From NCBI RefSeq assembly GCF_900148505.1, contig NZ_FRXO01000003.1, forward strand, positions 248,001 to 312,000: 64,000 bases of DNA, given 5' to 3'. Below, piece by piece: positions 1-64,000 of the stretch (positions within the stretch are counted from its first letter, which is position 1; every line of letters starts with the position of its first letter). The stretch is from Pseudoxanthobacter soli DSM 19599 (GTDB taxonomy: Bacteria; Pseudomonadota; Alphaproteobacteria; Rhizobiales; Segnochrobactraceae). Under the pieces are notes generated by a model. The model was not told where the DNA came from. It saw only the letters and a list, made by a program, of their open reading frames with translations, and did no database searches. The position numbers and the translations under genes were made by a program.

Positions 1-123
1 CGAAATCCGCGCGGCACGCAGGTTGGTACCGCCGATGTCGACCCCGATCGCGGCCGCTTCGTCCGGCCCGGCATCGGCGTCGAGGCGCCCGCCCAGCCGG
101 CCGTGATTCGCCCGTCTTGCCAT
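1..123 (-). CDS. ROK-family sugar kinase, N-terminal fragment (cut by window edge)
   Basis: Only the first 41 codons are present; the gene continues past the left edge. The ATG at 123 begins MARRANHGR, and after about 28 polar residues comes IGVDIGGTNLR, the DxGGT ATP-phosphate-binding signature of the ROK family (glucokinase, ManNAc kinase, fructokinase types). No winged helix precedes it, so a kinase is more likely than a NagC-type repressor. It lies 98 bp downstream of the aldolase gene on the same strand, which suggests one transcript encoding a sugar kinase and an aldolase. The substrate cannot be told from this fragment. Confidence 0.85.
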   Translation of the reverse strand, partial: MARRANHGRLGGRLDADAGPDEAAAIGVDIGGTNLRAARIS

Positions 124-221
124 GGTTTCCTCACCCGTCGCCGACCGGCGGTCGTTGCCGCCGGCCCGGACGCCGTCACGCAGCCTTTGTGTGACCAAGC
201 CTTTTCTGATGCGGCCTTTTC

Positions 222-1139
222 TTATGCAGCTTTGGCGTTCTCGCGGCGATAGCGTTCCAGAACAGCCTGGATTTCCCGCAGGCGCGGCACGGCCACGGCC
301 GCCAGCCGCTCCCGCGTCACGGCGCGGTCGAGCGAGATGCAGTCCTTCCAAAGCGCGCGGCCGGCGATCACGCCCGAGGCGCCGTTCGCCATCGCGGTTT
401 CCACCTGGCCGAGGAAGGTGGCGTGGTCGACGCCGGCCGACAGCACCGCCCACGGCACCTCGCCGGACAGCCGCGTGATGGCCGCGCAGGCCTCGGCCGT
501 GCCCGGATAGGGGATCTTCAGGACCTTGGCGCCGCATTCCAGCGAGATGCGGGTGCCCTCGATCACGAGGTTCGGCACCGCGGCGGCATAGTCCTCGGCG
601 CTTTCGCCATCGAGGCGGTAGGTCAGGAACTCGACGACGAGCAGCAGGTCCTCGCGGGCGAAGTCCTCGATGCAGCTCTTCAGGATCGCGATGTTGTGGG
701 CGTTCGCCTCGTCGGGGGCGTCGGGGCGCAGATAGACCATGATCTTGCCGCCGGTGCCGCCGAGCGCGCGCACGCGGCGGGCATCGATGCCCGGCACCAG
801 GCGCGAGAGGCGGTAGCCCGGCCCGGCGACGTCGAAGCCGGAGGCATCGAGGCCGATGATCAGGCCGACATCGCGGGCGAGCACGCCGTCATCGACCACC
901 CGCGGCACCGCGCAGACGGGATCGAGCAGCACGGCGGAAGCCTCGCTTGCGAGATAGGCGGCGATGTCGCACTTGGTGTCGCCGAGGATGTCCTCGCCGA
1001 TCTTCGCCTGCTCGGCGGGATCGGTGGCCAGAAGCTGGCGCATGCCGCCGCGCTGGTCGCAGGCGATGACCATCATCATGCCGTCGCGATTGCAGATTTG
1101 CTGGTAGCCGCGGAATTCCGCCGTCGTCATCTTGGCCAT
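222..1139 (-). CDS. Class I aldolase of the LacD/YihT (tagatose-bisphosphate / sulfofructose-phosphate aldolase) family
   Basis: A 305-residue TIM-barrel protein. LacD cleaves tagatose 1,6-bisphosphate to dihydroxyacetone phosphate and glyceraldehyde 3-phosphate; its paralogue YihT cleaves 6-deoxy-6-sulfofructose 1-phosphate. Visible family marks are CDQRGGMRQLL near residue 27, VLKIPYP near residue 208 with the presumed Schiff-base lysine K208, and the C-terminal block VPWAVLSAGVD...GASGVIAGRALW (residues 228-264), which closely follows LacD and YihT. It is transcribed away from the SorC regulator at 1305 and lies upstream of a ROK kinase. The substrate is not known: no partner genes of sulfoquinovose breakdown are nearby, so a phosphorylated ketohexose is the better guess. 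Confidence 0.8.
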   Translation of the reverse strand: MAKMTTAEFRGYQQICNRDGMMMVIACDQRGGMRQLLATDPAEQAKIGEDILGDTKCDIAAYLASEASAVLLDPVCAVPRVVDDGVLARDVGLIIGLDASGFDVAGPGYRLSRLVPGIDARRVRALGGTGGKIMVYLRPDAPDEANAHNIAILKSCIEDFAREDLLLVVEFLTYRLDGESAEDYAAAVPNLVIEGTRISLECGAKVLKIPYPGTAEACAAITRLSGEVPWAVLSAGVDHATFLGQVETAMANGASGVIAGRALWKDCISLDRAVTRERLAAVAVPRLREIQAVLERYRRENAKAA

Positions 1140-1268
1140 GGATCAAGTCCGGTGATGGGGCATCCCGCCCGTGCCGTGCAGCCTGCGGCGGCAGGGGAAG
1201 GGATGCCGGCGCGCGGCCCTGGCGGCGGCGCGAACGGTTTCGTTTGGCGAACGTCTTCCGCGTTCGTG

Positions 1269-1289
1269 AGAATGATGTAATATCATTCT
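1269..1289. promoter_or_regulatory. Palindromic operator candidate in the aldolase/SorC intergenic region
   Basis: A 21-bp imperfect palindrome with perfect 8-bp arms AGAATGAT and ATCATTCT around five bases. It ends 15 bp before the ATG of the SorC regulator, just in front of the AAAGGA ribosome binding site (1291-1296), and lies in the 165-bp region shared by two divergent genes. The AT-rich sequence stands out from its GC-rich surroundings. A second small inverted repeat, CGAACG/CGTTCG (1248-1253 and 1261-1266), adjoins it. Position and symmetry fit an autoregulatory SorC site; this is inference. Confidence 0.5.
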
Positions 1290-1304
1290 GAAAGGAATTG
1301 CAAC

Positions 1305-2273
1305 ATGCCTTCTTCCTCCGCCGGACCGGACGCGGGAAAGGCGGGCGTGGCCGAACCGGCCGCCTCGCGCACCCTGATCCACACGGTCGCCAAGCTGCAC
1401 TACGAGGCCGACCTGTCGCAGGTGGAGATCGCGCGCCGGCTCGGCGTGTCGGCGGCCACCATCTCGCGCCTTCTGAAGCGCGCGCGGGAGGACGGCATCG
1501 TGCGCATCGAGATCCGCGACGTCGTCGCCCCGGACGCGCTCGGCCGGATGATCGCCGAGCGGCTCGGGCTGAAGCGGGTCGCCGTGGTCGACGCGCCCGA
1601 CGCTGGCGGACTGGCGGCGCTCGCCGCGCCGGTCGGCGGCCTTCTGGCGGAGGCCGGCCTCGGGCAGGGCTCGGTCTTGGCGGTCGGCTGGGGGCGCACA
1701 CTCTGGGAGGTGCTGCAGGCCGGCCTGCCCCGGCTTCCCGGCATCGTCACCGTGGCGGCGATGGGCGGCATGCAGCAGCCCGCCCGGCACTTCCAGATCA
1801 ACGAGTTCGTGCGCCTCGCCGCCCAGGAGATGGGCGGCCAGCCGCGCTTCATCCACGCGCCCTACCTGCCGGCTGCCGAATCCCGCGCGGCCTTCCTGGA
1901 CGATCCCGGCATCCGCGACGTCGTCGGCCTGTGGGACCGGCTGGACGCGGCCCTGGTCGGCATCGGCCTGCCCCATGCGGTCGACCTCGCCCAGGGCGGC
2001 ACCGCCGGCACGCCGGAGGCGGACGAACTCGCCCATGCCGCCGGCGACGTGCTGCAGAACTTCTACGCGGCCGACGGCACGGCGATCTTCTGGCATGGCG
2101 CGCCGCGGCTGATCGCGGTTTCGCCCGACCAGTTCCGCCGCACCCCGCTGGTGGTGGGTGTCGCCGTCTCGCAGCAGAAGGTGCCGGCGATCATCGGCGC
2201 CGCGCGCGGCGGCTACATCAATGCCCTCGTCACCGACGCCCGCACCGCGGAAGCCGTGCTGGACGCGCTCTGA
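1305..2273 (+). CDS. SorC/DeoR-family sugar-responsive transcriptional regulator
   Basis: A 322-residue regulator. Residues about 35-62 (LSQVEIARRLGVSAATISRLLKRA) form the helix-turn-helix typical of the SorC family, and the remaining ~250 residues match the SorC sugar-binding domain (GWGRTLWEVL around 125, VVGVAVSQQKVPAIIGAARGG near the C terminus). Family members usually sense a phosphorylated sugar and control the adjacent operon. The start has an AAAGGA site 8 bp upstream. It is divergent from the aldolase-kinase transcript and convergent with the ROK kinase at 2299, so it probably controls the aldolase genes, itself and possibly the transporter operon. Confidence 0.88.
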   Translation: MPSSSAGPDAGKAGVAEPAASRTLIHTVAKLHYEADLSQVEIARRLGVSAATISRLLKRAREDGIVRIEIRDVVAPDALGRMIAERLGLKRVAVVDAPDAGGLAALAAPVGGLLAEAGLGQGSVLAVGWGRTLWEVLQAGLPRLPGIVTVAAMGGMQQPARHFQINEFVRLAAQEMGGQPRFIHAPYLPAAESRAAFLDDPGIRDVVGLWDRLDAALVGIGLPHAVDLAQGGTAGTPEADELAHAAGDVLQNFYAADGTAIFWHGAPRLIAVSPDQFRRTPLVVGVAVSQQKVPAIIGAARGGYINALVTDARTAEAVLDAL

Positions 2274-2298
2274 CATCGCCGCCCGGCCGCGCCGCGCC

Positions 2299-3240
2299 TC
2301 ACAACGCGAGCGCCGCCGCGCCGATCACCCCGACATCGAGGCCGAGCGCGCTCGGGCCCACCGGCACGTCGCGGAAGGCCGGCATGGCGCGCGCCGCGAT
2401 GGTGGCGCGGATCGGGCCGGCCAGAAGGTCGAGCCCGTTCGAAAGCCCGCCGCCGATCACCACCCGCTCCGGCGAGAACAGGTGCAGCAGGCTGACGATG
2501 CCGGCGCCGAGATAGCGGCCTTCCCGCCCGACGAGGGCGAGCGCGGTATCGTCGCCCTCCCGCGCCGCCGTCATGACATGACGCGCGGTGACCGGCTGTC
2601 CGGCGGCGATGCGGGCGATGGTGCCGCCGGGTTCGCGCGCGGCCGCGGCCCGGCCTGCCCGGTCGAGCGCCGAGCCGGAGGCGAGCGCCTCCCAGCACCC
2701 GGGATTGCCGCACGAGCACACCACGTCGCTGCCGGCCTCCACGATCATGTGGCCGACATGGGCGGCCATGCCGCGCCGTCCGCGCAGCAGGTGGCCATCG
2801 ACCACGATGCCGCCGCCGATGCCGGTGGAAACGGTGATGTAGACGAAGCTCGACAGTCCGCGTCCGGCGCCGAAGCGCCATTCGCCGAGCACGGCGGCAT
2901 GGCCGTCATTGTCGAGACGCACCGGAAGGCCGAGGCGCTCGGCGAGTAGGTCGCGCAGCGGCACGTCGTGCCAGCCGTGCAGCGTCGGCGGGCCGATCAC
3001 GATGCCGGCCTCGGCGTCGAGCGGACCCGGCGAGCCGACGCCGATCCCGACCGGGGTGACGCCCGGCACCGCGTCGCGGACGTCGGCGACGAGCGCCGCC
3101 ATCTGTTCGATCACGGCGGACGGCCCGCCGCAGGCGTCCGTCCGGGTCTGGGCGCGGGAGAGAATGCGCCCGGCCTCGTCCACCACGGCCGCGCGAAGCT
3201 CGGTGCCGCCGAGATCGATGCCGACGGCGGCCCGCGTCAC
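2299..3240 (-). CDS. ROK-family sugar kinase
   Basis: A full-length ROK protein of 313 residues starting at a GTG whose bases overlap the stop of the upstream epimerase (GTGA). It opens with AAVGIDLGGTELRAAV (ATP-phosphate loop), has the second ROK signature GTGIGGGIVVDGHLLRG and the zinc-binding cluster H...CSCGNPGCWEALASGSA, with no N-terminal DNA-binding domain. It should phosphorylate an imported hexose. It is the last gene of the long minus-strand operon. In E. coli the D-allose operon pairs a ROK kinase (AlsK) with an RPE-type epimerase (AlsE), the same two families found adjacent here; the real substrate is unproven. Confidence 0.9.
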   Translation of the reverse strand: MTRAAVGIDLGGTELRAAVVDEAGRILSRAQTRTDACGGPSAVIEQMAALVADVRDAVPGVTPVGIGVGSPGPLDAEAGIVIGPPTLHGWHDVPLRDLLAERLGLPVRLDNDGHAAVLGEWRFGAGRGLSSFVYITVSTGIGGGIVVDGHLLRGRRGMAAHVGHMIVEAGSDVVCSCGNPGCWEALASGSALDRAGRAAAAREPGGTIARIAAGQPVTARHVMTAAREGDDTALALVGREGRYLGAGIVSLLHLFSPERVVIGGGLSNGLDLLAGPIRATIAARAMPAFRDVPVGPSALGLDVGVIGAAALAL

Positions 3241-3962
3241 GAGACCGGCGCCTCCGGCGCGGGCAGGCCGTGAACCCAGGCGATGCGGTCGGCGAGATCG
3301 GGCGCGCCGAAGGCGAGCGAGCCCATCACCACCGTCTCGGCACCGGCGGCGCGCAGCAGGGGAACGGTGTGCTCGCGGATGCCGCCGTCGGCCGCCAGTA
3401 CGATCTCGCCGCCACGCCCGGCGTCGGCGATCAGCGCGCGCGCTTCCTGCAGCCGGGCGGTGGCGGCCGGATCGAGCCCCTGGCCCTTCACGCCGATGGC
3501 GGTGCCGAGCAGGGTGAGGAAACCGACGCGGCCGAGATAGGGCGCGACGCCCGCGACCGGGGTGTCGACCTTCAGCACGATGCCGGCCATCAGGCCGAGC
3601 TCGGCGATGAGCGCCAGCGCCTCGTCGATCACGGTCTCGTTCTCGAGGTGGATCGAGATGATGTCGGCACCGGCGTCCGCGAACTGGCGGATCTGCTCGA
3701 TCAGCACCTCGTCCTTCACCATCAGGTGCACATGCAGCGGCCGGTCGGTCGCCTGCCGCATCCGCGCGACCTGGTCGGGGAAGAACAGCAGCGCCGGCGC
3801 GAAGTGACCGTCGGCGACATCGATGTGATAGATGTCCGCGACCGCGCGGGTGCGGTCGAGATCGTCGGCGAGACGCAAAAGATCGGCCGACCACATCGAG
3901 AACTCGGCGAGGAGCCGCTCCTTCTGCAGCCCCGACAGGCGGGCGGAGACGGTGGGATTCAT
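3237..3962 (-). CDS. Ribulose-phosphate 3-epimerase / D-allulose-6-phosphate 3-epimerase family protein
   Basis: A 241-residue TIM-barrel epimerase. The metal ligands and acid-base residues of the family are all visible: H46 and D48 in YHIDVADGHF, H79 in LHVHLMV and D192 in LAADGGI. It is longer than housekeeping Rpe by about 15-20 residues and diverges in the FAPALLFFPDQV segment that lines the substrate pocket, so a specialised epimerase (AlsE-like) is more likely than the pentose-pathway enzyme. It starts 5 bp after the hydrolase gene and its stop overlaps the ROK kinase start, so the three are translationally coupled. Confidence 0.82.
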   Translation of the reverse strand: MNPTVSARLSGLQKERLLAEFSMWSADLLRLADDLDRTRAVADIYHIDVADGHFAPALLFFPDQVARMRQATDRPLHVHLMVKDEVLIEQIRQFADAGADIISIHLENETVIDEALALIAELGLMAGIVLKVDTPVAGVAPYLGRVGFLTLLGTAIGVKGQGLDPAATARLQEARALIADAGRGGEIVLAADGGIREHTVPLLRAAGAETVVMGSLAFGAPDLADRIAWVHGLPAPEAPVS

Positions 3963-3967
3963 CGGGA

Positions 3968-4837
3968 TCAGGTTCCGTTGTTGCTGGAAGCGGGCGTTGC
4001 GCCGGATGAGCGGCCGGCCGGAAGCGCGGTGACGAACGCCTCGAACGCGCGGCCGAATTCGGCGAGATAGCGGGCCTTGTCGATGCCCTTCGGCGTGATC
4101 CGCGCAAGCCGCGCGCCCGGAATGAGGGCGGCGAGGCGCTCGGCATGGCCGAACGGATGCACCACGTCGAGATCGTGGCCGATGACGAGCGCCGGCACCG
4201 CGATCGAGGCGATCTCCTCATCGGAAATCCCCGGCCCGTCGAGCGAGATCGCGGTCAGGAGCGCCGACGTGACCGCGACCGGCTCGCGGGAGAAGAAGCC
4301 GTCGAGCGAGGCGAGGTTGTCGGGCGCCTCCGTGGCGAGGCGCCGGGCGAGCGGCGAGGCCTCGAACAGCGCGCGGGCCTCCCCTGGCGGATGCGCGGCG
4401 AGGAGGCGGCCGACCGCGAGATTCGGCGCCATGTTGTCCGGCGCGGAAGCCGACACCCACGCCGGCCGCATCAGCACCAGCGCGGACACGAGATCGGGCC
4501 GCCGCACCGCGAGCCGCGAGGCGATGGCCGCGCCCATCGAGACGCCGCCGAGGATCGCGCCGCGGATCGACAGCGCGTCGAGCGCCGCGGCAAGGTCGTC
4601 GGCGAAGGTGGCGATCGAGAACGCCGCCGGATCGCCGGCCTCCGAGCCGCCGTGGCCGCGGCATTCGAGGGTCAGCCTCCGCAGGCCGAGGCGCGCGGCG
4701 AGATCGGCCGGAACGAGTTCCGCGATCTGCCCCTCGGCGCCGCAGAGGCCGTGCTGCATCACCACCGCCGGACCGTCGCCGCCGCTGTCGTGGAGCTTCA
4801 GCGCCAGCCCGTCGCGGTGGAAGACGCGCGCGGTCAC
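3968..4837 (-). CDS. Alpha/beta-fold hydrolase
   Basis: A 289-residue serine hydrolase. The nucleophile elbow is ILGGVSMGAA (Ser in G-V-S-M-G), preceded by the oxyanion-loop motif VVMQHGLCGAEG and followed by the C-terminal acid/His region (VIGHDLDVVHPFGHAERLA). It starts with GTG overlapping the stop of the upstream isomerase (GTGA). The fold covers lactonases, esterases and haloperoxidases; a sugar lactonase or deacylase acting between the dehydrogenase and the isomerase would suit the operon, but nothing in the sequence fixes the substrate. Confidence 0.8.
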   Translation of the reverse strand: MTARVFHRDGLALKLHDSGGDGPAVVMQHGLCGAEGQIAELVPADLAARLGLRRLTLECRGHGGSEAGDPAAFSIATFADDLAAALDALSIRGAILGGVSMGAAIASRLAVRRPDLVSALVLMRPAWVSASAPDNMAPNLAVGRLLAAHPPGEARALFEASPLARRLATEAPDNLASLDGFFSREPVAVTSALLTAISLDGPGISDEEIASIAVPALVIGHDLDVVHPFGHAERLAALIPGARLARITPKGIDKARYLAEFGRAFEAFVTALPAGRSSGATPASSNNGT

Positions 4838-5664
4838 GATGCGGCCCCCAGCGCCCGGCGCAGGAACGCCGCGACACCCGCCGCCTCGCCGGCTTCGAGG
4901 CCGTGGGTGACGAGCGGCCCATCGAAGCCGGCGGCCTTCAGCCGGCGGAGATAGAACGGATAATCGAGCACGCCTGTGCCGGCGGTGGCGAAGGCGCCGT
5001 CGGCCGTGCGGTCCTTGGCGTGGCCCATGGAGATGCGGTCGGCGAGAAGGTCGATGGCCTCCGCCACCACGCGGTGCTGCTCGGCGAGCGGCGCGGCCTC
5101 GAACAGGTTGGCCGGATCGAGCACGATGCGCAGCCGCTTCGAGCCGGTCTCGTCGATCAGCCGGCGCGCCTTAGCCGCCGAATTGACGACGTTGGCGAGT
5201 TCCGGCTCGATGCCGAGATCGATGCCGTGGGCCTCGGCGATCGCCGCGGCCTTGTCCATTTCGGCGCGCAGGTCCGCCCAGGCATCGGGGGCGTCGTTGC
5301 CGGGGTGGGCGCGCCACTGGTCGTCCGGATCGCGGGTGCCGGTGCACAGCGTGACGAGCGGCGCGCCCAGCGCGGCGCAGGACGCCGCGAGCACCGCGAG
5401 CCGGGCGAGGCCCCGGGCGCGGACCGCCGGATCGGGATGGATCATGTTGTAGGTGCCGGAGACGGCACAGAGGCCGACGCCCTCCGCCCGCGCCGCCGCG
5501 GCGACGGAGGCGGCGACGGCGGGATCGATGGCGTCGGGCATCGCCGGCAGACCGAGGCAGGCCATGTTGAACTGGGTCGTCTCGTAGCCCGCGTGGCGCA
5601 CGGCCGCGAGCACCGTCGCGGCATCCGTCCCGGGAAAGGTCTTGGCGAAGATGCCGAGCCGCAT
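4834..5664 (-). CDS. TIM-barrel sugar (phosphate) isomerase/epimerase, AP-endonuclease-2 family
   Basis: A 276-residue protein starting MRLGIFAKTF at an ATG that overlaps the stop of the MocA gene (ATGA) with GGGAGGG just upstream. The layout is that of xylose-isomerase-like TIM barrels (IolE, hydroxypyruvate isomerase, 3-epimerases): LVTLCTGTRDP mid-protein, then metal-ligand stretches GIDLGIEPELANV, LRIVLDPANLF and ISMGHAKDRT. It sits immediately after a Gfo/Idh/MocA dehydrogenase, a common pairing in oxidised-sugar catabolism. Likely activity is isomerisation or epimerisation of a keto-sugar intermediate; the substrate is unknown. Confidence 0.8.
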   Translation of the reverse strand: MRLGIFAKTFPGTDAATVLAAVRHAGYETTQFNMACLGLPAMPDAIDPAVAASVAAAARAEGVGLCAVSGTYNMIHPDPAVRARGLARLAVLAASCAALGAPLVTLCTGTRDPDDQWRAHPGNDAPDAWADLRAEMDKAAAIAEAHGIDLGIEPELANVVNSAAKARRLIDETGSKRLRIVLDPANLFEAAPLAEQHRVVAEAIDLLADRISMGHAKDRTADGAFATAGTGVLDYPFYLRRLKAAGFDGPLVTHGLEAGEAAGVAAFLRRALGAAS

Positions 5665-6740
5665 CAGAGCCCTCCCGTCACGTCCGCGAGCCGCACCGGC
5701 CGGCCGCTTTCCGCCGAGCGGGCGATGGCGACCATCGCCCGCACGCTGGCGATGCCGTCGTCGATGTCGGCGCCGCGCATCGGCGCGCCGTCGAGGATGA
5801 CGGAGGCGAAGCCCTCCACCTGGCGGCGGTAGAAGTGGCCGTCGGCGCCGAGAACCCGGCGCGAGGCGCCCTCGCGCTCGTCGAAGATGTCGACCTCGCT
5901 GGTCTTGAAGTACCAGGGGTTGAACGTCTTGCCGATGATGCTGCCGAACTCGCCGTAGATCTGGAAGCCTTCGTGCCAGTCCATGCGCACGGCCACCGTG
6001 AGGTCGAGATGGCCGAGGGTTCCATTGGCGAACGTCACGTCGACGAACCAGCAATAGGCGCCGTAGCGCTCGCTGAGGCGGGCGGAGACATCGACGATGT
6101 CGCCGCCGAAATAGCGGGCGGTATCGATCAGGTGGCAGCCGTGGGCGAGCATGAAATAGCGTCGCTTGTCGGCCTTGGGGTCCCCGGCCGGCTTGCGGAC
6201 GCGGGCGCTCGTCACCATCAGCGGCTGCACCGCGTCGGTCATGGGATAGCGGTGGGTGGAATCGCAGTACCACGCCTTGAGGGCCATCATCTGGCCCATG
6301 CCGTCGTCGATGAATGCCTTCGCGGCTTCGAGGCCGGGATCGAACCGCTTCATGTGGCCGACCTGCAGCACCTTGCCGGAGGCGGCGACGGCCTGCTTCA
6401 GCGCCTCGACCTCCTCCACCGTCACGCCGAGAGGCTTCTCGCACAGCACATGCTTGCCGGCTTCGAGCGCCCGGACCGCGGCCGGAACGTGGAAGGCGTC
6501 GGAGGTGGCGACGATCACCGCCTCGACGTCGGGATCGGCCAGCATGGCGTCATAGTCGGCATAGCTGCGTTCGGGCGCGTGGGTGGCCGCCATCCGCTCG
6601 CGAAGGTCGTCGGCCACGTCGCAGATCGCATAGAGATCGGCGTTTGCGGCCTTGGTGCAGCTTTCGAAATGGGCTGCCTGGGCGATCGGCCCGCAACCGA
6701 GCACCCCGACCCGCAAGCGGCGATCCTGTTTCCTGGGCAT
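5664..6740 (-). CDS. Gfo/Idh/MocA-family NAD(P)-dependent oxidoreductase
   Basis: A 358-residue dehydrogenase. The N-terminal Rossmann fold shows VGVLGCGPIAQAAH (residues 11-24), then the family mark C-EKP (E101-K102-P103) in HVLCEKPLGVT, followed by VGHMKRFDPG. The C-terminal half is the usual alpha/beta substrate domain. Members oxidise or reduce a ring hydroxyl of inositols, hexoses or glycosides. It starts after AAGGTGAG and begins a five-gene run with overlapping junctions; the ATPase gene ends 121 bp upstream, so it is probably cotranscribed with the transporter. Confidence 0.88.
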   Translation of the reverse strand: MPRKQDRRLRVGVLGCGPIAQAAHFESCTKAANADLYAICDVADDLRERMAATHAPERSYADYDAMLADPDVEAVIVATSDAFHVPAAVRALEAGKHVLCEKPLGVTVEEVEALKQAVAASGKVLQVGHMKRFDPGLEAAKAFIDDGMGQMMALKAWYCDSTHRYPMTDAVQPLMVTSARVRKPAGDPKADKRRYFMLAHGCHLIDTARYFGGDIVDVSARLSERYGAYCWFVDVTFANGTLGHLDLTVAVRMDWHEGFQIYGEFGSIIGKTFNPWYFKTSEVDIFDEREGASRRVLGADGHFYRRQVEGFASVILDGAPMRGADIDDGIASVRAMVAIARSAESGRPVRLADVTGGL

Positions 6741-6861
6741 GTCTCACCTTCGATTGGTCACGGCTCCGCGGGCGCGCGGTTGCGCGGCGCCGGAAGAGAG
6801 GGCGCGGCACCCGGTCTGGAAGCAGGTGCCGCGCGGTCGGCAGCGCCGAGGAGAGGGCGCC

Positions 6862-7659
6862 TCAGCCGCCGACCATGAGCTTGACGACCTCGTCGTGGTT
6901 GGTGTCCTCGATTCGCCGCTCACCGGCAAGCGCGCCGCGCCGCATCACCACGATCCGGTCGGACACCGCGAAGATGTCCTGAAGGTTGTGGGAGATGAAG
7001 ATGATGGCGCGGCCCTGGGCCTTCAGCGTCTTGATGAGCGAGACCACCTTGCGCTGCTCGGGCACGCCGAGCGCGGCGGTCGGCTCGTCCATGATGAGGA
7101 CGCGGGCGTTCCAGTAGATCGCCCGGCCGATGGCGACCGCCTGCCGCTGGCCGCCGGAGAAGCGGCCGACGGGGGCGTCGAGCCGGTTCACATGGAAATC
7201 CAGCATCGCCATGGTTTCCTGCGCGGCCTTCGCCATCGCGCCCCGGTCGAGCACGGGGAACAGGCCGAGCACCTTCTTCACCGGCTCGCGGCCGAGGAAG
7301 ATGTTGGCGCCGATGGAGAGATTATCGGCGAGCGCGAGGTCCTGGTAGATCGTCTCGATGCCGTGGGCGCGGGCGGCTTCCGGGGTGGCGAAGCTCACCC
7401 GCTCGCCGGCGAACAGGATCTCGCCCTCGTCGGCCTGATGCACGCCCGAGATCGTCTTGATCAGGGTCGATTTGCCCGCGCCGTTGTCGCCGGCGAGCGC
7501 GACGACCTCGCCGGGATAGAGCTGGAGCGAGATGCCCTTCAGCGCTTCCACGCCGCCGAAGCGCTTGTAGACCGAGCGCACGTCGAGGATGGGCTGGGCA
7601 CCGGCGCCGACGGCGGCGTGGCTGGCCGCGCGAGAGGCGGTCTGGGTCTGGACGGACAT
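6862..7659 (-). CDS. Sugar ABC transporter ATP-binding protein (FrcA type)
   Basis: A 265-residue single nucleotide-binding domain: Walker A GDNGAGKST, Q-loop IYQDLALADNLS, signature FSGGQRQ, Walker B VLIMDEPTAALGV and H-loop ISHN. E. coli-type RbsA/AlsA/XylG carry two tandem domains (about 500 residues); the single-domain form with ALGV after Walker B is that of the rhizobial fructose transporter subunit FrcA. The ATG overlaps the permease stop (ATGA). Together with 7659-8720 and 9152-10138 it makes a complete importer, working at the inner membrane. Confidence 0.92.
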   Translation of the reverse strand: MSVQTQTASRAASHAAVGAGAQPILDVRSVYKRFGGVEALKGISLQLYPGEVVALAGDNGAGKSTLIKTISGVHQADEGEILFAGERVSFATPEAARAHGIETIYQDLALADNLSIGANIFLGREPVKKVLGLFPVLDRGAMAKAAQETMAMLDFHVNRLDAPVGRFSGGQRQAVAIGRAIYWNARVLIMDEPTAALGVPEQRKVVSLIKTLKAQGRAIIFISHNLQDIFAVSDRIVVMRRGALAGERRIEDTNHDEVVKLMVGG

Positions 7660-8720
7660 CAGTGCTTCTCCCCGCCGAGCCTGCGCTGGGTCTGGTCGAC
7701 CAGCACGGAGATGACGATCACGGTGCCGACGGCGATGAACTGCCAGAACGGCTCCACATTGATGAAGACGAGGCCGTACTGGATGACGGCGATGACGAGG
7801 GCGCCCGCGACCGTGCCGAGAATGGTGCCGGAGCCGCCGAACAGGCTGGCCCCGCCGATCACGACGGCGGCGATGGAGTCGAGCAGCAGCGGTTCGCCCG
7901 CCTGGGCGGCGCCGGCGGTGAAGCGCGCCGCATAGAGCACGCCGCCGAGGCCGGCGCAGGCCGCCGACAGGAGATAGAGCTTGCGGATGTGGCGGCTGAC
8001 ATTGATGCCGGCCCGCAGTGCCGCCTGCTCGCTCGCGCCGATGGCGTAGGTATGCTGGCCGAAGCGGGTCTGCGACAGCAGGTAGTGCATCAGCAGCACG
8101 AACAGCACAGTGACGATCACGATCACCGGCACGCCGAGGAAGCGGCCGTTGCCGAGGGCGGCGAACCAGGAATTGGACACCGGAACCGTGGTGCCGCCGG
8201 CGATGAGGAACGCCGCGCCGCGGGCCACGCCGTACATGCCGAGCGTGCCGATGAACGGCGGCACCCGGAGCCGGGAGATCAGCATGCCGTTGATCCAGCC
8301 GGGCACGAGCGCGACGGCGAGGCCAACCAGGATGCCGACGAGCATCGCCGGGAACGGCGGCAGGAAGCCGCCGGCGACGTTGGTGGCGTGAGCGGCCGCC
8401 ACGGCCGAAAGGCCCATGATGAAGCCGATCGACAGGTCGATGCCGCCGGAGATGATGACGAAGGTGGAGCCCAGCGCGAGCAGCAGCGGCGCGACGGCGA
8501 AGATGCCGATCGATTGCGCGTTGTAGGCCGAGAACAGAAAGGTCGAGCCATAGCTGACCTGCGCCCACACCTCGAAGAAGACGATGAGGATGGCCAGGAA
8601 CAGCCACGCTCGGGCGGCGGCGAGCGCGAGCAGGAAATTGCTCGGGCCGGATTTGGTGCCGTGCTTGCTGCCGTGCTTGGGTGCGGCCGTGCGCACTTCC
8701 GGGGTCGATTGGGCGGACAT
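7659..8720 (-). CDS. Sugar ABC transporter permease (RbsC/FrcC type)
   Basis: A 353-residue inner-membrane permease of the branched-chain amino acid/ribose type. The hallmark ALGSTFVIISGGIDLSIG and the late GGASLFGGSGTILGTV loop are clear, with about nine to ten hydrophobic segments between. I chose the ATG at 8720 (MSAQSTPEV), with GGAGAGG upstream, over one 43 codons further out that has a basic, unconserved lead. The polar N terminus (residues 1-25, HGSKHGTK) is cytoplasmic. It is followed directly by the ATPase gene. Confidence 0.92.
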   Translation of the reverse strand: MSAQSTPEVRTAAPKHGSKHGTKSGPSNFLLALAAARAWLFLAILIVFFEVWAQVSYGSTFLFSAYNAQSIGIFAVAPLLLALGSTFVIISGGIDLSIGFIMGLSAVAAAHATNVAGGFLPPFPAMLVGILVGLAVALVPGWINGMLISRLRVPPFIGTLGMYGVARGAAFLIAGGTTVPVSNSWFAALGNGRFLGVPVIVIVTVLFVLLMHYLLSQTRFGQHTYAIGASEQAALRAGINVSRHIRKLYLLSAACAGLGGVLYAARFTAGAAQAGEPLLLDSIAAVVIGGASLFGGSGTILGTVAGALVIAVIQYGLVFINVEPFWQFIAVGTVIVISVLVDQTQRRLGGEKH

Positions 8721-9151
8721 GCGCCTCTCCGTGCCGTTCAGGGTCCGGTGCCGCGGGCGATGGTCGCCGCCCGTGGCCGCGGGCTCGCATTGAAAACTAG
8801 AGCGGGATCGCGGTTTCGCGCCCGGCGATCGCGGGCCTGGTCGGGGCATCCGGCCGTGAGGGGGCGGCGGGCGTCTCGCGCGGGCCGCCAGACCACTTCC
8901 TGTTCAGCCCGCTACCGGTTCATCCCGCAGCCGGCTCATGCCGCACCGGCCGGCAACCGCCGCCGATGCCCTCACCCGCGCCTTCGCAGCGGGGCCGTCG
9001 CACCGGAACCCGGCTCCTGCCGTTCGATCCGGTCGGGGAAGCGGCGGCTCCCGCGGGGGCTGCCGCTTCCGGTGTCGTGTCGTCCGGTCCGGAACCGGGC
9101 GGTGGCGGGCGTTCGTCACGCGCCTCCGCCCGGACCGGCAGGGGCGGTCGC
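8721..9151. other. 431-bp spacer between sugar-binding protein and permease genes
   Basis: No convincing gene. Just after the binding-protein stop there is an inverted repeat CCGCCC/GGGCGG (9126-9147, 10-base loop). Hairpins in this position are common in binding-protein transport operons, where they protect the upstream message and lower expression of the membrane components. The rest is GC-rich with several CCGG-containing short inverted repeats but nothing I can name. Confidence 0.4.
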
Positions 9152-10138
9152 TCAGTCCGAGTAGACGAACTTGGCGATGTCCGGATTGTCGATGTTCGAC
9201 TTGTCCATCACGGTGAAGCCGGTGCCGATCGCGGTCGGGATCGACTGGCCGGTGAGGTGGGCATAGGCCGACATCACGCCGTAGTAGCCGATCTCGGCCG
9301 GGTGCTGGGCGATGGCGATATCGACCAGGCCGTTCTTGATGTTGTCGACGATCGAGGTCGGCGCGTCGAAGGCGACGACCTTCACCTTGCCGGACTGGCC
9401 GGCCTGCTGCACGCCGTTAGCGGCGCCCAGCGCGGAGAAGAGGTTGGCGCCGAACACGCCGACGAGGTCGGAATTGCGCGCCACCACGGACTGGAGCTGC
9501 GAGGCCGCCTTGTTGGCGTCGTTGTCGTTGAACTGCGTCTCCAGCACCGTGATGTTCGGATAGTTCTTCATCTCCTCCTTGAAGCCCTGCTCCCGCTGGT
9601 CGGTGGTGGAGATGCCGGGCTTCACGTTGGAAACGTAGACCTTGCCCTTCTCGCCCACCGCCTTGGCGAGCGCGCGGGCCGCCATGCGGCCGCCGAGCAC
9701 GTTGTCGGAGGCGATGTAGGAGAGCGGGAAGTCCGCGTCGCCCTTGCCGGTCTGGTAGACGCCGTCGCCGATGAAGGTGTCGACGGTGATCACCGGGATG
9801 CCGGCCTCGGCCGCCTTCTTCAGCGGCTGGACGAGCTGGGTCTTGTCGGTCGGCGCGATCAGGATCGCGTCCGGCTTGCGGGCGATCACGGCATCGAGCA
9901 CCGGGACCTGGAGAACGGGGTTGAAGTCCGGCGCGCCCTGGAACACGAGCTCGGCACCGACCGCCTTCGCGGCGGCCTCGGCGCCCTTGCGCATGGTGAT
10001 GTAGAACGCGTCCGTCGTCAGGCCCGGGATCAGGGCGATGGTGAACTTCTTGCCGTCCTGCGCCTGGGCGGAGCCCGCACCGGCAAGAACGCTGACACCC
10101 ACCGCAAGCGCTGCCAGGGCGGTAATGATCTTCTTCAT
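9152..10138 (-). CDS. Periplasmic sugar-binding protein of ABC transporter (RbsB/FrcB type)
   Basis: A 328-residue type I periplasmic binding protein (peripla_BP_4). Residues 1-26 are a signal peptide (MKKIITALAALAVGVSVLAG, cleavage after SAQA). The mature protein starts with KFTIALIPGLTTDAFYITM and has the expected DAILIAPTDKTQL, GIPVITVDT, YIASDN and VVAFDAPTSIVDNIK segments of the two lobes and hinge. It is the promoter-proximal gene of the transporter operon, behind a good promoter at 10407-10435. The ligand should be a neutral monosaccharide or polyol; which one cannot be read off. Confidence 0.92.
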   Translation of the reverse strand: MKKIITALAALAVGVSVLAGAGSAQAQDGKKFTIALIPGLTTDAFYITMRKGAEAAAKAVGAELVFQGAPDFNPVLQVPVLDAVIARKPDAILIAPTDKTQLVQPLKKAAEAGIPVITVDTFIGDGVYQTGKGDADFPLSYIASDNVLGGRMAARALAKAVGEKGKVYVSNVKPGISTTDQREQGFKEEMKNYPNITVLETQFNDNDANKAASQLQSVVARNSDLVGVFGANLFSALGAANGVQQAGQSGKVKVVAFDAPTSIVDNIKNGLVDIAIAQHPAEIGYYGVMSAYAHLTGQSIPTAIGTGFTVMDKSNIDNPDIAKFVYSD

Positions 10139-10485
10139 GACGTTTCCTCGTTCACGGTTTTTGCTTTTTTGTACGCACGCGACATCGGCACGGCCGGCAT
10201 GAGGGGCCGGTTCGCGAAGCCGAACGGACGAAAGACGGTCGAGACCGACCCGCCGCTGTCCGGAAGAAGTGTCGTCGAAAGGAGCCGCGATGGCCGTGAT
10301 CGGCCCCTTGTTCGCCCGCGTGGGCGGACGGCTGGCGGGGCGTTTCGCGATCCTGCCGGGTCACCCGGTCGCGGATCATTTCCTCCTGTTGTTTTTTATG
10401 GACAGAAACCTAGAGGCCCGATGTGTGCGCGTCAATCCAATATTTGACGTGCGCCAAGTTTTGCGCGGCATTTTCCGGGAGGAGT
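10139..10485. other. 347-bp regulatory region upstream of the sugar-binding protein gene
   Basis: No gene. It contains the promoter at 10407-10435 and an overlapping inverted repeat (10426-10453), and a long leader of about 260 bases before the binding-protein ATG. The leader holds no recognisable riboswitch. A short T-rich stretch (10388-10399) lies directly downstream of the -10 element. Confidence 0.5.
10407..10435 (-). promoter_or_regulatory. Sigma-70-type promoter of the sugar ABC operon
   Basis: On the minus strand TTGACG is followed after exactly 17 bases by TAGGTT. An inverted repeat with arms TGCGCGTCAA (10426-10435) and TTGACGTGCG (10444-10453), 8 of 10 bases symmetric, overlaps the -35 element and is a likely repressor site. 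The promoter of the SDR-GMC pair (13188-13216) has the same TTGACGCG -35 region and spacing. Confidence 0.6.
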
Positions 10486-12180
10486 TCAGGTAGCCATACG
10501 GCGCACCAGATCGGCGCCCTTCTCGGCGATGCAGTAGGTCGCGGCCATGGTGTTGCCGGAGACGATCGCCGGCATCACCGAGGCGTCGATCACCCGCAAT
10601 CCCTCCATGCCGTGCACGCGCAGCGACGACGGATCGACCACCGCCATGTCGCCGGTGCCCATGCTGCAGGTTCCGACCGGATGGTAGAGCGTGCCGCAGC
10701 GCTGGCGGATATAGGCTTCCAGCGCGCCGTCGCTGTCGGCCTCCGGCCCCGGCGTCACCTCGCCGGCGAGATGCGGCTCGAACGCCTTCTGGGCGATCAG
10801 CCTGCGGACGAGTTTCATGCCCTCGCGCAGCGACTCCATCGTGCTGTCGCCGCGGAAGAAGTCGTAACGGATCGACGGCCGCTCATGCGGGTCGGCGCTC
10901 GCCAGCGTCAGCCTGCCGATGCTGCCGGGGCGCAGCTCGCAGACATGGACGAGGAAGCCATGCCCGAACAGCGAGCCGGCATTCTGGGCGTTGCCGACCG
11001 AGGTGCAGAAGAACAGCTGGATGTCCGGCCGGTCGAGATCGGGACGCGTGCGCACGAACGCCCCACCCTCGCCGGTGGTGGAGGCGAACAGACCCCGGCG
11101 GCCGAACAGCCACTTGAAGACATGGGCGACATTGGCGGGCAGCGCCTTCCACGACAAGCCATAGGGCACCGTCGTCTTCGCCTTGTACTCCATGGTCACG
11201 TCGATGTGGTCCTGGAGATTGGCGCCCACCCCCGGCAGGTCGTTGAGGACCTCGATGCCGTGGCGGGCGAGATCGCGGCCGTTGCCGATGCCCGACAGCA
11301 TCAGAAGCTGCGGCGAGACGAACGCCCCGGCCGAGAGGATGATTTCGCCGCCGCGGGTTTCGCCGCGCACGGCCGCGTCGCCCTCGCCCGCTTCCCACGC
11401 GACGCCGACGGCGCGCCGCCCCTCGGTGAGGATGCGCGTCACCCGGCGCCCGGGCAAGATCGCGAGGTTCGGGCGGTGGCGGACCGGATCGAGATAGGCC
11501 CGCTCGGCGCTCTGCCGCTCGCCGCCCTTCTGGGTGAAGGTGTAGTAGCCGAAGCCTTCCTGCCGGGCGCCGTTGAAATCGGCGTTGTAGGCGTGGCCGG
11601 CCTGCCGCGCGGCTTCGAGGAACACGTCGCACATCGGGTTGACGGAGCGCAGCTGCGCGACGTTCACCGGCCCGCCGGTGCCGTGAAAAGCGGGGTCGAT
11701 CTGTTCGGAGACGGGCCGTCCGCCGAGGCGGATGTGGCGGCTGCCGGCCGGATCGGCCAGCGCCTCGAAGGTCTCCAGCCGCCGGAAATAGGGCAGGAGA
11801 TCGTCATAGCCCCAGCCGGGATTGCCGAGGTCGCGCCAGTGGTCGTAGTCCTCCCGCTGGCCGCGGATGAAGATCATGCCGTTGACCGTCGTGCTGCCGC
11901 CGGTGGCCTTGCCGCGCGGCAGCATCACCTTGCGGCCCTGCAGCCCCGGTTCCGGCTCGGTCTCGAACCACGACATGAATTTCGGACCGCCGAGGAAATC
12001 GACCGCCGGCATCATGAACGTGACCATGCCGAGCGGCATCTTCACGATGGTCCTGCCGCTGTTGCGGTCGGTGCCGGGCTCGATCAGCGCCACGCGCACC
12101 TTGGGATCCTCGGACAGCCGGCTGGCGAGCACGGACCCCGCCGCGCCCGCCCCGACGATCACGTAATCGAACCGTTCCAT
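10486..12180 (-). CDS. GMC-family FAD-dependent oxidoreductase (choline dehydrogenase-like)
   Basis: A 564-residue flavoprotein. The N terminus has the dinucleotide-binding motif FDYVIVGAGAAGSVLASRL, GMC signature 1 is PRGKATGGSTTVNGMIFIRG, signature 2 lies around GAFVSPQLLMLSGIG, and the C terminus has YHPVGTCSMG and the catalytic-region ASVMPAIVSGNTMAATY. Members oxidise primary or secondary alcohols (choline, polyols, sugars). It starts 34 bp after an SDR gene on the same strand and should share its promoter at 13188-13216. In this sugar-catabolic setting a polyol or sugar dehydrogenase is likelier than choline oxidation, and no betB or betI neighbours are present. Confidence 0.88.
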   Translation of the reverse strand: MERFDYVIVGAGAAGSVLASRLSEDPKVRVALIEPGTDRNSGRTIVKMPLGMVTFMMPAVDFLGGPKFMSWFETEPEPGLQGRKVMLPRGKATGGSTTVNGMIFIRGQREDYDHWRDLGNPGWGYDDLLPYFRRLETFEALADPAGSRHIRLGGRPVSEQIDPAFHGTGGPVNVAQLRSVNPMCDVFLEAARQAGHAYNADFNGARQEGFGYYTFTQKGGERQSAERAYLDPVRHRPNLAILPGRRVTRILTEGRRAVGVAWEAGEGDAAVRGETRGGEIILSAGAFVSPQLLMLSGIGNGRDLARHGIEVLNDLPGVGANLQDHIDVTMEYKAKTTVPYGLSWKALPANVAHVFKWLFGRRGLFASTTGEGGAFVRTRPDLDRPDIQLFFCTSVGNAQNAGSLFGHGFLVHVCELRPGSIGRLTLASADPHERPSIRYDFFRGDSTMESLREGMKLVRRLIAQKAFEPHLAGEVTPGPEADSDGALEAYIRQRCGTLYHPVGTCSMGTGDMAVVDPSSLRVHGMEGLRVIDASVMPAIVSGNTMAATYCIAEKGADLVRRMAT

Positions 12181-12214
12181 GGGTATGCCCCTCGCCGCGG
12201 TCAGATCGTCCCGC

Positions 12215-12961
12215 TCAGATGTCCTGGTTCTGCGGCAGGATGACGAGATCGCGGATGGTGACGTTGGCCGGCCGCGTCAGCATGAAGATGACGGCGTCGG
12301 CGACGTCTTCCGAGCGCAGCCCCTCGCGCGCGGCGACCTTGGCCTCGATGGCGGCGGGGTCGGTGAAACCCCACAATTCGTTCAGCACCACCCCCGGCGC
12401 CACCGCGCCGACGCGCACGCCGTGGGGCGCGGCCTGCCGGCGCACGCCGTGGACGAACGCCTGCACCGCGTGCTTGGTGGCGCTGTAGACCGGCTCCCAC
12501 GGAATGGCCTGATGGCCGGAAACCGAGCTGGTGACGACGATATCGCCGCTGCCGCGCGCCATCATGCCGGGCAGCACGGCCCGGACGCTGCGGAACACGC
12601 CGTTGACGTTGATCGCCACCACGGAATCCATCGCGTCGGGATCGGCCTCGGCCACGTCGCCCGGCAGGTAGAGGCCGGCATTGGCGAGGAGGATGTCGAT
12701 ACGGCCGAACCGGGCGAGGGTCTCGCCCACCACGCGCTCCACCTCCGCGCCCTCGCCGAGATCGGACGGCAGCACCAGGGTGTCCTCGGCGCCGACGGCG
12801 TCCGCCACCGCGGCGAGCCTCTCGGCGGAGCGGGCAGCGAGCGCAAGCGAGGCCCCTTCGGCCGCAAGCGCCCGGGCGAGAGCGCGGCCGATGCCGGAGC
12901 TTGCCCCGGTGACCAGCGCCACCTTGCCCTGAAGCCGGCCACCCGGATTGAATGCGCTCAT
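12215..12961 (-). CDS. Short-chain dehydrogenase/reductase
   Basis: A 248-residue classical SDR. TGASSGIGRAL (residues 18-28) is the cofactor glycine motif, NAGLY follows beta-4, and the catalytic set is S in VVTSSVSG with Y-x3-K in YSATKHAV. The acidic/basic pattern after beta-2 (AARSAERL) suggests NADP is possible. The ATG at 12961 has GGGAGG upstream. It is the first gene of an SDR-GMC pair divergent from the LacI regulator, so it probably oxidises or reduces a sugar or polyol under that regulator's control. Confidence 0.87.
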   Translation of the reverse strand: MSAFNPGGRLQGKVALVTGASSGIGRALARALAAEGASLALAARSAERLAAVADAVGAEDTLVLPSDLGEGAEVERVVGETLARFGRIDILLANAGLYLPGDVAEADPDAMDSVVAINVNGVFRSVRAVLPGMMARGSGDIVVTSSVSGHQAIPWEPVYSATKHAVQAFVHGVRRQAAPHGVRVGAVAPGVVLNELWGFTDPAAIEAKVAAREGLRSEDVADAVIFMLTRPANVTIRDLVILPQNQDI

Positions 12962-13187
12962 CGAAACCTCCCTGCCCTGTTTTCGTCGCGGGAGGCGGCC
13001 GGCAGCGATCGCAGGCGCGGCACCCCACGGGGGCGGGCCCGGCCGCGCGCAGACGGCGCCGAACACCGCCGGGACCCCCGGCGGCAACGTTCAGACGGTC
13101 GTGTGGCGGCTGCGGATCGTCATGGGGCGTCGCGTCCTCCCGGGAACGCTGGCCGCGCGTTTGCCGGCGGCCGTCGATTTTGATCGG

Positions 13188-13216
13188 AGGCTAGGGACCG
13201 CTTCGCACCGCGTCAA
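13188..13216 (-). promoter_or_regulatory. Promoter of the SDR-GMC gene pair
   Basis: Minus-strand TTGACG and TAGCCT separated by 17 bases. The -35 region reads TTGACGCG, as in the promoter of the sugar-binding protein gene, and the sequence just upstream (AAGTTTTTAAG) is AT-rich. It lies about 225 bp before the SDR start. Confidence 0.55.
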
Positions 13217-13225
13217 CTTAAAAAC

Positions 13226-13253
13226 TTGCTCGCGTAAAACTCTGTGCTAGCGT
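13226..13253 (+). promoter_or_regulatory. Candidate promoter of the LacI-regulator gene
   Basis: Plus-strand TTGCTC and TAGCGT separated by 16 bases, starting 10 bp from the end of the divergent SDR promoter. The two -35 regions are almost back to back, so a single bound repressor could cover both. This is a weak match and is supported mainly by its position. Confidence 0.35.
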
Positions 13254-13474
13254 ATCCCCTCGAACGTGGACGATGCGGCGGCCTCGAAGCCGGCCGGGAT
13301 ACCGGCGTGCGGACAAACGGCCGTTTCGCCGCGATCTCATGTTCGACGTCAAGGCGACCCGGGAGCGGTTTCCGCAGCAGACAGACCGTCATACCGGCGC
13401 CGGCTGCGTCTGCGGGCTCGCCAGGGTGGCCGGAGCGGGCTATCGGATGATCGCCGGTCCGGGCGGCCAGTGCG

Positions 13475-13522
13475 GCCTGCCTCCGGTTCGGCCTGCCTCC
13501 CGTGCGGCGCGCCTCCCGTGCG
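13475..13522. repeat. Three tandem copies of a 16-bp GC-rich repeat
   Basis: Units begin GCCTGCCTCC, GCCTGCCTCC and GCGCGCCTCC and end GGTTCG, CGTGCG and CGTGCG at positions 13475, 13491 and 13507. The repeat lies in the leader of the LacI gene. Confidence 0.65.
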
Positions 13523-13566
13523 GCCCACCTCAAGGGAGCGGCCGGATGGCGCCCGAGGCGAGACTA

Positions 13567-14628
13567 ATGAAGAAGCCTGAAAGAGCGCGAATGGCCGACC
13601 ACAAGATCAAGAACATGGCGGAGTTCTCGCAGCTCAGCGGCATCTCCCGCCCGACGGTCTCGAAATATTTCAACGATCCCGCGAGCGTGCGCAAATCCAC
13701 CCGCGAGCAGATCGAGCAGGCGCTGTCGAAATACGACTACCGACCGAACCTGTTCGCCGTGAACCTCAACAAGAAGCGGCCGCGCATCATCGGCGTCATC
13801 GTGCCGGACACGTCGGACACGTTCTTCTCCGAGCTGGTGCGCTGCATCGAAGCGCGCTGCATGGCGAACGGCTATCTGGTGATCGTGCTGTCCTCGCGCG
13901 GCGACCCGGAGCTCGAGGGGCGCTCCATCGAGATGCTGCTGTCGCTGAAGATCGCCGGGGCGATCGTCGCCCCGCTCGGGGCGGATTCCGATCGCGGCCT
14001 GATCGAGAGCCTGAGGGCGCGCATTCCCATCGTGTTCCTCGATTCCCGCCTCGACGACCGCACCCCGTTCGTCGGCACCGACAATTTCCAGAGCATGCCG
14101 CTCATCACCGAATATCTCTGCCGCACCGGCACGCCGCCGACCTATTTCGACATGCCGGCGATCAACAACAACGCCGCCGAGCGCAAGCTCGCTTATCTCC
14201 AGACCATGACGCGCCTCGGCTTCCAGCCGGAGGTCGTCAGCGTCACCGATGCCCGCGACTGGCGGTTCGAGGATGTCGGCTTCACCGAGGCGCAGCGGGT
14301 GCTCGACGGCCCGGGCTTCGCCACGACGACGGTGCTGTGCGCCAACGACCGCATCGCCACCGGCGTGATGGCGGCCTGCTACCAGCGCGGCCTGCGCATC
14401 GGCCGCGAACCCGGCTGCGACCTGCGCATCGCCGGCCACGACGACCAGCCGCTCAGCCGCTACGGCTGCCCGCCGCTCACCACCGTCGCCCAGAACTTCG
14501 ATCAGCTCGGCAGCCACTGCATCGATCTCCTGATGGAGGGCATCGAGAGCGAGGAAGACGGCCCGGCGACTGCGCCGGTGCGCCAGATCCGGCTCGGCGC
14601 CACGCTGATGATGCGCGCCTCGGCCTGA
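13567..14628 (+). CDS. LacI-family transcriptional regulator
   Basis: A 353-residue repressor. The helix-turn-helix and hinge are NMAEFSQLSGISRPTVSKYF and YRPNLFAVNL, followed by a periplasmic-binding-like effector domain starting PRIIGVIVPDTSDTFFSELV. Two starts are possible: ATG at 13567 (MKKPERARMADHK) with GAGG about 9 bp upstream, and ATG at 13591 (MADHKIKN) with AAGAG; I give the longer. It is divergent from the SDR-GMC pair and upstream of the PfkB and GatZ genes in the same direction, so it probably regulates both sides in response to a sugar, plausibly tagatose or a polyol. Confidence 0.9.
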   Translation: MKKPERARMADHKIKNMAEFSQLSGISRPTVSKYFNDPASVRKSTREQIEQALSKYDYRPNLFAVNLNKKRPRIIGVIVPDTSDTFFSELVRCIEARCMANGYLVIVLSSRGDPELEGRSIEMLLSLKIAGAIVAPLGADSDRGLIESLRARIPIVFLDSRLDDRTPFVGTDNFQSMPLITEYLCRTGTPPTYFDMPAINNNAAERKLAYLQTMTRLGFQPEVVSVTDARDWRFEDVGFTEAQRVLDGPGFATTTVLCANDRIATGVMAACYQRGLRIGREPGCDLRIAGHDDQPLSRYGCPPLTTVAQNFDQLGSHCIDLLMEGIESEEDGPATAPVRQIRLGATLMMRASA

Positions 14629-14731
14629 CGCCCCCGGCCCGGACCGCGACCGGGCCGCGACAAAACATAACGACCAACGACGGCTGAAAAACAGCCCCGC
14701 CCGAAGAAGGCCCGCGAGCCGGAGGAAGCCC

Positions 14732-15679
14732 ATGAAAAAAGTCGTGACGATCGGCGAGATCCTGGTGGAGATCATGGCGGTGGAGCCGGGTGACGGCTTC
14801 CGTGAGCCCATCGCGCTCGTCGGCCCGTTTCCCTCCGGCGCACCCGCGATCTTCATCGATCAGGTCGCCCGGCTCGGCCATCCCTGCGGCATCGTCTCGG
14901 CGGTCGGCTCCGACGATTTCGGCCGCGTCAATCTCGACCGCCTCGCCGCCGACGGCGTCGACATCTCCGCCATCGCTGTCGACCCGGAAGTGCCGACCGG
15001 CAGCGCCTTCGTGCGCTACCGGCCCGATGGCAACCGCGACTTCGTGTTCAACATCAAGCACGCCGCCTGCGGCGCCATCGCGCCCACGGCCGCCGCCAGC
15101 GCCCTGATCGCCGAAGCCGGGCACCTGCACGTCATGGGCTCGTCGCTGTTCTCGCCCTCGGTGGTCGATCTCGTGACGGAGGCGATCGCGGCGGTGAAGG
15201 GCCGCGGCGGCACGGTGTCGTTCGACCCGAACGTGCGCAAGGAGATCCTCGGCCTGCCCGGCATGTCCCGGGCACTGTCTCGGGTGCTCGCCGAGACCGA
15301 CCTCTTCCTGCCGAGCGGCGGCGAACTCTTCCTGTTCGCCGAGGCCGACACCGAGGCCGAGGCCGTCACCCGCATTCTCGCCAGCGGCGTCAAGGCGGTG
15401 GTCGTCAAGGCCGGCGCCGAGGGCGCGCGCTACTACGACCACGCCGGAACCGTCTCCGCGCCGGCCTTCCCGGTGACGGAGATCGACCCGACCGGGGCGG
15501 GCGACAGCTTCGGCGCGGCGTTCGTGGTCGCCTGGCTCGCCGGCGTGCCTCCCCGCGAGGCGCTGATTTCCGCCAATGCCTGCGGCGCCAGGGCCGTCAC
15601 GGTGAAGGGGCCGATGGAAGGCACGTCGACCACCGCGGAACGCGATGCGTTCCTTGCCGCACACGGCGTCGCGGTCTGA
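14732..15679 (+). CDS. PfkB-family carbohydrate kinase, probable D-tagatose kinase
   Basis: A 315-residue ribokinase-fold kinase: IGEILVEIMA at the N terminus, the sugar-binding GPFPSGAPAIFIDQVARLG region, and the ATP/anion-hole signature DPTGAGDSFGAAF with catalytic D258. GGAGGAAG precedes the ATG. It is 111 bp upstream of a GatZ/KbaZ gene. In Agrobacterium tumefaciens a galactitol pathway uses a PfkB tagatose kinase together with a GatZ homologue acting as tagatose-6-phosphate 4-epimerase, which fits this pair. A 2-keto-3-deoxygluconate kinase is the alternative, since uxuA is only 1.5 kb away. Confidence 0.85.
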   Translation: MKKVVTIGEILVEIMAVEPGDGFREPIALVGPFPSGAPAIFIDQVARLGHPCGIVSAVGSDDFGRVNLDRLAADGVDISAIAVDPEVPTGSAFVRYRPDGNRDFVFNIKHAACGAIAPTAAASALIAEAGHLHVMGSSLFSPSVVDLVTEAIAAVKGRGGTVSFDPNVRKEILGLPGMSRALSRVLAETDLFLPSGGELFLFAEADTEAEAVTRILASGVKAVVVKAGAEGARYYDHAGTVSAPAFPVTEIDPTGAGDSFGAAFVVAWLAGVPPREALISANACGARAVTVKGPMEGTSTTAERDAFLAAHGVAV

Positions 15680-15733
15680 ACGCCCGGCGCACATCCGCCC
15701 GGCGAGACGCCGCCGCAAAATTCAGAAGCTCGC

Positions 15734-15773
15734 GCCTGTCCCGTCCAGATCCGTCGATCTGCGCGCGACAGGC
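15734..15773. repeat. Type-A palindromic extragenic repeat
   Basis: Nested inverted repeat GCCTGTC/GACAGGC (outer, 15734-15740 and 15767-15773) and CAGATC/GATCTG (inner, 15746-15751 and 15756-15761). It is a degenerate copy of the element at 24068-24116 and lies between the kinase and GatZ genes, where the RNA hairpin could affect expression of the second gene. Confidence 0.7.
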
Positions 15774-15790
15774 TCCACGGGACCGAAGCC

Positions 15791-17068
15791 ATGACCACAC
15801 GCCTGCTAGACCTCGCCAGCCCGACCGCCGGCCGCCGGCCCGGCATCACCTCCGTCTGCTCGGCACATCCGCTGGTGATCGCGGCGGCGCTCGCCCAGGG
15901 CCGCGACGACGGCACCGACGTTCTGATCGAGGCGACCTGCAACCAGGTCAACCAGGAGGGCGGCTATACCGGCATGACGCCGGCCGACTTCCGCCGCTTC
16001 GTCGAAGAGATCGCCGACCGCGTCGGGTTCGACCGGGCCCGGCTCATCCTCGGCGGCGACCATCTCGGCCCCAATCCCTGGAAGGCGCTGCCGGCGGAGG
16101 AAGCACTTGCCCGCGCCGGGGCGATGGTGGCGGCCTATGTCGAAGCCGGCTTCACCAAGATCCACCTCGATACCAGCATGGGCTGCCGCGGCGAGCCCGA
16201 GGCACTGCCGGACGCGGTCACCGCCGGGCGCGCGGCCCGGCTCGCCGCGATCAGCGAAGCGGCGGGCCCGGAAGGGTCGGAGAAGCCGGTCTACATCATC
16301 GGCACCGAGGTGCCGATCCCCGGCGGCGCGTTCGAGGCGCTCGACCATCTCGCCGTGACCCGGCCCGAAGCCGCGCTCGAGACCGTCGCCGTCCACCGCG
16401 CGGCCTTCGCGGACGCCGGCGTGGCCGGCGCGTTCGAGCGCACCCTCGGCGTGGTGGTGCAGCCGGGCGTCGAGTTCGGCAACGAGAACGTCGTCGTCTA
16501 TGACCGGCCGGCGGCGGCCGCGCTGTCGGCGGCTCTCGACCGGATGCCGGGGCTGGTGTTCGAGGCCCATTCCACCGATTACCAGCCGGCGGAGGCACTG
16601 GCGGCCCTCGTCCAGGACGGCTTCGCCATCCTCAAGGTCGGGCCGGGCCTGACCTTCGCGCTGCGCGAGGCGCTCTACGGCCTCGACCGCATCGCCGCCG
16701 TGATGGACGGGCTTGCCGAGGACGACACGCTTGCCGCCGCCATGGAGCGCCTGATGGTCGCCGAGCCCGGCCACTGGGCGAAATATTATCCGGGCGACGC
16801 GAGCGCCCAGCGCATCCAGCGCCACTACAGCTATTCCGACCGTATCCGCTATTACTGGCCGCACCGGGCGGCGAGCGGCGCGGTCGAGCGCCTGCTCTCG
16901 CGCCTCGCCGGCCGGCACATCCCCGAGACCCTCGTCAGCCAATATCTCGGCCCGTTCTATCCGGCCGTCGCGGCGGGCACGCTCGCCGCCCGGCCGGATG
17001 CGCTGCTGCGCGCCGCCGTGCAGCGCGCCCTCGCCCCCTACCGCGCCGCCTGCGGCATCGGCTCCTGA
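15791..17068 (+). CDS. GatZ/KbaZ-family protein, probable D-tagatose-6-phosphate 4-epimerase
   Basis: A 425-residue protein of the length of E. coli GatZ/KbaZ, often annotated as the non-catalytic subunit of tagatose-bisphosphate aldolase. Diagnostic stretches are GITSVCSAHPLVI, IEATCNQVNQEGGYTGM, LILGGDHLGPNPW, FTKIHLDTSMGC, IIGTEVPIPGG, FEAHSTDYQ and the C-terminal HYSYSDRIRYYWPH. The catalytic partner GatY/KbaY is absent from the window. Stand-alone GatZ homologues in Agrobacterium were shown to be D-tagatose-6-phosphate 4-epimerases yielding fructose 6-phosphate, and the adjacent PfkB kinase would supply the substrate. Confidence 0.85.
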   Translation: MTTRLLDLASPTAGRRPGITSVCSAHPLVIAAALAQGRDDGTDVLIEATCNQVNQEGGYTGMTPADFRRFVEEIADRVGFDRARLILGGDHLGPNPWKALPAEEALARAGAMVAAYVEAGFTKIHLDTSMGCRGEPEALPDAVTAGRAARLAAISEAAGPEGSEKPVYIIGTEVPIPGGAFEALDHLAVTRPEAALETVAVHRAAFADAGVAGAFERTLGVVVQPGVEFGNENVVVYDRPAAAALSAALDRMPGLVFEAHSTDYQPAEALAALVQDGFAILKVGPGLTFALREALYGLDRIAAVMDGLAEDDTLAAAMERLMVAEPGHWAKYYPGDASAQRIQRHYSYSDRIRYYWPHRAASGAVERLLSRLAGRHIPETLVSQYLGPFYPAVAAGTLAARPDALLRAAVQRALAPYRAACGIGS

Positions 17069-17074
17069 CGAAAG

Positions 17075-17101
17075 CGGCCGGCCGCACGAAGCGACCGGCC
17101 G
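17075..17101. terminator. Hairpin between convergent gatZ-like and uxuA genes
   Basis: A 7-bp stem CGGCCGG/CCGGCCG (17075-17081 and 17095-17101) with a 13-base loop, 6 bp after the GatZ stop and 53 bp beyond the uxuA stop on the other strand. There is no T tract on either side, so factor-independent termination is doubtful. Confidence 0.3.
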
Positions 17102-17153
17102 TCATCTGGAGCGCCGTGGCGGAGGGGCGGGACATAGGGCCCGCCCGGCGCGA

Positions 17154-18350
17154 TCAGGCCGGAAGCAACCTGTCCACCGCGGCCATCACGCCGCGCAGCT
17201 CGGCGAGGCCCTTCAGGCGGCCGATGCAGGAATAGCCGGGATTGACCTTGAGGCCGGCGGCATCCTTGGCGATGTCGTCGACGAGCAGGTGGCCGTGGTC
17301 CGGGCGCATCGGGAAGTGGACGTCCGGGCGCCCCACGGCGGCGCGGCGGCGCTCTTCGCGCTTCAGCGCGGAGATCAGCGCGACCATGTCGACGTCGCCG
17401 TCGAGATGGTCCGATTCGATGAACGAGCCGTCCGGCTCGCGCGAGACGTTGCGCAGGTGGACGAAGTGGATGCGCGGGCCGAATTCCGCCGCCATCGCCG
17501 GCAGGTCGTTGTCGCCGCGCGACCCGTAGGACCCGGCACAGAGCGTGATGCCGTTGACCGGGTTGTCGACGGCTGCGAACAGCGCCCGCACGTCGTCGGC
17601 GGTCGAGACGATGCGCGGCAGGCCGAACAGCGAGAACGGCGGATCGTCGGGATGGATGGCGAGCTTCACGCCCACCTCTTCTGCGACCGGCACCACTTCC
17701 TTCAGGAACTCGATCAGGTTCGCCCGCATCTCCGCCGGGCCGATGCCCTCGAACGAGGCGATGCGCTCGGCGATGCCCTCGCGGGTGTAGGTGTCCTCGC
17801 CGCCCGGCAGGCCGGCGATGATGTTGCGCTCCAGCGTGCCGATCTCGGCGTCCGACATCGCCTCGAACCGCTGCTTCGCGGTCTCGACGAGCGCGGCCGG
17901 ATAATCGCCCTCGGCCCCCGGCCGCTTCAGCGCGAACACGTCGTAGGCGACGAAGTCCGGCATGTCGAACCGCAGCGCCAGCCCGCTGCTCGGCATCGGA
18001 TAGCGCAGGTTGGTGCGCGTCCAGTCCACCACAGGCATGAAATTGTAGCACACCACCGGAACCCCGGCCCGGCCGAGATTGGCGAGCGAGGTCTTCCAGG
18101 ACTCGATCGCCGCGCGGTAGCCGCCGCGCCGCTGCTTGATGGCGGTCGGCACCGGGATCGATTCGCACACCGCCCAGGTCAGGCCCTTCGCCTCGATCAT
18201 CGCCTTGCGCTCGGCGACATCGTCGGCGGTCCACGCCCGGCCGTCATAGATGTGGTGCAGCGCGGTGACGATGCCGCTCGCGCCGGCTTGGCGGACATGG
18301 TCGAGCGTTACCGGGTCCTCCGGTCCGAACCAGCGCCAGGACTGCAACAT
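17154..18350 (-). CDS. uxuA: D-mannonate dehydratase
   Basis: A 398-residue enzyme that removes water from D-mannonate to give 2-keto-3-deoxygluconate (EC 4.2.1.8) in hexuronate breakdown. Family hallmarks are WRWFGPEDPVTL at the N terminus, VCYNFMPVVDWTRT, LAIHPDDPP (metal site), LCAGSYGSRGDND, HLRNV and MRPDHGH. Length matches E. coli UxuA (394). AGGAGGAAG precedes the ATG, and a promoter with an overlapping palindrome lies just upstream. It is divergent from a GntR regulator gene that carries the same sequence motif in front of it. Confidence 0.95.
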   Translation of the reverse strand: MLQSWRWFGPEDPVTLDHVRQAGASGIVTALHHIYDGRAWTADDVAERKAMIEAKGLTWAVCESIPVPTAIKQRRGGYRAAIESWKTSLANLGRAGVPVVCYNFMPVVDWTRTNLRYPMPSSGLALRFDMPDFVAYDVFALKRPGAEGDYPAALVETAKQRFEAMSDAEIGTLERNIIAGLPGGEDTYTREGIAERIASFEGIGPAEMRANLIEFLKEVVPVAEEVGVKLAIHPDDPPFSLFGLPRIVSTADDVRALFAAVDNPVNGITLCAGSYGSRGDNDLPAMAAEFGPRIHFVHLRNVSREPDGSFIESDHLDGDVDMVALISALKREERRRAAVGRPDVHFPMRPDHGHLLVDDIAKDAAGLKVNPGYSCIGRLKGLAELRGVMAAVDRLLPA

Positions 18351-18364
18351 GGAACTTCCTCCTG

Positions 18365-18379
18365 CTATTTGTCGGACAA
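18365..18379. promoter_or_regulatory. Operator candidate copy 1 (uxuA side)
   Basis: CTATTTG-tc-GGACAA, containing the symmetric TTGTC-G-GACAA (18369-18379). It covers the edge of the uxuA -10 element and recurs at 18451-18465 in front of the GntR gene with 13 of 15 bases identical. It is a likely site for the GntR protein. Confidence 0.5.
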
Positions 18380-18405
18380 GATAGCCGGAACGCGCCGGGC
18401 ATCAA
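18378..18405 (-). promoter_or_regulatory. Promoter of uxuA
   Basis: Minus-strand TTGATG and TATCTT separated by 16 bases; the -10 lies 28 bp before the ATG. The palindrome at 18369-18379 overlaps it, a position expected for repression. Confidence 0.5.
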
Positions 18406-18450
18406 GCCGATTCGCCGGTCACATCGCCGCTATCGGCCGCGCTTTCAGCC

Positions 18451-18465
18451 CTATTTGAGGGACAA
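18451..18465. promoter_or_regulatory. Operator candidate copy 2 (GntR side)
   Basis: CTATTTG-ag-GGACAA, a near copy of 18365-18379 in direct orientation, merging into the perfect palindrome GACAATTGTC (18461-18470). It lies about 90 bp before the GntR start, so both divergent genes carry the motif. Confidence 0.5.
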
Positions 18466-18556
18466 TTGTCGTTGCGAGCGCTTCTGCCGGCTGCTACCCA
18501 TCCGGGTGGAAGCAGCGGAGCGGCCGGGAAGGAAGACGCCCGGGAATGGAGACGCG

Positions 18557-19282
18557 ATGGACGCGGGCGGACGCGAGGACGAGCGGGCATCGGCCGTCGA
18601 TCACGTCGTCGCGGCGATCCGCGACCTGATCCGCGACCGCGGCCTCAATGTCGGCGACGCGCTGCCCGGCGAGATCGAGATCGCCGCGATGGCCGGCGCC
18701 AGCCGCAACACCGTGCGCGAGGCGATCCGCATCCTGAAGGCCTACGGCCTCGTGGAATCCCGGCCGAAGATCGGCGCCGTCATCACCGACCGGCGCCAGA
18801 CCGCCGTCAACGCGCTCTTGTCCTTCGCCATCGACCTGTCGGCCGAGAGCTTCCGCGACATCCAGGGTTTCCGCCGCCTCATCGAGATGAATCTCGGCGA
18901 GGTTCTGGTCGGCCGGATTGGCGCGGCCGAGATCGCCGACCTGCGCCGTCTCAACGCCGCGATGGCGGCCGCCGCCGACCCGTTCGAGGCGGCGCGGCTC
19001 GATTTCCTGTTTCATCGCAGTCTGGTGGATGCGGCGGGAAACCGGACCCTGGCGGAAATCTATGCCATGCTTGAACCGGTGATCCGCCGGCTGATGGAAA
19101 CCGGCAAATCGCTGCGCCGTGCCCGCGAGGGCGCCGCCGCCGAGCACGCCGATATCGTCGCCGCGCTCGAACGCGGCGACCGGCTCGGCTTCGCCTATCA
19201 TATGAGCCGGCACCTTGATGCCGGCCTGGAATATATTCCTGCGGCGCGCGCGGACGGCCCGCCGGAGAGGGGAGGACGCTGA
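18557..19282 (+). CDS. GntR-family transcriptional regulator, FadR/FCD subfamily
   Basis: A 241-residue regulator. Residues about 14-75 are the winged helix (ALPGEIEIAAMAGASRNTVREAIR), and the rest is an all-helical FCD ligand domain with the metal-site pattern D-x3-H in ARLDFLFHRSLVDAAGN and a later H in YHMSRHL. I chose the ATG at 18557, with GGAG upstream, because 34 further upstream codons look unrelated. FCD regulators next to uxuA usually sense a hexuronate or its product. The gene is divergent from uxuA and 3 bp upstream of an SDR gene. Confidence 0.9.
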   Translation: MDAGGREDERASAVDHVVAAIRDLIRDRGLNVGDALPGEIEIAAMAGASRNTVREAIRILKAYGLVESRPKIGAVITDRRQTAVNALLSFAIDLSAESFRDIQGFRRLIEMNLGEVLVGRIGAAEIADLRRLNAAMAAAADPFEAARLDFLFHRSLVDAAGNRTLAEIYAMLEPVIRRLMETGKSLRRAREGAAAEHADIVAALERGDRLGFAYHMSRHLDAGLEYIPAARADGPPERGGR

Positions 19283-19285
19283 TCC

Positions 19286-20116
19286 ATGTCCAATAGGAGT
19301 GAATCCCTGTCCGCCGGGACCGCGTCGGACGACGACGCCTTCGCCGGCAAGGTCGCCATCGTCACCGGCACCACCGGCATCGGCCGCGCCACCGCGCTGA
19401 CGCTGGCCGAGCGCGGCGCCTCGGTGATGGCGCTCGGCATCGACGAGGCCGCCAACGCCGCGCTGGCGGCCGAGGCCGCGAGCCGCGGGCTCGAGTTCGA
19501 GGTCCGCCGCTGCGACGTCAGCGACGCCGACGACGTGGCGGCGGCGGTGGAAGCGACCGTCGAGGCGTTCGGCGGGGTCGACATCGTCGTCAATTCCGCC
19601 GCGGTCCACCCCTATGGCGATGCGGTCGGCACCTCGCCGGCGATGTTCGCGCGCTGCCTCGCCGTCAATGTCGGCGGCGTCCACCTGATGGCGCATTTCG
19701 CCGTGCCGGAGATGCGCCTGCGCGGCGGCGGCGTCATCGTCAACGTCTCCAGCGTCCAGGGCCATGCCTGCCAGTCCGGGGTGGCGGCCTATGTCGCCTC
19801 GAAGGGCGCGATCCATGCGCTGACCCGCGCCATGGCGCTCGACTTCGCCCCGGATCGCATCCGCGTGGTCTCGGTCAGTCCCGGTTCCGTGCGCACGCCC
19901 ATTCTGGCCCTCGCCGCGCGCACCTTCGACGGCGAGGAGGCCGACATCGAGGCGGTGTTCGCCCGCTTCGGCGCGGCCCACCCCATCGGCCGCATCGGCG
20001 AGCCGGAGGAAATCGCCGACCTGATCGCCTTCCTCGCCTCCGACCGCGCCGGCTTCATCACCGGTTCGGACCACGTCATCGACGGCGGCCTCACCGCCGG
20101 CCTCGGCGTGCGCTGA
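19286..20116 (+). CDS. Short-chain dehydrogenase/reductase
   Basis: A 276-residue SDR: VAIVTGTTGIGRATAL (cofactor loop), VVNSAAVHPYG in place of the usual NNAG, S in VNVSSVQGHA and Y-x3-K in AAYVASKGAIHAL, with a C-terminal ITGSDHVIDGGLTAG typical of the FabG/KduD group. It begins 3 bp after the GntR gene and is certainly cotranscribed with it. Beside uxuA, an SDR that reduces fructuronate to mannonate or oxidises an uronate or aldonate is a reasonable guess; classical UxuB belongs to another family. Confidence 0.87.
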   Translation: MSNRSESLSAGTASDDDAFAGKVAIVTGTTGIGRATALTLAERGASVMALGIDEAANAALAAEAASRGLEFEVRRCDVSDADDVAAAVEATVEAFGGVDIVVNSAAVHPYGDAVGTSPAMFARCLAVNVGGVHLMAHFAVPEMRLRGGGVIVNVSSVQGHACQSGVAAYVASKGAIHALTRAMALDFAPDRIRVVSVSPGSVRTPILALAARTFDGEEADIEAVFARFGAAHPIGRIGEPEEIADLIAFLASDRAGFITGSDHVIDGGLTAGLGVR

Positions 20117-20181
20117 AGCCGCTTTACCGGCGCGCCGAACGCCGCTTCAAATGGGACACGGCGAGGCGGGAAGGACGGACG

Positions 20182-20706
20182 ATGGACGACGGGTTCGGCG
20201 AACGGGACGGCGGCGACGCGGTCGACGACGAATGGCTGCTGCGGCGGGCGTTCACGCTCGCCCGGCTGGCGCGGCGCAACGGCGACCATCCGTTCGGCGC
20301 GCTGCTCGCCGGCCCCGACGGAAAGGTGCTGATCGAGCAGACCAACGGCTTCTCCTCCGAGGGCGGCGACATGACCGCCCATGCCGAGCGGCTGGTCGCG
20401 ACGCGCGCCTCCAAGACCCTGCCGCGCGCGTTCCTCGCCGAATGCACGCTCTACAGTTCCGCCGAACCCTGCGCGATGTGCGCGGGGGCGATCTACTGGG
20501 CGGGCATCGGCCGTGTCGTCTACGGCCAGAGCGAGCGCGGGCTGAAGGCGATGACCGGCAATCACGCCGAGAACCCGACCCTCGACCTGCCCTGCCGGGC
20601 GGTGTTCGCCATGGGCCAGCGCGAGGTCGCGGTGGTCGGCCCGATGCTGGAGGCGGAAGCCGCCGAACTGCAGCGCGATTTCTGGGCCGGCCGGCACGAG
20701 GATTGA
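20182..20706 (+). CDS. Nucleoside/guanine deaminase-like protein (cytidine deaminase fold)
   Basis: A 174-residue zinc deaminase. H67-A-E69 in TAHAERLVA and C97-x2-C100 in SSAEPCAMCAGAIYW are the zinc ligands and proton shuttle of the tRNA-adenosine/guanine/cytosine deaminase superfamily. It is not the housekeeping TadA by its FGALLAGPDGK and SSEGGDMTAHAE segments, which are closer to small-molecule deaminases. It follows the SDR gene by 65 bp on the same strand and is convergent with the Rieske oxygenase. The substrate, probably a purine, pyrimidine or pterin-like ring, is unknown. Confidence 0.82.
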   Translation: MDDGFGERDGGDAVDDEWLLRRAFTLARLARRNGDHPFGALLAGPDGKVLIEQTNGFSSEGGDMTAHAERLVATRASKTLPRAFLAECTLYSSAEPCAMCAGAIYWAGIGRVVYGQSERGLKAMTGNHAENPTLDLPCRAVFAMGQREVAVVGPMLEAEAAELQRDFWAGRHED

Positions 20707-20736
20707 CGCGCCGCCGGACTGCAAGCGACGGCCGGC

Positions 20737-20829
20737 CTCAGCTGCGCCAGCGCAGCACGATCCGCTTCTCAGCTGCGCCAGCGCAGCAAGATCCGCTCCT
20801 CAGCTGCGCCAGCGCAGCACCATCGGCTT
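20737..20829. repeat. Three tandem copies of a 31-bp unit covering the 3' end of the Rieske gene
   Basis: Copies start at 20737, 20768 and 20799, each opening CTCAGCTGCGCCAGCGCAGC and differing at only a few later positions. The inner copy encodes the last residues of the oxygenase (VLRWRS then stop); the other two lie just downstream of its stop. Because 31 is not a multiple of three, a longer readthrough frame is broken at the first copy. Confidence 0.85.
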
Positions 20830-21858
20830 CAGCGGATTGGCGAACGGGCGGCCGGCCTCCTGGGCCTCCATCCATTCGTCCTTCACCCGCATCCACCAGC
20901 GCGCCTGGGTGTCGGCATCGTTGATCAGCATCAGCCGCGGCGAGGCCTTCTCCAGCCCCTCGCGCTGGCGCACCACCACGACGCGGTCCTGGTCGAGGAA
21001 CACCCGCATCAGGTGCTCGAACAGCGGGCGCAGCGGCTTCGCCCAGCCCATCGAGACCCAGAACATCTGCCAGACCTCGGTGTGCTCGTTGTCGACCGGC
21101 GTGATCGCGGTCAGGCCCACCACCGCATGGCGGTCGCCGCGGATTTCCTCCACCCTGAGCCCCGGCAGGCGGTAGGAAATCTCGGTCGTCACGTTCTGGC
21201 CGAGCAGCTTGTAGACGATGTTCTGCGGCGGCAGCGCGTGGCGCACCATCCGCCAGCCGAGTTCGGAGGGCTCGAACGCCTTCTCCTTCGGCCGCAGCTT
21301 GCTCGCGTCCTTCTTGAACCACCACGAGGTGTGCACGAACGCGGCGTGGGTCGGGTCCATCAGGCCGAACGCGGCGTGGTCCGTGGAGCACGGAAACGGC
21401 AGCATGATCGACATCGCCGGCGCCACGTCGTCGGCGAACACCGGCAGGGCCGGCGGCTCGGCCTCGCGTCCCGAGGGCGCCTCGTCGGCCTTCGGGAAAT
21501 AGACCCAGACGAGCCCCTGCCGCTCGACGCAGGAATAGGCGCCGCAGCGGATGCGCGAGGCATCCACCTTCTGGTCTTCCCGCAGCGACGGGATCTCGGT
21601 GCAGACGCCGTCGCGGCCGAACCGCCAGCCGTGATAGGAGCAGGCGATGGTGTCGCCGTCGAACTTGCCGTAGCTCAGCGGAATGCCGCGGTGGGGGCAG
21701 ATGTCGCGCAGCGCGAACACCTTGCCGTCGCGGCCGCGGCCGATCAGCACCGGCTCGCCCAGCAGCGTCTTGGCGACCATCGCGCCGGGCTTCACGTCGG
21801 CGGCCGGCAGCGCCACATACCAGAGCCCGCGCAGCAACGTTGCCGTCAAGCCTTGCAT
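20800..21858 (-). CDS. Rieske non-heme iron oxygenase, catalytic subunit
   Basis: A 352-residue oxygenase. The Rieske [2Fe-2S] ligands are C54-P-H56 and C73-S-Y-H76 in ICPHRGIP and CSYHGW. The mononuclear iron site is D168-x2-H171-x4-H176 in MDPTHAAFVH. The start at 21858 has GAGGAG upstream. Length and layout match the VanA/NdmA-type O- and N-demethylases and other short terminal oxygenases. No reductase or ferredoxin gene is adjacent, so the electron supply must come from elsewhere. The substrate is unknown. Its 3' end is triplicated (20737-20829). Confidence 0.88.
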   Translation of the reverse strand: MQGLTATLLRGLWYVALPAADVKPGAMVAKTLLGEPVLIGRGRDGKVFALRDICPHRGIPLSYGKFDGDTIACSYHGWRFGRDGVCTEIPSLREDQKVDASRIRCGAYSCVERQGLVWVYFPKADEAPSGREAEPPALPVFADDVAPAMSIMLPFPCSTDHAAFGLMDPTHAAFVHTSWWFKKDASKLRPKEKAFEPSELGWRMVRHALPPQNIVYKLLGQNVTTEISYRLPGLRVEEIRGDRHAVVGLTAITPVDNEHTEVWQMFWVSMGWAKPLRPLFEHLMRVFLDQDRVVVVRQREGLEKASPRLMLINDADTQARWWMRVKDEWMEAQEAGRPFANPLKPMVLRWRS

Positions 21859-22147
21859 CGTCGTCTCCTCAGCCGCCTGCGACGAACGCGGTCCGGTCCC
21901 GGATTCCGCATCCCGTGAGAGACCTACCCGGCCCGGCGCCGGAGGTAAACACCGGCGGAATACGTAAACGCGGCCGCAATATTGCCCCGAAATCAACCTG
22001 TGCGCGCCCCGTTAGACGCACTTCCCGGCCGGGATCGCATGTCGAAATGCCGTTCAGCCGATCCGACGCGGCCCCGCGCACCCCTTCCCCGGCGCGCCGG
22101 TCCCCCGCCCGGATCACCCACAGCATTCCGTGATGGAGGAGACGATC

Positions 22148-22504
22148 ATGGCACTCAACCTGCCGTTCCGCCGCCCCCGCGCCTGGCTTCTGGGGGCTGT
22201 TGCCATGACGCTGACGCTGGCGAGCCTGGAGCCCGCCGCGGCCTCGACGATTTCCGACCTCGCCGCCACCGCGGGTTCGGCCACCCGGTCGTCGCCCATC
22301 CTGCCGGTGCCGGAAACCCTGCTCGACGGCGCCACCAGCGCCCTCCTCTGGGCGGGGTTCGCGGTGTTCATGATTTCCGCCCAGGGCGTCTGGACGGCGG
22401 TGCGCGCCAACAAGGACCGCGCCCGCGCGCGCAAGGCGCACCATGCCGAGATCGGCCGGGCGCAGGTGCCTCCGGGCCGCTCCGGCGCCGGCAAAATCGT
22501 ATAA
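22148..22504 (+). CDS. Hypothetical secreted/membrane protein
   Basis: A 118-residue protein that I do not recognise. GGAGGAG lies 7 bp before the ATG at 22148. Residues 1-32 form a signal peptide or membrane segment (RAWLLGAVAMTLTLASL, AAAS cleavage-like site); a second hydrophobic helix lies near residues 62-80 (ALLWAGFAVFMISAQGV), followed by a basic cytoplasmic tail (ANKDRARARKAHH). A strong terminator follows 16 bp later, so it is probably a single-gene transcript or ends one. Confidence 0.75.
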   Translation: MALNLPFRRPRAWLLGAVAMTLTLASLEPAAASTISDLAATAGSATRSSPILPVPETLLDGATSALLWAGFAVFMISAQGVWTAVRANKDRARARKAHHAEIGRAQVPPGRSGAGKIV

Positions 22505-22519
22505 AAACCTTCAAACGAT

Positions 22520-22560
22520 ACCGCCCGGCGGCTTGACCGCCGGGCGGTTCGGCTGTCTTT
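22520..22560 (+). terminator. Strong Rho-independent terminator
   Basis: A perfect 12-bp stem (arms starting ACCGCCCGG and CCGCCGGGC, 22520-22531 and 22537-22548) with a 5-base loop CTTGA, followed by the T-containing stretch TCGGCTGTCTTT. Confidence 0.8.
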
Positions 22561-22608
22561 GGCCCTTCGCCGGCTCTTTTCCGCCGGCGAAGCGCCCGGG
22601 AGCCCTCC

Positions 22609-23121
22609 ATGTCGTCCTCCATGCTGCCGATGATCGTCGCCTATGTGGTGTTCGCGATCATGGTGCTGGCGGCGGTTCGCGAACGGCTCTGGAGCATCGG
22701 CGGCGCGCCGGCCGATCTCGGCCCCATCGATTTCGCCACCCTCGGCCCGGCCCGCCGCGGCAGCCGGTTCCTCGCCGCCCCCGCCGGCTTCACCACCGCC
22801 GTGCCGGACCTGGAGCCGCCGCGCTTCCGCGCCTTCGGCAAGGCGCTGGCGCTCGCCTTCGCCGCGGCGGCGGAAACGCTGCCTCACGGCACCCGCGTCT
22901 CGGTCGACGGCGACGGGCTCGGCGCCCGCTACGTGTTCCGCACGCCGTTCAGCCGGCGGCCGGACACGGTGCAGATCCGCATCCTGCCGCTCGAGGGCGA
23001 CGAGACCACCGTCGCGATCCTGTCCCACAGCCGGTTCTCGCTCGGCGGCACCGCGGCCCACGCCGCACGGGTCAAGGCCCTGATCGCCGGCGCCGAGGCG
23101 CACCTCGCCCGCACCGCCTGA
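22609..23121 (+). CDS. Membrane-anchored hypothetical protein, DUF1499-like
   Basis: A 170-residue protein. Residues 1-24 form a single N-terminal membrane helix (LPMIVAYVVFAIMVLAAV), followed by a soluble domain. The C-terminal segment VAILSHSRFSLGGTAAHAARVKALI resembles the end of DUF1499 proteins, where a Ser-Arg-x pattern and an asparagine-rich turn precede an RV helix; here the asparagine is missing, so the assignment is tentative. The function is unknown. It is downstream of the terminator of the preceding small gene. Confidence 0.7.
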   Translation: MSSSMLPMIVAYVVFAIMVLAAVRERLWSIGGAPADLGPIDFATLGPARRGSRFLAAPAGFTTAVPDLEPPRFRAFGKALALAFAAAAETLPHGTRVSVDGDGLGARYVFRTPFSRRPDTVQIRILPLEGDETTVAILSHSRFSLGGTAAHAARVKALIAGAEAHLARTA

Positions 23122-23251
23122 GCGCCTGCGAACCGCGGATATCGCCGCGCCCCGAAGCGTCCTATGATTGCCGGCGGCGCCCGCGCTCCGGCCGGGCGGG
23201 GCGGCCGGCCGAAGAGACGCCGGCAGAACCGAGATGCCTTGCGGAACCGAG

Positions 23252-24067
23252 ATGCCCGATAATCCGGCCCTTCCCCTGCCCTACTGGCACCACATGAGCG
23301 CGGCGGCGATCGCGGCCGGCGACACCGCCCGCTGGATCGCGGTGCTGCCGGTGGCGGCGGTCGAGCAGCACGGGCCGCACCTGCCGCTCGGCACCGACCT
23401 CATCATCGCGGAGGGGCAGGTCAGCCGCATCGTCTCGCTGCTGCCGCCGGGTCTGCCGGCGACCTTCCTGCCGGTGCAGCCGGTCGGCCGCTCGCTGGAG
23501 CACATGGCGACCCCGGGAACGCTGACGCTCGACTGGGACGTCGCGGTCAGGACCTGGACAGGGATCGGCGAGGCGCTGCACCGCGCGGGCGTGCGCAAGC
23601 TGGTGATCGCCTCCAGCCACGGCGGCAACATGGCGCTGGCCGACATCGTGGCGCTGGAGCTGCGCGCCCGCTTCGCGATGCTGGTGGCGACCACCCGCTT
23701 CGGCCGGTTCGGCCAGCCGGAGGGCGCCTTTTCCGAAGACGAGCGCGCCTACGGCATCCACGGCGGCGACATCGAGACCTCGATCATGCTGCACCTCGCC
23801 CCGGATCTGGTGGCGATGGAGCAGGCGGCCGATTTTCCCTCCGCCCAGCAAGGCTTCGCGCAGCGCTTCACGCACCTGCGCGCCTACGGCCCCCACGGCT
23901 TCGGTTGGATGGCGCAGGACCTGAACCCCGCCGGTGCCGTCGGGCAGGCCGCGCGGGCCACCGCCGCCAAGGGCGCGGCCTCGCTCGACCGTGCCGCCCA
24001 CGGCTTTATCGCGCTCCTGAAGGACATCGACGCCTTCGACCCGGACACGCTCGCCGCACGGTTTTAG
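23252..24067 (+). CDS. Creatininase-family amidohydrolase
   Basis: A 271-residue metal-dependent hydrolase. The creatininase metal ligands are evident: E and H in AAVEQHGPHLPLGTD, the following D, then SSHGGN and E in YGIHGGDIETS. Family members cleave cyclic amides or formamides (creatinine, FAPy deformylase) or process the mycofactocin peptide; no mycofactocin genes are here. Two ATGs (23234 and 23252) each follow the same GAACCGAG, a duplicated 18-bp segment; I chose the second. The TAG stop is shared with the edge of the repeat element that follows. Confidence 0.82.
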   Translation: MPDNPALPLPYWHHMSAAAIAAGDTARWIAVLPVAAVEQHGPHLPLGTDLIIAEGQVSRIVSLLPPGLPATFLPVQPVGRSLEHMATPGTLTLDWDVAVRTWTGIGEALHRAGVRKLVIASSHGGNMALADIVALELRARFAMLVATTRFGRFGQPEGAFSEDERAYGIHGGDIETSIMLHLAPDLVAMEQAADFPSAQQGFAQRFTHLRAYGPHGFGWMAQDLNPAGAVGQAARATAAKGAASLDRAAHGFIALLKDIDAFDPDTLAARF

Positions 24068-24230
24068 AGCCTGTCCCGTTCAGATCGGATCGATCTGAAC
24101 GACAAGGATAGGCTCAAGCTTTTGAATCTGGAGCGATTTCTGGTCGATTTGATGATTCCATCAGATCGGAAAGCGCTCTGGAGCCTGTCCCGTTCGAGGT
24201 CGAACCGGTCAGATCGAAAAGGATAGGCTC
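24068..24230. repeat. Composite array of palindromic extragenic repeats (type A - B - A)
   Basis: Three elements in a row: 24068-24116 (GAGCCTGTCCCGTTCAGATC ... GGATAGGCTC), 24129-24178 (GAGCG...GCGCTC with TCGATTTGATG/CATCAGATCGG arms) and 24181-24230 (a diverged copy of the first). The outer edges supply the stop codons of both flanking convergent genes: TAG of the creatininase-family gene on the left and TGA of the cyclase on the right. As RNA, each element folds into a long hairpin and may end transcription in both directions. Confidence 0.8.
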
Positions 24231-25968
24231 AGAGCTTCGAGCCCTGCCCGGTTTCCGCAGAGGCCGCCAGTGCCTGCTCGACCGCGGCGAACTCCTTGAA
24301 CACGCACACCCGCATCTGCGAGCGGCGCCCGCGCACCGGCACCTCGACGGTCTCGATGCCGGTTGCGTCGGCACCGGCGGCCCTGACGACGGCGGCGGAG
24401 GCCACCACCACGCCGCCGCAGGTCTTGGTCATGGTTTCCAACCGGCTTGCGGTGTTGACGGTGTCGCCGAGCGCGGTGATGGAGGCGGCCTCGCGCCCGC
24501 CCGCCTCGCCGACGCGGCCGAGAATGACCGGCCCGGCGTGGATGCCGACGCCGATGCGCAGCGGCTGGCCGAGGCTCGCCTCGAACTCGCGGTTCAGCTC
24601 CACCAGCGCGCGGCCCATGCCGGCGGCCGCCGCCAGCGCGGCCCGGCTGCCGGCCTGAACGCCCTGCCCGATGCCGAAGATCGCCATCACGCCGTCGCCG
24701 ATGAACTTGTCGACCTGACCGCCCGCCTCGCGCACCTCCCGCGCCATCGCGTCGAGATAGCGGTTGAGCAGAAAAACCACGTCGAAGCTCAGCCGGTTTT
24801 CCGACAGGCTGGTGAAGCCGCGCATGTCGACGAACAGGATCGCCACCGTCTGTTCCACGCCCCAGTGGAACGCGTCCTCGACCTGCGCCCCGCCATCCCA
24901 CCCCGCCTTGACCGGCAGCAGCGGCTCCACCGAAAGATCGCTGGCCGGACGGATCTGGCAGGCGAGCCGCACGCCGTGGCGCGCATGGACACGGGCAAGC
25001 ACGGCCGCCTCGGCCTCGCTCGGCGGCGGCAGAGCCTCGAGCCCGGAGAGGATACGGGTGCGGCAGGTGGAACAGCGCGCCCGCCCGCCGCAGACGGACG
25101 CGATGGCGATCTCGCGTTCGCGGGCGATTTCGAGCAGCGTCGCGCCCGGCACGACGCGGACGACGCGGCCGCCCGGAAAGGTGACGGCGATCGAACGCCG
25201 CCCGGTCGGATCGCGCCGCCGCGCGGCGATCGCAAGCGCGACGCCGCCGAGCAGCGCCGCGAAACCCGCCCGGACCGCGAACGTGTTGTGCTCGTTCCAC
25301 TCGACGAAGGCGTTGCCGAGGCGCGCGCGCTCAGGCCCTGGGCCTGGCGGAAGCCGGCGTGCGGCATCGGTCCAGCCCCATTCGGTGGCGAGCGGCAGCG
25401 TCACCGCGAACGCGAACAGCACCGGCAGCGAGCGCTGGTACCACGCCCGTCCGCGCAGCCAGTAATGCAGCCCGATCATGGCGTGGGCCCACACCACCAA
25501 CATCGCGAGGCTCTGCAGCACCGCGGTCGAGGCCCAGATGCTGCCGAGCACGGAGCTGTATTCGTCCGGCGCGTCGAATCTCAGCCGCGAGACGAAGGTG
25601 CCGACGACATGGCCGGCGAGGAGAAAGGGAATGGCGAGGCCGAGCAGCAGCTGGGCGGCTTCCCAGAACGGCATCGCGAGGGTGCGCCGGCGCGCGGTCT
25701 TGCCGAGGGCGAGCCCGATGTGGATAGCCGCCGCGCCGCAGAGCAGCACCATCCCCGGCACGGACTGCCAGAAACCGGCGCGCACCTCCTGCACCGCCTC
25801 CATCGCCTCAAGCGAGACGATGCCGAGCGCGTGGTTCAGGAAATGGGTGAGGACGAAGGCGAACAGCACGAGGCCGGATGCGAGCCGCAGGCGCTGCGCC
25901 GTCAGCCCGGCGAGCCACGCCCTGATGCCGCCCGGCGCTCCGGCCGCCTGCCCCCCGTCGACCGCCAC
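24229..25968 (-). CDS. cyaC: Membrane adenylate cyclase with heme-b anchor and [2Fe-2S] domain (CyaC type)
   Basis: A 579-residue protein starting at GTG 25968 with GGGAGGGG upstream. Residues 25-250 contain six hydrophobic segments with histidines H42, H46, H83, H120, H162 and H168, in the style of succinate-dehydrogenase cytochrome b. Residues 258-350 form a plant-type ferredoxin with C293-x5-C299-x2-C302 and C337. Residues 370-560 form a class III cyclase: metal aspartates D381 and D425, adenine-specifying K421 and D502, and N505/R509. The same architecture is known from Sinorhizobium meliloti CyaC, a redox/quinone-responsive adenylate cyclase. It should make cAMP in response to the respiratory-chain state. 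It starts 20 bp after nfu. Confidence 0.9.
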   Translation of the reverse strand: MAVDGGQAAGAPGGIRAWLAGLTAQRLRLASGLVLFAFVLTHFLNHALGIVSLEAMEAVQEVRAGFWQSVPGMVLLCGAAAIHIGLALGKTARRRTLAMPFWEAAQLLLGLAIPFLLAGHVVGTFVSRLRFDAPDEYSSVLGSIWASTAVLQSLAMLVVWAHAMIGLHYWLRGRAWYQRSLPVLFAFAVTLPLATEWGWTDAARRLPPGPGPERARLGNAFVEWNEHNTFAVRAGFAALLGGVALAIAARRRDPTGRRSIAVTFPGGRVVRVVPGATLLEIAREREIAIASVCGGRARCSTCRTRILSGLEALPPPSEAEAAVLARVHARHGVRLACQIRPASDLSVEPLLPVKAGWDGGAQVEDAFHWGVEQTVAILFVDMRGFTSLSENRLSFDVVFLLNRYLDAMAREVREAGGQVDKFIGDGVMAIFGIGQGVQAGSRAALAAAAGMGRALVELNREFEASLGQPLRIGVGIHAGPVILGRVGEAGGREAASITALGDTVNTASRLETMTKTCGGVVVASAAVVRAAGADATGIETVEVPVRGRRSQMRVCVFKEFAAVEQALAASAETGQGSKL

Positions 25969-25987
25969 GCGCCCCTCCCGGCGCCGG

Positions 25988-26542
25988 TCAGGCCGAGCGT
26001 ACCTCTTCCACCTCCGGCACATAATGCCGGAGCAGGTTCTGGATGCCGTGGCGCAGCGTCGCCGTGGACGACGGGCAGCCCGAGCACGCCCCGCGCATCG
26101 TCAGATAGACGATGCCTTCCTTGAAGCCCTTGAAGGTGATGTCGCCGCCGTCCTGGGCGACAGCGGGGCGCACGCGCTCCTCGATCAGGTCCTTGATCAT
26201 GCCGACGACTTCCTCGTCGGCCGCATCGTAGAACTCGCCCTCGTCGTCCTCGGAAGCCTCGTCGGCGATGGCGGCCTCGCCGGTCAGGTAGTGCTCCATG
26301 ATCGCGCCGAGCACGGCCGGCTTCAGGTGCTGCCAGTCGATCTCGTCCTTGGTCACGGCGACGAAATCGGTGCCGAGCAGCACGCCGGACACACCGTTGA
26401 CGTCGAACAGGCGGCTCGCGAGCGGGGAAGAGGCCGCCTCACCGGCGGAGCGGTATTCGCGCACGCCCTCGCCCAGCACTTCGCGGCCGGGAAGGAACTT
26501 CAGCGTCTGGGGATTCGGGGTCGTTTCGGTCTGAATGAACAT
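25988..26542 (-). CDS. Nfu-type Fe-S cluster scaffold/carrier protein
   Basis: A 184-residue protein with an Nfu_N domain (MFIQTETTPNPQTLKFLPGR) and a C-terminal NifU-like domain carrying C153-x2-C156 in MRGACSGCPSS. Such proteins receive and deliver [4Fe-4S] clusters to target enzymes. An acidic linker (residues 89-112) joins the domains. Cotranscription with the [2Fe-2S]-containing cyclase downstream is likely. A TATAAT -10 element lies about 75 bp upstream. Confidence 0.93.
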   Translation of the reverse strand: MFIQTETTPNPQTLKFLPGREVLGEGVREYRSAGEAASSPLASRLFDVNGVSGVLLGTDFVAVTKDEIDWQHLKPAVLGAIMEHYLTGEAAIADEASEDDEGEFYDAADEEVVGMIKDLIEERVRPAVAQDGGDITFKGFKEGIVYLTMRGACSGCPSSTATLRHGIQNLLRHYVPEVEEVRSA

Positions 26543-26617
26543 CGCGTCGGTCCAGGTTCGCGGGTCAAGGCCGCGGCCAATCCGGCGGCACACAAACGTG
26601 CGACCGCTTTCGGAATC

Positions 26618-26623
26618 ATTATA
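26618..26623 (-). promoter_or_regulatory. Consensus -10 element upstream of nfu
   Basis: TATAAT on the minus strand, in the 204-bp region between the divergent nfu and LysE genes. The -35 is less clear (TTCGAC). On the plus strand the same AT-rich island reads TATAGT and may serve the exporter gene. Confidence 0.4.
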
Positions 26624-26746
26624 TAGTGCACCGGCGGCGGCGTCGAAGGCCCATCGCGGCAACGCACCGTCCCGCAAATCGCCTGTCCGGCACCCGAACG
26701 GCGAGCCGCGCCTCAACAGCCGCCCTGCGAACCGTCCGCTGCACCG

Positions 26747-27421
26747 ATGTCGATTGCCGCTTCAGCCTCCGTCCTGCCGTCCGCCCTCGCGCCTCTGGCG
26801 GTGATCGCGGCCACCTATCTCGCCGCCGCCGCGACGCCCGGGCCGAACATGATGCTGGTCGGCCATGTCGCCGCCGGCCGGTCCCGGGGCGCCGGGCTCG
26901 CCGCGGCGGCCGGCGTCGCGGCCGGCACCTTGATCTGGCTGGTTCTGAGCCTCGCCGGCATCGGCCTCCTGATGCAGCAGGCCGGCGACGTCTACCGGCT
27001 GCTCCGGCTCGTCGGCGCGGCCTATCTGGTGTTCGTCGGCGTGCGGATGCTGCTCGCCGGCTGGCGCGGGCCGGCCGGGGCCGCGCAAGGGCGGGCCGCG
27101 ACAGCCCCGCGGGGCCGCTCTCCCTTCGTGCTCGGCCTTCTCACCAACCTCACCAATCCCAAGTCGGCCGTGTTCTGGACGTCCGTTTTCATGGTGGTGC
27201 TGCCCGCCCGCATCGGGCTCGGCTTCGAGGTCGCCCTCGTCGCGGTCATCCTGTCGCTGGCGTTCCTGTGGTACGGTTTCGTCGCCGTGGCGTTCTCCAC
27301 CGCCGCCGTCCGCCGGTCCTATGCCGCCGCCGCGCGCTGGCTCGACGGCGCGACCGGCCTCATCATGATCGGGCTCGGCCTGAAGCTCGCCGACGAGGTC
27401 CGCCGCGAGATCGCCGCCTGA
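26747..27421 (+). CDS. LysE/RhtB-family amino acid exporter
   Basis: A 224-residue inner-membrane protein with about six hydrophobic segments. The family motif is TYLAAAATPGPNMMLVGHVAAGRSRGAGLAAAAG, with a conserved PGP turn, and the mid-protein LLTNLTNPKSAVFWTSVF is also typical of RhtB proteins. These export homoserine, threonine or other neutral amino acids. It is divergent from nfu and followed by a pair of extragenic repeats before lgt, so it is probably transcribed alone. Confidence 0.88.
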   Translation: MSIAASASVLPSALAPLAVIAATYLAAAATPGPNMMLVGHVAAGRSRGAGLAAAAGVAAGTLIWLVLSLAGIGLLMQQAGDVYRLLRLVGAAYLVFVGVRMLLAGWRGPAGAAQGRAATAPRGRSPFVLGLLTNLTNPKSAVFWTSVFMVVLPARIGLGFEVALVAVILSLAFLWYGFVAVAFSTAAVRRSYAAAARWLDGATGLIMIGLGLKLADEVRREIAA

Positions 27422-27440
27422 CGGCATCAACGCGCCACCG

Positions 27441-27534
27441 GTCCGAAAACCGCTTCGCACTTTTCGGGATCATGCCGGTCTTCCCAGCCGCATGGTCCCG
27501 TCCGAAAACCGCTTCGCACTTTTCGGGATCATGC
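27441..27534. repeat. Two identical 35-bp direct repeats
   Basis: Perfect copies at 27441-27475 and 27500-27534, each starting GTCCGAAAACCGCTTCGCAC and ending GGGATCATGC, separated by 24 bp. Each copy is an imperfect palindrome (CCGAAAACCG / CTTTTCGGGA) and closely resembles a dispersed extragenic element that is common in rhizobial genomes. The second copy ends in CTCTAG, the same edge found on the other repeat family of this window. Confidence 0.8.
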
Positions 27535-27628
27535 TCTAGGATGCCGCGCGATCCGGCTCCCGCGCCGGTCCGCGTTCGCAGCCGCCGTGCCGGACCGCCG
27601 CCCGCGTCGCCAACGGGATTGGTTCTTC

Positions 27629-28477
27629 ATGCTGTTTGCGCTGCCTTTTCCAGCGATCGATCCCGTGCTGATCGAGGTCGGACCGTTCGCGATCCGCTGG
27701 TATGCGCTGGCCTATATCGCCGGCATCCTGCTCGCCTGGTGGTACATGAAGCGCCTCGTGCGGGCCGACCGGCTGTGGGGCGCCACGCCCCGTCCGGTGC
27801 CGGCCGACATCGACGATTTCGTGTTCTGGGCCACCATCGGCATCATCCTCGGCGGCCGCATCGGCTACGTGCTGTTCTACAATCTCGATTATTTCCTGCA
27901 GAACCCATGGGAAATCCCCGTGGTGTGGAGCGGCGGCATGTCGTTCCACGGCGGCTTCATGGGCGTCGTCATCGCCATGGTGCTGTTCGCCCGCGCCCGC
28001 GGCCTCGCGATGTGGACGATGTTCGACCTCGCGGGCGCCGCCGCGCCGTTCGGGCTGTTCTTCGGGCGCCTTGCCAATTTCGTCAACGGCGAGCTCTGGG
28101 GCCGCCCGGCCGACGTGCCCTGGGCGGTGGTGTTCCCGTTCGCCGGCCCCGAGCCGCGCCACCCGAGCCAGCTCTATGAGGCCGGGCTCGAGGGTATCGT
28201 GCTGTTTCTGGTGCTGCGCTTCGTCACCCACCGGCTGAAGGGCCTGGAACGGCCGGGCCTGACCGCCGGCACCTTCGCCGCGGGCTACGGGCTCGCGCGC
28301 ATCGTGTCGGAGTTCTTCCGCATGCCCGACATCCAGATCGGCTTCCTCGCCGGCGGGCTGACCATGGGAATGCTGCTGTCGATCCCGATGGTCGCGGCCG
28401 GGATCGCCGCCATCCTGTGGGCCCGCGGCAAGCCGCTGCCCGGCGTCGCGCCGCGTGCTTCGGGGGAACGGCGATGA
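27629..28477 (+). CDS. lgt: Prolipoprotein diacylglyceryl transferase
   Basis: A 282-residue inner-membrane enzyme that attaches diacylglycerol from phosphatidylglycerol to the lipobox cysteine of prolipoproteins. Signatures are [35 protein letters not shown], the Lgt motif [13 protein letters not shown], and [10 protein letters not shown] chose the ATG at 27629 rather than one 14 codons upstream because [14 protein letters not shown] matches typical Lgt starts. Its stop overlaps the next start (ATGA). Confidence 0.96.
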
Positions 28478-29607
28478 CGGCGGCCGGCAACCCGCCCACG
28501 GCTCCCCGGCGCCCGCTCGCGGCCCGGATCGCCGACCTCATCACCGTCGGCGGACCGATCACGGTCGCCGACTACATGGCGATCTGCCTCGGCGATCCCG
28601 ACGACGGCTATTATTTCACCCGCGACCCGTTCGGCACGGCCGGCGATTTCGTCACCGCGCCGGAGATCTCGCAGATGTTCGGCGAGATCGTCGGTGCCGC
28701 GCTGGTCGAAGGCTGGCAGTCGGTCGGCGCGCCTTCGCCCGTGCACCTCGTCGAGCTCGGCCCGGGCCGCGGCACGCTGATGGCCGACATCCTGCGCGTC
28801 GTCAGGCTGAAGCCGGAACTCTCCGAGGCCCTCGACGTCCACCTCGTCGAGACCAGCCCGGCGCTGCGGGCCGCCCAGGCCCGGACCATCGCGCCGTCCG
28901 GCCGCCTGCCGCGCTGGCACGACCGCATCGAAAGCCTGCCGGAAGGGCCGCTGCTCGTCGTCGCCAACGAATTCTTCGACGCCCTGCCGATCCGCCAGTT
29001 CGTGGCCACCGGCGGCGTCTGGCGCGAGCGCGTGGTGGGCCTCGGTCCGGCCGGCGGCCTCGCCTTCGGCCTCGGCGCCAGCACGCTCGACCACAGCCGC
29101 CTGCCGCCGGAGCTGCATCCGGTCCGCGACGGCGCCATTCTCGAGGCGTCGACCGCCTCCACCGCCGCGATGACGGCGCTGGCGTCGCGGATCGTCGCCC
29201 ACGGCGGTCTCGCCCTCGTGATCGATTACGGCCATGTCCGCAGCGCCGTCGGCGACACCTTCCAGGCGGTGAAGGCCCACCAGCCGGTCGATCCGCTGGC
29301 CGAGCCCGGCCTCGCGGACCTGACGGCCCACGTCGATTTTGCCGCCCTCGCCCGCGCGGCGGCGGCGGCCGGCGCCGCGGTTCACGGCCCGCTGGAACAG
29401 GGCCAGTTCCTGACGGCCGCCGGCCTTCTCCAGCGCGCCGGCCATCTCGGCGCCGGCAAGGGAGCCGAGGTGCAGCAGGCGATCCGCACCGCCGTGGAGC
29501 GCCTCGCCGGCCCCCGCGAAATGGGCAAGCTGTTCAAGGTCATGGCCGTGACGCAGCCGGGCGTGCCGACCGCCGCCGTGCCCGGCTTTCACCGCGAGAC
29601 GCCATGA
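28474..29607 (+). CDS. MidA/NDUFAF7-family SAM-dependent protein methyltransferase
   Basis: A 377-residue class I methyltransferase (formerly DUF185). The SAM-binding motif is [18 protein letters not shown], followed by [15 protein letters not shown], and the N-terminal [36 protein letters not shown] is family-specific. The mitochondrial orthologue NDUFAF7 methylates a complex I subunit during assembly; bacterial roles are less clear. The ATG overlaps the lgt stop, and pgeF follows 60 bp later. The order lgt-midA-pgeF is common in alphaproteobacteria. Confidence 0.93.
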
Positions 29608-29667
29608 TCCCGGCCAGATGAGGCCCGAAGCTGACGCCGTCTCCATCCGCAACGAGGCTCGCTTCCG

Positions 29668-30438
29668 TTGATCGTCGCTCCCGAACTCGGCCGGCTCGCC
29701 GGCATCCGCCACGGATTCTTCACCCGCGAGGGCGGGGTGTCGGAAGGCCTCTATGCCAGCCTCAACACCGGCCTCGGCTCGCGCGACGACCGGGCGGCGG
29801 TCCATGAGAACCGCGCCCGCGTCGCCCGCGCCCTCGGCGTCGAGCCCGGGCGGTTCGTCACGCCCTATCAGGTGCACTCGCCGGACGTGTTCACGGTCGA
29901 GGAACCCTGGGCGCCCGGCGACGGCCCCAAGGTCGACGCGCTGGTCTCGAACCGGCCGGGGATCGCCATCGGGGTCTCGGCCGCCGATTGCGGCCCGGTG
30001 CTGTTCGCCGATGCCGGCGCCGGTGTCGTCGGCGCGGCCCACGCCGGCTGGAAGGGCGCGTTCGGCGGCGTGCTGGAGGCGACCGTCGCGGCGATGGAAG
30101 CCCTCGGCGCCCGGCGCGGCCAGATCGTCGCCGTGCTCGGCCCCACCATCTCGCGCGCGGCCTACGAGGTCGGCCCGGAATTCTCCGCCCGCTTCCTCGC
30201 CGCCGATCCCGGCAACGCCGCCTTCTTCACGCCGTCGGCGCGCGAGGGTCACGCCATGTTCGACCTGCCCGGCTATATCGGCCGCCGCCTCGCCGCGGCC
30301 GGGGTCGGCACCGCCGGGGATGTCGGCCTCTGCACGTACGGCGACGAGGCGAGATTCTATTCCTATCGCCGGGCCACCCATCGCGGCGAGCCGGACTATG
30401 GCCGCCTCGTCGCCGCGATCGCGCTCGACGCGGGATGA
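29668..30438 (+). CDS. pgeF: YfiH/LACC1-family purine nucleoside phosphorylase / peptidoglycan editing factor
   Basis: A 256-residue protein with a TTG start at 29668 (GAGG about 9 bp upstream). Conserved residues of the metal site are visible: H in TPYQVHSPD, C in SAADCGPVLF and H in AAHAGWKGAFGGV, plus CTYGDEARFYSYRR at the C terminus. Family members phosphorolyse purine nucleosides and deaminate adenosine; the E. coli homologue YfiH keeps L-Ser out of peptidoglycan precursors. The symbol follows the E. coli usage. Confidence 0.9.
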   Translation: MIVAPELGRLAGIRHGFFTREGGVSEGLYASLNTGLGSRDDRAAVHENRARVARALGVEPGRFVTPYQVHSPDVFTVEEPWAPGDGPKVDALVSNRPGIAIGVSAADCGPVLFADAGAGVVGAAHAGWKGAFGGVLEATVAAMEALGARRGQIVAVLGPTISRAAYEVGPEFSARFLAADPGNAAFFTPSAREGHAMFDLPGYIGRRLAAAGVGTAGDVGLCTYGDEARFYSYRRATHRGEPDYGRLVAAIALDAG

Positions 30439-30480
30439 GCGCGGCGGCGCCGCTGCCCGGCACGAAGCCCGATTGCAGGC

Positions 30481-30528
30481 CGGCCTGATCGCGCCGGCCT
30501 GATCGCGTCACGTTGATCGCGTCACGTT
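30481..30528. repeat. Two short tandem duplications after pgeF
   Basis: CGGCCTGATCGCG occurs twice (30481 and 30494), running into GATCGCGTCACGTT twice (30501-30514 and 30515-30528). They lie in the 230-bp gap before the amino acid transporter operon. Confidence 0.7.
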
Positions 30529-30668
30529 GATCGCCTCTCGCCGGCCAAGCCGGGAGAACCGGTGCAAACGATACATCTTCCGATGGCGCACGTCGGGTAA
30601 TCGTTCTAGCATTCGCCTCACCTTCCAGAAGGCCGACGCAACGGCCGCGCGAAAACCGAGGTCCATCG

Positions 30669-31526
30669 ATGAAGAACGCTCCCCGCCGGCGCCTTGCCGT
30701 CACGTTCGCCCTTGCCACGGCCGCGAGCATCCTCGCCTCCGCCGGCGCCTCCGCCGAGATGATCGGCAACTGCGAGGTCAGCGGCACCAAGGGACAGTAT
30801 TCGCTGACGCCCGCCGTGCCCGGCCAGCTCACCGTCGAGGTCAACCTGCCGGCGCCGGGCTGGTGGAACGGCGACACGCCGGAAACCATCAAGGACGGCT
30901 ACGAATATTGCCTCGGCGCCAACATCGCCTATCGCGCGGGCCTCGATAAGGTCGGCGTCAAGAACGTGGCGTGGGACGCGCTCGTCGCCGGCCAGACCCG
31001 GGACTTCGATCTCGCGCTGTCCCAGATCTCCATCACCGACGAGCGCAAGAAGGTGGTGGACTTCTCGGTGCCCTACTTCTCCTCCGATGTCGGCGTGCTG
31101 GTGAAGAAGGGAACCTCCCTCGACGCCAAGACCATGAAGGATGCCCAGATCGGCGTTCAGCAGGGCACCACCGGCGCCACCTTCGTCGACGAGGTGCTGA
31201 AGCCCTCCAAGGCGGCCAAGGTGTTCCCCGACACCCCGTCGATGTTCACCGCGCTGATGGCGAACCAGATCGACGCCGCGATGACCGACACCGCCATCGT
31301 GCTCGGCCAGGCCGCCGTCTCCAACGGCATGTTCGAGGTCATCGGCCAGTACAACACCGGCGAGACCTACGGCGCGATCTATCCGAAGAACTCCCCCAAC
31401 GCCAAGGTGCTGGACGAGATCATCCAGGGCCTGATCGACGACGGCACCACCAAGAAGCTCGCCTCGAAATACCTGACCGAGGCCTGGGGCATCGACCCGA
31501 CCAGCATTCCGACCTTCAAGAACTGA
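30669..31526 (+). CDS. Polar amino acid ABC transporter substrate-binding protein
   Basis: A 285-residue periplasmic protein of binding-protein family 3. Residues 1-29 are a signal peptide (LAVTFALATAASILASAGASA). Family features are YEYCLGANIAYRAGLDKVGVKNVAWDALVAG, FDLALSQISITDERKKVVDFSVPYF and VQQGTTGATFVDEVL, the arginine-containing ligand contact region being ITDERKK. Two cysteines (in GNCEV and YEYCLG) could form a disulfide. It begins a three-gene importer operon. The substrate is an amino acid, not identifiable here. Confidence 0.92.
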   Translation: MKNAPRRRLAVTFALATAASILASAGASAEMIGNCEVSGTKGQYSLTPAVPGQLTVEVNLPAPGWWNGDTPETIKDGYEYCLGANIAYRAGLDKVGVKNVAWDALVAGQTRDFDLALSQISITDERKKVVDFSVPYFSSDVGVLVKKGTSLDAKTMKDAQIGVQQGTTGATFVDEVLKPSKAAKVFPDTPSMFTALMANQIDAAMTDTAIVLGQAAVSNGMFEVIGQYNTGETYGAIYPKNSPNAKVLDEIIQGLIDDGTTKKLASKYLTEAWGIDPTSIPTFKN

Positions 31527-31547
31527 CGTCGGAAGCGGCGCCGGCTC

Positions 31548-32654
31548 ATGGCGGAGTTGATCTCCGGCAATGCTGGGGAGCGCGACCTGAAGTGGCGCGC
31601 TCCCTCCCCCGCCCGGACCTACCGGGCCCTTTCGGCCGTCGGCGCGTTGTTCGCGGTCGTCGCCTTCGCCGCGGCGGTCGCGGTGCTGGTGATGATCCGC
31701 GGCGCCGTGATCGCGTCTGGCTTCGGCTCGCTCGCGGTCGACGGCTTCCTCCTGGTCGGCGCGCTCGCCACCACGCTGCTGGCGCTGCCGGCCGCGCGGG
31801 GGCTCCGGCTGTCGCGGCAGGCGCGCACGGCCGGCAACCTCGTGGAGGCGCGCACCCTCGGCGCCGCCGCCCACGACGCCTCCTGGTGCGCGGTCGGCTA
31901 TTCGGTCGCCGTGCTCGCGATGAGCGGGCTCGGCTTCTTCTTCGTCGCCAACGGCGCCGCCGTCGCCCACACCTTCTTCCAGATCAAGCTCATCACCGAA
32001 TCGTTCGCGCTGGTCGCGGGCGCGTTCTGGATGAACGTCACCATCTTCCTCGTCGCCGAGGTGCTGGTGCTGGTCTGGGGCCTCGTCATCGCCATCGCCC
32101 GCACCCTGCCCGGCGAGGCCGGCCGGCCGATCCGCTGGCTCGCCACCGTCTATACCGACGTGTTCCGCGGCCTGCCGGCGATCATCACCATCTATCTCAT
32201 CGGGTTCGGCCTGCCGCTCACCGGCCTGCCGATCATCGGCAACCTGCCGCAGGCGTGGTACGCCATCCTGGCGCTGACGCTCACCTACGGCGCCTATGTG
32301 GCCGAGGTCTACCGCTCCGGCATCGATTCGATCCACCAGAGCCAGACCGCCGCCGCCCGCTCGCTCGGCCTGTCCTACGGCCAGACCCTGCGCTTCGTGG
32401 TCGTTCCCCAGGCCGTGCGGCGCATTATCCCGCCGCTCCTCAACGATTTCATCAGCCTGCAGAAGGACACGGCGCTCGTGAACGTCATCGGCGCCATCGA
32501 TGCCTTCAACCAGGCCAAGATCGTCGCGAGCAACCATTTCAACCTGTCGTCGGTGACGACGGTGGCGTTCCTGTTCGTGGTCATCACCATTCCCCAGGCC
32601 CGGTTCGTCGACCGGCTCCTGGAACGCGAACAGCGCCGCATGCGGGCGGGATGA
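31548..32654 (+). CDS. Polar amino acid ABC transporter permease with N-terminal extension
   Basis: A 368-residue HisM-family permease. The canonical core begins near residue 150: FLVAEVLVLVWGLVIAIAR, VYTDVFRGLPAIITIYLI, and the EAA loop AARSLGLSYGQTLRFVVVPQAVRRIIPPLLNDFI that contacts the ATPase. Most family members are about 220-240 residues; here about 130 extra N-terminal residues add three hydrophobic segments (near 27-50, 58-80 and 110-130). It starts 21 bp after the binding-protein gene and ends 4 bp before the ATPase gene. Confidence 0.9.
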   Translation: MAELISGNAGERDLKWRAPSPARTYRALSAVGALFAVVAFAAAVAVLVMIRGAVIASGFGSLAVDGFLLVGALATTLLALPAARGLRLSRQARTAGNLVEARTLGAAAHDASWCAVGYSVAVLAMSGLGFFFVANGAAVAHTFFQIKLITESFALVAGAFWMNVTIFLVAEVLVLVWGLVIAIARTLPGEAGRPIRWLATVYTDVFRGLPAIITIYLIGFGLPLTGLPIIGNLPQAWYAILALTLTYGAYVAEVYRSGIDSIHQSQTAAARSLGLSYGQTLRFVVVPQAVRRIIPPLLNDFISLQKDTALVNVIGAIDAFNQAKIVASNHFNLSSVTTVAFLFVVITIPQARFVDRLLEREQRRMRAG

Positions 32655-32658
32655 CGTC

Positions 32659-33402
32659 ATGGCTTTGATCGAAATCGACGGCGTGGTGAAGCGCTACGGC
32701 GACTTCGAGGTGCTGAAGGGCATCGATCTCGCCGTGGAGGCGCACCAGGTGGTGTGCCTGATCGGCCCGTCGGGCTGCGGCAAGTCCACGCTGCTGCGCT
32801 GCATCAACGGGCTGGAGACCATTGCGGCCGGCGAAATCCGCCTGCACGGCGACCGCGTCACGGGACCGGGCGTCGACCTCAACGCCCTCCGGCGCGATGT
32901 CGGCATCGTGTTCCAGGGCTACAACCTGTTCCCGCACATGTCGGTGCTGGAAAACGTCATCCTCGCGCCGATGCAGGTGCTCGGCCAGCGCCGGGCCGAG
33001 GCCGAGGAAAAGGCGATGACGCTCCTGAAGCGCATCGGCCTCGACCACAAGGCCAAAGAATATCCCGACCGGCTGTCCGGCGGCCAGCAGCAGCGCGTCG
33101 CCATCGTGCGCACGCTGGCGATGGGGCCGATGGTGCTGCTGCTCGACGAGATCACCTCGGCGCTCGACCCGGAGCTCGTCTCCGAGGTTTTGAACATCGT
33201 GCGCGATCTTGCCGCCGACGGCATGACCATGATGCTCGCCACCCACGAGATGGGGTTCGCCCGCGAGGTGGCCGACAAGGTCTGCTTCCTCCACGCCGGC
33301 CTCGTCCACGAGGAAGGCCCGCCCGAGCAGATCTTCGGCGACCCCCACGACGATCGCACCCGCGCCTTCCTGAAGCGCATCATCGAGGCCGGCCGGCTTT
33401 AG
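32659..33402 (+). CDS. Polar amino acid ABC transporter ATP-binding protein
   Basis: A 247-residue ATPase of the GlnQ/HisP type. Walker A is IGPSGCGKSTLLR, Q-loop VFQGYNLFPHMSVLENV, signature LSGGQQQRVAI, Walker B VLLLDEITSALDPELV and H-loop ATHEMGFAREVADKV. The usual D-E-P after Walker B is D-E-I here (residue I in place of P), which is a frequent variant. The TAG stop is shared with the edge of an extragenic repeat that follows at once. Confidence 0.94.
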   Translation: MALIEIDGVVKRYGDFEVLKGIDLAVEAHQVVCLIGPSGCGKSTLLRCINGLETIAAGEIRLHGDRVTGPGVDLNALRRDVGIVFQGYNLFPHMSVLENVILAPMQVLGQRRAEAEEKAMTLLKRIGLDHKAKEYPDRLSGGQQQRVAIVRTLAMGPMVLLLDEITSALDPELVSEVLNIVRDLAADGMTMMLATHEMGFAREVADKVCFLHAGLVHEEGPPEQIFGDPHDDRTRAFLKRIIEAGRL

Positions 33403-33475
33403 GAGCGCTTTCCGATCTGATGGCAACATCAGATCGACCAGAATTCGCTCTAGATTCAAAAGCTTGCGCATATCC
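33402..33475. repeat. Type-B palindromic extragenic repeat with tail
   Basis: GGAGCGCTTTCCGATCTGAT then ATCAGATCGACCAG up to GCTCT (33402-33451), followed by AGATTCAAAAGCTT (33452-33465), which is the reverse complement of the joint between elements in the array at 24068-24230. It follows the stop codon of the ABC ATPase gene, sharing its last base. Confidence 0.75.
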
Positions 33476-33610
33476 CGCGGGCCGCATCCGCCCTGCCGGC
33501 GTCACCTTCAGGATCGTGCCATGTTTGCGGCGCATGATGCCGGCTCCGGTTCCCACGCCCCGGGGATCGTGCTTAATCTCCTGTCGTCGCTCCATTCAAC
33601 GCCGGTGTCC

Positions 33611-35089
33611 ATGAACAACCCGATTTCGGCCAGCCGTCCCCGTCCTGAAACCTTTCTCGAGCCGGAAGCCGCGCTGGAGCGCGTCCAGGCGCTCTATGAC
33701 GGCGAACTCGAATATCTGCGGCGGCATTTCCGCGCCTTCTCGGAGGGCGACATGCCGGAAGGGCGCGTCAGGGCGTTCTATCCCTATGTCGGCCTCGCCA
33801 CCCATTCGTTCGCCCGGGTCGACACGCGCCTGTCCTACGGCTTCGTCTCGTCGCCCGGGCTCTACCGCACCACGATCACCCGCCCGGATCTGTTCGATCA
33901 TTATCTGCTGGAGCAGTTCCGCCAGCTCGTCGACAATCACGGCCAGCCGATCGAGGTCGGGATTTCGTCGACACCGATCCCGATCCATTTCGCCTATCCC
34001 GACGGCATCCACATCGAGGCCTCGCTGACGGCCGACCGCCTGCGCAACCTGCGCGAGGTGTTCGACGTGCCCGATCTCGCGCTGATGGACGACAGCATCG
34101 TCAACGGCACCCACGAGGCGCGGCCGGGCGAGCCGCGGCCGCTGGCGCTGTTCACCGCCCCGCGGGTCGACTATTCGCTGCATCGGCTGCGCCACTATAC
34201 CGGCACCAGCCCGGAGCACGTGCAGAACTACATCATCTTCACGAACTACCAGTTCTATATCGACCAGTTCGTGCTGCACGCCCACGCGACCATGGCCGAT
34301 CCGGAAAGCGGCTACGATTCCTTCGTCGAGCCCGGCAACCGCGAGACCGCCAACATCCGCCATGGCGGCGCGGTGCGCGGCGAGGCGCTGACCCGGCTGC
34401 CGCAGATGCCGGCCTATCACCTGAAGCGCCGCGACGGCGCCGGCATCACCATGATCAATATCGGCGTCGGCCCGTCCAACGCCAAGACCATCACCGACCA
34501 CGTCGCGGTGCTGCGGCCCCACGCGTGGCTGATGCTCGGCCACTGCGCCGGCCTGCGCAACACCCAGCGGCTCGGCGACTATGTGCTGGCCCACGGCTAT
34601 GTGCGCGAGGACCACGTGCTCGACGCCGACCTGCCGGTGTGGATCCCCGTGCCGGCGCTGGCCGAGGTGCAGGTCGCGCTGGAGCAGGCGGTCGGCGAGA
34701 TCACCGGCCTCGTCGGCTGGAGCCTGAAGAGCATCATGCGCACCGGCACCGTCGCCACCATCGACAACCGCAACTGGGAACTGCGCGACCATCGCGAGCC
34801 GGTGCAGCGCTTCAGCCAGAGCCGGGCGATCGCGCTCGACATGGAAAGCGCCACCATCGCCGCCAACGGGTTCCGCTTCCGCGTGCCCTACGGCACGCTG
34901 CTCTGCGTTTCCGACAAGCCGCTGCACGGCGAGATCAAGCTGCCGGGCATGGCCGATGCGTTCTACCGCAGCCAGGTGGACCAGCACCTGCAGATCGGCA
35001 TTCTGGCGATGGAAAAGCTGCGCGCGCTCGGGCTGGAACGGCTGCACAGCCGCAAGCTCCGCAGCTTCACCGAGGTCGGTTTCCAGTAG
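33611..35089 (+). CDS. amn: AMP nucleosidase
   Basis: A 492-residue enzyme hydrolysing AMP to adenine and ribose 5-phosphate. The N-terminal Amn-specific domain (YPYVGLATHSFARVDTRLSYGF, HFAYPDGIHIEA) precedes the nucleoside-phosphorylase-like domain, with MINIGVGPSNAKTITDHVAVLRP, MLGHCAGLR and ALDMESATIAANGFRFRVPYGTLL holding the catalytic site. I chose ATG 33611 (MNNPISASR); an in-frame extension of 49 codons reaches back into the repeat and looks non-coding. Length equals E. coli Amn (484). Confidence 0.95.
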   Translation: MNNPISASRPRPETFLEPEAALERVQALYDGELEYLRRHFRAFSEGDMPEGRVRAFYPYVGLATHSFARVDTRLSYGFVSSPGLYRTTITRPDLFDHYLLEQFRQLVDNHGQPIEVGISSTPIPIHFAYPDGIHIEASLTADRLRNLREVFDVPDLALMDDSIVNGTHEARPGEPRPLALFTAPRVDYSLHRLRHYTGTSPEHVQNYIIFTNYQFYIDQFVLHAHATMADPESGYDSFVEPGNRETANIRHGGAVRGEALTRLPQMPAYHLKRRDGAGITMINIGVGPSNAKTITDHVAVLRPHAWLMLGHCAGLRNTQRLGDYVLAHGYVREDHVLDADLPVWIPVPALAEVQVALEQAVGEITGLVGWSLKSIMRTGTVATIDNRNWELRDHREPVQRFSQSRAIALDMESATIAANGFRFRVPYGTLLCVSDKPLHGEIKLPGMADAFYRSQVDQHLQIGILAMEKLRALGLERLHSRKLRSFTEVGFQ

Positions 35090-35244
35090 CGGCGCGGCTT
35101 CGGACGACGCCCGGTTCCGCCGGGACGGAATTTGGCGTTGGCAGACCGGCGCCGGTTCGATTAGACACGGGGATGCGAGCCGGCCCGGGCGGGCGGGCTC
35201 CGAGAGCCGCCGGACCGGCGGGAGCTGAGGCGAAGAGGAACGAC

Positions 35245-35739
35245 ATGGGCGCAGGCAGGATTGCAAAGGCGACGGCGATCCTGTGCGCCATGCTTTCGCT
35301 CGCGGCCTGCGGCTCGCTCGGCTTTCCGCCGAAGCCGGTGGCGCAGGTGCCGCCGCCTGCGCTCGATGTCGCCCGCTACCAAACCTTCGCGATGGCGCCG
35401 CCGACCGGCGTGCCCGGCAATCTCGGCGACGCCTACCTGCGGCAGATGTATATCCGCGCCCGGCAGGAGGGACTGAATTTCCCGACCACGCCGGATACCA
35501 AGACGAACTACCTGATCAAGACCCACATGAACGCGGTCGGCGACGACAGCGGCAGCACGGTCTACTACATCGTCGACATCTACGATTCCGATGGCCGGCG
35601 CGCGACCCGCATCGTGGGCCACGAAGCCGCCGGCGGCACCTACAGCGACCCGTGGTCGGGCGCGAGCACGGGCACCATGACGACCATCGCGCTCAAGGCG
35701 ATGTTCAGCGTCAGCGCCTGGCTCTTCAGCGGACGCTGA
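35245..35739 (+). CDS. DUF4136-type lipoprotein
   Basis: A 164-residue predicted lipoprotein. The signal peptide ends in the lipobox LSLAACGSL (cysteine near residue 22), preceded by AGAGGAA and ATG 35245. The mature part has the pattern [25 protein letters not shown] and TNYLIKTHM seen in DUF4136-like outer-membrane lipoproteins that carry a small beta-rich fold. It ends with a hydrophobic Ser/Trp stretch ([12 protein letters not shown]). The function is unknown. Confidence 0.75.
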
Positions 35740-35903
35740 CGCCGGGCGGCTGGCCAAATGGTCACGCCGGGCAGCCCTGCTGCGGCGGACGGTTGTCGTC
35801 GCGGACGGGGATTGCTAGAGAACCGCGCGTCCGACTGTCGCCACGCGGCACGGGCGCCCGTTCAGATCGGCCGTGGGGCTCGGCTCGGAGGCGTCTAACC
35901 ATC

Positions 35904-36836
<933 letters not shown>

Positions 36837-37013
36837 GAGAAGCCGCCACTTTCGGTGGACTTTCCTCCCGTTCGCCGCTATGAGAACGCCCGGTCACGCA
36901 CCCCTGGAGGCGTGGCCGCGATCGTTCGGGCGCCTTGCCCGGCGATCACCACCGGCCGCTTGCGAACGGTTCGCCGGCCGGCGACATGATCATAATGCAT
37001 CTGGAGTTGTCCC

Positions 37014-37625
37014 ATGGCTCGTTCCTATGAGCTCGTGGCCACGGTGCGCGATCGGGTCGGTAAGGGGGCCGCTCGTGCACTTCGCCGCGAAAACAAGATT
37101 CCCGCCGTGATCTACGGCGCAGGCAAGCCCGCGCTTCCCATCGCGCTGCCGTCCAAGGAAATCTTCCTGAAGCTGCATGCCGGCGGCTTCCTGACCACGA
37201 TCGCCGTGATCGACACGGGCTCGGAAAAGATCCGCGTGATCCCGCGCGACTACCAGCTCGATCCGGTCCGCGACACGCTGGTCCACGTCGACTTCCTGCG
37301 CGTGTCGGCCGATTCCCACATCGTCGTCGAGGTGCCCGTGCACTTCACCGGCGAGGAGGGCTCGCCCGGCCTGAAGCGCGGCGGCGTGCTGAACATCGTG
37401 TCCCACACGGTGTCGCTCAACGTCGGTGCGGACGCCATTCCGGAAGCCCTCACGGTTGACGTCAGCGGCCTCGACATCGGCGACTCGGTCCACCTGTCGC
37501 AGCTCACGCTGCCGGCCGGCGCCCATGCCGAGACCCACGGCGAGGACCTGACGATCGCGACGATCGTCGCCCCGGCCGTGCTGGCCGACGAGGAGCCGGC
37601 GGCGGAAGAGACCCCGTCCGCCTGA
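37014..37625 (+). CDS. rplY: 50S ribosomal protein L25/general stress protein Ctc
   Basis: A 203-residue two-domain (CTC-type) L25. Residues 1-92 form the 5S rRNA-binding L25 fold ([34 protein letters not shown]) and residues 100-185 form the beta-rich TL5 C-terminal domain ([23 protein letters not shown]). An acidic, Ala/Glu-rich tail ends the protein. GGAG lies 9 bp before the ATG. It is followed by a terminator and pth, the usual order in alphaproteobacteria. Confidence 0.96.
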
Positions 37626-37649
37626 CGGCACCCGACATCGAAATGAGTG

Positions 37650-37689
37650 CGGCGCCTGCCCGGTTCTCGGTCGGGCGCCGTTTTCGTTT
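37650..37689 (+). terminator. Rho-independent terminator after rplY
   Basis: Stem CGGCGCC/GGCGCCG (37650-37656 and 37674-37680), extended internally by GCCC/GGGC-type pairing, followed directly by TTTTCGTTTC. Confidence 0.7.
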
Positions 37690-37691
37690 CT

Positions 37692-37731
37692 GGAGCGCTT
37701 TCCGATCGGGCCGACGGCTCTGATCGCCATC
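37692..37731. repeat. Degenerate type-B extragenic repeat
   Basis: GGAGCGCTTTCCGATCGG followed by CTCTGATCG; only one arm and part of the other match the elements at 33402 and 24129. It lies between rplY and pth, where it overlaps the likely pth leader. Confidence 0.5.
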
Positions 37732-37749
37732 TTCCGGGAAGGGCACGCG

Positions 37750-38508
37750 ATGCTGATCATGGTCGGCCTCGGCAATCCGGGTTCGCGCTATGCCGCCAAC
37801 CGCCACAATGTCGGCTTCATGGCGGTCGACCGCATCCATCAGCGCCATCGCTTCGGGCCGTGGCGGCAGAAGTTCCAGGCGGAGATCGCGGAAGGCACCC
37901 TCGACGACGAGCGCGTGCTTCTGATGAAGCCGCTGACCTACATGAACGAATCCGGCCGCGCCGCCGGCGAGGCCGCGCGGTTCTACAAGGTCGATGCCAA
38001 GGACGTCGTCGTCTTCCACGACGAGCTCGACCTGCCGCCCGGCAAGTTCCGCGCGAAGACCGGCGGCGGCCACGGCGGCCACAACGGCCTGCGCTCGCTG
38101 ACCCAGCAGCTCGGCGACGGCTATCGCCGCGTGCGCATCGGCATCGGCCATCCCGGCGCCAAGGAACTCGTCCACGGCTACGTGCTGCACGACTTCGCCA
38201 AGGCGGACGAGGCGTGGCTTACGCCCCTGCTCGACGCCATGGCCGCGGAAGCCCCGCTGCTCGCGGAGGGCAAGGACGCGACCTTCGCCAACCGCGTTCA
38301 CCTCGCGCTCCAGCCAGGCCAAGCCCCGCGCGATCAGGTCCCGCGCGACGCCAGGCCTCGGACGGCGGCTCCGGGCGAACCCGGCGCGGGGGAGACTGCC
38401 CCCGGCGCCGGCGCCGCTGCCGGCAAGGACGATACCGCTGCAAAGACCTCGAAGGCCGGCGGCGCACTCGCGGAAGGGCTCGCCAGGCTGTTCGGCGGCC
38501 GCAAGTAG
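37750..38508 (+). CDS. pth: Peptidyl-tRNA hydrolase
   Basis: A 252-residue Pth that recycles peptidyl-tRNAs dropped by ribosomes. The catalytic region is visible: N9 in [11 protein letters not shown]19 in [18 protein letters not shown] and [13 protein letters not shown], then the [12 protein letters not shown] loop. Bacterial Pth is usually about 190-200 residues; here about 50 extra C-terminal residues (from residue 193) are Pro/Ala/Gly-rich and end in [10 protein letters not shown], an extension common in alphaproteobacteria. Confidence 0.96.
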
Positions 38509-38554
38509 ATCGCGTAAGGAACACGCCTGCCGTGCGTCAGGTCCCCGCCCCCGA

Positions 38555-38588
38555 CAAAAAGAAAGGCCGGGGACGATTGCCCCCGGCC
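38555..38588 (-). terminator. Rho-independent terminator of the PRC-barrel gene
   Basis: Read on the minus strand, GGCCGGGG and CCCCGGCC (38581-38588 and 38565-38572) pair around an 8-base loop and are followed by TTTCTTTTTG. It lies 45 bp past the stop of the gene at 38633 and also downstream of pth on the other strand. Confidence 0.8.
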
Positions 38589-38632
38589 GGTCTCGTCCGC
38601 CGGCCCAGCGGCCGGCAGCGTGCATAGCGACC

Positions 38633-39235
38633 TTAGTTGGTCACGCCACCCGTTCCGGGCTGGGCCGGAGCGGCCGGCACGGTGGAATCGGTGGTGGTGG
38701 AGTTGGTCCGCTCGGCGGGCTTCTCCGGCGCCACATATTCCGGCATCGCCTCGATTTCCTCGTTCGACTTCGCCAGCACCAGGGTGTGGTCGGTCGGGCT
38801 GAACTGGAACTCGTTCCAGGCCACCTTCACCTTCTTGGTGCCGAGGCCCATGAAGCCGCCGACGGCCACGACGCCGTCGGTGATCTGGCCGTTCGGCTGG
38901 ATCAGCACGGTGTCGAGGGTGGCGACGTCCTCGCCGTTGGAGTTCTTGATGTTCGACCCGGTGATGTCGCTCAGCGGGATCGACGGCATCAGCGACGCCG
39001 TGTCGTTGGGAGCGGGAACCGACGGCGTGGTCGGCGCGCCCGGCGTGGTCGGATTGACTTCCGCCGGCGGCGTGGTCGTCGTCGGATCCATCGGCGTGGT
39101 CTGATTGTTCATCGGCGCAGTCGGCGCGACCTGCGTGTCGTTCTGGGTGGCATCCTGCGCAAAGGCCACGGGGGCGCCAATCAAGCCGAAGCTGAGAACG
39201 GCGGCGGACGCAGCGTTCATCCACTTGTTCGTCAT
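38633..39235 (-). CDS. Secreted PRC-barrel domain protein
   Basis: A 200-residue exported protein with AGGAGAG before the ATG. Residues 1-26 are a signal peptide (AAVLSFGLIGAPVAFA). Residues 27-82 are low-complexity Thr/Pro/Asn (TTTTPPAEV, TPGAPTTPSV). Residues 83-160 are a PRC barrel: IPLSDITGSNIKNSNGEDVATLDTVLI, GGFMGLGTKKVKVAW and FSPTDHTLVLAKS. The tail is again Thr/Pro-rich. PRC-barrel periplasmic proteins are stress- or envelope-related in rhizobia, but no function is established. Confidence 0.85.
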   Translation of the reverse strand: MTNKWMNAASAAVLSFGLIGAPVAFAQDATQNDTQVAPTAPMNNQTTPMDPTTTTPPAEVNPTTPGAPTTPSVPAPNDTASLMPSIPLSDITGSNIKNSNGEDVATLDTVLIQPNGQITDGVVAVGGFMGLGTKKVKVAWNEFQFSPTDHTLVLAKSNEEIEAMPEYVAPEKPAERTNSTTTDSTVPAAPAQPGTGGVTN

Positions 39236-39598
39236 CGTTTACTCTCCTGTGCTTGGTTTCTAGCGTCTCAATTAAGGACACCTGACAGACCTGAACCGTT
39301 CACATCTCAGAACGGTGATCCCGCGGACAAAACGTGCCGCCTGTGGCTTGGTTCCCAATTTGTCTGCTTTCCAAAACGGCTCTTGACGGAACGCCCGGCG
39401 CGCGGCCAAGAACGGGCGCCCGGACACCTGCCGCGCCGGGGCAGCCGTCATCCGCGTGGAAGCGGGGAAAAGGCGTGCCCGCGCGGCGTTCGGGCCAAGG
39501 CCTTCCACGCGGCCCGCCGCGACGGGAACCAGCAAGCATTCGAGCGCACGGGCCGGCCTTCCGCCCGCCGCGCATCCGCGACCGAGAGACGGACCGCC
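39236..39598. other. 363-bp divergent intergenic region between PRC-barrel gene and ychF
   Basis: No gene. It contains a perfect inverted repeat ACCGTTC/GAACGGT (39295-39301 and 39310-39316, 8-base spacer) and a possible ychF -35 TTGACG (39383-39388). The part nearest ychF is GC-rich and featureless. Confidence 0.4.
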
Positions 39599-40693
39599 AT
39601 GGGCTTCAAATGTGGAATCGTCGGCCTGCCGAATGTCGGCAAGTCGACCCTGTTCAACGCGCTGACCAAGACGGCCGCGGCCCAGGCGGCGAACTATCCG
39701 TTCTGCACCATCGAGCCGAACACCGGCGAAGTCGCCGTGCCGGACCCGCGCCTCGCCCGCATCGCGGCGATCGGCAAGTCCGCCCAGATCGTGCCGGCGC
39801 GCATGACGTTCGTGGATATCGCTGGCCTGGTGCGCGGCGCCTCCAAGGGCGAGGGCCTCGGCAATCAGTTCCTCGCCAACATCCGCGAGGTCGATGCCAT
39901 CGCCCACGTGCTGCGCTGCTTCGAGGACGGCGACATCACCCACGTCGAGGGCAAGATCGACCCGGTCGCCGATGCCGAGACGGTGGAGACCGAGCTGATG
40001 CTCTCGGATCTCGAGAGCCTGGAGCGGCGCGTGGTGCCGCTCCGGAAGCGCGCCGCCAACGACAAGGACGCCAAGGCGCAGGTCGTGCTGATGGACGCGG
40101 TGCTGGAGCTCTTGCGCGAGGGCAAGCCCGCGCGGCTGCTGAAGGTCGACGCCGACGACGCCAAGGCGTTCGAGATGCTCAACCTGCTGACGGCCAAGCC
40201 CGTGCTCTATGTCTGCAATGTCGACGAGGGCTCCGCCGCCACCGGCAACGCCTTCTCCGACCGCGTCGTCGAGAAGGCCCGCGCCGAGGGCGCCGGCTGC
40301 GTGGTGATCTCCGCGGCCATCGAGGCCGAGATCGCCCAGCTGCCGCCGGAGGAGCAGAAGGAGTTCCTCGAAACCATCGGCCTCACCGAGCCCGGCCTCG
40401 ACCGCGTGATCCGCGCCGGCTACGACCTGCTCGGCCTTGCGACCTATTTCACCGTGGGGCCGAAGGAAACCCGGGCCTGGACCATCCACCGCGGCTTCCG
40501 CGCGCCCCAGGCCGCGGGCGTGATCCACAGCGATTTCGAGCGCGGCTTCATCCGCGCCCAGACCATCGCCTATGACGACTACGTCGCCCTCGGCGGCGAG
40601 GCCGCGGCCAAGGAGGCCGGCAAGGCGCGCGACGAAGGCAAGGAATACGTGGTGCAGGACGGCGACGTGATGCTGTTCCGCTTCAGCGGCTGA
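39599..40693 (+). CDS. ychF: Redox-regulated ATPase/GTP-binding protein YchF (OLA1 family)
   Basis: A 364-residue Obg-family P-loop protein that hydrolyses ATP in preference to GTP and associates with ribosomes. The G1 loop is [19 protein letters not shown]3-like [21 protein letters not shown], a helical coiled-coil insertion spans about residues 130-170, and the C-terminal TGS domain is [18 protein letters not shown] to [13 protein letters not shown]. It starts at the ATG 39599. A universally conserved gene with nothing unusual. Confidence 0.97.
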
Positions 40694-40720
40694 CGGCCCG
40701 TCCCGGCCGCCCGCAGGTGG

Positions 40721-40765
40721 GGCGGCCTCTCTCGGGGCGGCCTCTCCCAGGGCGGCCGCTCTCAG
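40721..40765. repeat. Three tandem copies of a 15-bp GC-rich repeat
   Basis: Units GGCGGCCTCTCTCGG, GGCGGCCTCTCCCAG and GGCGGCCGCTCTCAG at 40721, 40736 and 40751, starting 28 bp after the ychF stop. Confidence 0.65.
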
Positions 40766-40824
40766 GGCGGGCGGTGCCGCCGGCTCGCTTGTCCGCCCGC
40801 TGCGGTGGTGGCACACTCGCCGCC

Positions 40825-41322
40825 ATGACCGCACCGCGCAGTTCGTTCCTCGAAGGCCACCGCCGCAAGTTCCTCGTCGTGATCGACGACACCCCGGAAT
40901 GCGACCGGGCGCTGGTCTATGCCGCCAAGCGCGCCGAGCGCACCGCCGGCGGCGTCGTGCTCCTCCACATCATCGTGCCGCAAACCGATGCGCCGCAGTG
41001 GCTCGGGGTCGAGGAGGTGATGCGCGCCGAAGCCCTCGGCGAGGCGGAGACGCTGATGGCGCGCGCCGCCGAGCGCGCCCGCGCCATCGCCCACGTCGAG
41101 CCGGAGATCGTGATCCGCGAGGGCGGCCGCGCCGAGGAGATCATGAAGCTCATCGGCGAGGATACCGACATCGCCATTCTGGTGCTCGCCGCCGGCAGCG
41201 ACACCGAAGGCCCCGGCCCGCTGGTCACCGCCATCGCCGGACGGGCCGCCGGCACCTTCCCGATCCCCATCACCATCGTTCCGGGCACCCTCAGCGACGC
41301 CGAGATCGCCGCCGGCGCCTGA
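40825..41322 (+). CDS. Universal stress protein (UspA family)
   Basis: A 165-residue single Usp domain: KFLVVIDDTPECDRALVYAAKRA at the start, and near the end the nucleotide-binding region VLAAGSDTEGPGPLVTAIAGRAAGTFPIPITIVPG. The classical ATP-binding G-x2-G-x9-G(S/T) pattern is only partly kept (GSDTEGPGPLV). A strong bidirectional terminator follows 17 bp after the stop, isolating it from the phosphate transporter gene. Confidence 0.88.
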   Translation: MTAPRSSFLEGHRRKFLVVIDDTPECDRALVYAAKRAERTAGGVVLLHIIVPQTDAPQWLGVEEVMRAEALGEAETLMARAAERARAIAHVEPEIVIREGGRAEEIMKLIGEDTDIAILVLAAGSDTEGPGPLVTAIAGRAAGTFPIPITIVPGTLSDAEIAAGA

Positions 41323-41339
41323 GCGTTCCCCGTTCACGA

Positions 41340-41373
41340 AAAAGCCCCGCGTCCGGCCGGACGCGGGGCTTTT
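41340..41373. terminator. Bidirectional Rho-independent terminator
   Basis: A perfect 34-bp palindrome, AAAAGCCCCGCGTCCGG followed by its exact complement, with TTTTCCTTTTT beyond it on the plus strand and a TTTTTCGTGAA stretch on the minus strand. It separates the convergent Usp and PiT genes. Confidence 0.92.
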
Positions 41374-41406
41374 CCTTTTTGGCGGCAGGGAGACGGCGCC
41401 CCGGGA

Positions 41407-43116
41407 TCAGAACACGTTGCGCAGGGCGTAATAGATCAGGCCGGACATCATGATCGCGGCCGGCAGCGTCAGCACCCAGGCGAGCGCGAGATTGCGCAGG
41501 GTCCGCATCTGCAGCCCCGAGCGGTTCGCCGCCATGGTGCCGGCCACGCCCGAGGACAGCACATGGGTGGTCGACACCGGCAGGCCGTACATGTCGGCCG
41601 CGGCGATGGTCGTCATCGCCACCAGCTCCGCCGCGCCGCCCTGGGCGTAGGACAGGTGCGTCTTGCCGATCTTCTCGCCGACGGTCACCACGATGCGCTT
41701 CCAGCCGACCATGGTGCCGAGCCCGAGCGCGATGGCGACCGCGACCTTGACCCACAGCGGGATATATTTCGTCGCCTGATCGAAGTCCCGCGCGAGGGCG
41801 TCGAGATTGGCCTTGGTGTCGGCATCGAAGGCGGGCTTGCCGGAGTGCCGCATCACCGAGATCGACTGCGAGGCGAGATACATGTCGTTGCGCATGTTCT
41901 TCGCCGCGGTCGCCGGCAGCTTGTCGAACGCGTTGACGTCGTTCGCGGTCTTGCTGATGTCGTCGATCACCGCGACGAGCGCCGGAACCACAGCGGACGT
42001 GTAGGTGCGGCTCGAGATGTAGTTCGACAGCGTGACGCGCGGATCGACCGGCGTGGGCGCCGTGGAATAGGGCGCCAGCGATTGCTGCGTCACCACCGAG
42101 AGCGCGCGGAACTGCGCGATCTCTTCCGGTGCGACGGTGCGGTTCAGCGCATAGGCGGTGGGCACGATGCCGATCAGGATCAGCATGATCAGCCCCATGC
42201 CCTTCTGGCCGTCGTTGGAGCCGTGGGCGAACGACACGCCGGTGCAGGTGACGACTAAAAGGCCGCGGATCCACCACGGCGGCGGATTGACGCCGTCCGG
42301 CTCCTTGTAGAGCGCCTGATTGCGGATGGTCGCCTTCATCGCCAGCAGCAGCGCGCCGGCGGCGACGAAGCCGATGACAGGCGACAGCAGCAGCGACCAG
42401 CCGACCTTGGCGGCCTGCGACCAGTCCACGCCGGAGGTGGCGCCCGGGCCCTGCATCAGCTGGTGGGCGAGGCCGACGCCGATGATCGAGCCGATCAGCG
42501 TGTGAGAGCTCGAGGCCGGCAGGCCGAGATACCAGGTGCCCAGATTCCACAGGATCGCGGCGATCAGCAGCGAGAACACCATGGACATGCCCGCGCTCGA
42601 ACCGACCTGGAGGATCAGTTCCACCGGCAGCAGCGTGATGATGCCGTAGGCGACGGCGCCGCTGGAGACCAGCACGCCGATGAAGTTCCACACGCCCGAC
42701 CACACCACCGCGAAATGCGGCGGCAGCGAGTGGGTGTAGATCACGGTGGCGACCGCGTTGGCGGTGTCGTGGAAACCGTTGACGAACTCGAAGCCGAGCG
42801 CCACCAGAAGCGCGAGGCCGAGCAGGATATAGGGCATGGCCTCGATCGGCTGGGTGCCGGTGGCGGCCATGTCGGAATAGATCGAGTAGGCGGAGAACAA
42901 AAGGCCGCCGACAAGCAGCGTGAAGAAGATCGCGGTTCCGGCCGGCGTGGCCTTGCGGTCCAGCGACGGCTTGCCGCCGTGCATCGCGGGCGCCGGCCGC
43001 GCGGCGCTGTGAGCGGACCCGCCCGTCGCGGCCTTGCGGCCGTGGGTGGATGCACGCGTCGCGGCACCGGTTCCAGCACCGTGATGCGCGTCGCGCCTGT
43101 CTTTCTTCTGTACCAT
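41407..43116 (-). CDS. pit: PiT-family inorganic phosphate transporter
   Basis: A 569-residue inner-membrane phosphate/cation symporter. The duplicated PiT signature is clear: GFHDTANAVATVIYTHSL near residue 110 and VSFAHGSNDGQKGMGLIMLIL mid-protein, with GLPASSSHTLIGSIIGVGLA and GLPVSTTHVLSSGVAG as the paired loops. Residues 1-60 are a basic, Ala/Gly/His-rich cytoplasmic lead. A soluble insert of about 140 residues (from ALNRTVAPEEIAQF to IPLWVK) interrupts the second half. GAGGG precedes the ATG at 43116. Confidence 0.93.
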   Translation of the reverse strand: MVQKKDRRDAHHGAGTGAATRASTHGRKAATGGSAHSAARPAPAMHGGKPSLDRKATPAGTAIFFTLLVGGLLFSAYSIYSDMAATGTQPIEAMPYILLGLALLVALGFEFVNGFHDTANAVATVIYTHSLPPHFAVVWSGVWNFIGVLVSSGAVAYGIITLLPVELILQVGSSAGMSMVFSLLIAAILWNLGTWYLGLPASSSHTLIGSIIGVGLAHQLMQGPGATSGVDWSQAAKVGWSLLLSPVIGFVAAGALLLAMKATIRNQALYKEPDGVNPPPWWIRGLLVVTCTGVSFAHGSNDGQKGMGLIMLILIGIVPTAYALNRTVAPEEIAQFRALSVVTQQSLAPYSTAPTPVDPRVTLSNYISSRTYTSAVVPALVAVIDDISKTANDVNAFDKLPATAAKNMRNDMYLASQSISVMRHSGKPAFDADTKANLDALARDFDQATKYIPLWVKVAVAIALGLGTMVGWKRIVVTVGEKIGKTHLSYAQGGAAELVAMTTIAAADMYGLPVSTTHVLSSGVAGTMAANRSGLQMRTLRNLALAWVLTLPAAIMMSGLIYYALRNVF

Positions 43117-43292
43117 GTGTCCCTCTGGGACGGCACGGCTGCCGCCGCACTCGGATCGCTCGCCGGTCAGGCCCGATGCCTGCCCTGACGTCGCGGGGCG
43201 ATCCTGATCACCGCGACATGACAGTTGGATGACGTCCCGTTTCGCCCCGCCTGCGGCCAGCCGACACAGCCCGGCGGCCGCTGCGACGCCGC

Positions 43293-44246
43293 CTAACCGG
43301 CCGGAACGTCGGAGGCGACGTCGGAGAACGCCCAGGCCCGCAGCAGATGGTGCGCGATGGCGAACCCCGCCGGCGCCTTCAGCCCGTCCGGATGGGTTCC
43401 TTCCAGCATCTGCCGCACCTCCTCGCGGGGGAACCAGCGGCAATCCTCCAGCTCCGCGTCGTCGCGGCGGATTTCTTCCGTCAGTGCCTCGGCGAGGCAG
43501 CCGATCATCAGCGAGGCCGGGAACGGCCACGGCTGGCTCGCCATGTAGCGCACCCGGCCGACGCGGATGTGGGATTCCTCGCGCACCTCGCGGCGCACGG
43601 CGTCCTCGATGGTCTCGCCGGGCTCAATGAAGCCGGCGAGGCAGGAATACATGCCCGGCGCGAACCGGGCCTGACGGCCGAGCACGCAGCGCTCGCCGTC
43701 GACCACCAGCATGATCGCGACCGGGTCCGTGCGTGGGAAATGCACCGCGTCGCAGCTCGTGCAGTCGCGGCGGTAGCCGCCTTCGGCGATCCGCGTCCTG
43801 CCGCCGCACACCGAGCAGAAGCCGTGATGGCGGTGCCAGTGGACGAGGCTGCGCGCCTGCGCGACGAGGCCCTGCTCGTCGGGCGCGAGGCGCCCTTCCG
43901 AGGCGAGCCCGCGGATATCGGCCACCGTTTCGCCCGCTGCCTCCGCGGCCGCGCCGTCGATGGCGAGGGCGAAGCGGCCGTGGCCTTCCTCGATCCCGAG
44001 AAAAACGGCCTCTGCCGGGTCGATGGCGAAGCGGCTGGCCGTGGCGGCGGAGCGCACGATGGTCAGCGGCGTGTCGCCGACCACGACCCGGTCGTCGGCG
44101 ACGAGCACGAAGCCGGTATCCGGCCGCGCCGCGAGCTCCGCCAGATAGGCGTCGTCCTTGCGGTGCTCGGCGGCGCGCTCGGTGCGCGTGCGGCCATATC
44201 CCGTGAGCCTGGAGAGGTCGATGGGCGGGAAGTCGATCGGAGCCAT
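43293..44246 (-). CDS. nudC: NAD+/NADH pyrophosphatase (Nudix)
   Basis: A 317-residue NudC. It has the zinc ribbon CSVCGG...CTSCDA (near residues 143-165), the Nudix box GFIEPGETIEDAVRREVREES and the NudC-specific SQPWPFPASLMIGC downstream. The residue after REES is H rather than the usual G (REES-HI), a mild departure from the Nudix consensus. NudC cleaves NAD(H) to NMN(H) and AMP and can remove NAD caps from RNA. It lies downstream of the ptsH gene in the same direction, separated by 260 bp. Confidence 0.93.
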   Translation of the reverse strand: MAPIDFPPIDLSRLTGYGRTRTERAAEHRKDDAYLAELAARPDTGFVLVADDRVVVGDTPLTIVRSAATASRFAIDPAEAVFLGIEEGHGRFALAIDGAAAEAAGETVADIRGLASEGRLAPDEQGLVAQARSLVHWHRHHGFCSVCGGRTRIAEGGYRRDCTSCDAVHFPRTDPVAIMLVVDGERCVLGRQARFAPGMYSCLAGFIEPGETIEDAVRREVREESHIRVGRVRYMASQPWPFPASLMIGCLAEALTEEIRRDDAELEDCRWFPREEVRQMLEGTHPDGLKAPAGFAIAHHLLRAWAFSDVASDVPAG

Positions 44247-44507
44247 GCGGAACCGTCTTGAATGTCGTGGCGAAAGGGTCTGTGCCGGCCGTGCGGCCGG
44301 GGCTGGAGCACCTCACCGCCGGATCGGTGTGATCCGGACGACAGGCGCCTCAACGGCGTTCGAGGTCGCGAAAAGCCCGAGAGGGATAGCAGGAACGCCC
44401 AACGGACGCGAGTTGAAAGCCGGGGTGCCGTCCCGTGGGCGACGTCCGCGCGACGGATGGCGCGCGACGCACGGTGCGCGCGGGGTCGGCCGCGGCCTGG
44501 GCCGGCG

Positions 44508-44819
44508 TCAGTCTTCCTCGCCGAACCGGCCCTCCACCAGCGCGGCGATCGCGGCGATGGCCATGTCGGCATCCGGTCCCTCAGCGGTCACGCGGATGGT
44601 GCTGCCCTTGGCCGCGCCGAGCATCAGCAGGCCCATGATCGAGGTGCCGCCGACCGTCTGGCCGTCGCGACCGACGGTGATCGCCGCCTCGAACGCCTCG
44701 GACAGCCGCGCGAACTTGGCGGAGGCCCGGGCGTGGAGCCCACGCCGGTTCTGGATGAGAAGGTTGCGCTCCCGGAGGCAGTCCAGCCCGCCGCCTGCCC
44801 TCACGGCTTCGCCGTCCAC
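44508..44819 (-). CDS. ptsH: HPr phosphocarrier protein
   Basis: A 103-residue HPr with GTG start and GGAGGT 6 bp upstream. The catalytic histidine is H29 in RRGLHARASAKF (equivalent to His15), and the HprK-regulated serine is S60 in GGTSIMGLLML (Ser46). About 14 N-terminal residues precede the usual start. It accepts phosphate from EI (Nitrogen-PTS EI-Ntr in this group) and passes it to EIIA proteins. It is the last gene after hprK and manX. Confidence 0.94.
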   Translation of the reverse strand: MDGEAVRAGGGLDCLRERNLLIQNRRGLHARASAKFARLSEAFEAAITVGRDGQTVGGTSIMGLLMLGAAKGSTIRVTAEGPDADMAIAAIAALVEGRFGEED

Positions 44820-44860
44820 GCTGTCACCTCCGCATCCGCGCCGCGCGCCGCCATCTCGCT

Positions 44861-45265
44861 TCAACGCTGGCCGGTCAGGACCTGGCTCGCCACGCTGATA
44901 TATTTCTGCCCGGCCTTGCGGGCCTCGTCGACCGCCGTCACGAGGTCGACGTCGCCGCGCACCGAGGCGAGCTTCACCAGCATCGGCAGGTTGATGCCGG
45001 CGATCACCTCGACCTGGCCCATGTCCATCACCGAGATGGCGAGGTTGGAAGGCGTGCCGCCGAACATGTCCGTGAGCAGCACGACGCCCTGTCCCTGGGA
45101 GACCCGCTTGACCGCCTCGACGATGTCCTGGCGACGCAGTTCCACATCGTCCTCGGGACCGATCGAGATCGTCTCGACCAGGGGCTGCGGTCCGACCACA
45201 TGCTCCAGAGCCGCCTTGAACTCCACCGCAAGGCGGCCGTGGGTGACGAGGACAAGACCGATCAT
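44861..45265 (-). CDS. manX: PTS EIIA component, mannose family
   Basis: A 134-residue EIIA-Man domain with the phosphorylatable H9 in LVLVTHGRLA and the conserved VVLLTDMFGGTPSNLAI. No EIIB, EIIC or EIID sugar permease genes are near, so it is a regulatory endpoint of the phosphorelay and not part of a sugar importer. GGAGAC precedes the ATG. It lies between hprK (163 bp upstream) and ptsH (41 bp downstream). The symbol follows rhizobial usage. Confidence 0.93.
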   Translation of the reverse strand: MIGLVLVTHGRLAVEFKAALEHVVGPQPLVETISIGPEDDVELRRQDIVEAVKRVSQGQGVVLLTDMFGGTPSNLAISVMDMGQVEVIAGINLPMLVKLASVRGDVDLVTAVDEARKAGQKYISVASQVLTGQR

Positions 45266-45428
45266 AGTGTCTCCGCGCTGGCATCGTCGGTCATCGGCGA
45301 GCGACGATGGACGGCATTGGCCGACACGACGCGCTTTCCGGACCGACGGAACACTCCGTCCGGGAAACGCCCCGCACCGATGGATCGGAGCGGCCAAGTG
45401 GCCCGGTTCCGACCCGGCCAACATTTGG

Positions 45429-45926
45429 TCAGGCCGTCGTGGAGTGCAAGTAAAATTGCCGGTTGCCGCCCTGTCCTGTGGACCGGCATTCCATCTGGTC
45501 GACCGCCGCGAGCACGAGGGCGGCGGCCGAGACCACCCCGATGGGCACGGCGATGCGCCGGATCGCGACCCCGAGGACGGTCGCCTCTCGGTCAGCCTCG
45601 CCGGGCACGCGCTCGCACTCTGCCGGCGGCAGGAGATCGGCGACGAGGGCCGCGACCGCCGCGGCTTCGTGGGCGACGGGCACGATGCCGAGCCAGCGCC
45701 GCTCGACGAGGCCCGCGATCCGCGGCGGAACCGTCGCGACGAGGCGGCCGCCGCAGGCTTCGAGCGAGACATAGTCGTCGCCGACGAGGATCGCGAAGCG
45801 GCCGGCGAGCCGGGCGGCCTCGATCACGGCGAGCGCCAGTGTCGTCTTGCCGCTGCCCGATGGCCCGCGGATCAGGATGCCGGTCTCGCCGACCGCGAGC
45901 GCCGTGGCATGGACGAGTTCGCTCAC
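45429..45926 (-). CDS. hprK: HPr kinase/phosphorylase, short alphaproteobacterial form
   Basis: A 165-residue catalytic domain only; Gram-positive HprK has about 310 residues with an extra N-terminal domain. Walker A is GPSGSGKTT (residues 21-29), followed by FAILVGDDYVSLEACGGRL and the family segment LGIVPVAHE. It phosphorylates HPr on serine. The GTG start overlaps the chvG stop (GTGA), so kinase synthesis is coupled to the sensor kinase. The final 15 residues are Gln/Tyr-containing and unconserved. Confidence 0.93.
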   Translation of the reverse strand: MSELVHATALAVGETGILIRGPSGSGKTTLALAVIEAARLAGRFAILVGDDYVSLEACGGRLVATVPPRIAGLVERRWLGIVPVAHEAAAVAALVADLLPPAECERVPGEADREATVLGVAIRRIAVPIGVVSAAALVLAAVDQMECRSTGQGGNRQFYLHSTTA

Positions 45927-47791
45927 GGCAGCGGCCCGGCGGGGATCCGCACCACGAAGCGGGCGCCGAGCACGGCGCGCGGCCCGGTGTCGCCCTCGGG
46001 ATCGACGGCGTCCGGCTCGTCCTCGGTGCGGTTCTCCACCCAGATGCGGCCCTGGTGGGCCTCGACGATCTGCTTGGAGATCGAGAGGCCGAGGCCGGAA
46101 TTGTTGCCGAAACCCTCGCGTTCCGGGCGGTCGGTATAGAAGCGCTCGAAGATGCGGTCGATCTGCTCGGCGCGGATGCCCGGCCCGTCGTCCTCGACCA
46201 CGATCTCCACCTCGTCCTGCAGCCGGCTGAGGCACACCCGGACGGTGCCGTCCGGCGGCGAGAACGAACGGGCATTGTCGATGAGGTTGGTGAACACCTG
46301 CCCGAGGCGGCTGTCGTGGCCGACGACCTCGTAGGGCTTCGCCATGCCCTTGACCGGTTCGATCTCGAGCACGATCGCCGGTCCCTCGTCGCTGAGCCCG
46401 CGCTGGATCGCGACCACCGCTTCGAGCACGGCGGCGACGTCGACCGCCGCGGAGTCCTGCCGCGACAGCTCGGCGTCGAGCCGCGAGGCGTCGGAGATGT
46501 CGGAGATCAGCCGGTTCAGGCGGCGCACGTCGTGCTGGATGATGCCGAGCAGGCGCTGGCGCGACTCCTCGGTGCGGGCGAGCGGCAGCGTCTCCACCGC
46601 GCTCTTCAGCGAGGTGAGCGGGTTCTTCAGCTCGTGCGACACGTCCGCCGCGAACGCCTCGATGGCGTCCATGCGCTTGTAGAGCGCATCCGTCATGTCG
46701 CGCAGCGCCCGGGCGAGGTGGCCGATCTCGTCGTGGCGGCCCGAGAAATCCGGGATCGGCTCGCGGGCCTTGACGCCCCGGCGCACCCGGTCGGCCGCGG
46801 TGGCGAGCCGGCGCATCGGGCCGGCGATGGTGCCGGCGAGCAGGATGGACGAGATGATGCTGATGGTCGCCGCCACCAGGAACACCCGGACGATGGCGAA
46901 GCGCTCGGCGCGAAGGATCGCCTCGATGTCGCCGCCCTGGGTGGAGAGCAGCAGCACCCCGAGCACGGCGCGGGAGCGCTGGATCGGCACCGCGACCGAG
47001 ACGATGATCTCGCCGGAGGTGGTGACGCGCACCACGCTTGCCGGCGCGCCGCCGAGCGCGCGGGCGACTTCCGGATAGCCGCGCCCGTCGGTGCCGCTGA
47101 GTTCGCGGTAGGTCGGCAGTTCTCCGCGCAGGAACCAGCCCTTGAGCCGCTCCCACACCCGCTCGATCGCGTTGGGGGGCGAGACGTCCGGCGCCGGCAG
47201 CTCGGAGCGCAGGATCTGGCCGCGGGAATAGAGATAGCGGGAATCGAGCAGCAGCACGCCTTCGCGGTCGTAGATGCGCGCCCGCGTCTTGGTGGGCGAG
47301 ATCAGGCGCTGCAGGATCGGCGCGACCCGCTCGGGATTGATGGGAAAGTCGAGCGACTGCAGGCTGTCGTCGCTCGGCGAGGAATCCTCGCCCGCCTGCA
47401 TCTGCAGCAGCCGGTCGGGGTCGACGGTGATGACGTTGGTGTCGACGGAGGCCGAGCCGGCGATGGCGGCGGCGATGATCTCGCCCTGGGTCAGAAGGCT
47501 TTCGACCCGGGCGTCGATCAGGCCGGCGCGGAACTGGTTGAGATAGAGGATGCCCGATACCAGCGCGACGAGCGCGGCGACGTTGAGGATGACGATGCGC
47601 CGCGTCAGGCTGGAGAACAGGTGCGCGCCGAGGCTGCGGCGCGCCCAGTTGAGAAACCGCCGACGAACCACGAGGCGCCGCCGCCGGGCGCCGTCGCGGC
47701 GGGGCTGGCGGCCTTCCGTCTCGGCTTCGTCGCGGGCGGCGGGCCTTGCCGCGTCGGCGGGGTTCAGCGGATCGCTGTTGTCGATCGTCAC
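45923..47791 (-). CDS. chvG: Sensor histidine kinase ChvG/ExoS
   Basis: A 622-residue membrane kinase. Transmembrane segments are at about 66-86 and 299-321, with a large periplasmic sensor domain between, then HAMP, dimerisation box DVSHELKNPLTSLKSAVE with H386, and the ATPase with N box NLIDNARSF, G1 DDGPGI and SGLGLSISKQIVE. In rhizobia ChvG-ChvI responds to acidity and envelope stress and is restrained by periplasmic ExoR; no exoR is in the window. The Arg-rich N-terminal 50 residues are cytoplasmic. Confidence 0.95.
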   Translation of the reverse strand: MTIDNSDPLNPADAARPAARDEAETEGRQPRRDGARRRRLVVRRRFLNWARRSLGAHLFSSLTRRIVILNVAALVALVSGILYLNQFRAGLIDARVESLLTQGEIIAAAIAGSASVDTNVITVDPDRLLQMQAGEDSSPSDDSLQSLDFPINPERVAPILQRLISPTKTRARIYDREGVLLLDSRYLYSRGQILRSELPAPDVSPPNAIERVWERLKGWFLRGELPTYRELSGTDGRGYPEVARALGGAPASVVRVTTSGEIIVSVAVPIQRSRAVLGVLLLSTQGGDIEAILRAERFAIVRVFLVAATISIISSILLAGTIAGPMRRLATAADRVRRGVKAREPIPDFSGRHDEIGHLARALRDMTDALYKRMDAIEAFAADVSHELKNPLTSLKSAVETLPLARTEESRQRLLGIIQHDVRRLNRLISDISDASRLDAELSRQDSAAVDVAAVLEAVVAIQRGLSDEGPAIVLEIEPVKGMAKPYEVVGHDSRLGQVFTNLIDNARSFSPPDGTVRVCLSRLQDEVEIVVEDDGPGIRAEQIDRIFERFYTDRPEREGFGNNSGLGLSISKQIVEAHQGRIWVENRTEDEPDAVDPEGDTGPRAVLGARFVVRIPAGPLP

Positions 47792-47846
47792 GGTTGCGGA
47801 ACGTCCCTGCCGTCCGCCCGTCCGCCGCCTGGGGCGAACGCGCGGC

Positions 47847-48548
47847 TCAGGCTTCCTTGAAGCGGTAGCCGACGCCGTAGAGGGTTTCGATCATGTCGAA
47901 ATCGTCGTCTACCATCTTGAACTTCTTGCGCAGCCGCTTGATGTGGCTGTCGATGGTGCGGTCGTCGACATAGACCTGATCGTCATAGGCCGCATCCATC
48001 AGCGCGTTGCGGCTCTTGACCACGCCGGGCCGCTGGGCGAGCGCGTAGAGGATCAGGAATTCGGTGACGGTGAGCGTGACCGGCTCGCCCTTCCAGGTGC
48101 AGGTGTGGCGCTCCTGGTCCATGACGAGCTGGCCGCGCTCCAGCGTGCGCGCGGCATCCGGCACCTTGACGGCGCCCGGTTCGCGCGGCTGGGCCCGGCG
48201 CAGCACCGCCTTCACCCGCTCGACCAGCAGGCGCTGGGAGAACGGCTTCCGGATGAAGTCGTCGGCGCCCATCTTGAGGCCGAACAACTCGTCGATCTCG
48301 TCGTCCTTGGAGGTCAGGAAGATCACCGGCATGTCGGTGCGCTGGCGCAGGCGGCGCAGCAGCTCCATGCCGTCCATGCGCGGCATCTTGATGTCGAGGA
48401 TGGCGAGGTCGGGCGTGCTCTGGGCGAGCCCGTCGAGGGCGGAGGCGCCATCGGTATAGGTCTCGACCCGATAGCCTTCCGACTCCAGCGCGATCGACAC
48501 CGATGCGAGGATGTTGCGGTCGTCGTCGACGAGCGCGATGGTCGGCAT
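47847..48548 (-). CDS. chvI: Response regulator ChvI
   Basis: A 233-residue OmpR-type regulator. Receiver residues are D8-D10 (VDDDRN), phosphoacceptor D52 ([13 protein letters not shown]), the switch S/T near 79 and K101 (IRKPF). The C-terminal winged helix ends [15 protein letters not shown]...TLYGVGYRF. It is 55 bp upstream of chvG. ChvI controls succinoglycan, motility and acid adaptation genes in Sinorhizobium and Agrobacterium. Confidence 0.95.
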
Positions 48549-48607
48549 GGGGGCGATCCTTCTCTCTCTCGTTGCATCCACGCCACCGCGGCACATGCCC
48601 GGCGGCC

Positions 48608-48717
48608 GGAGCGCTTCCCGACCGGATGTGATCATCCGGTCGACAAGGAATCGCTCCCGACTCGATAGCCTGGGCACATCCCGTTCAGATCGGTTCGATC
48701 TGAACGGGATATGCCCC
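48608..48717. repeat. Type-B plus type-A palindromic extragenic repeats
   Basis: Type B at 48608-48655 (GGAGCGCTTCCCGACCGGAT ... GGAATCGCTC) and type A at 48672-48716, with perfect 13-bp arms CCCGTTCAGATCG (48680-48692) and CGATCTGAACGGG (48696-48708) and a 3-base centre. They lie in the chvI-pckA intergenic space and are not adjacent to a stop codon. Confidence 0.8.
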
Positions 48718-49043
48718 AAGAGGGCGACAGGGCGGCACGGAGCGACTTCGGTGGACGATGACGCGCGGTGCCGTTGAGACCCGATCTGCGAACTGACGGC
48801 TTACCTGAGCAGAAATAAGGCAGATTCGTCCGAACGAAAAGCTTTCCGCATGAATGCGCCGCCCCGGCGCCGCAATTTCCGCGCCGGCAGGGCCGGGCCC
48901 GCGAACCGCCCGCCGGGGCGCGCCACGGCGACCTGCCCGGCGCCGGGCGGCATTGGGATGCCGGACGCCGCCCGCGCCCCCGCTTCCGGCCGGCCGGCGT
49001 CCTGCCTCACGCGATAGATTTTAACCGCCGGATCAAATGATAG

Positions 49044-49139
49044 CGCTGCCAAGACCGCGGCGTTCGCATATGCAAACAAGCAAATTCGCACTGCAGCAAG
49101 GCGAGCTGACGTAGTCTTTCCGACTTGGCAGCGTTGCCA
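49044..49139. promoter_or_regulatory. Inverted repeats upstream of pckA, candidate operator region
   Basis: A perfect 10-bp inverted repeat, CGCTGCCAAG at 49044-49053 and CTTGGCAGCG at 49124-49133, with a 70-bp spacer rich in A and T. The right arm is itself part of the palindrome TGGCA-GCGT-TGCCA (49126-49139). The spacing would allow a looped repressor complex. In S. meliloti pckA is controlled by the LacI-type PckR and by ChvI; which protein would bind here is unknown. Confidence 0.4.
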
Positions 49140-49404
49140 TTGTACGCCATCGATAAAGTTCTGATCTTTCTTTCAGAATCATCGTTTCGACTTCTCTGGA
49201 AACTTGCTCTCGGCTGCGCGTTTCCCTATTTTCCCGCCGAACAACCGCCGGCAAACGATCCGGAAGCGTCTTCCACGGCGCCGGGATCATGGGCTGGCGG
49301 GCGTTGCGAGGCCGATGGCCGCCGGGTTGCCGGCGCCGACCGCCTGCAAACCCGTGCCGCGAGTGTCCGAGCGACGTCGCAGGGCAGGAAACGAGAGGGT
49401 CATC

Positions 49405-51015
49405 GTGAAGGAAAACGGTGTGCGCAATTCCGCGATCGGCGCCGACGCCATCGGCTTCAGGAATCTTTCCGCCGTCCACTGGAACCTGCTGGAGCCCGCG
49501 CTCTACGAGGAAGCCATTCGCCGCGGCGAAGGCACCATCGCCGCCGGCGGCGCGCTGGCGGTGGAAACCGGCGTCCATACCGGCCGCTCCGCCCAGGACA
49601 AGTTCGTCGTCCGCGACGACACCACCGACGGCACCGTGTGGTGGGACAACAACAAGCCGCTCTCGATCGCGCATTTCGACGTGCTGATGGCCGACATGCT
49701 CGCCCATGCCGAGGGCCGCGAGCTGTTCGCGCAGGACCTCTATGGCGGCGCCGATCCGGACCACCGCCTGCCGACCCGCGTCTACACCGAATATGCCTGG
49801 CACTCGCTGTTCATCCGCGATCTCCTGATCCGGCCGCCCGCGGAAGACCTCGCGACGTTCGCGCCGAAGCTCACCATCATCGACCTGCCGAGCTTCAAGG
49901 CCGACCCGGCCCGCCACGGCTGCCGCACCGAGACCGTGATCGCCTGCGACTTCACCCGCGGCATCGTGCTGATCGGCGGCACCTCCTATGCCGGCGAGAT
50001 GAAGAAGTCGGTCTTCACCTTCCTGAACTTCCTGCTGCCGCCGAAGGGCGTGATGCCGATGCACTGCTCGGCGAACGTCGGCGACAAGGGCGATTCCGCC
50101 CTGTTCTTCGGCCTGTCGGGAACCGGCAAGACCACGCTGTCGGCCGATCCCTCGCGCACCCTGATCGGTGACGACGAGCACGGCTGGGGTCCGGGCGGCA
50201 TCTTCAATTTCGAAGGCGGCTGCTACGCCAAGACCATCCGCCTGTCGCGCGAGGCGGAGCCGGAAATCTTCGCCACCACCGAGCGCTTCGGCACGGTGCT
50301 GGAGAACGTCATCCTCGATCCGGTCACCCGCGTGCCCGATTTCGACGACGGCCGGCTGACCGAGAACACCCGCTGCGCCTATCCGATCCACTTCATCCCG
50401 AATGCGTCCCTGACCGGCCGTGCGCCGCGTCCGAGGAACATCGTGATGCTCACCGCCGACGCCTTCGGCGTGATGCCGCCGATCGCCAAGCTGAGCCCGG
50501 CGGAGGCGATGTATCACTTCCTGTCCGGCTACACTGCCAAGGTCGCCGGCACGGAAAAGGGCGTGACCGAGCCGCAGGCGACGTTCTCGACCTGCTTCGG
50601 CGCCCCGTTCATGCCGCGCCATCCGTCGGAATACGGCAACCTGCTGCGCGATCTCATCGCCGAGCACAATGTCGATTGCTGGCTGGTGAACACCGGATGG
50701 ACCGGCGGCAGCTATGGCGTCGGCCGGCGCATGCCGATCCGCGTGACGCGCACCCTGCTGTCGGCCGCCCTCGATGGCTCGCTGAAATCGGCCGGTTTCC
50801 GCACCGATCCCTATTTCGGCTTCCAGGTGCCGACCGCCGTGCCGGGCGTCGAGCCCCACGTGCTCTATCCGATCAAGACGTGGGCCGACAAGGCGGCCTT
50901 CGACCAGACGGCGCGCAGGCTCGTCGCGATGTTCGCCAAGAACTTCTCGAAGTTCGAGGATCATGTCGGCGAGGAGGTGCGCAACGCCGCCCCTCAGGTC
51001 CGCATCGCCGCGTGA
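49405..51015 (+). CDS. pckA: Phosphoenolpyruvate carboxykinase (ATP)
   Basis: A 536-residue enzyme making phosphoenolpyruvate from oxaloacetate and ATP, the first step of gluconeogenesis. The kinase P-loop is [16 protein letters not shown] (residues 236-251), with IGDDEHGW just after, and the oxaloacetate-site motif [12 protein letters not shown] at residue 56. It starts at GTG 49405 ([12 protein letters not shown]) with GAGAGGG upstream; no in-frame ATG fits better. Divergent from chvI, the usual arrangement in Rhizobiales, and followed by a strong terminator. Confidence 0.97.
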
Positions 51016-51076
51016 CCCCCACCGCGTGAACAGGCTGCCGGCGGCAAGCCGCCGGCCCACCCGCTCTTCGACTTTT

Positions 51077-51110
51077 CCGCCCGGGTGGCCCCCGGGCGGT
51101 TTTTCTTTTT
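51077..51110 (+). terminator. Rho-independent terminator after pckA
   Basis: A 9-bp stem CCGCCCGGG/CCCGGGCGG (51077-51085 and 51091-51099) with 5-base loop, followed by TTTTTCTTTTT. Confidence 0.9.
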
Positions 51111-51117
51111 GAAGACC

Positions 51118-51145
51118 GGTCGGAACCGGATCGGAAAGCGCTCTA
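51118..51145. repeat. Partial type-B extragenic repeat overlapping a stop codon
   Basis: CGGTCGGAACCGGATCGGAA then AGCGCTCTA: one arm of the type-B element. Its CTCTA edge, read on the minus strand as TAGAG, supplies the TAG stop of the HPF/cold-shock gene. Confidence 0.65.
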
Positions 51146-51709
51146 GGCGCCCAGCCGGCGCACGGAACTCGCCTGCGGCCCCATCGGCCCCTCGCCCATG
51201 GCGCGGGTGACGGCGACCATCATGCCCTCGGCGAGGTCGTCGAACGCATCGTTGGCCACCGAACCGCGGCTGAAATAGAGATCGCCGCCGCCGCCGATCT
51301 CGACGAAGCCGTAGCTTTCCTGCGGGAACAGCCGGACCACGCGCCCGGTCTCGATGGCGGCCTCGTGAACCTTCACCGCGCCGCGCTTCATCTTCCAGTC
51401 TTCCTCCAGCCGGCGCTGGATCGCATCGAACGCCCGGCCGATCAGCGCCAGCCGGTCGCCGCGGGTCTCGCGCATGTCCTCGCTGGCCTTGGCGACCAGC
51501 GTGCGGCCGGGCACCTCAGCCTCGACGGTGATGGCGAGCGCGGTCTTGCCGCTTCCCGGCGAACGGTGCGGCACCTCGATCGAAACACGGAGGGCGATGA
51601 TGCGGGGATGGAAGCGGTCGAGCCGCGCGGCGCGTTCGCGGACGCGGGTCTCGACGGATTCGGACGACTCGAGATTGCGGAAGGTGAGCTTCAGCGGCAC
51701 ATCCATCAT
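51143..51709 (-). CDS. HPF/RaiA-type ribosome-associated protein fused to a cold-shock domain
   Basis: A 188-residue two-domain protein. Residues 3-105 resemble the S30AE (hibernation-promoting factor) fold: LKLTFRNLESSESVETRVRERAARLDRF and later an IQRRLEEDW helix. Residues 121-186 are a cold-shock domain (TGRVVRLFPQESYGFVEIGGGGDLYFSRGSV). AAGGAGG lies just before the ATG pair at 51709-51704. It probably binds the ribosome and RNA under stress. Long HPF normally has a different C-terminal dimerisation domain, so the cold-shock replacement is notable. The TAG stop lies in a repeat edge. Confidence 0.85.
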   Translation of the reverse strand: MMDVPLKLTFRNLESSESVETRVRERAARLDRFHPRIIALRVSIEVPHRSPGSGKTALAITVEAEVPGRTLVAKASEDMRETRGDRLALIGRAFDAIQRRLEEDWKMKRGAVKVHEAAIETGRVVRLFPQESYGFVEIGGGGDLYFSRGSVANDAFDDLAEGMMVAVTRAMGEGPMGPQASSVRRLGA

Positions 51710-51884
51710 TGTCCTCCTTGCGTGTTTCCCCGTTACGGCCGGCTTCGGCCGCGCCCCTTGCCCGCCGGCGGATCGTTGTGCGTCCGCCGTGTGGGCCCTG
51801 TCCCGCTCGCGCGAGGCAGTCCGTCCTGTTTGCCGGCCAACCATGGCCCCTTCGCGGCAAACCGCGTTGCGCCACCTCAAGCCA

Positions 51885-51940
51885 AAATCACGAAACCAAG
51901 ATCACGAAACCAGGATCACGACACCAGGATCACGAAATCA
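51885..51940. repeat. Four tandem copies of a 14-bp repeat
   Basis: Units AAATCACGAAACCA, AGATCACGAAACCA, GGATCACGACACCA and GGATCACGAAATCA at 51885, 51899, 51913 and 51927. They lie directly after the stop of the FAD oxidoreductase gene (51952), in the gap before the HPF gene start. Confidence 0.85.
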
Positions 51941-51951
51941 GGACCGAAATC

Positions 51952-53271
51952 CTACAGCCCGAGAACGTCGCGCAGCCGCCCGTACAGCATGCGCGCCTCG
52001 ACCGCGGGACGCCAGAGCCCGTGGAAGGGAATCGGCTTCAGCGCGCGCGTGACCGGCAGGTCGATCGCCTCCGCCGGATCGCCGAGGACGCGCCGCGCCA
52101 GCAGGTATCCCGCGACGGTCGCCATCGCGATGCCGCGGCCGTTGTAGCCGAGCGCGGCGAACACGCCCTCGGCCGGCTCGTGGAAATGGGGATAGTGATC
52201 GGGGGTGATGGCGAGCTGGCCGTTCCAGAAGTGGGTCCAGCGCACACCGCTGAGCGCCGGCCAAAGCCGCTCGGCATAAGCCACGAGATGGCGATAGTCC
52301 GCCGGGTCGGAGGTGTCGCGCTGCGGCCCGCGTCCGCCCATCAGCAGACGGCCGGCGCTGTCGACGCGGTAATAGACCGTGTCGTGCCCCATCTCGTAGA
52401 GACCCCCGCCCGTGGGCAGGATGCGGGCGACGAGGTCGGCGGGCAGCGGCTCGCTCGCGGCGACGGCACTGTAGACCGGAACCACCGTCCGCCGCAGCTT
52501 TGGCCACAGGCCGTCGCTGTAGGCGTTGGTGGCCAGCACCAGCCGTTCGGCCGTCACGGTGCCGCGCTCCGTCTCGACGCGCCACAGGCCGCCGTCCCTG
52601 CGCGCCGCCGTCACCGGCGTCCCGCCGTGAACGGCCGCACCGGCCTTCTGCGCTGCGCGGGCCAGTCCGCGGGCATAGCCGAGTGGGTTCACCGTGCCGC
52701 CGCGCGGGTCGACCAGCCCGGCGCGGTAGCGGTCGGTGCCTGTGCGCGCGGCCAGCGCCTCCGGACCGAGATGCTCGACCGGCATGGCCCGCCGGCGATA
52801 TTGCGAAACGAGCGCGGCGATGCCGGCGGCCGAGCGCCGGTCGAAGGCGACGCGGTGGGTGCCGCCCCGGCGCGCCTCGCAGGCGATGCCGTGACGCTCG
52901 ATCAGTGCGAACACCACATCGGGCGCGCCATAGGACCGCGCGATCATCCGGCCGCCGAGGTCGGGGCCGAAATCGCGCTCGACCGTGTCGGGATCGTGGA
53001 TCAGCCCGGGATTGACCTGGCCGCCATTGCGTCCGGAGGCACCCCAGCCGGCGGTGGACGCTTCCAGCACCACGGCCTCCACGCCCGCCTCGGCGAGATG
53101 CAGCGCCGCCGAAAGCCCCGTGAAGCCGCCGCCGACGATGGCGACCGACGCGCGCCGGCTGCCGTCGAGCGGCGGCATGTCCGGCGCCGGCGCCGCGGTT
53201 TCGGCATAGAGGCTCGGCGGCAGCGGGCGGGTCTGCATCCCGAAGCGCGAGTCCGGCCTTGAGACGGTCAT
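51952..53271 (-). CDS. FAD-dependent amine/amino acid oxidoreductase (DAO family, PuuB-like)
   Basis: A 439-residue flavoprotein. The FAD Rossmann motif is VAIVGGGFTGLSAALHLAEAG near residue 43, followed by GWGASGRNGGQVNPGL, the pattern of gamma-glutamylputrescine oxidase and D-amino acid dehydrogenase relatives. YNGRGIAMATVAGYLLAR near the C terminus closes the FAD site. It would oxidise an amine or amino acid. Its neighbours do not identify the substrate, and no polyamine genes are close. Confidence 0.85.
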   Translation of the reverse strand: MTVSRPDSRFGMQTRPLPPSLYAETAAPAPDMPPLDGSRRASVAIVGGGFTGLSAALHLAEAGVEAVVLEASTAGWGASGRNGGQVNPGLIHDPDTVERDFGPDLGGRMIARSYGAPDVVFALIERHGIACEARRGGTHRVAFDRRSAAGIAALVSQYRRRAMPVEHLGPEALAARTGTDRYRAGLVDPRGGTVNPLGYARGLARAAQKAGAAVHGGTPVTAARRDGGLWRVETERGTVTAERLVLATNAYSDGLWPKLRRTVVPVYSAVAASEPLPADLVARILPTGGGLYEMGHDTVYYRVDSAGRLLMGGRGPQRDTSDPADYRHLVAYAERLWPALSGVRWTHFWNGQLAITPDHYPHFHEPAEGVFAALGYNGRGIAMATVAGYLLARRVLGDPAEAIDLPVTRALKPIPFHGLWRPAVEARMLYGRLRDVLGL

Positions 53272-53343
53272 CCCTCGCCCCTCCGTGCGGTCGGCCCATC
53301 GAACACGCGCCGGATCGCGGCGATCCGGACGGAATAAAATCCT

Positions 53344-53395
53344 GGAGCGCTTTCTTGCCGTTCAGATCGGTTCGATCCGAACGGGATATGCTCTA
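53344..53395. repeat. Hybrid extragenic repeat providing the yggU stop
   Basis: GGAGCGCTTTCTTGCCGTTC then CAGATCGGTTCGATCCGAAC and GGGATATGCTCTA. The left edge is type B and the core is type A (CGTTCAGATCG/CGATCCGAACG). Its right edge CTCTA encodes the TAG stop of yggU on the minus strand. Confidence 0.75.
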
Positions 53396-53725
53396 TGGCC
53401 GGGCCACGACCGCGCGTTCCAGCGCCGCCGCCGCGCGGTCCCCATCGCCCGCGACCACCACCGTCTTGATCCGCGCGGTCGAACCGGCGGCGACCTTCAC
53501 ACTGGAGCGCGGCACGCCGGCGACACCCGCGATCAGCGCCTCCAGCGCGGCGTTCGCGGCCCCCTTCTCCGGCACCGCCCGCACACGCGCGGCGAGCACG
53601 GCGGTGCCGTCCGAGAGCACCTGAATGCCGTCGAGCGCGTCGCGGCCGCCGCGCGGCGTCAGCCGCACGCGAACGGAAAGCCCCGCGCCCGAGACCGTCC
53701 ACGGCCGGCAATCGGCGGCGGACAC
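53393..53725 (-). CDS. yggU: DUF167/YggU-family protein
   Basis: A 110-residue protein with GTG start at 53725, 11 bp after the yggT stop. The family core is LSVRVRLTPRGGRDALDGI, VRAVPEKGAANAALEALIAGVAGVPRSSVKVAAGSTARIKTV, containing the conserved PxxGxAN motif (PEKGAAN). The function of YggU is unknown; it is almost always next to yggT, as here. The stop codon is formed by a repeat edge. Confidence 0.85.
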   Translation of the reverse strand: MSAADCRPWTVSGAGLSVRVRLTPRGGRDALDGIQVLSDGTAVLAARVRAVPEKGAANAALEALIAGVAGVPRSSVKVAAGSTARIKTVVVAGDGDRAAAALERAVVARP

Positions 53726-53736
53726 CGTTTCCGGCC

Positions 53737-54027
53737 TCAGAACACGTAGGGATAGACGTAGCGGATGATGACGTTCTGGATCAGGAAGATCAGGATCAGC
53801 AGCACCACCGGCGACAGATCGAGCCCGCCGACGCTCGGCAGCACCGAACGGATCGGCTTCAGCACCGGCTCCGTCAGCCGGTAGAGCGTGTTGGCGATGG
53901 TCATCACCACGGCATTGCGCGGATTGACGACATTGAAGGCATAGAGCCACGAGAACAGCGCCGCGGCGATCACGACCCACTGATAGAGGTCGAGGATCAG
54001 GAGGATGACGTCGAGAATCGCGCGCAT
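53737..54027 (-). CDS. yggT: YggT-family membrane protein
   Basis: A 96-residue inner-membrane protein with two hydrophobic segments (about residues 4-28 and 72-92). The YggT motif is ANTLYRLTEPVLKPIRSVLPSVGGLDLSPVVLLILIFLI. Relatives are linked to osmotic stress and to cell division or septum-associated functions (SepF/YlmG). It precedes yggU in the same direction. Confidence 0.9.
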   Translation of the reverse strand: MRAILDVILLILDLYQWVVIAAALFSWLYAFNVVNPRNAVVMTIANTLYRLTEPVLKPIRSVLPSVGGLDLSPVVLLILIFLIQNVIIRYVYPYVF

Positions 54028-54296
54028 GGGGCTTCCGCTCTGATTGGGCCTTCGTCTCCGCCGGGACCGGCGAACCCGCGGCCATCCGGCGCCGGCGGTC
54101 TTGGGTCCACCGGCTTATGTCCGAGGGATAGCGCCCCGACCGCCTCCACCACAAGAGGCAACGCACCGGCCTGCGGCTGATGCGTGCCGCGTTCGCGCAT
54201 CCGTGACGGCCGGTTCGCGCCGCATCGGCGGCACCCGCCCGCGAGCCCCAAGCCCGCTATGCACGTTGGGGCGCGCCGTTCCCGGCGCGCCTCCGC

Positions 54297-56711
54297 TCAG
54301 CGCCGCAGCACGCCACCGGTCGCCTTCTCGACGCCGGCGACGATCCGCGCGCCGACCGCCTCGATCTCGGCGTCGGTGAGCGTGCGCTCCTTCGGCGCCA
54401 GCACCACCTCGATCGCGACAGACTTCGAGCCCGGCGCGATGCCGGTGCCTTCGTAGACGTCGAACACCGACACCCGCTCCACCAGCGCCTTCTCGGCCCC
54501 GGCAGCCGCCTTGACGATGTCGGCGGCCTGAACGGCGCGGTCGACCACGAACGCGAAATCGCGCTTCACCGGCATCAGGTCGGACACCGCGAGCGGCGGC
54601 TTGGCCTTCGTCGCCTTCGCCTTGGGCGCCGGCACCGCCTCGAACATCACCTCGAACGCCGCGAGCGGGCCGGAAATGTCGAGGAGCACGGCGACGCGGG
54701 GGTGAAGCTCGCCGAAATGGCCGAGCACCAGCGGGCCGAGCCGCAGCGTGCCCGACCGGCCCGGGTGGAACCAGGCCGGCGCGTCGCGGGTGACCTGCAG
54801 GCGTTCGACCGGGGCACCGGCCGATTCCAGCACCGCGAGGGCATCCGCCTTGGCGTCGAACACGCCGACCGGCGCGCCCGCGCCGGCCCAGTGGCGTCCG
54901 GCGCCGGAAAGCGCCGCCGTGCCGGTGCGCACGCCGGCGGCGACGCGCTTCTGGTCGTCCGGCTGGTCGCCGAGGAAGATCTGGCCGATCTCGAACAGCG
55001 CGACGTCGCCGAGGCCGCGGTCGGCATTGCGCTTGGCGGCGGCGACGAGGCCGGGGATCAGGCTCGGCCGCATGTCCGAGAGGTCGGAGGCGATGGGGTT
55101 CGACAGCGCCAGCTCCGGCTTGCCGCCGCCGAACGCGGTCGCGGCCGCCCTGGAGATGAACGACCAGGTCAGCGCCTCGACGAGACCCCGTGCCGCCAGC
55201 GTGCGGCGGGCGTTGCGGGCGCGAAGCTGCCCCTGGGTCAGCACCCGCGCGGCGACGGGCTTCAGCCGCGCCAGCGGCTTCAGCGGAATGTTGTCGACGC
55301 CGACCATGCGCACGACCTCCTCGACGAGGTCGGCCTTGCCTTCGACGTCCGCCCGCCACGTCGGCACCGTCACCGAGGCCACCGGCCCCTCGCCGGTCAC
55401 CCTGAAGCCGAGGCGTTCGAGATGGGAGGCGATCACCGAGGCATCGAGATCGAGGCCGGAGATGCGCTTGACCTCCGAGAACGGGAAGTCGAGCACGCGC
55501 GGCGGAAATTCGGTCGCGCCCGTCACGACGACGTCGCTCGGCGTGCCGCCGCAGAGGTCCAGCACCAGCCGCGTCGCAAGCTCCAGCCCAGGCAGGTTGA
55601 AGGCGGGATCGACGCCGCGCTCGAACCGGAAGCGGGCATCGGAATTGAGGCCGAGCCGGCGGCCGGTCTGGGCGATGGCGAGTTCGTCCCACAGTGCCGA
55701 TTCGATCAGCACGTCCGTGGTCGCCTCCGAGCAGCCGGAGGCCTCGCCGCCCATGATGCCGGCGATGGATTCCAGGCCGTTGTCGTCGGCGATGACGCAC
55801 ATCGCGGCATCGACCTTGTAGGTGCGCCCGTCGAGGGCCTCGATTTCCTCGCCCTCCACGCCGCGCCGGACCACGAGGTCGCCCTTCACCTTGGCGGCGT
55901 CGAACACATGGAGCGGCCGGCCGCGGTCGAAGGTGAGATAGTTGGTGATGTCGACGAGGGCGTTGATCGGGCGCAGCCCGATCGCCTTGAGCCGGCGCTG
56001 CATCCATTCCGGCGACGGGCCGTTCTTCACGCCGCGGACCAGCCGCAGCGCGAACGAGCGGCAGAGCGCCGGCGTATCGCCGAATTCGAGCCGAACGCCG
56101 GTCGGGCTCGGCCCCGTGCCGGGCACCGCGACCACGGGCGGGGTCTTCAGCGTGCCGATGCCGGAGGCGGCGAGGTCGCGGGCGATGCCGGCGACGCCGA
56201 GCGCATCGGCGCGGTTCGGCGTGACGGCGATCTCGATCACCGGATCGTCGAGCCCGGCGAAGGCCGCGAACGGCGTGCCGACCGGCGCGCCGGGGGAGAG
56301 CTCGATGATGCCGTTGTGCTCGTCGGAGAGCTTCAGTTCGCGCTCGGACACCATCATGCCGCGGCTTTCCACGCCGCGGATCGCGCCGATCTTCAGCTCC
56401 GCGCCGCTGTCGGGCATCCGCGTGCCGGGGGCGGCGAACACCGCCTTGATGCCGGCCCGGGCGTTCGGCGCGCCGCACACCACCTGCACCGGCTCGCCGG
56501 CGCCGGTATCGACCGTCAGCACCCGGAGCTTGTCGGCGTTCGGATGCTTCTCGGCGGTCAGCACCTCGGCGATCACGAACGGCTCGAGCCCCGCGCCCTT
56601 GTTCTCGATGCCCTCGACCTCGAGGCCGATCGTCGTCAGGCGGGCCGCGATCTCGTCGAGCCCGGCGGTGGTCTCGAGATGATCCTTGAGCCAGGAAAGC
56701 GTGAACTTCAT
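54297..56711 (-). CDS. pheT: Phenylalanyl-tRNA synthetase beta subunit
   Basis: An 804-residue beta chain. The N-terminal EMAP-like tRNA-binding domain (residues 40-150, [25 protein letters not shown]), B3/B4 editing domain ([25 protein letters not shown]), B5 domain and the C-terminal anticodon-binding FDX-ACB domain ([14 protein letters not shown]) are all present, and the length is normal (about 795-805). A 103-bp gap separates it from pheS, which precedes it. Confidence 0.97.
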
Positions 56712-56814
56712 CTTGGGGTCTCCACCGTCCCGCGGGTCCCGGCGCCATGGCGCCGGCCGACCCGGTTCGGGTTAATTGGAAAACGGACGCGCGGAAGAAA
56801 AGGCGCGCAACCGC

Positions 56815-57915
56815 TCAGGCGGCGGAAAGGCCGCCGAGCAGGCTCGGCACGTCGAGCGGGCGGAAGCCGTAATGCGACAGCCAGCGCAGGTCGGCATCGA
56901 AGAACGCGCGCAGGTCCGGCATGCCGTATTTCAGCATGGCGATGCGGTCGATGCCCATGCCCCAGGCATAGCCCTGCACCTTGTCGGGATCGAGCCCGCA
57001 ATTGCGCAGCACGTTCGGATGCACCATGCCGCAGCCGAGGATCTCCAGCCAGTCGTCGCCCTCGCCGAACCGCACCTCGTTGCCCATCCGCCGGCAGCGG
57101 ATGTCGACTTCCATCGACGGCTCGGTGAACGGGAAGAACGACGGCCGGAAGCGCATGTCGACGCGCGGCACCTCGAAGAACGCCTTGCAGAACTCCTCCA
57201 GCACCCACTTCAGCTCGCCGATGGTCGCGGTCTCGTCGACCACGAGGCCCTCGACCTGATGGAACATCGGCGTGTGGGTCTGGTCGGAATCGCAGCGATA
57301 GGTCCGCCCCGGACAGATCACGCGGATCGGCAGCTTGCCCTGCCGCATGGTGCGGACCTGGACCGGCGAGGTGTGAGTGCGCAGCACGAGGCGCGAGCCG
57401 TCCTCCTTCGGATCGAAGAAGAAGGTGTCGTGCATCTCGCGCGCCGGATGGCCGACGGGGAAGTTGAGCGCGGTGAAGTTGTTGTCGTCGGTCTCGATGT
57501 CCGGCCCCTCGGCGATGGCGAAGCCGAGATCGGCGAAGATCGCCGTCAGTTCGTCGATCACCTGCGACACCGGATGGATGCGCCCCTCCGACAGCGGCCC
57601 CGGCCGCACCGGCAGGGTGATGTCGACGCTCTCGCGCGCCAGCCGCTCGGCCAGCGCCGCCTCGCGCAGCACCGCCCGGCGGCCTTCGATCGCCTCGGTG
57701 ACGCGCACCTTGAGGCCGTTCAGCGCCGGCCCGGCGACGCGGCGCTCCGCGTCGGACATGGCGCCGAGGCCCTTCAGCCGCTCGGTCAGAGCCCCCTTCT
57801 TGCCGAGGGCGGCGACGCGCGCCTCCTCCAGCCCGGGCTCGTCGGCGGCGGCCTCGATGCGGGCGACGAGCTCCTGTTCGAGATCGGCGAGATCGAGGGT
57901 CTGGTTGTCGGTCAT
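56815..57915 (-). CDS. pheS: Phenylalanyl-tRNA synthetase alpha subunit
   Basis: A 366-residue class II synthetase subunit. An N-terminal coiled coil ([15 protein letters not shown]) is followed by motif 2 ([20 protein letters not shown]) and motif 3 ([22 protein letters not shown]); [12 protein letters not shown] forms the phenylalanine pocket. I chose ATG 57915 (MTDNQTLDL), with an in-frame extension to 58047 judged non-coding. It forms an alpha2-beta2 enzyme with PheT. Confidence 0.97.
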
Positions 57916-58101
57916 CTGCTCAGCTTCTCGAAAATGAACGGCCGCAGGCGCGGAACCCGCGGCGATGCGCGGCGTTTTACCAGAATTCCGGCTGGGAGGA
58001 AGCGCCCCAAGCGGATCGCCATCTCGTGAAGCGGTTTGAGTCGACACAGGTGGCGGTTCGTGTTTCGTTAACCCTTAGACAAGAAAAGGGAGGTAACCGC
58101 C

Positions 58102-58296
58102 ATGGCGTCACAATTCCCGCCCGTCGTGTCGAACGATCCGAACTGGCCGGTCGAGGCGGTTCGCGAACTAATCGACCTCACCCGCCAGGAAGTCTCGGCG
58201 GAAGTGGTCAGCCTGAAGCTCCACAAGCCGGTGATCGAGGTCACCGCCAAGGCCGCGCAGCTCGGCCTTCGCCTGCGCCCCGTCTACAATTTCTGA
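58102..58296 (+). CDS. 64-residue conserved-type hypothetical protein
   Basis: A short gene with a textbook ribosome binding site, GGGAGGTAA, 6 bp before the ATG at 58102. The protein (MASQFPPVVSNDPNWPVEAV...) has a predicted helix at residues 18-36 and a hydrophobic C-terminal stretch (AAQLGLRLRPVYNF). The spacing LIDLTRQEVSAEVVSLKL then KAAQLGL suggests a small helix-turn-helix-like fold, but I do not recognise it. It is divergent from pheS and followed by a 21-bp tandem duplication. Confidence 0.65.
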   Translation: MASQFPPVVSNDPNWPVEAVRELIDLTRQEVSAEVVSLKLHKPVIEVTAKAAQLGLRLRPVYNF

Positions 58297-58308
58297 CAAC
58301 GGGACTCT

Positions 58309-58350
58309 CTGACATCGGGGCCAGCCTGCCTGACATCGGGGCCAGCCTGC
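58309..58350. repeat. Perfect 21-bp tandem duplication
   Basis: Two identical units starting CTGACATCGGGGCCAGCCTG at 58309 and 58330, 13 bp after the stop of the small gene at 58102. Confidence 0.85.
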
Positions 58351-58464
58351 CGGAACCAGGGTTCCGGCAAAGGACGCTACGCAACATCCCGGTGACGGCA
58401 CGACCGCTCGCAACGGCCGTGCCGTTTGTCTTTCCGGCCGGTGTTCCCGGCGCCCGGCTGCGGC

Positions 58465-59121
58465 TCAGAATTCGACTTCCAGCTCTTCCAGTTCCTCGGG
58501 CTCGGTGCGCGCCGCCGCGGTCCACTCGGCCATAGGCTCCCAGGCCAGCACGGTGCGGCAATAGCCCCGGCAGGTCTCGTCGAGCGGCACGGCGTAGGTC
58601 TCGAACCGCGCGCAGACCGGCGCATACATCGCGTCCGCCATGCACGGCGTCTTCCCGAACAGGAACGGTCCGCCATAGAGCGCCAGGCATTCCCGCCAGA
58701 TCGCGGTGACGCGCTCGATGTCGGGCAGCGCACCGGCGAAGATGGGATATCTGTCGTAGCGCGCCTTCAGGTTCATCGGCAGCGCGGAGCGCAGGTTGGC
58801 GAAGCCGGAATGCATCTCCCCCGAGACCGAGCGGCAATGGGCGCGCGCCACCCGGTCGCCGGGCAGGATGCCGGAATCGGGCCGGATCTCCGCGAGATAT
58901 TCCGCGATCGCGAGCGTATCCCACACCTTGGCCTCGCCGTCCTCCAGGCGCGGCACCAGCACCGACGGCGAGAGAAGCAGCAGTTCCGCCCGCGTCGAGG
59001 GATCGTCGATCGGCATCGCCTTCTCCGTGAAGTCGATGCCGGCCATCTTGCAGAGCAGCCACCCCCGCAGAGACCATGACGAATAGTTCTTGCTGGAGAT
59101 CGTAAGAACGGCGGCCGCCAC
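58465..59121 (-). CDS. Glutathione S-transferase family protein
   Basis: A 218-residue protein with the thioredoxin-like N-terminal domain (AVLTISSKNYSSWSLRGWLLCKMAG, VPRLEDGEAKVWDTLAIAEYLAE) and an all-helical C-terminal domain (FLFGKTPCMADAMYAPVCARFETY). The glutathione-binding S in WDTLAIAEYL is replaced by T-L, a known variant. The last residues are acidic (EPEELEELEVEF). The role may be detoxification or a maleylpyruvate-type isomerase, which the sequence does not settle. Confidence 0.88.
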   Translation of the reverse strand: MAAAVLTISSKNYSSWSLRGWLLCKMAGIDFTEKAMPIDDPSTRAELLLLSPSVLVPRLEDGEAKVWDTLAIAEYLAEIRPDSGILPGDRVARAHCRSVSGEMHSGFANLRSALPMNLKARYDRYPIFAGALPDIERVTAIWRECLALYGGPFLFGKTPCMADAMYAPVCARFETYAVPLDETCRGYCRTVLAWEPMAEWTAAARTEPEELEELEVEF

Positions 59122-59304
59122 GGCTGTTTCCCCCCTGGTCGCGGCCGGGCGCTCATCGGTTCGCCGCCGCTGTCTACAACCGATATAATCATCTCGCAGT
59201 GCGGAAAAAAATGCACTAGCGTTTCCTGCATGGCCGAAGGCCCGGCGTCTCGACGACGCAGGGCAGGGGGCGGCCTGAACCGGACCGGGGAGGCTGCGGA
59301 CGGT

Positions 59305-60522
59305 ATGTTGTATTCCGCGTATCAGCTGCAGGACGACCTCATGGCGCCGCTGCGGACCGTCGCAAAGGCCGCCACCCGCGCCCCCCTACCGCTCGGCATG
59401 GGCGCCGCCGTTCTTCCCTTCCGCCCGCGCCTCGCCGCCGCCTGGGAACTCGTCGCCCGCGCCGGTCTCAGCCACACCCGGCCCCCCTTCGGCATCGACA
59501 CGGTGACCGTCGGCAATGCCGAGGTCGCGGTGACCGAGGAAGCCGCCGCGCAAACGCCGTTCGGCACGCTCCTGCATTTCCGCAAGGATATCGACGCCGT
59601 CCAGCCGCGCATCCTGGTGGTTGCACCGCTTTCGGGCCATTTCGCCACCTTGCTGCGCGGCACCATCCGCACGCTGTTGCGCGACCACGACGTCTACGTG
59701 ACCGACTGGCACAACGCCCGCGACATTCCGGTCGAAGCGGGCGCGTTCGGCTTCGACGACTATGTCGACCACGTCATCCGCTTCCTGGAGATCATGGGGT
59801 CCGGCAGTCACGTCCTCGCCGTCTGCCAGCCCTGCGTTCAGGCGCTCGTCGCCGTCGCGGTGATGTCGGCGCGCAAGAATCCGGCCGTGCCCCGCTCGAT
59901 GACGCTGATGGCGGGGCCGGTCGATACCCGGATCAGCCCGACCACGGTGAACGGGCTCGCCACCTCGAAATCGCTGGCCTGGTTCGAATCGAACCTGATC
60001 TCCACCGTTCCCGGCCGCTATGCCGGCGCCGGTCGCAAGGTCTATCCCGGCTTCGTGCAGCTCTTGTCGTTCATGGCGATGAATCTCGGCCGCCACGAGA
60101 CCGCCCACCGCGATCTCTACCGCCATCTCGCCCGCGGCGAGACGGAGAAGGCGCAGGCGATCAAGACCTTCTACGACGAATATTTCGCCGTGCTCGATCT
60201 CACCGCCGAGTTCTATCTCGAGACCATCGACCGGGTGTTCCAGCGCGCGCTGCTGCCGAGGGGCGAGCTGACCTATCGCGGCGAGAAGGTGGAGCCGAAG
60301 GCGATCCGCAAGACCGCGCTCCTGACCGTGGAAGGCGAGCGCGACGACATCTGCGCCCTCGGCCAGACCGCGGCGGCGCACGAACTCTGCGCGGGCCTGC
60401 GCCCCTATCTGAAGCGCCACCACATGCAACCGGGCGTCGGCCACTACGGCGTCTTCAACGGCCGCAAGTGGGAGGGTCAGATCTACCCGCTGGTGCGCAA
60501 TCTCACCCTCTCCACCACCTGA
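59305..60522 (+). CDS. phaZ: Intracellular polyhydroxybutyrate depolymerase
   Basis: A 405-residue PhaZ that breaks down stored PHB granules in the cytoplasm. The N terminus MLYSAYQLQDDLMAPLR is diagnostic. The nucleophile is C174 in VLAVCQPCVQA in place of the serine of ordinary lipases, as in Cupriavidus PhaZ1, and the C-terminal GVGHYGVFNGRKW carries the catalytic His. I chose ATG 59305; the in-frame ATG 75 bp upstream opens an Arg/Gly-rich lead. No phaC, phaB or phasin gene is adjacent. Confidence 0.93.
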   Translation: MLYSAYQLQDDLMAPLRTVAKAATRAPLPLGMGAAVLPFRPRLAAAWELVARAGLSHTRPPFGIDTVTVGNAEVAVTEEAAAQTPFGTLLHFRKDIDAVQPRILVVAPLSGHFATLLRGTIRTLLRDHDVYVTDWHNARDIPVEAGAFGFDDYVDHVIRFLEIMGSGSHVLAVCQPCVQALVAVAVMSARKNPAVPRSMTLMAGPVDTRISPTTVNGLATSKSLAWFESNLISTVPGRYAGAGRKVYPGFVQLLSFMAMNLGRHETAHRDLYRHLARGETEKAQAIKTFYDEYFAVLDLTAEFYLETIDRVFQRALLPRGELTYRGEKVEPKAIRKTALLTVEGERDDICALGQTAAAHELCAGLRPYLKRHHMQPGVGHYGVFNGRKWEGQIYPLVRNLTLSTT

Positions 60523-60714
60523 CGGCGCCCCTGCCCGCCGACGTGGGATCTATCCGGGCTCGACCGCGGCCCCGGCGCATCCTAAATTTGCCTCATGAGC
60601 ATGGGTTTCTCGCAACGGCATCAACGCCGTTGACGAATCCTTTGCCGGTGGCGGTTTGAAATGATGCCGTGTGCCGGGGCGGAACACGGGATCGAAGTGG
60701 CGGGGAGCGACGGC

Positions 60715-60996
60715 ATGAGCGAACGACCGGGCATCGAGGAGAGCTTCGCCCGCCTCGGGGCGGCGCTCGGACGGCTGGAAGCGGCGCTGGAACACCGGGC
60801 GGAAATCGACGGCGGCAAGGGCCTTCTCGAAGAGCAGTTGCAGCGCCTCGACGAGGACCGCTCGCGGCTCGCCCAGGATCTCGACCAGGCCGAGGCTCGC
60901 TCGGCCCGCATCGAGGACACCAACAAGGAGGTTTCGCGCCGGCTGGTCGCCGCGATGGAATCGATCCGCACCGTGCTGGAACGCCACGGCGGCTGA
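60715..60996 (+). CDS. DUF4164-family coiled-coil protein
   Basis: A 93-residue protein with GGGAG before ATG 60715. Nearly all of it is coiled coil (RLGAALGRLEAALEHR ... LEEQLQRLDEDRSRLAQDLDQAEARSARIEDTNKEV), as in DUF4164 proteins, and it lies 24 bp upstream of zapA, which is the typical rhizobial location. A role in division with ZapA is inferred from that position only. Confidence 0.87.
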   Translation: MSERPGIEESFARLGAALGRLEAALEHRAEIDGGKGLLEEQLQRLDEDRSRLAQDLDQAEARSARIEDTNKEVSRRLVAAMESIRTVLERHGG

Positions 60997-61020
60997 CCCT
61001 TCAAGGATTTCGAGGACACG

Positions 61021-61392
61021 ATGGCGCAAGTCGCGGTCACCATAAACGGTCGCACCTACAGGATGGCCTGCGACGACGGCGAGGAAGAGCGGCTGATCGG
61101 CCTCGGCAAGCGCTTCGATTCCTGCATCAACCAGCTGCGGTCGAGCTTCGGCGAGATCGGCGACCAGCGCCTGACCGTCATGGCCGGCGTGATGGTGATC
61201 GACCAGCTTTCCGAACTGGAGCGCAAGGCCCAGGCCCTTTCCGCCGAACTTGCGGCGCTCAAGGCGGAGAACGCCCGGCTCGCGGCCAGCGAGAGCGCGC
61301 TCGAAGCCGACATCGCCACCCGGCTCGACGCCGCCGCAGAACGGATCTCCGCGCTGACGGACACCCTCGAACGCGGCAATCGCGACACCTGA
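61021..61392 (+). CDS. zapA: Cell division protein ZapA
   Basis: A 123-residue ZapA that bundles FtsZ filaments at midcell. The N-terminal globular domain is VAVTINGRTYRMACDDGEEERLIGLGKRFD with VMAGVMVIDQLSELERKA leading into a C-terminal coiled coil that continues to about residue 115. In rhizobia zapA is generally followed by 6S RNA and a ygfA-type gene; here a structured element and an 888-bp gap follow instead. Confidence 0.92.
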   Translation: MAQVAVTINGRTYRMACDDGEEERLIGLGKRFDSCINQLRSSFGEIGDQRLTVMAGVMVIDQLSELERKAQALSAELAALKAENARLAASESALEADIATRLDAAAERISALTDTLERGNRDT

Positions 61393-61422
61393 AACCTGCC
61401 GGCGCCGTGCCGCCCGCCGTTC

Positions 61423-61483
61423 GCGCGAGCTTTCGCGACCGGAATCGCGCCATCGTGCCCCAATGGGGGCCGCTCGCTCGCGC
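61423..61483 (+). ncRNA. Candidate structured RNA with a three-way junction after zapA
   Basis: Closing stem GCGCGAGC/GCTCGCGC (61423-61430 and 61476-61483) encloses two hairpins: CGCGA/TCGCG (61434-61438 and 61445-61449) and GCCCC/GGGGC (61457-61461 and 61466-61470). No T tract follows, so this is not a plain terminator. It occupies the place of 6S RNA in other rhizobia but is too short for it and shows none of the 6S core that I can recognise. Confidence 0.35.
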
Positions 61484-61489
61484 ACCTGG

Positions 61490-61504
61490 TTAACAAATCG
61501 TTAA
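61490..61504. promoter_or_regulatory. CtrA-type binding site TTAA-N7-TTAA
   Basis: TTAACAAATCGTTAA has the exact TTAA-N7-TTAA form of the CtrA box, the master cell-cycle regulator site in alphaproteobacteria. A further TTAA follows at 61513-61516. Full sites are rare by chance in DNA this GC-rich. It lies about 100 bp after zapA, a division gene. Confidence 0.55.
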
Positions 61505-62280
61505 CGTAATTGTTAAATTGCACGCGAAATACTGTGTATTTCTTGTGTTCAACGCTATCACGAACACATGATGTAGTCAGATCAAAAGATGAACATGGCT
61601 CTATTGCCGATTCGCGCCTGATTCGTTCGCTCTTCTTTCCACGCACCGATCCACCCGTTTCAGCGCCTTGACGCCAAGCCATTGACGTGACTCGCGTCTT
61701 CACGCTGACCGCCCTTGGGATCAGGCCACCCGATCACAACATATCGCCTGCGGAGAGAGTCAAACCGCAAGATATCGACGGAACAAAAGCGGAACCACAA
61801 GCAGTCCGCGATTCGACCGCGATTCGTTCGCGCCCCGTTCTGTCCATGACGGACGGGCGCGCCGAGAATCTCATGTCCGGGGTGTCGTTCGGGCTGTGAA
61901 GTCCGGTTGCATGTGCTAGATCATGACGGCCCGCCGGATTGGCTCGGGCCGATCCGGGACGAAAATCCGACCGTGCGTTGCCTGAGCGGCCGGGCGAAAA
62001 GGGCCGTTCCGCGCGCGATCGGAGCCGCCCTCCGGCCTGCGGCGTGGACCACACCGGGACATCGACCACACCGAGGGAGCCGCCGGCGCGATGCCGGAGA
62101 TCACCGGAACGATCCGCCCCTTCTCAGGCCGTGCAGATCCGGAACGGCAAGCGCCGTCCGTCCGGGCATGGCCTGCGCGCGTCTGCGCCGGTCCCGCCGC
62201 GTCGCATCGCGGCTGCCGGGTCCAGGTCCCCTTCTTGCGGATCCAGGCCTCCGCCTCCCGGATTTGAGCACTGCACCATC

Positions 62281-64000
62281 ATGACCGTAGCGATGAAAAT
62301 GCCGTTGCCGCCGTCTGCCCGTGCCCGAACCGTGACGGCGGTGCTCGGCCCGACCAATACCGGCAAGACCCACCTCGCCATCGAGCGCATGCTCGGCCAC
62401 GGCGGCGGCCTGATCGGCCTGCCGCTCAGGCTGCTCGCCCGCGAGGTCTACGGCCGGCTCGTCGAGCGCGCCGGCGTCGATGCCGTCGCCCTCGTGACCG
62501 GCGAGGAGCGCATCGAGCCGGCGAAGCCGCGCTATTTCGTCTGCACCGTCGAGGCGATGCCGGAGACGACGGACCTTTCCTTCGTCGCCATCGACGAGGT
62601 GCAGCTCGCGGGCGATCTGGCTCGCGGCCGGGTGTTCACCGACCGTATCCTGTCCCTGCGCGGGCGTGACGAGACATTGCTGCTCGGCGCGCCGACCGCC
62701 CGTCCGCTGCTCGAGAAGCTGGTGCCGGGCATCAACGTGGTCGTGCGGCCGCGCATGTCGGTGCTCACCTATGCCGGGCAGAAGAAGATCACGCGGCTGC
62801 CGACCCGTTCGGCCGTGGTGGCGTTCTCCGCCGACGAAGTCTACGCGATCGCGGAACTGATTCGCCGCCAGCGCGGCGGCGCCGCCGTGGTGCTCGGCTC
62901 CCTCAGCCCGCGCACGCGCAATGCCCAGGTCGAGCTGTTCCAGAACGGCGACGTCGATTTCCTGGTCGCGACCGATGCCATCGGCATGGGGCTCAATCTC
63001 GATGTCGAGCACGTCGCCTTCGCCGCCAACCGCAAGTTCGACGGCTACCAGCACCGGCTGCTGTCGCCGGCCGAACTCGGCCAGATCGCCGGACGCGCCG
63101 GCCGCCACACCCGCGACGGCACCTTCGGCGTCACCGGCCGCGCCGATCCGTTCGACGACGAGCTGGTTCAGGCGCTCGAAACCCACCATTTCGCGCCGCT
63201 GCGCATGTTCCAGTGGCGCAATTCGGTGCTCGATTTCTCCTCCCTCACCGCGTTGCGCGCCTCGCTGGACGAGACCCCGCGCGAGGAAGGCCTGACCCGA
63301 GCCCCGCCGGGCGACGACGTGGTCTCGCTCGATTTCGCGCTCCGCGATCCCGAGATCCGCGGGCTCGCCCGCGACCGTTCTTCGGTGGCGCTGCTCTGGG
63401 ATGTCTGCCAGGTCCCGGACTATCGCAAGATCGCGCCCGCGAACCACGCCGACCTGATCCTGGCCCTCTATGGCTTCCTTGCGCGCCGCGGCACCGTCGA
63501 TGATGACTGGTTTGGCCGGCAGGTGGCCTTTGCCGACCGCGTGGATGGTGATATCGACACGCTGGCCAACCGGATCGCCCACATACGGACTTGGACTTAT
63601 GTCGCAAACCGTGGAGATTGGCTTTCCGATCCGAACCACTGGCGCGGCGTCACACGCGATGTCGAAGACCGGCTGTCGGACGCGTTGCACGAACGGCTGA
63701 CCCAGCGCTTCGTGGACCGTCGGACCAGCGTGCTGATGAGACGTTTGAGAGAGAATGCGATGCTCGACGCTGAGATCACGCCCACGGGCGACGTGACGGT
63801 GGAAGGCCAGCACGTCGGCCACCTCCAGGGCTTCCGCTTCGTGCCCGCCGCAGGCGGGGACGGCGTGGACGGCAAGGCGCTGCGTGCGGCGGCGGCCAAG
63901 GCGCTCGCCGGCGAGATCGACGCGCGCGCGGAACGGCTCTCCCGCGCGCAGGACGGCGACTTCGTGCTCGCCGCCGACGGCGCCATCCGCTGGCTCGGCG
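62281..64000 (+). CDS. SUV3-like DEAD/DEAH-box RNA helicase (N-terminal part, cut by window edge)
   Basis: 573 codons are present; the gene runs off the right edge. Walker A is VLGPTNTGKTHLA (residues 21-33), motif II FVAIDEVQLAGD (the D-E-x-Q form of SUV3), motif V FLVATDAIGMGLNLDVEHV and motif VI GQIAGRAGRHTRDG. The protein resembles mitochondrial SUV3 and its alphaproteobacterial relatives, which have additional C-terminal domains expected beyond the edge. The ATG at 62281 has no clear ribosome binding site; 62281 is chosen because homology begins soon after. Confidence 0.92.
   Translation, partial: MTVAMKMPLPPSARARTVTAVLGPTNTGKTHLAIERMLGHGGGLIGLPLRLLAREVYGRLVERAGVDAVALVTGEERIEPAKPRYFVCTVEAMPETTDLSFVAIDEVQLAGDLARGRVFTDRILSLRGRDETLLLGAPTARPLLEKLVPGINVVVRPRMSVLTYAGQKKITRLPTRSAVVAFSADEVYAIAELIRRQRGGAAVVLGSLSPRTRNAQVELFQNGDVDFLVATDAIGMGLNLDVEHVAFAANRKFDGYQHRLLSPAELGQIAGRAGRHTRDGTFGVTGRADPFDDELVQALETHHFAPLRMFQWRNSVLDFSSLTALRASLDETPREEGLTRAPPGDDVVSLDFALRDPEIRGLARDRSSVALLWDVCQVPDYRKIAPANHADLILALYGFLARRGTVDDDWFGRQVAFADRVDGDIDTLANRIAHIRTWTYVANRGDWLSDPNHWRGVTRDVEDRLSDALHERLTQRFVDRRTSVLMRRLRENAMLDAEITPTGDVTVEGQHVGHLQGFRFVPAAGGDGVDGKALRAAAAKALAGEIDARAERLSRAQDGDFVLAADGAIRWLG

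Follow-up and report, generated by a model that had tools for sequence, protein, structure and literature searches.

A Pseudoxanthobacter soli sugar-use locus joining a CUT2 importer to a conserved five-enzyme set

The E. coli als operon (alsBACEK plus rpiB) encodes a CUT2 importer and an adjacent Ribul_P_3_epim-family epimerase and ROK kinase. The E. coli ycjNOPQRS(T) genes for 3-keto-glucosides and gulosides place a MocA dehydrogenase and an AP_endonuc_2 TIM-barrel enzyme alongside an ABC importer for sugars. The A. tumefaciens GlycDH/AtOGE/AtHYD beta-elimination operon (PMC10628242) and the levoglucosan operon both combine a sugar oxidoreductase with sugar-isomerase-type TIM-barrel metalloenzymes. 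Features of these systems recur in a 64,000-bp stretch of the Pseudoxanthobacter soli DSM 19599 genome (the window; contig NZ_FRXO01000003.1, positions 248,001–312,000).

The locus shares with als the importer type and the adjacent epimerase and kinase. However, the importer proteins fall below the cut-offs of the AlsB (103.2 vs 335), AlsA (205.7 vs 772), and AlsC (162.4 vs 396) models, and the ATPase has one ABC domain, not two. The MocA dehydrogenase, TIM-barrel enzyme, hydrolase, aldolase, and second kinase are additional to als, and no RpiB-like gene is present among those assigned between -875 and 14628 (window coordinates). Identities to ycj proteins are 24–30%, and YcjR is among the nearest folds to the TIM-barrel enzyme. 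Unlike ycj, the locus lacks both a YcjQ-type zinc dehydrogenase and a GH65 phosphorylase, has His rather than Glu as the fourth TIM metal ligand, and adds a hydrolase, an epimerase, and a kinase. The TIM metal ligands also differ from those of the A. tumefaciens and levoglucosan operons, relative to which a kinase and a phosphosugar epimerase are extra. Compared with the inositol (iol) pathway, the MocA protein is IolG-like and the TIM fold weakly IolE-like, but both score below cut-offs. The locus is not an inositol operon because canonical IolG and IolE are encoded elsewhere in the genome, on another contig.

Gene content and extent

Open reading frame calls and family models place all the genes listed in the initial annotation on the minus strand in the order described (Table 1). 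The locus is a genuine sugar-use gene cluster in which an importer is joined to a conserved five-enzyme set. The earlier view of one operon for an unusual sugar is supported, as is the absence of its oxidation-isomerization module from the E. coli als operon. Two separable modules were distinguished. Module A comprises the CUT2 importer and the LacI, SDR, GMC, SorC, aldolase, and second ROK (ROK2) genes. Module B comprises five enzyme genes that overlap by 4 bp or are separated by 5-bp gaps. The genes originally named were correct, but the SorC regulator, GMC, SDR, and LacI genes had been overlooked, and the system should be drawn at approximately -875 to 14628 rather than 1–10138. The ROK2 gene (L005:13125-14126) occupies window positions -875 to 126, mostly left of the window with approximately its first 126 bases inside. 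We still infer the sugar pathway, with every reaction and substrate in it, from what was observed: gene content, order, coupling, conservation, module independence, co-occurrence, and active-site signatures.

Table 1. Features of the locus, in window coordinates
Feature	Position	Strand	Remarks
ROK2 kinase, 5′ part	1–126	-	ROK family; AlsK equivalog 127.2 bits vs cut-off 253
LacD/YihT-type class I aldolase (DeoC/LacD family)	222–1139	-	PF01791
Candidate SorC operator, perfect palindrome AGAATGAT-N5-ATCATTCT	1269–1289	.	Between sorC and aldolase
SorC-type transcriptional regulator, sugar-binding domain	1305–2273	+	PF04198, 135.8 bits
ROK1 sugar kinase, glucokinase-like (module B)	2299–3240	-	PF00480
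Rpe/AlsE-family phosphosugar epimerase, third type by sequence (module B)	3237–3962	-	Below Rpe and AlsE cut-offs
Alpha/beta-hydrolase (module B)	3968–4837	-	Ser100 and Asp224; canonical post-beta8 site without His
AP_endonuc_2 TIM-barrel metalloenzyme (module B)	4834–5667	-	E154/D184/H216/H255
GFO/IDH/MocA NAD(P)-dependent sugar dehydrogenase (module B)	5664–6740	-	IolG model; best PDB chain DgpA
CUT2 importer ATPase, single ABC domain	6862–7662	-	Family models
CUT2 importer permease	7659–8720	-	PF02653
Sugar-binding protein	9152–10138	-	81% identity to PDB 5dkv
Candidate LacI operator, palindrome CGTCAA-N8-TTGACG	10430–10449	.	Upstream of importer
GMC (FAD) oxidoreductase	10486–12180	-	Same locus in relatives
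SDR dehydrogenase	12215–12961	-	Same locus in relatives
LacI/RbsR-type regulator	13573–14628	+	Divergent from SDR; same locus in relatives

Module A and its association with module B

The match of the binding protein to A. vitis PDB 5dkv (303 aa) spans the whole mature protein. PDB 5dkv is described as a "substrate binding protein (Ribose)" and was presumably solved with D-tagatose. Judging from their sequences, the two proteins almost certainly share a ligand class, and the binding protein is a direct way in to identifying the substrate. Among 398 genomes of the order, binding-protein orthologs of at least 80% identity were found in 20, all of which encode the module B epimerase, itself present in 44 of the 398 (Fisher p 7e-22). 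The association holds at the genus level (9/9 genera, p 5e-12). In five of these 20 genomes the two lie on the same contig within 6 kb, and in 14 they are unlinked. In the binding-protein group at 67–73% identity, only 2 of 11 genomes have module B, which counts against the reading given below. Module A occurs without module B nearby at loci L110, L116, L117, L120, and L123–L126, and module B without module A was seen among relatives.

Our leading reading, held tentatively, is that two conserved modules are joined here to exploit a rare hexose; a ketohexose or keto-sugar resembling D-tagatose is the likeliest candidate. The CUT2 importer, orthologous to the 5dkv binding protein, would take up the sugar under LacI and SorC regulation, and the SDR and GMC dehydrogenases could feed in polyols. 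In a separate branch, ROK2 could phosphorylate the ketose and the LacD-type aldolase could cleave it to triose phosphates. The flanking aldolase and second ROK kinase of the initial annotation are present, but they form a separate cassette, linked to SorC, which accompanies the importer and may be located away from module B. The aldolase, a single copy in the genome, scores nearest to subfamily PRK12858 (164.3 bits vs cut-off 184), and its best PDB chains are 8tnf (DUF2090) and YihT. It scores far below the cut-off for LacD tagatose-1,6-bisphosphate aldolases (TIGR01232, 66.7 vs 432). The candidate SorC operator is the sole genomic site at up to two mismatches, and its palindrome was absent ahead of the aldolase gene in those relatives that were inspected. 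The candidate LacI operator has one exact genomic site, with near matches at about twice the control count; in L109 and L114 the palindrome core likewise precedes the binding-protein gene.

Module B enzymes

The TIM-barrel enzyme belongs to PF01261 (121 bits). Its structure model (pLDDT 96) is nearest to UlaE, L-ribulose and D-tagatose 3-epimerases, and the 3-keto-glucoside 4-epimerase YcjR, with Foldseek probability 1.00 and TM of about 0.67–0.80 to ketose 3-epimerase folds; phmmer found no match to the protein among PDB chains. Metal ligands E154, D184, and H216 are kept, and H255, on beta8, replaces UlaE E251 and YcjR E240 and is invariant in 26/26 aligned sequences. The enzyme is thus not an ordinary ketose 3-epimerase, which has a Glu-Asp-His-Glu site, nor an AtOGE-type eliminase (E/D/H/H vs H/D/H/E). 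In the hydrolase, nucleophile S100 and acid D224 are invariant in the aligned sequences. The post-beta8 loop (residues 247–253, TPKGIDK) has no His and contains invariant K250; H227, in the Asp loop, is also invariant. Once assigned, module B would serve as a test case for a hydrolase without the usual catalytic His and for a sugar epimerase-fold enzyme whose metal site is altered.

The MocA protein aligns over its full length to the glucoside 3-dehydrogenase YcjS. Its best family model is IolG (126.9 bits vs cut-off 355), and that of the TIM-barrel enzyme is IolE (23.6 vs 290). These models would suit a variant cyclitol pathway, in which MocA forms a keto-cyclitol, the TIM-barrel enzyme dehydrates or isomerizes it, and the hydrolase opens the ring at a C-C bond before kinase and aldolase steps. 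The structural neighbors of the hydrolase, among them C-C bond hydrolases as well as an enol-lactonase, and the DUF2090 match of the aldolase are consistent with such a route. However, both models miss their cut-offs, the genome has its canonical iol set elsewhere, the binding protein is closest to 5dkv and not to an inositol binder, and a phosphosugar epimerase and a glucokinase-like ROK kinase fit poorly, leaving this pathway improbable.

The epimerase gene overlaps the ROK1 gene. By sequence, the epimerase is a third type in the Rpe/AlsE family, closer to Rpe (TIGR01163, about 148.6 vs 212.6; 35% identity) than to AlsE (101.7 bits vs 271; 32% identity). Metal and phosphate motifs are retained, the SVNPGFGGQ loop is replaced by a conserved GTAIGVKGQ, and two of three active-site Met are lost. 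It is not the housekeeping Rpe, which is encoded elsewhere in the genome (277.5 bits). ROK1 scores 224.8 bits with TIGR00744 (cut-off 260) and 103.4 with AlsK (cut-off 253); both ROK kinases are nearer the ROK glucokinase family than AlsK, to which they are 25–32% identical. The AlsE/AlsK pair proposed in the initial annotation is therefore not upheld, with the epimerase and both kinases far below the curated cut-offs. A variant D-allose/D-allulose pathway, in which the importer, a ROK kinase, and an AlsE-like epimerase would take D-allulose through D-allulose 6-phosphate to fructose 6-phosphate with the other genes as accessories, draws on the same superfamilies as AlsB/A/C, AlsE, and AlsK and on 28–31% identity of the permease and binding protein to AlsC and AlsB. 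We give it little credence: the AlsE, AlsK, AlsA, and AlsB cut-offs are all widely missed, the AlsE loop, two Met, and a local RpiB-like gene are lacking, and the invariant dehydrogenase, TIM-barrel, and hydrolase genes are left unexplained.

Under the tentatively favored rare-hexose reading, MocA would oxidize one of the secondary hydroxyls on the sugar after import. Binding via the new carbonyl, the TIM-barrel metalloenzyme would then shift or invert the neighboring carbon, much as YcjR acts on 3-keto-glucosides. The alpha/beta-hydrolase may act on a lactone or C-C bond of the keto-sugar intermediate, after which ROK1 would phosphorylate the product and the Rpe-like enzyme would epimerize the phosphosugar towards central metabolism.

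Conservation and distribution of module B

Eighty independent, mainly alphaproteobacterial loci were compared. The order MocA-TIM-hydrolase-epimerase-ROK is kept for the first four genes in 66/80 loci and includes ROK1 in 57/80. The gene set is not due to chance because this order is kept in most of the independent loci, which bears out the co-conservation proposed as a check on the initial annotation. The Rpe-like gene or adjacent kinase is missing in some loci. At least three kinds of importer adjoin module B, including a CUT1 importer with a glucose-binding-like binding protein; therefore, the module B substrate need not be a ketohexose.

This variety would also fit a general 3-keto-sugar salvage role, in which 3-keto-hexoses from 3-oxidized glycosides or elimination products are converted to hexose and phosphorylated by ROK1. 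MocA would act as a reductase, the TIM-barrel enzyme as a hydratase or epimerase, and the importer would vary with the source sugar. The glucose-binding-like partner importer, the YcjR-like TIM structure, the MocA alignments to YcjS and DgpA, and the A. tumefaciens O-glycoside operon (PMC10628242) point this way. Salvage is nevertheless unlikely: the TIM ligands are unlike those of both AtOGE and YcjR (E/D/H/E), no glycosidase or eliminase adjoins module B at the locus, the CUT2 importer resembles monosaccharide importers, and it is hard to see what the phosphosugar epimerase would do downstream of 3-keto-glucose if neither allose phosphate nor allulose phosphate is formed.

The five-gene set is known from many soil and plant bacteria and is distinct from the D-allose pathway. 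Literature on 5DKV, the module gene combination, and rhizobial tagatose operons yielded nothing describing the set, and its combined reaction appears not yet to have been worked out. We put at even chances that module B is an undescribed sugar route, in which MocA, the His-site TIM-barrel enzyme, and the hydrolase lacking its canonical His would together process a keto-sugar, with phosphorylation and a novel form of phosphosugar epimerization to follow. Assigning a function to module B would help account for the range of rare sugars on which plant-associated bacteria feed.

A second rhizobial TIM/MocA set is not a module B duplicate; it is a different, accessory set because its esterase has no BLAST match to the hydrolase and its TIM-barrel protein is IolE-like. 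Module B genes are currently annotated by superfamily names alone. The module turns up repeatedly in Hyphomicrobiales and Rhodobacterales and in a small number of other genomes, frequently carried by rhizobial plasmids; in phylum- and class-wide samples the TIM family is almost confined to the order.

Gene content and conservation of the enzyme module

The initial annotation described a sugar operon with an oxidation-isomerisation module and the AlsE/AlsK pair of D-allose breakdown. All nine genes it listed were found, in the families stated; the SorC, GMC, SDR and LacI genes were absent from its list. Neighbouring genes from MocA to ROK1 share 4 bp or are separated by 5 bp, and therefore very probably form a single transcript. 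The ROK2 (second ROK) gene lies nearly all beyond the window edge. Locus L109 (G045, a same-family genome) has the identical order: LacI / SDR-GMC-binding protein-permease-ATPase-MocA-TIM-hydrolase-epimerase-ROK1 / SorC / aldolase-ROK2. Left of the locus, L005:10399-12380 encodes an allantoinase PuuE and a GhrA-like hydroxyacid reductase, apparently a purine-catabolism region without relation to the sugar locus.

Features of the sugar locus (window coordinates)
Feature	Position	Strand	Remark
Candidate regulatory palindrome	1269-1289		AGAATGAT-N5-ATCATTCT (AGAATGATGTAATATCATTCT; 8-nt arms), perfect; between sorC and aldolase gene
SorC regulator	1305-2273	+	
Enzyme module, MocA to ROK1	2299-6740	-	
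Alpha/beta-hydrolase	3968-4837	-	within enzyme module
Binding protein	9152-10138		CUT2 importer
Candidate LacI operator	10430-10449		CGTCAA-N8-TTGACG; upstream of importer operon
GMC and SDR dehydrogenases	10486-12961		
LacI regulator	13573-14628		divergent

Co-conservation of the gene set, named as a check in the initial annotation, was confirmed. An epimerase-seeded search yielded 80 loci, chiefly from Hyphomicrobiales and Rhodobacterales. MocA, the TIM-barrel enzyme (TIM), hydrolase and epimerase occur together in 66/80 and with ROK1 in 57/80, counting genes inside the available stretch of each locus, many of which stop at contig ends. The module is a conserved set of recognised protein families, to which the literature searched assigns no reaction.

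Partner importers vary. The window's type of CUT2 importer adjoins the module in 8 of 72 MocA-holding loci. Rhizobium and Shinella have a CUT1 importer accompanied by genes for a class I aldolase, a PfkB kinase and a DeoR regulator. Agrobacterium has a CUT1 importer whose binding protein is of glucose type (best matching chain 4r2b at 537 bits; ligand presumably glucose), and Paraburkholderia an arabinose-type CUT2 set. One S. meliloti plasmid and one Mesorhizobium plasmid carry the module with CUT2 and a ROK regulator, the epimerase gene missing in both. In many genomes the importer with LacI, SDR, SorC, aldolase and ROK2 stands away from the enzyme module. Importer cassette and enzyme module are therefore separable.

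Shortened modules consisting of MocA-TIM-hydrolase, some also with a neighbouring kinase gene, lack the epimerase and accompany other importers in L130:6402-14713 (S. meliloti Ak57 pSymB), L132 and L129. Rhizobial relatives (L086:3280-9308, L131, L133, L134) have a second MocA, an IolE-like TIM and an HSL-type esterase beside the module; in L086 and L134 these are joined by a class I aldolase, a PfkB kinase and a DeoR regulator. The arrangement suggests a larger glycoside or cyclitol pathway.

Enzyme assignments and proposed pathway

The proposed relationship to the E. coli D-allose operon fails. The epimerase scored 101.7 with the AlsE model (cut-off 271), and ROK1 and ROK2 scored 103.4 and 127.2 against a curated AlsK cut-off of 253. 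With the curated Rpe model the epimerase scored 148.6 (cut-off 212.6); a true Rpe (277.5 bits) is encoded elsewhere in the genome. Metal-site motifs are retained, and a loop GTAIGVKGQ, largely conserved in the 106-sequence family, replaces SVNPGFGGQ of Rpe (TVDPGFAGQ in AlsE). Three methionines have an active-site role in Rpe enzymes; two are missing here.

The TIM AlphaFold model is confident (pLDDT 96). Its closest structural neighbours, at 14-21% identity throughout, are UlaE, the 3-epimerases of L-ribulose, D-tagatose and D-allulose, and YcjR. By profile alignment, E154, D184 and H216 correspond to metal ligands of UlaE and YcjR, and His255, invariant in 26 aligned sequences, takes the place of the fourth, the beta8 Glu. 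In ketose 3-epimerases this Glu is one of two proton-transfer residues, so its replacement makes a plain ketose 3-epimerase unlikely. The set also differs from the His/Asp/His/Glu ligands of the A. tumefaciens O-glycoside eliminase AtOGE (PMC10628242).

In the hydrolase, Ser100 and Asp224 do not vary across the family. The catalytic His of alpha/beta-hydrolases sits in the loop after beta8; this loop contains no His and has an invariant K250, and an invariant H227, a possible substitute for the His, lies in the Asp loop. Apart from the active site the fold is unremarkable, with C-C hydrolases and enol-lactonases as its nearest neighbours.

The gene content is observed; the probable pathway drawn from it consists wholly of inferred reactions. 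Sugar would enter via the CUT2 system and be oxidised by MocA; TIM, by analogy with YcjS/YcjR, may rearrange the position beside the new carbonyl. The hydrolase would act on a keto-sugar or lactone, and ROK1 would phosphorylate the sugar, the phosphosugar then being epimerised. ROK2 phosphorylation and aldol cleavage may form a parallel branch. The main rival reading, general 3-keto-sugar salvage by the enzyme module, draws support from 24/72 loci in which a further MocA and a further, IolE-like TIM adjoin the module.

Importer ligand, co-occurrence and candidate operators

The binding protein is 81% identical across 303 residues to PDB 5dkv, A. vitis Avi_5339 with alpha-D-tagatopyranose. The database output names no ligand for 5dkv, so a D-tagatose-type ligand is a lead. 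The same cassette has a LacD-type aldolase, a SorC regulator and dehydrogenases of polyol type, a content that fits a ketohexose or hexitol.

Among 398 genomes of the order, 44 encode the module's epimerase, and 20 have a binding protein of 80% identity or more; all 20, from nine genera, have both (p = 7e-22, inflated by relatedness). The genes lie within 6 kb on one contig in five, apart in 14, and on contigs too short to tell in one (G310). Co-occurrence is also strong by genus (9/9 vs 12/141). Binding proteins at 67-73% identity accompany the module in only 2/11, and the functional link is therefore limited to close orthologues.

The palindrome between sorC and the aldolase gene has no other site genome-wide at ≤2 mismatches. 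A search upstream of the aldolase gene in relatives did not turn it up, which leaves it a candidate regulatory site. The palindrome upstream of the importer operon, a candidate LacI operator, is the sole exact site in the genome; its core also precedes the binding protein gene in L109 (L109:7478) and L114 (L114:11755).
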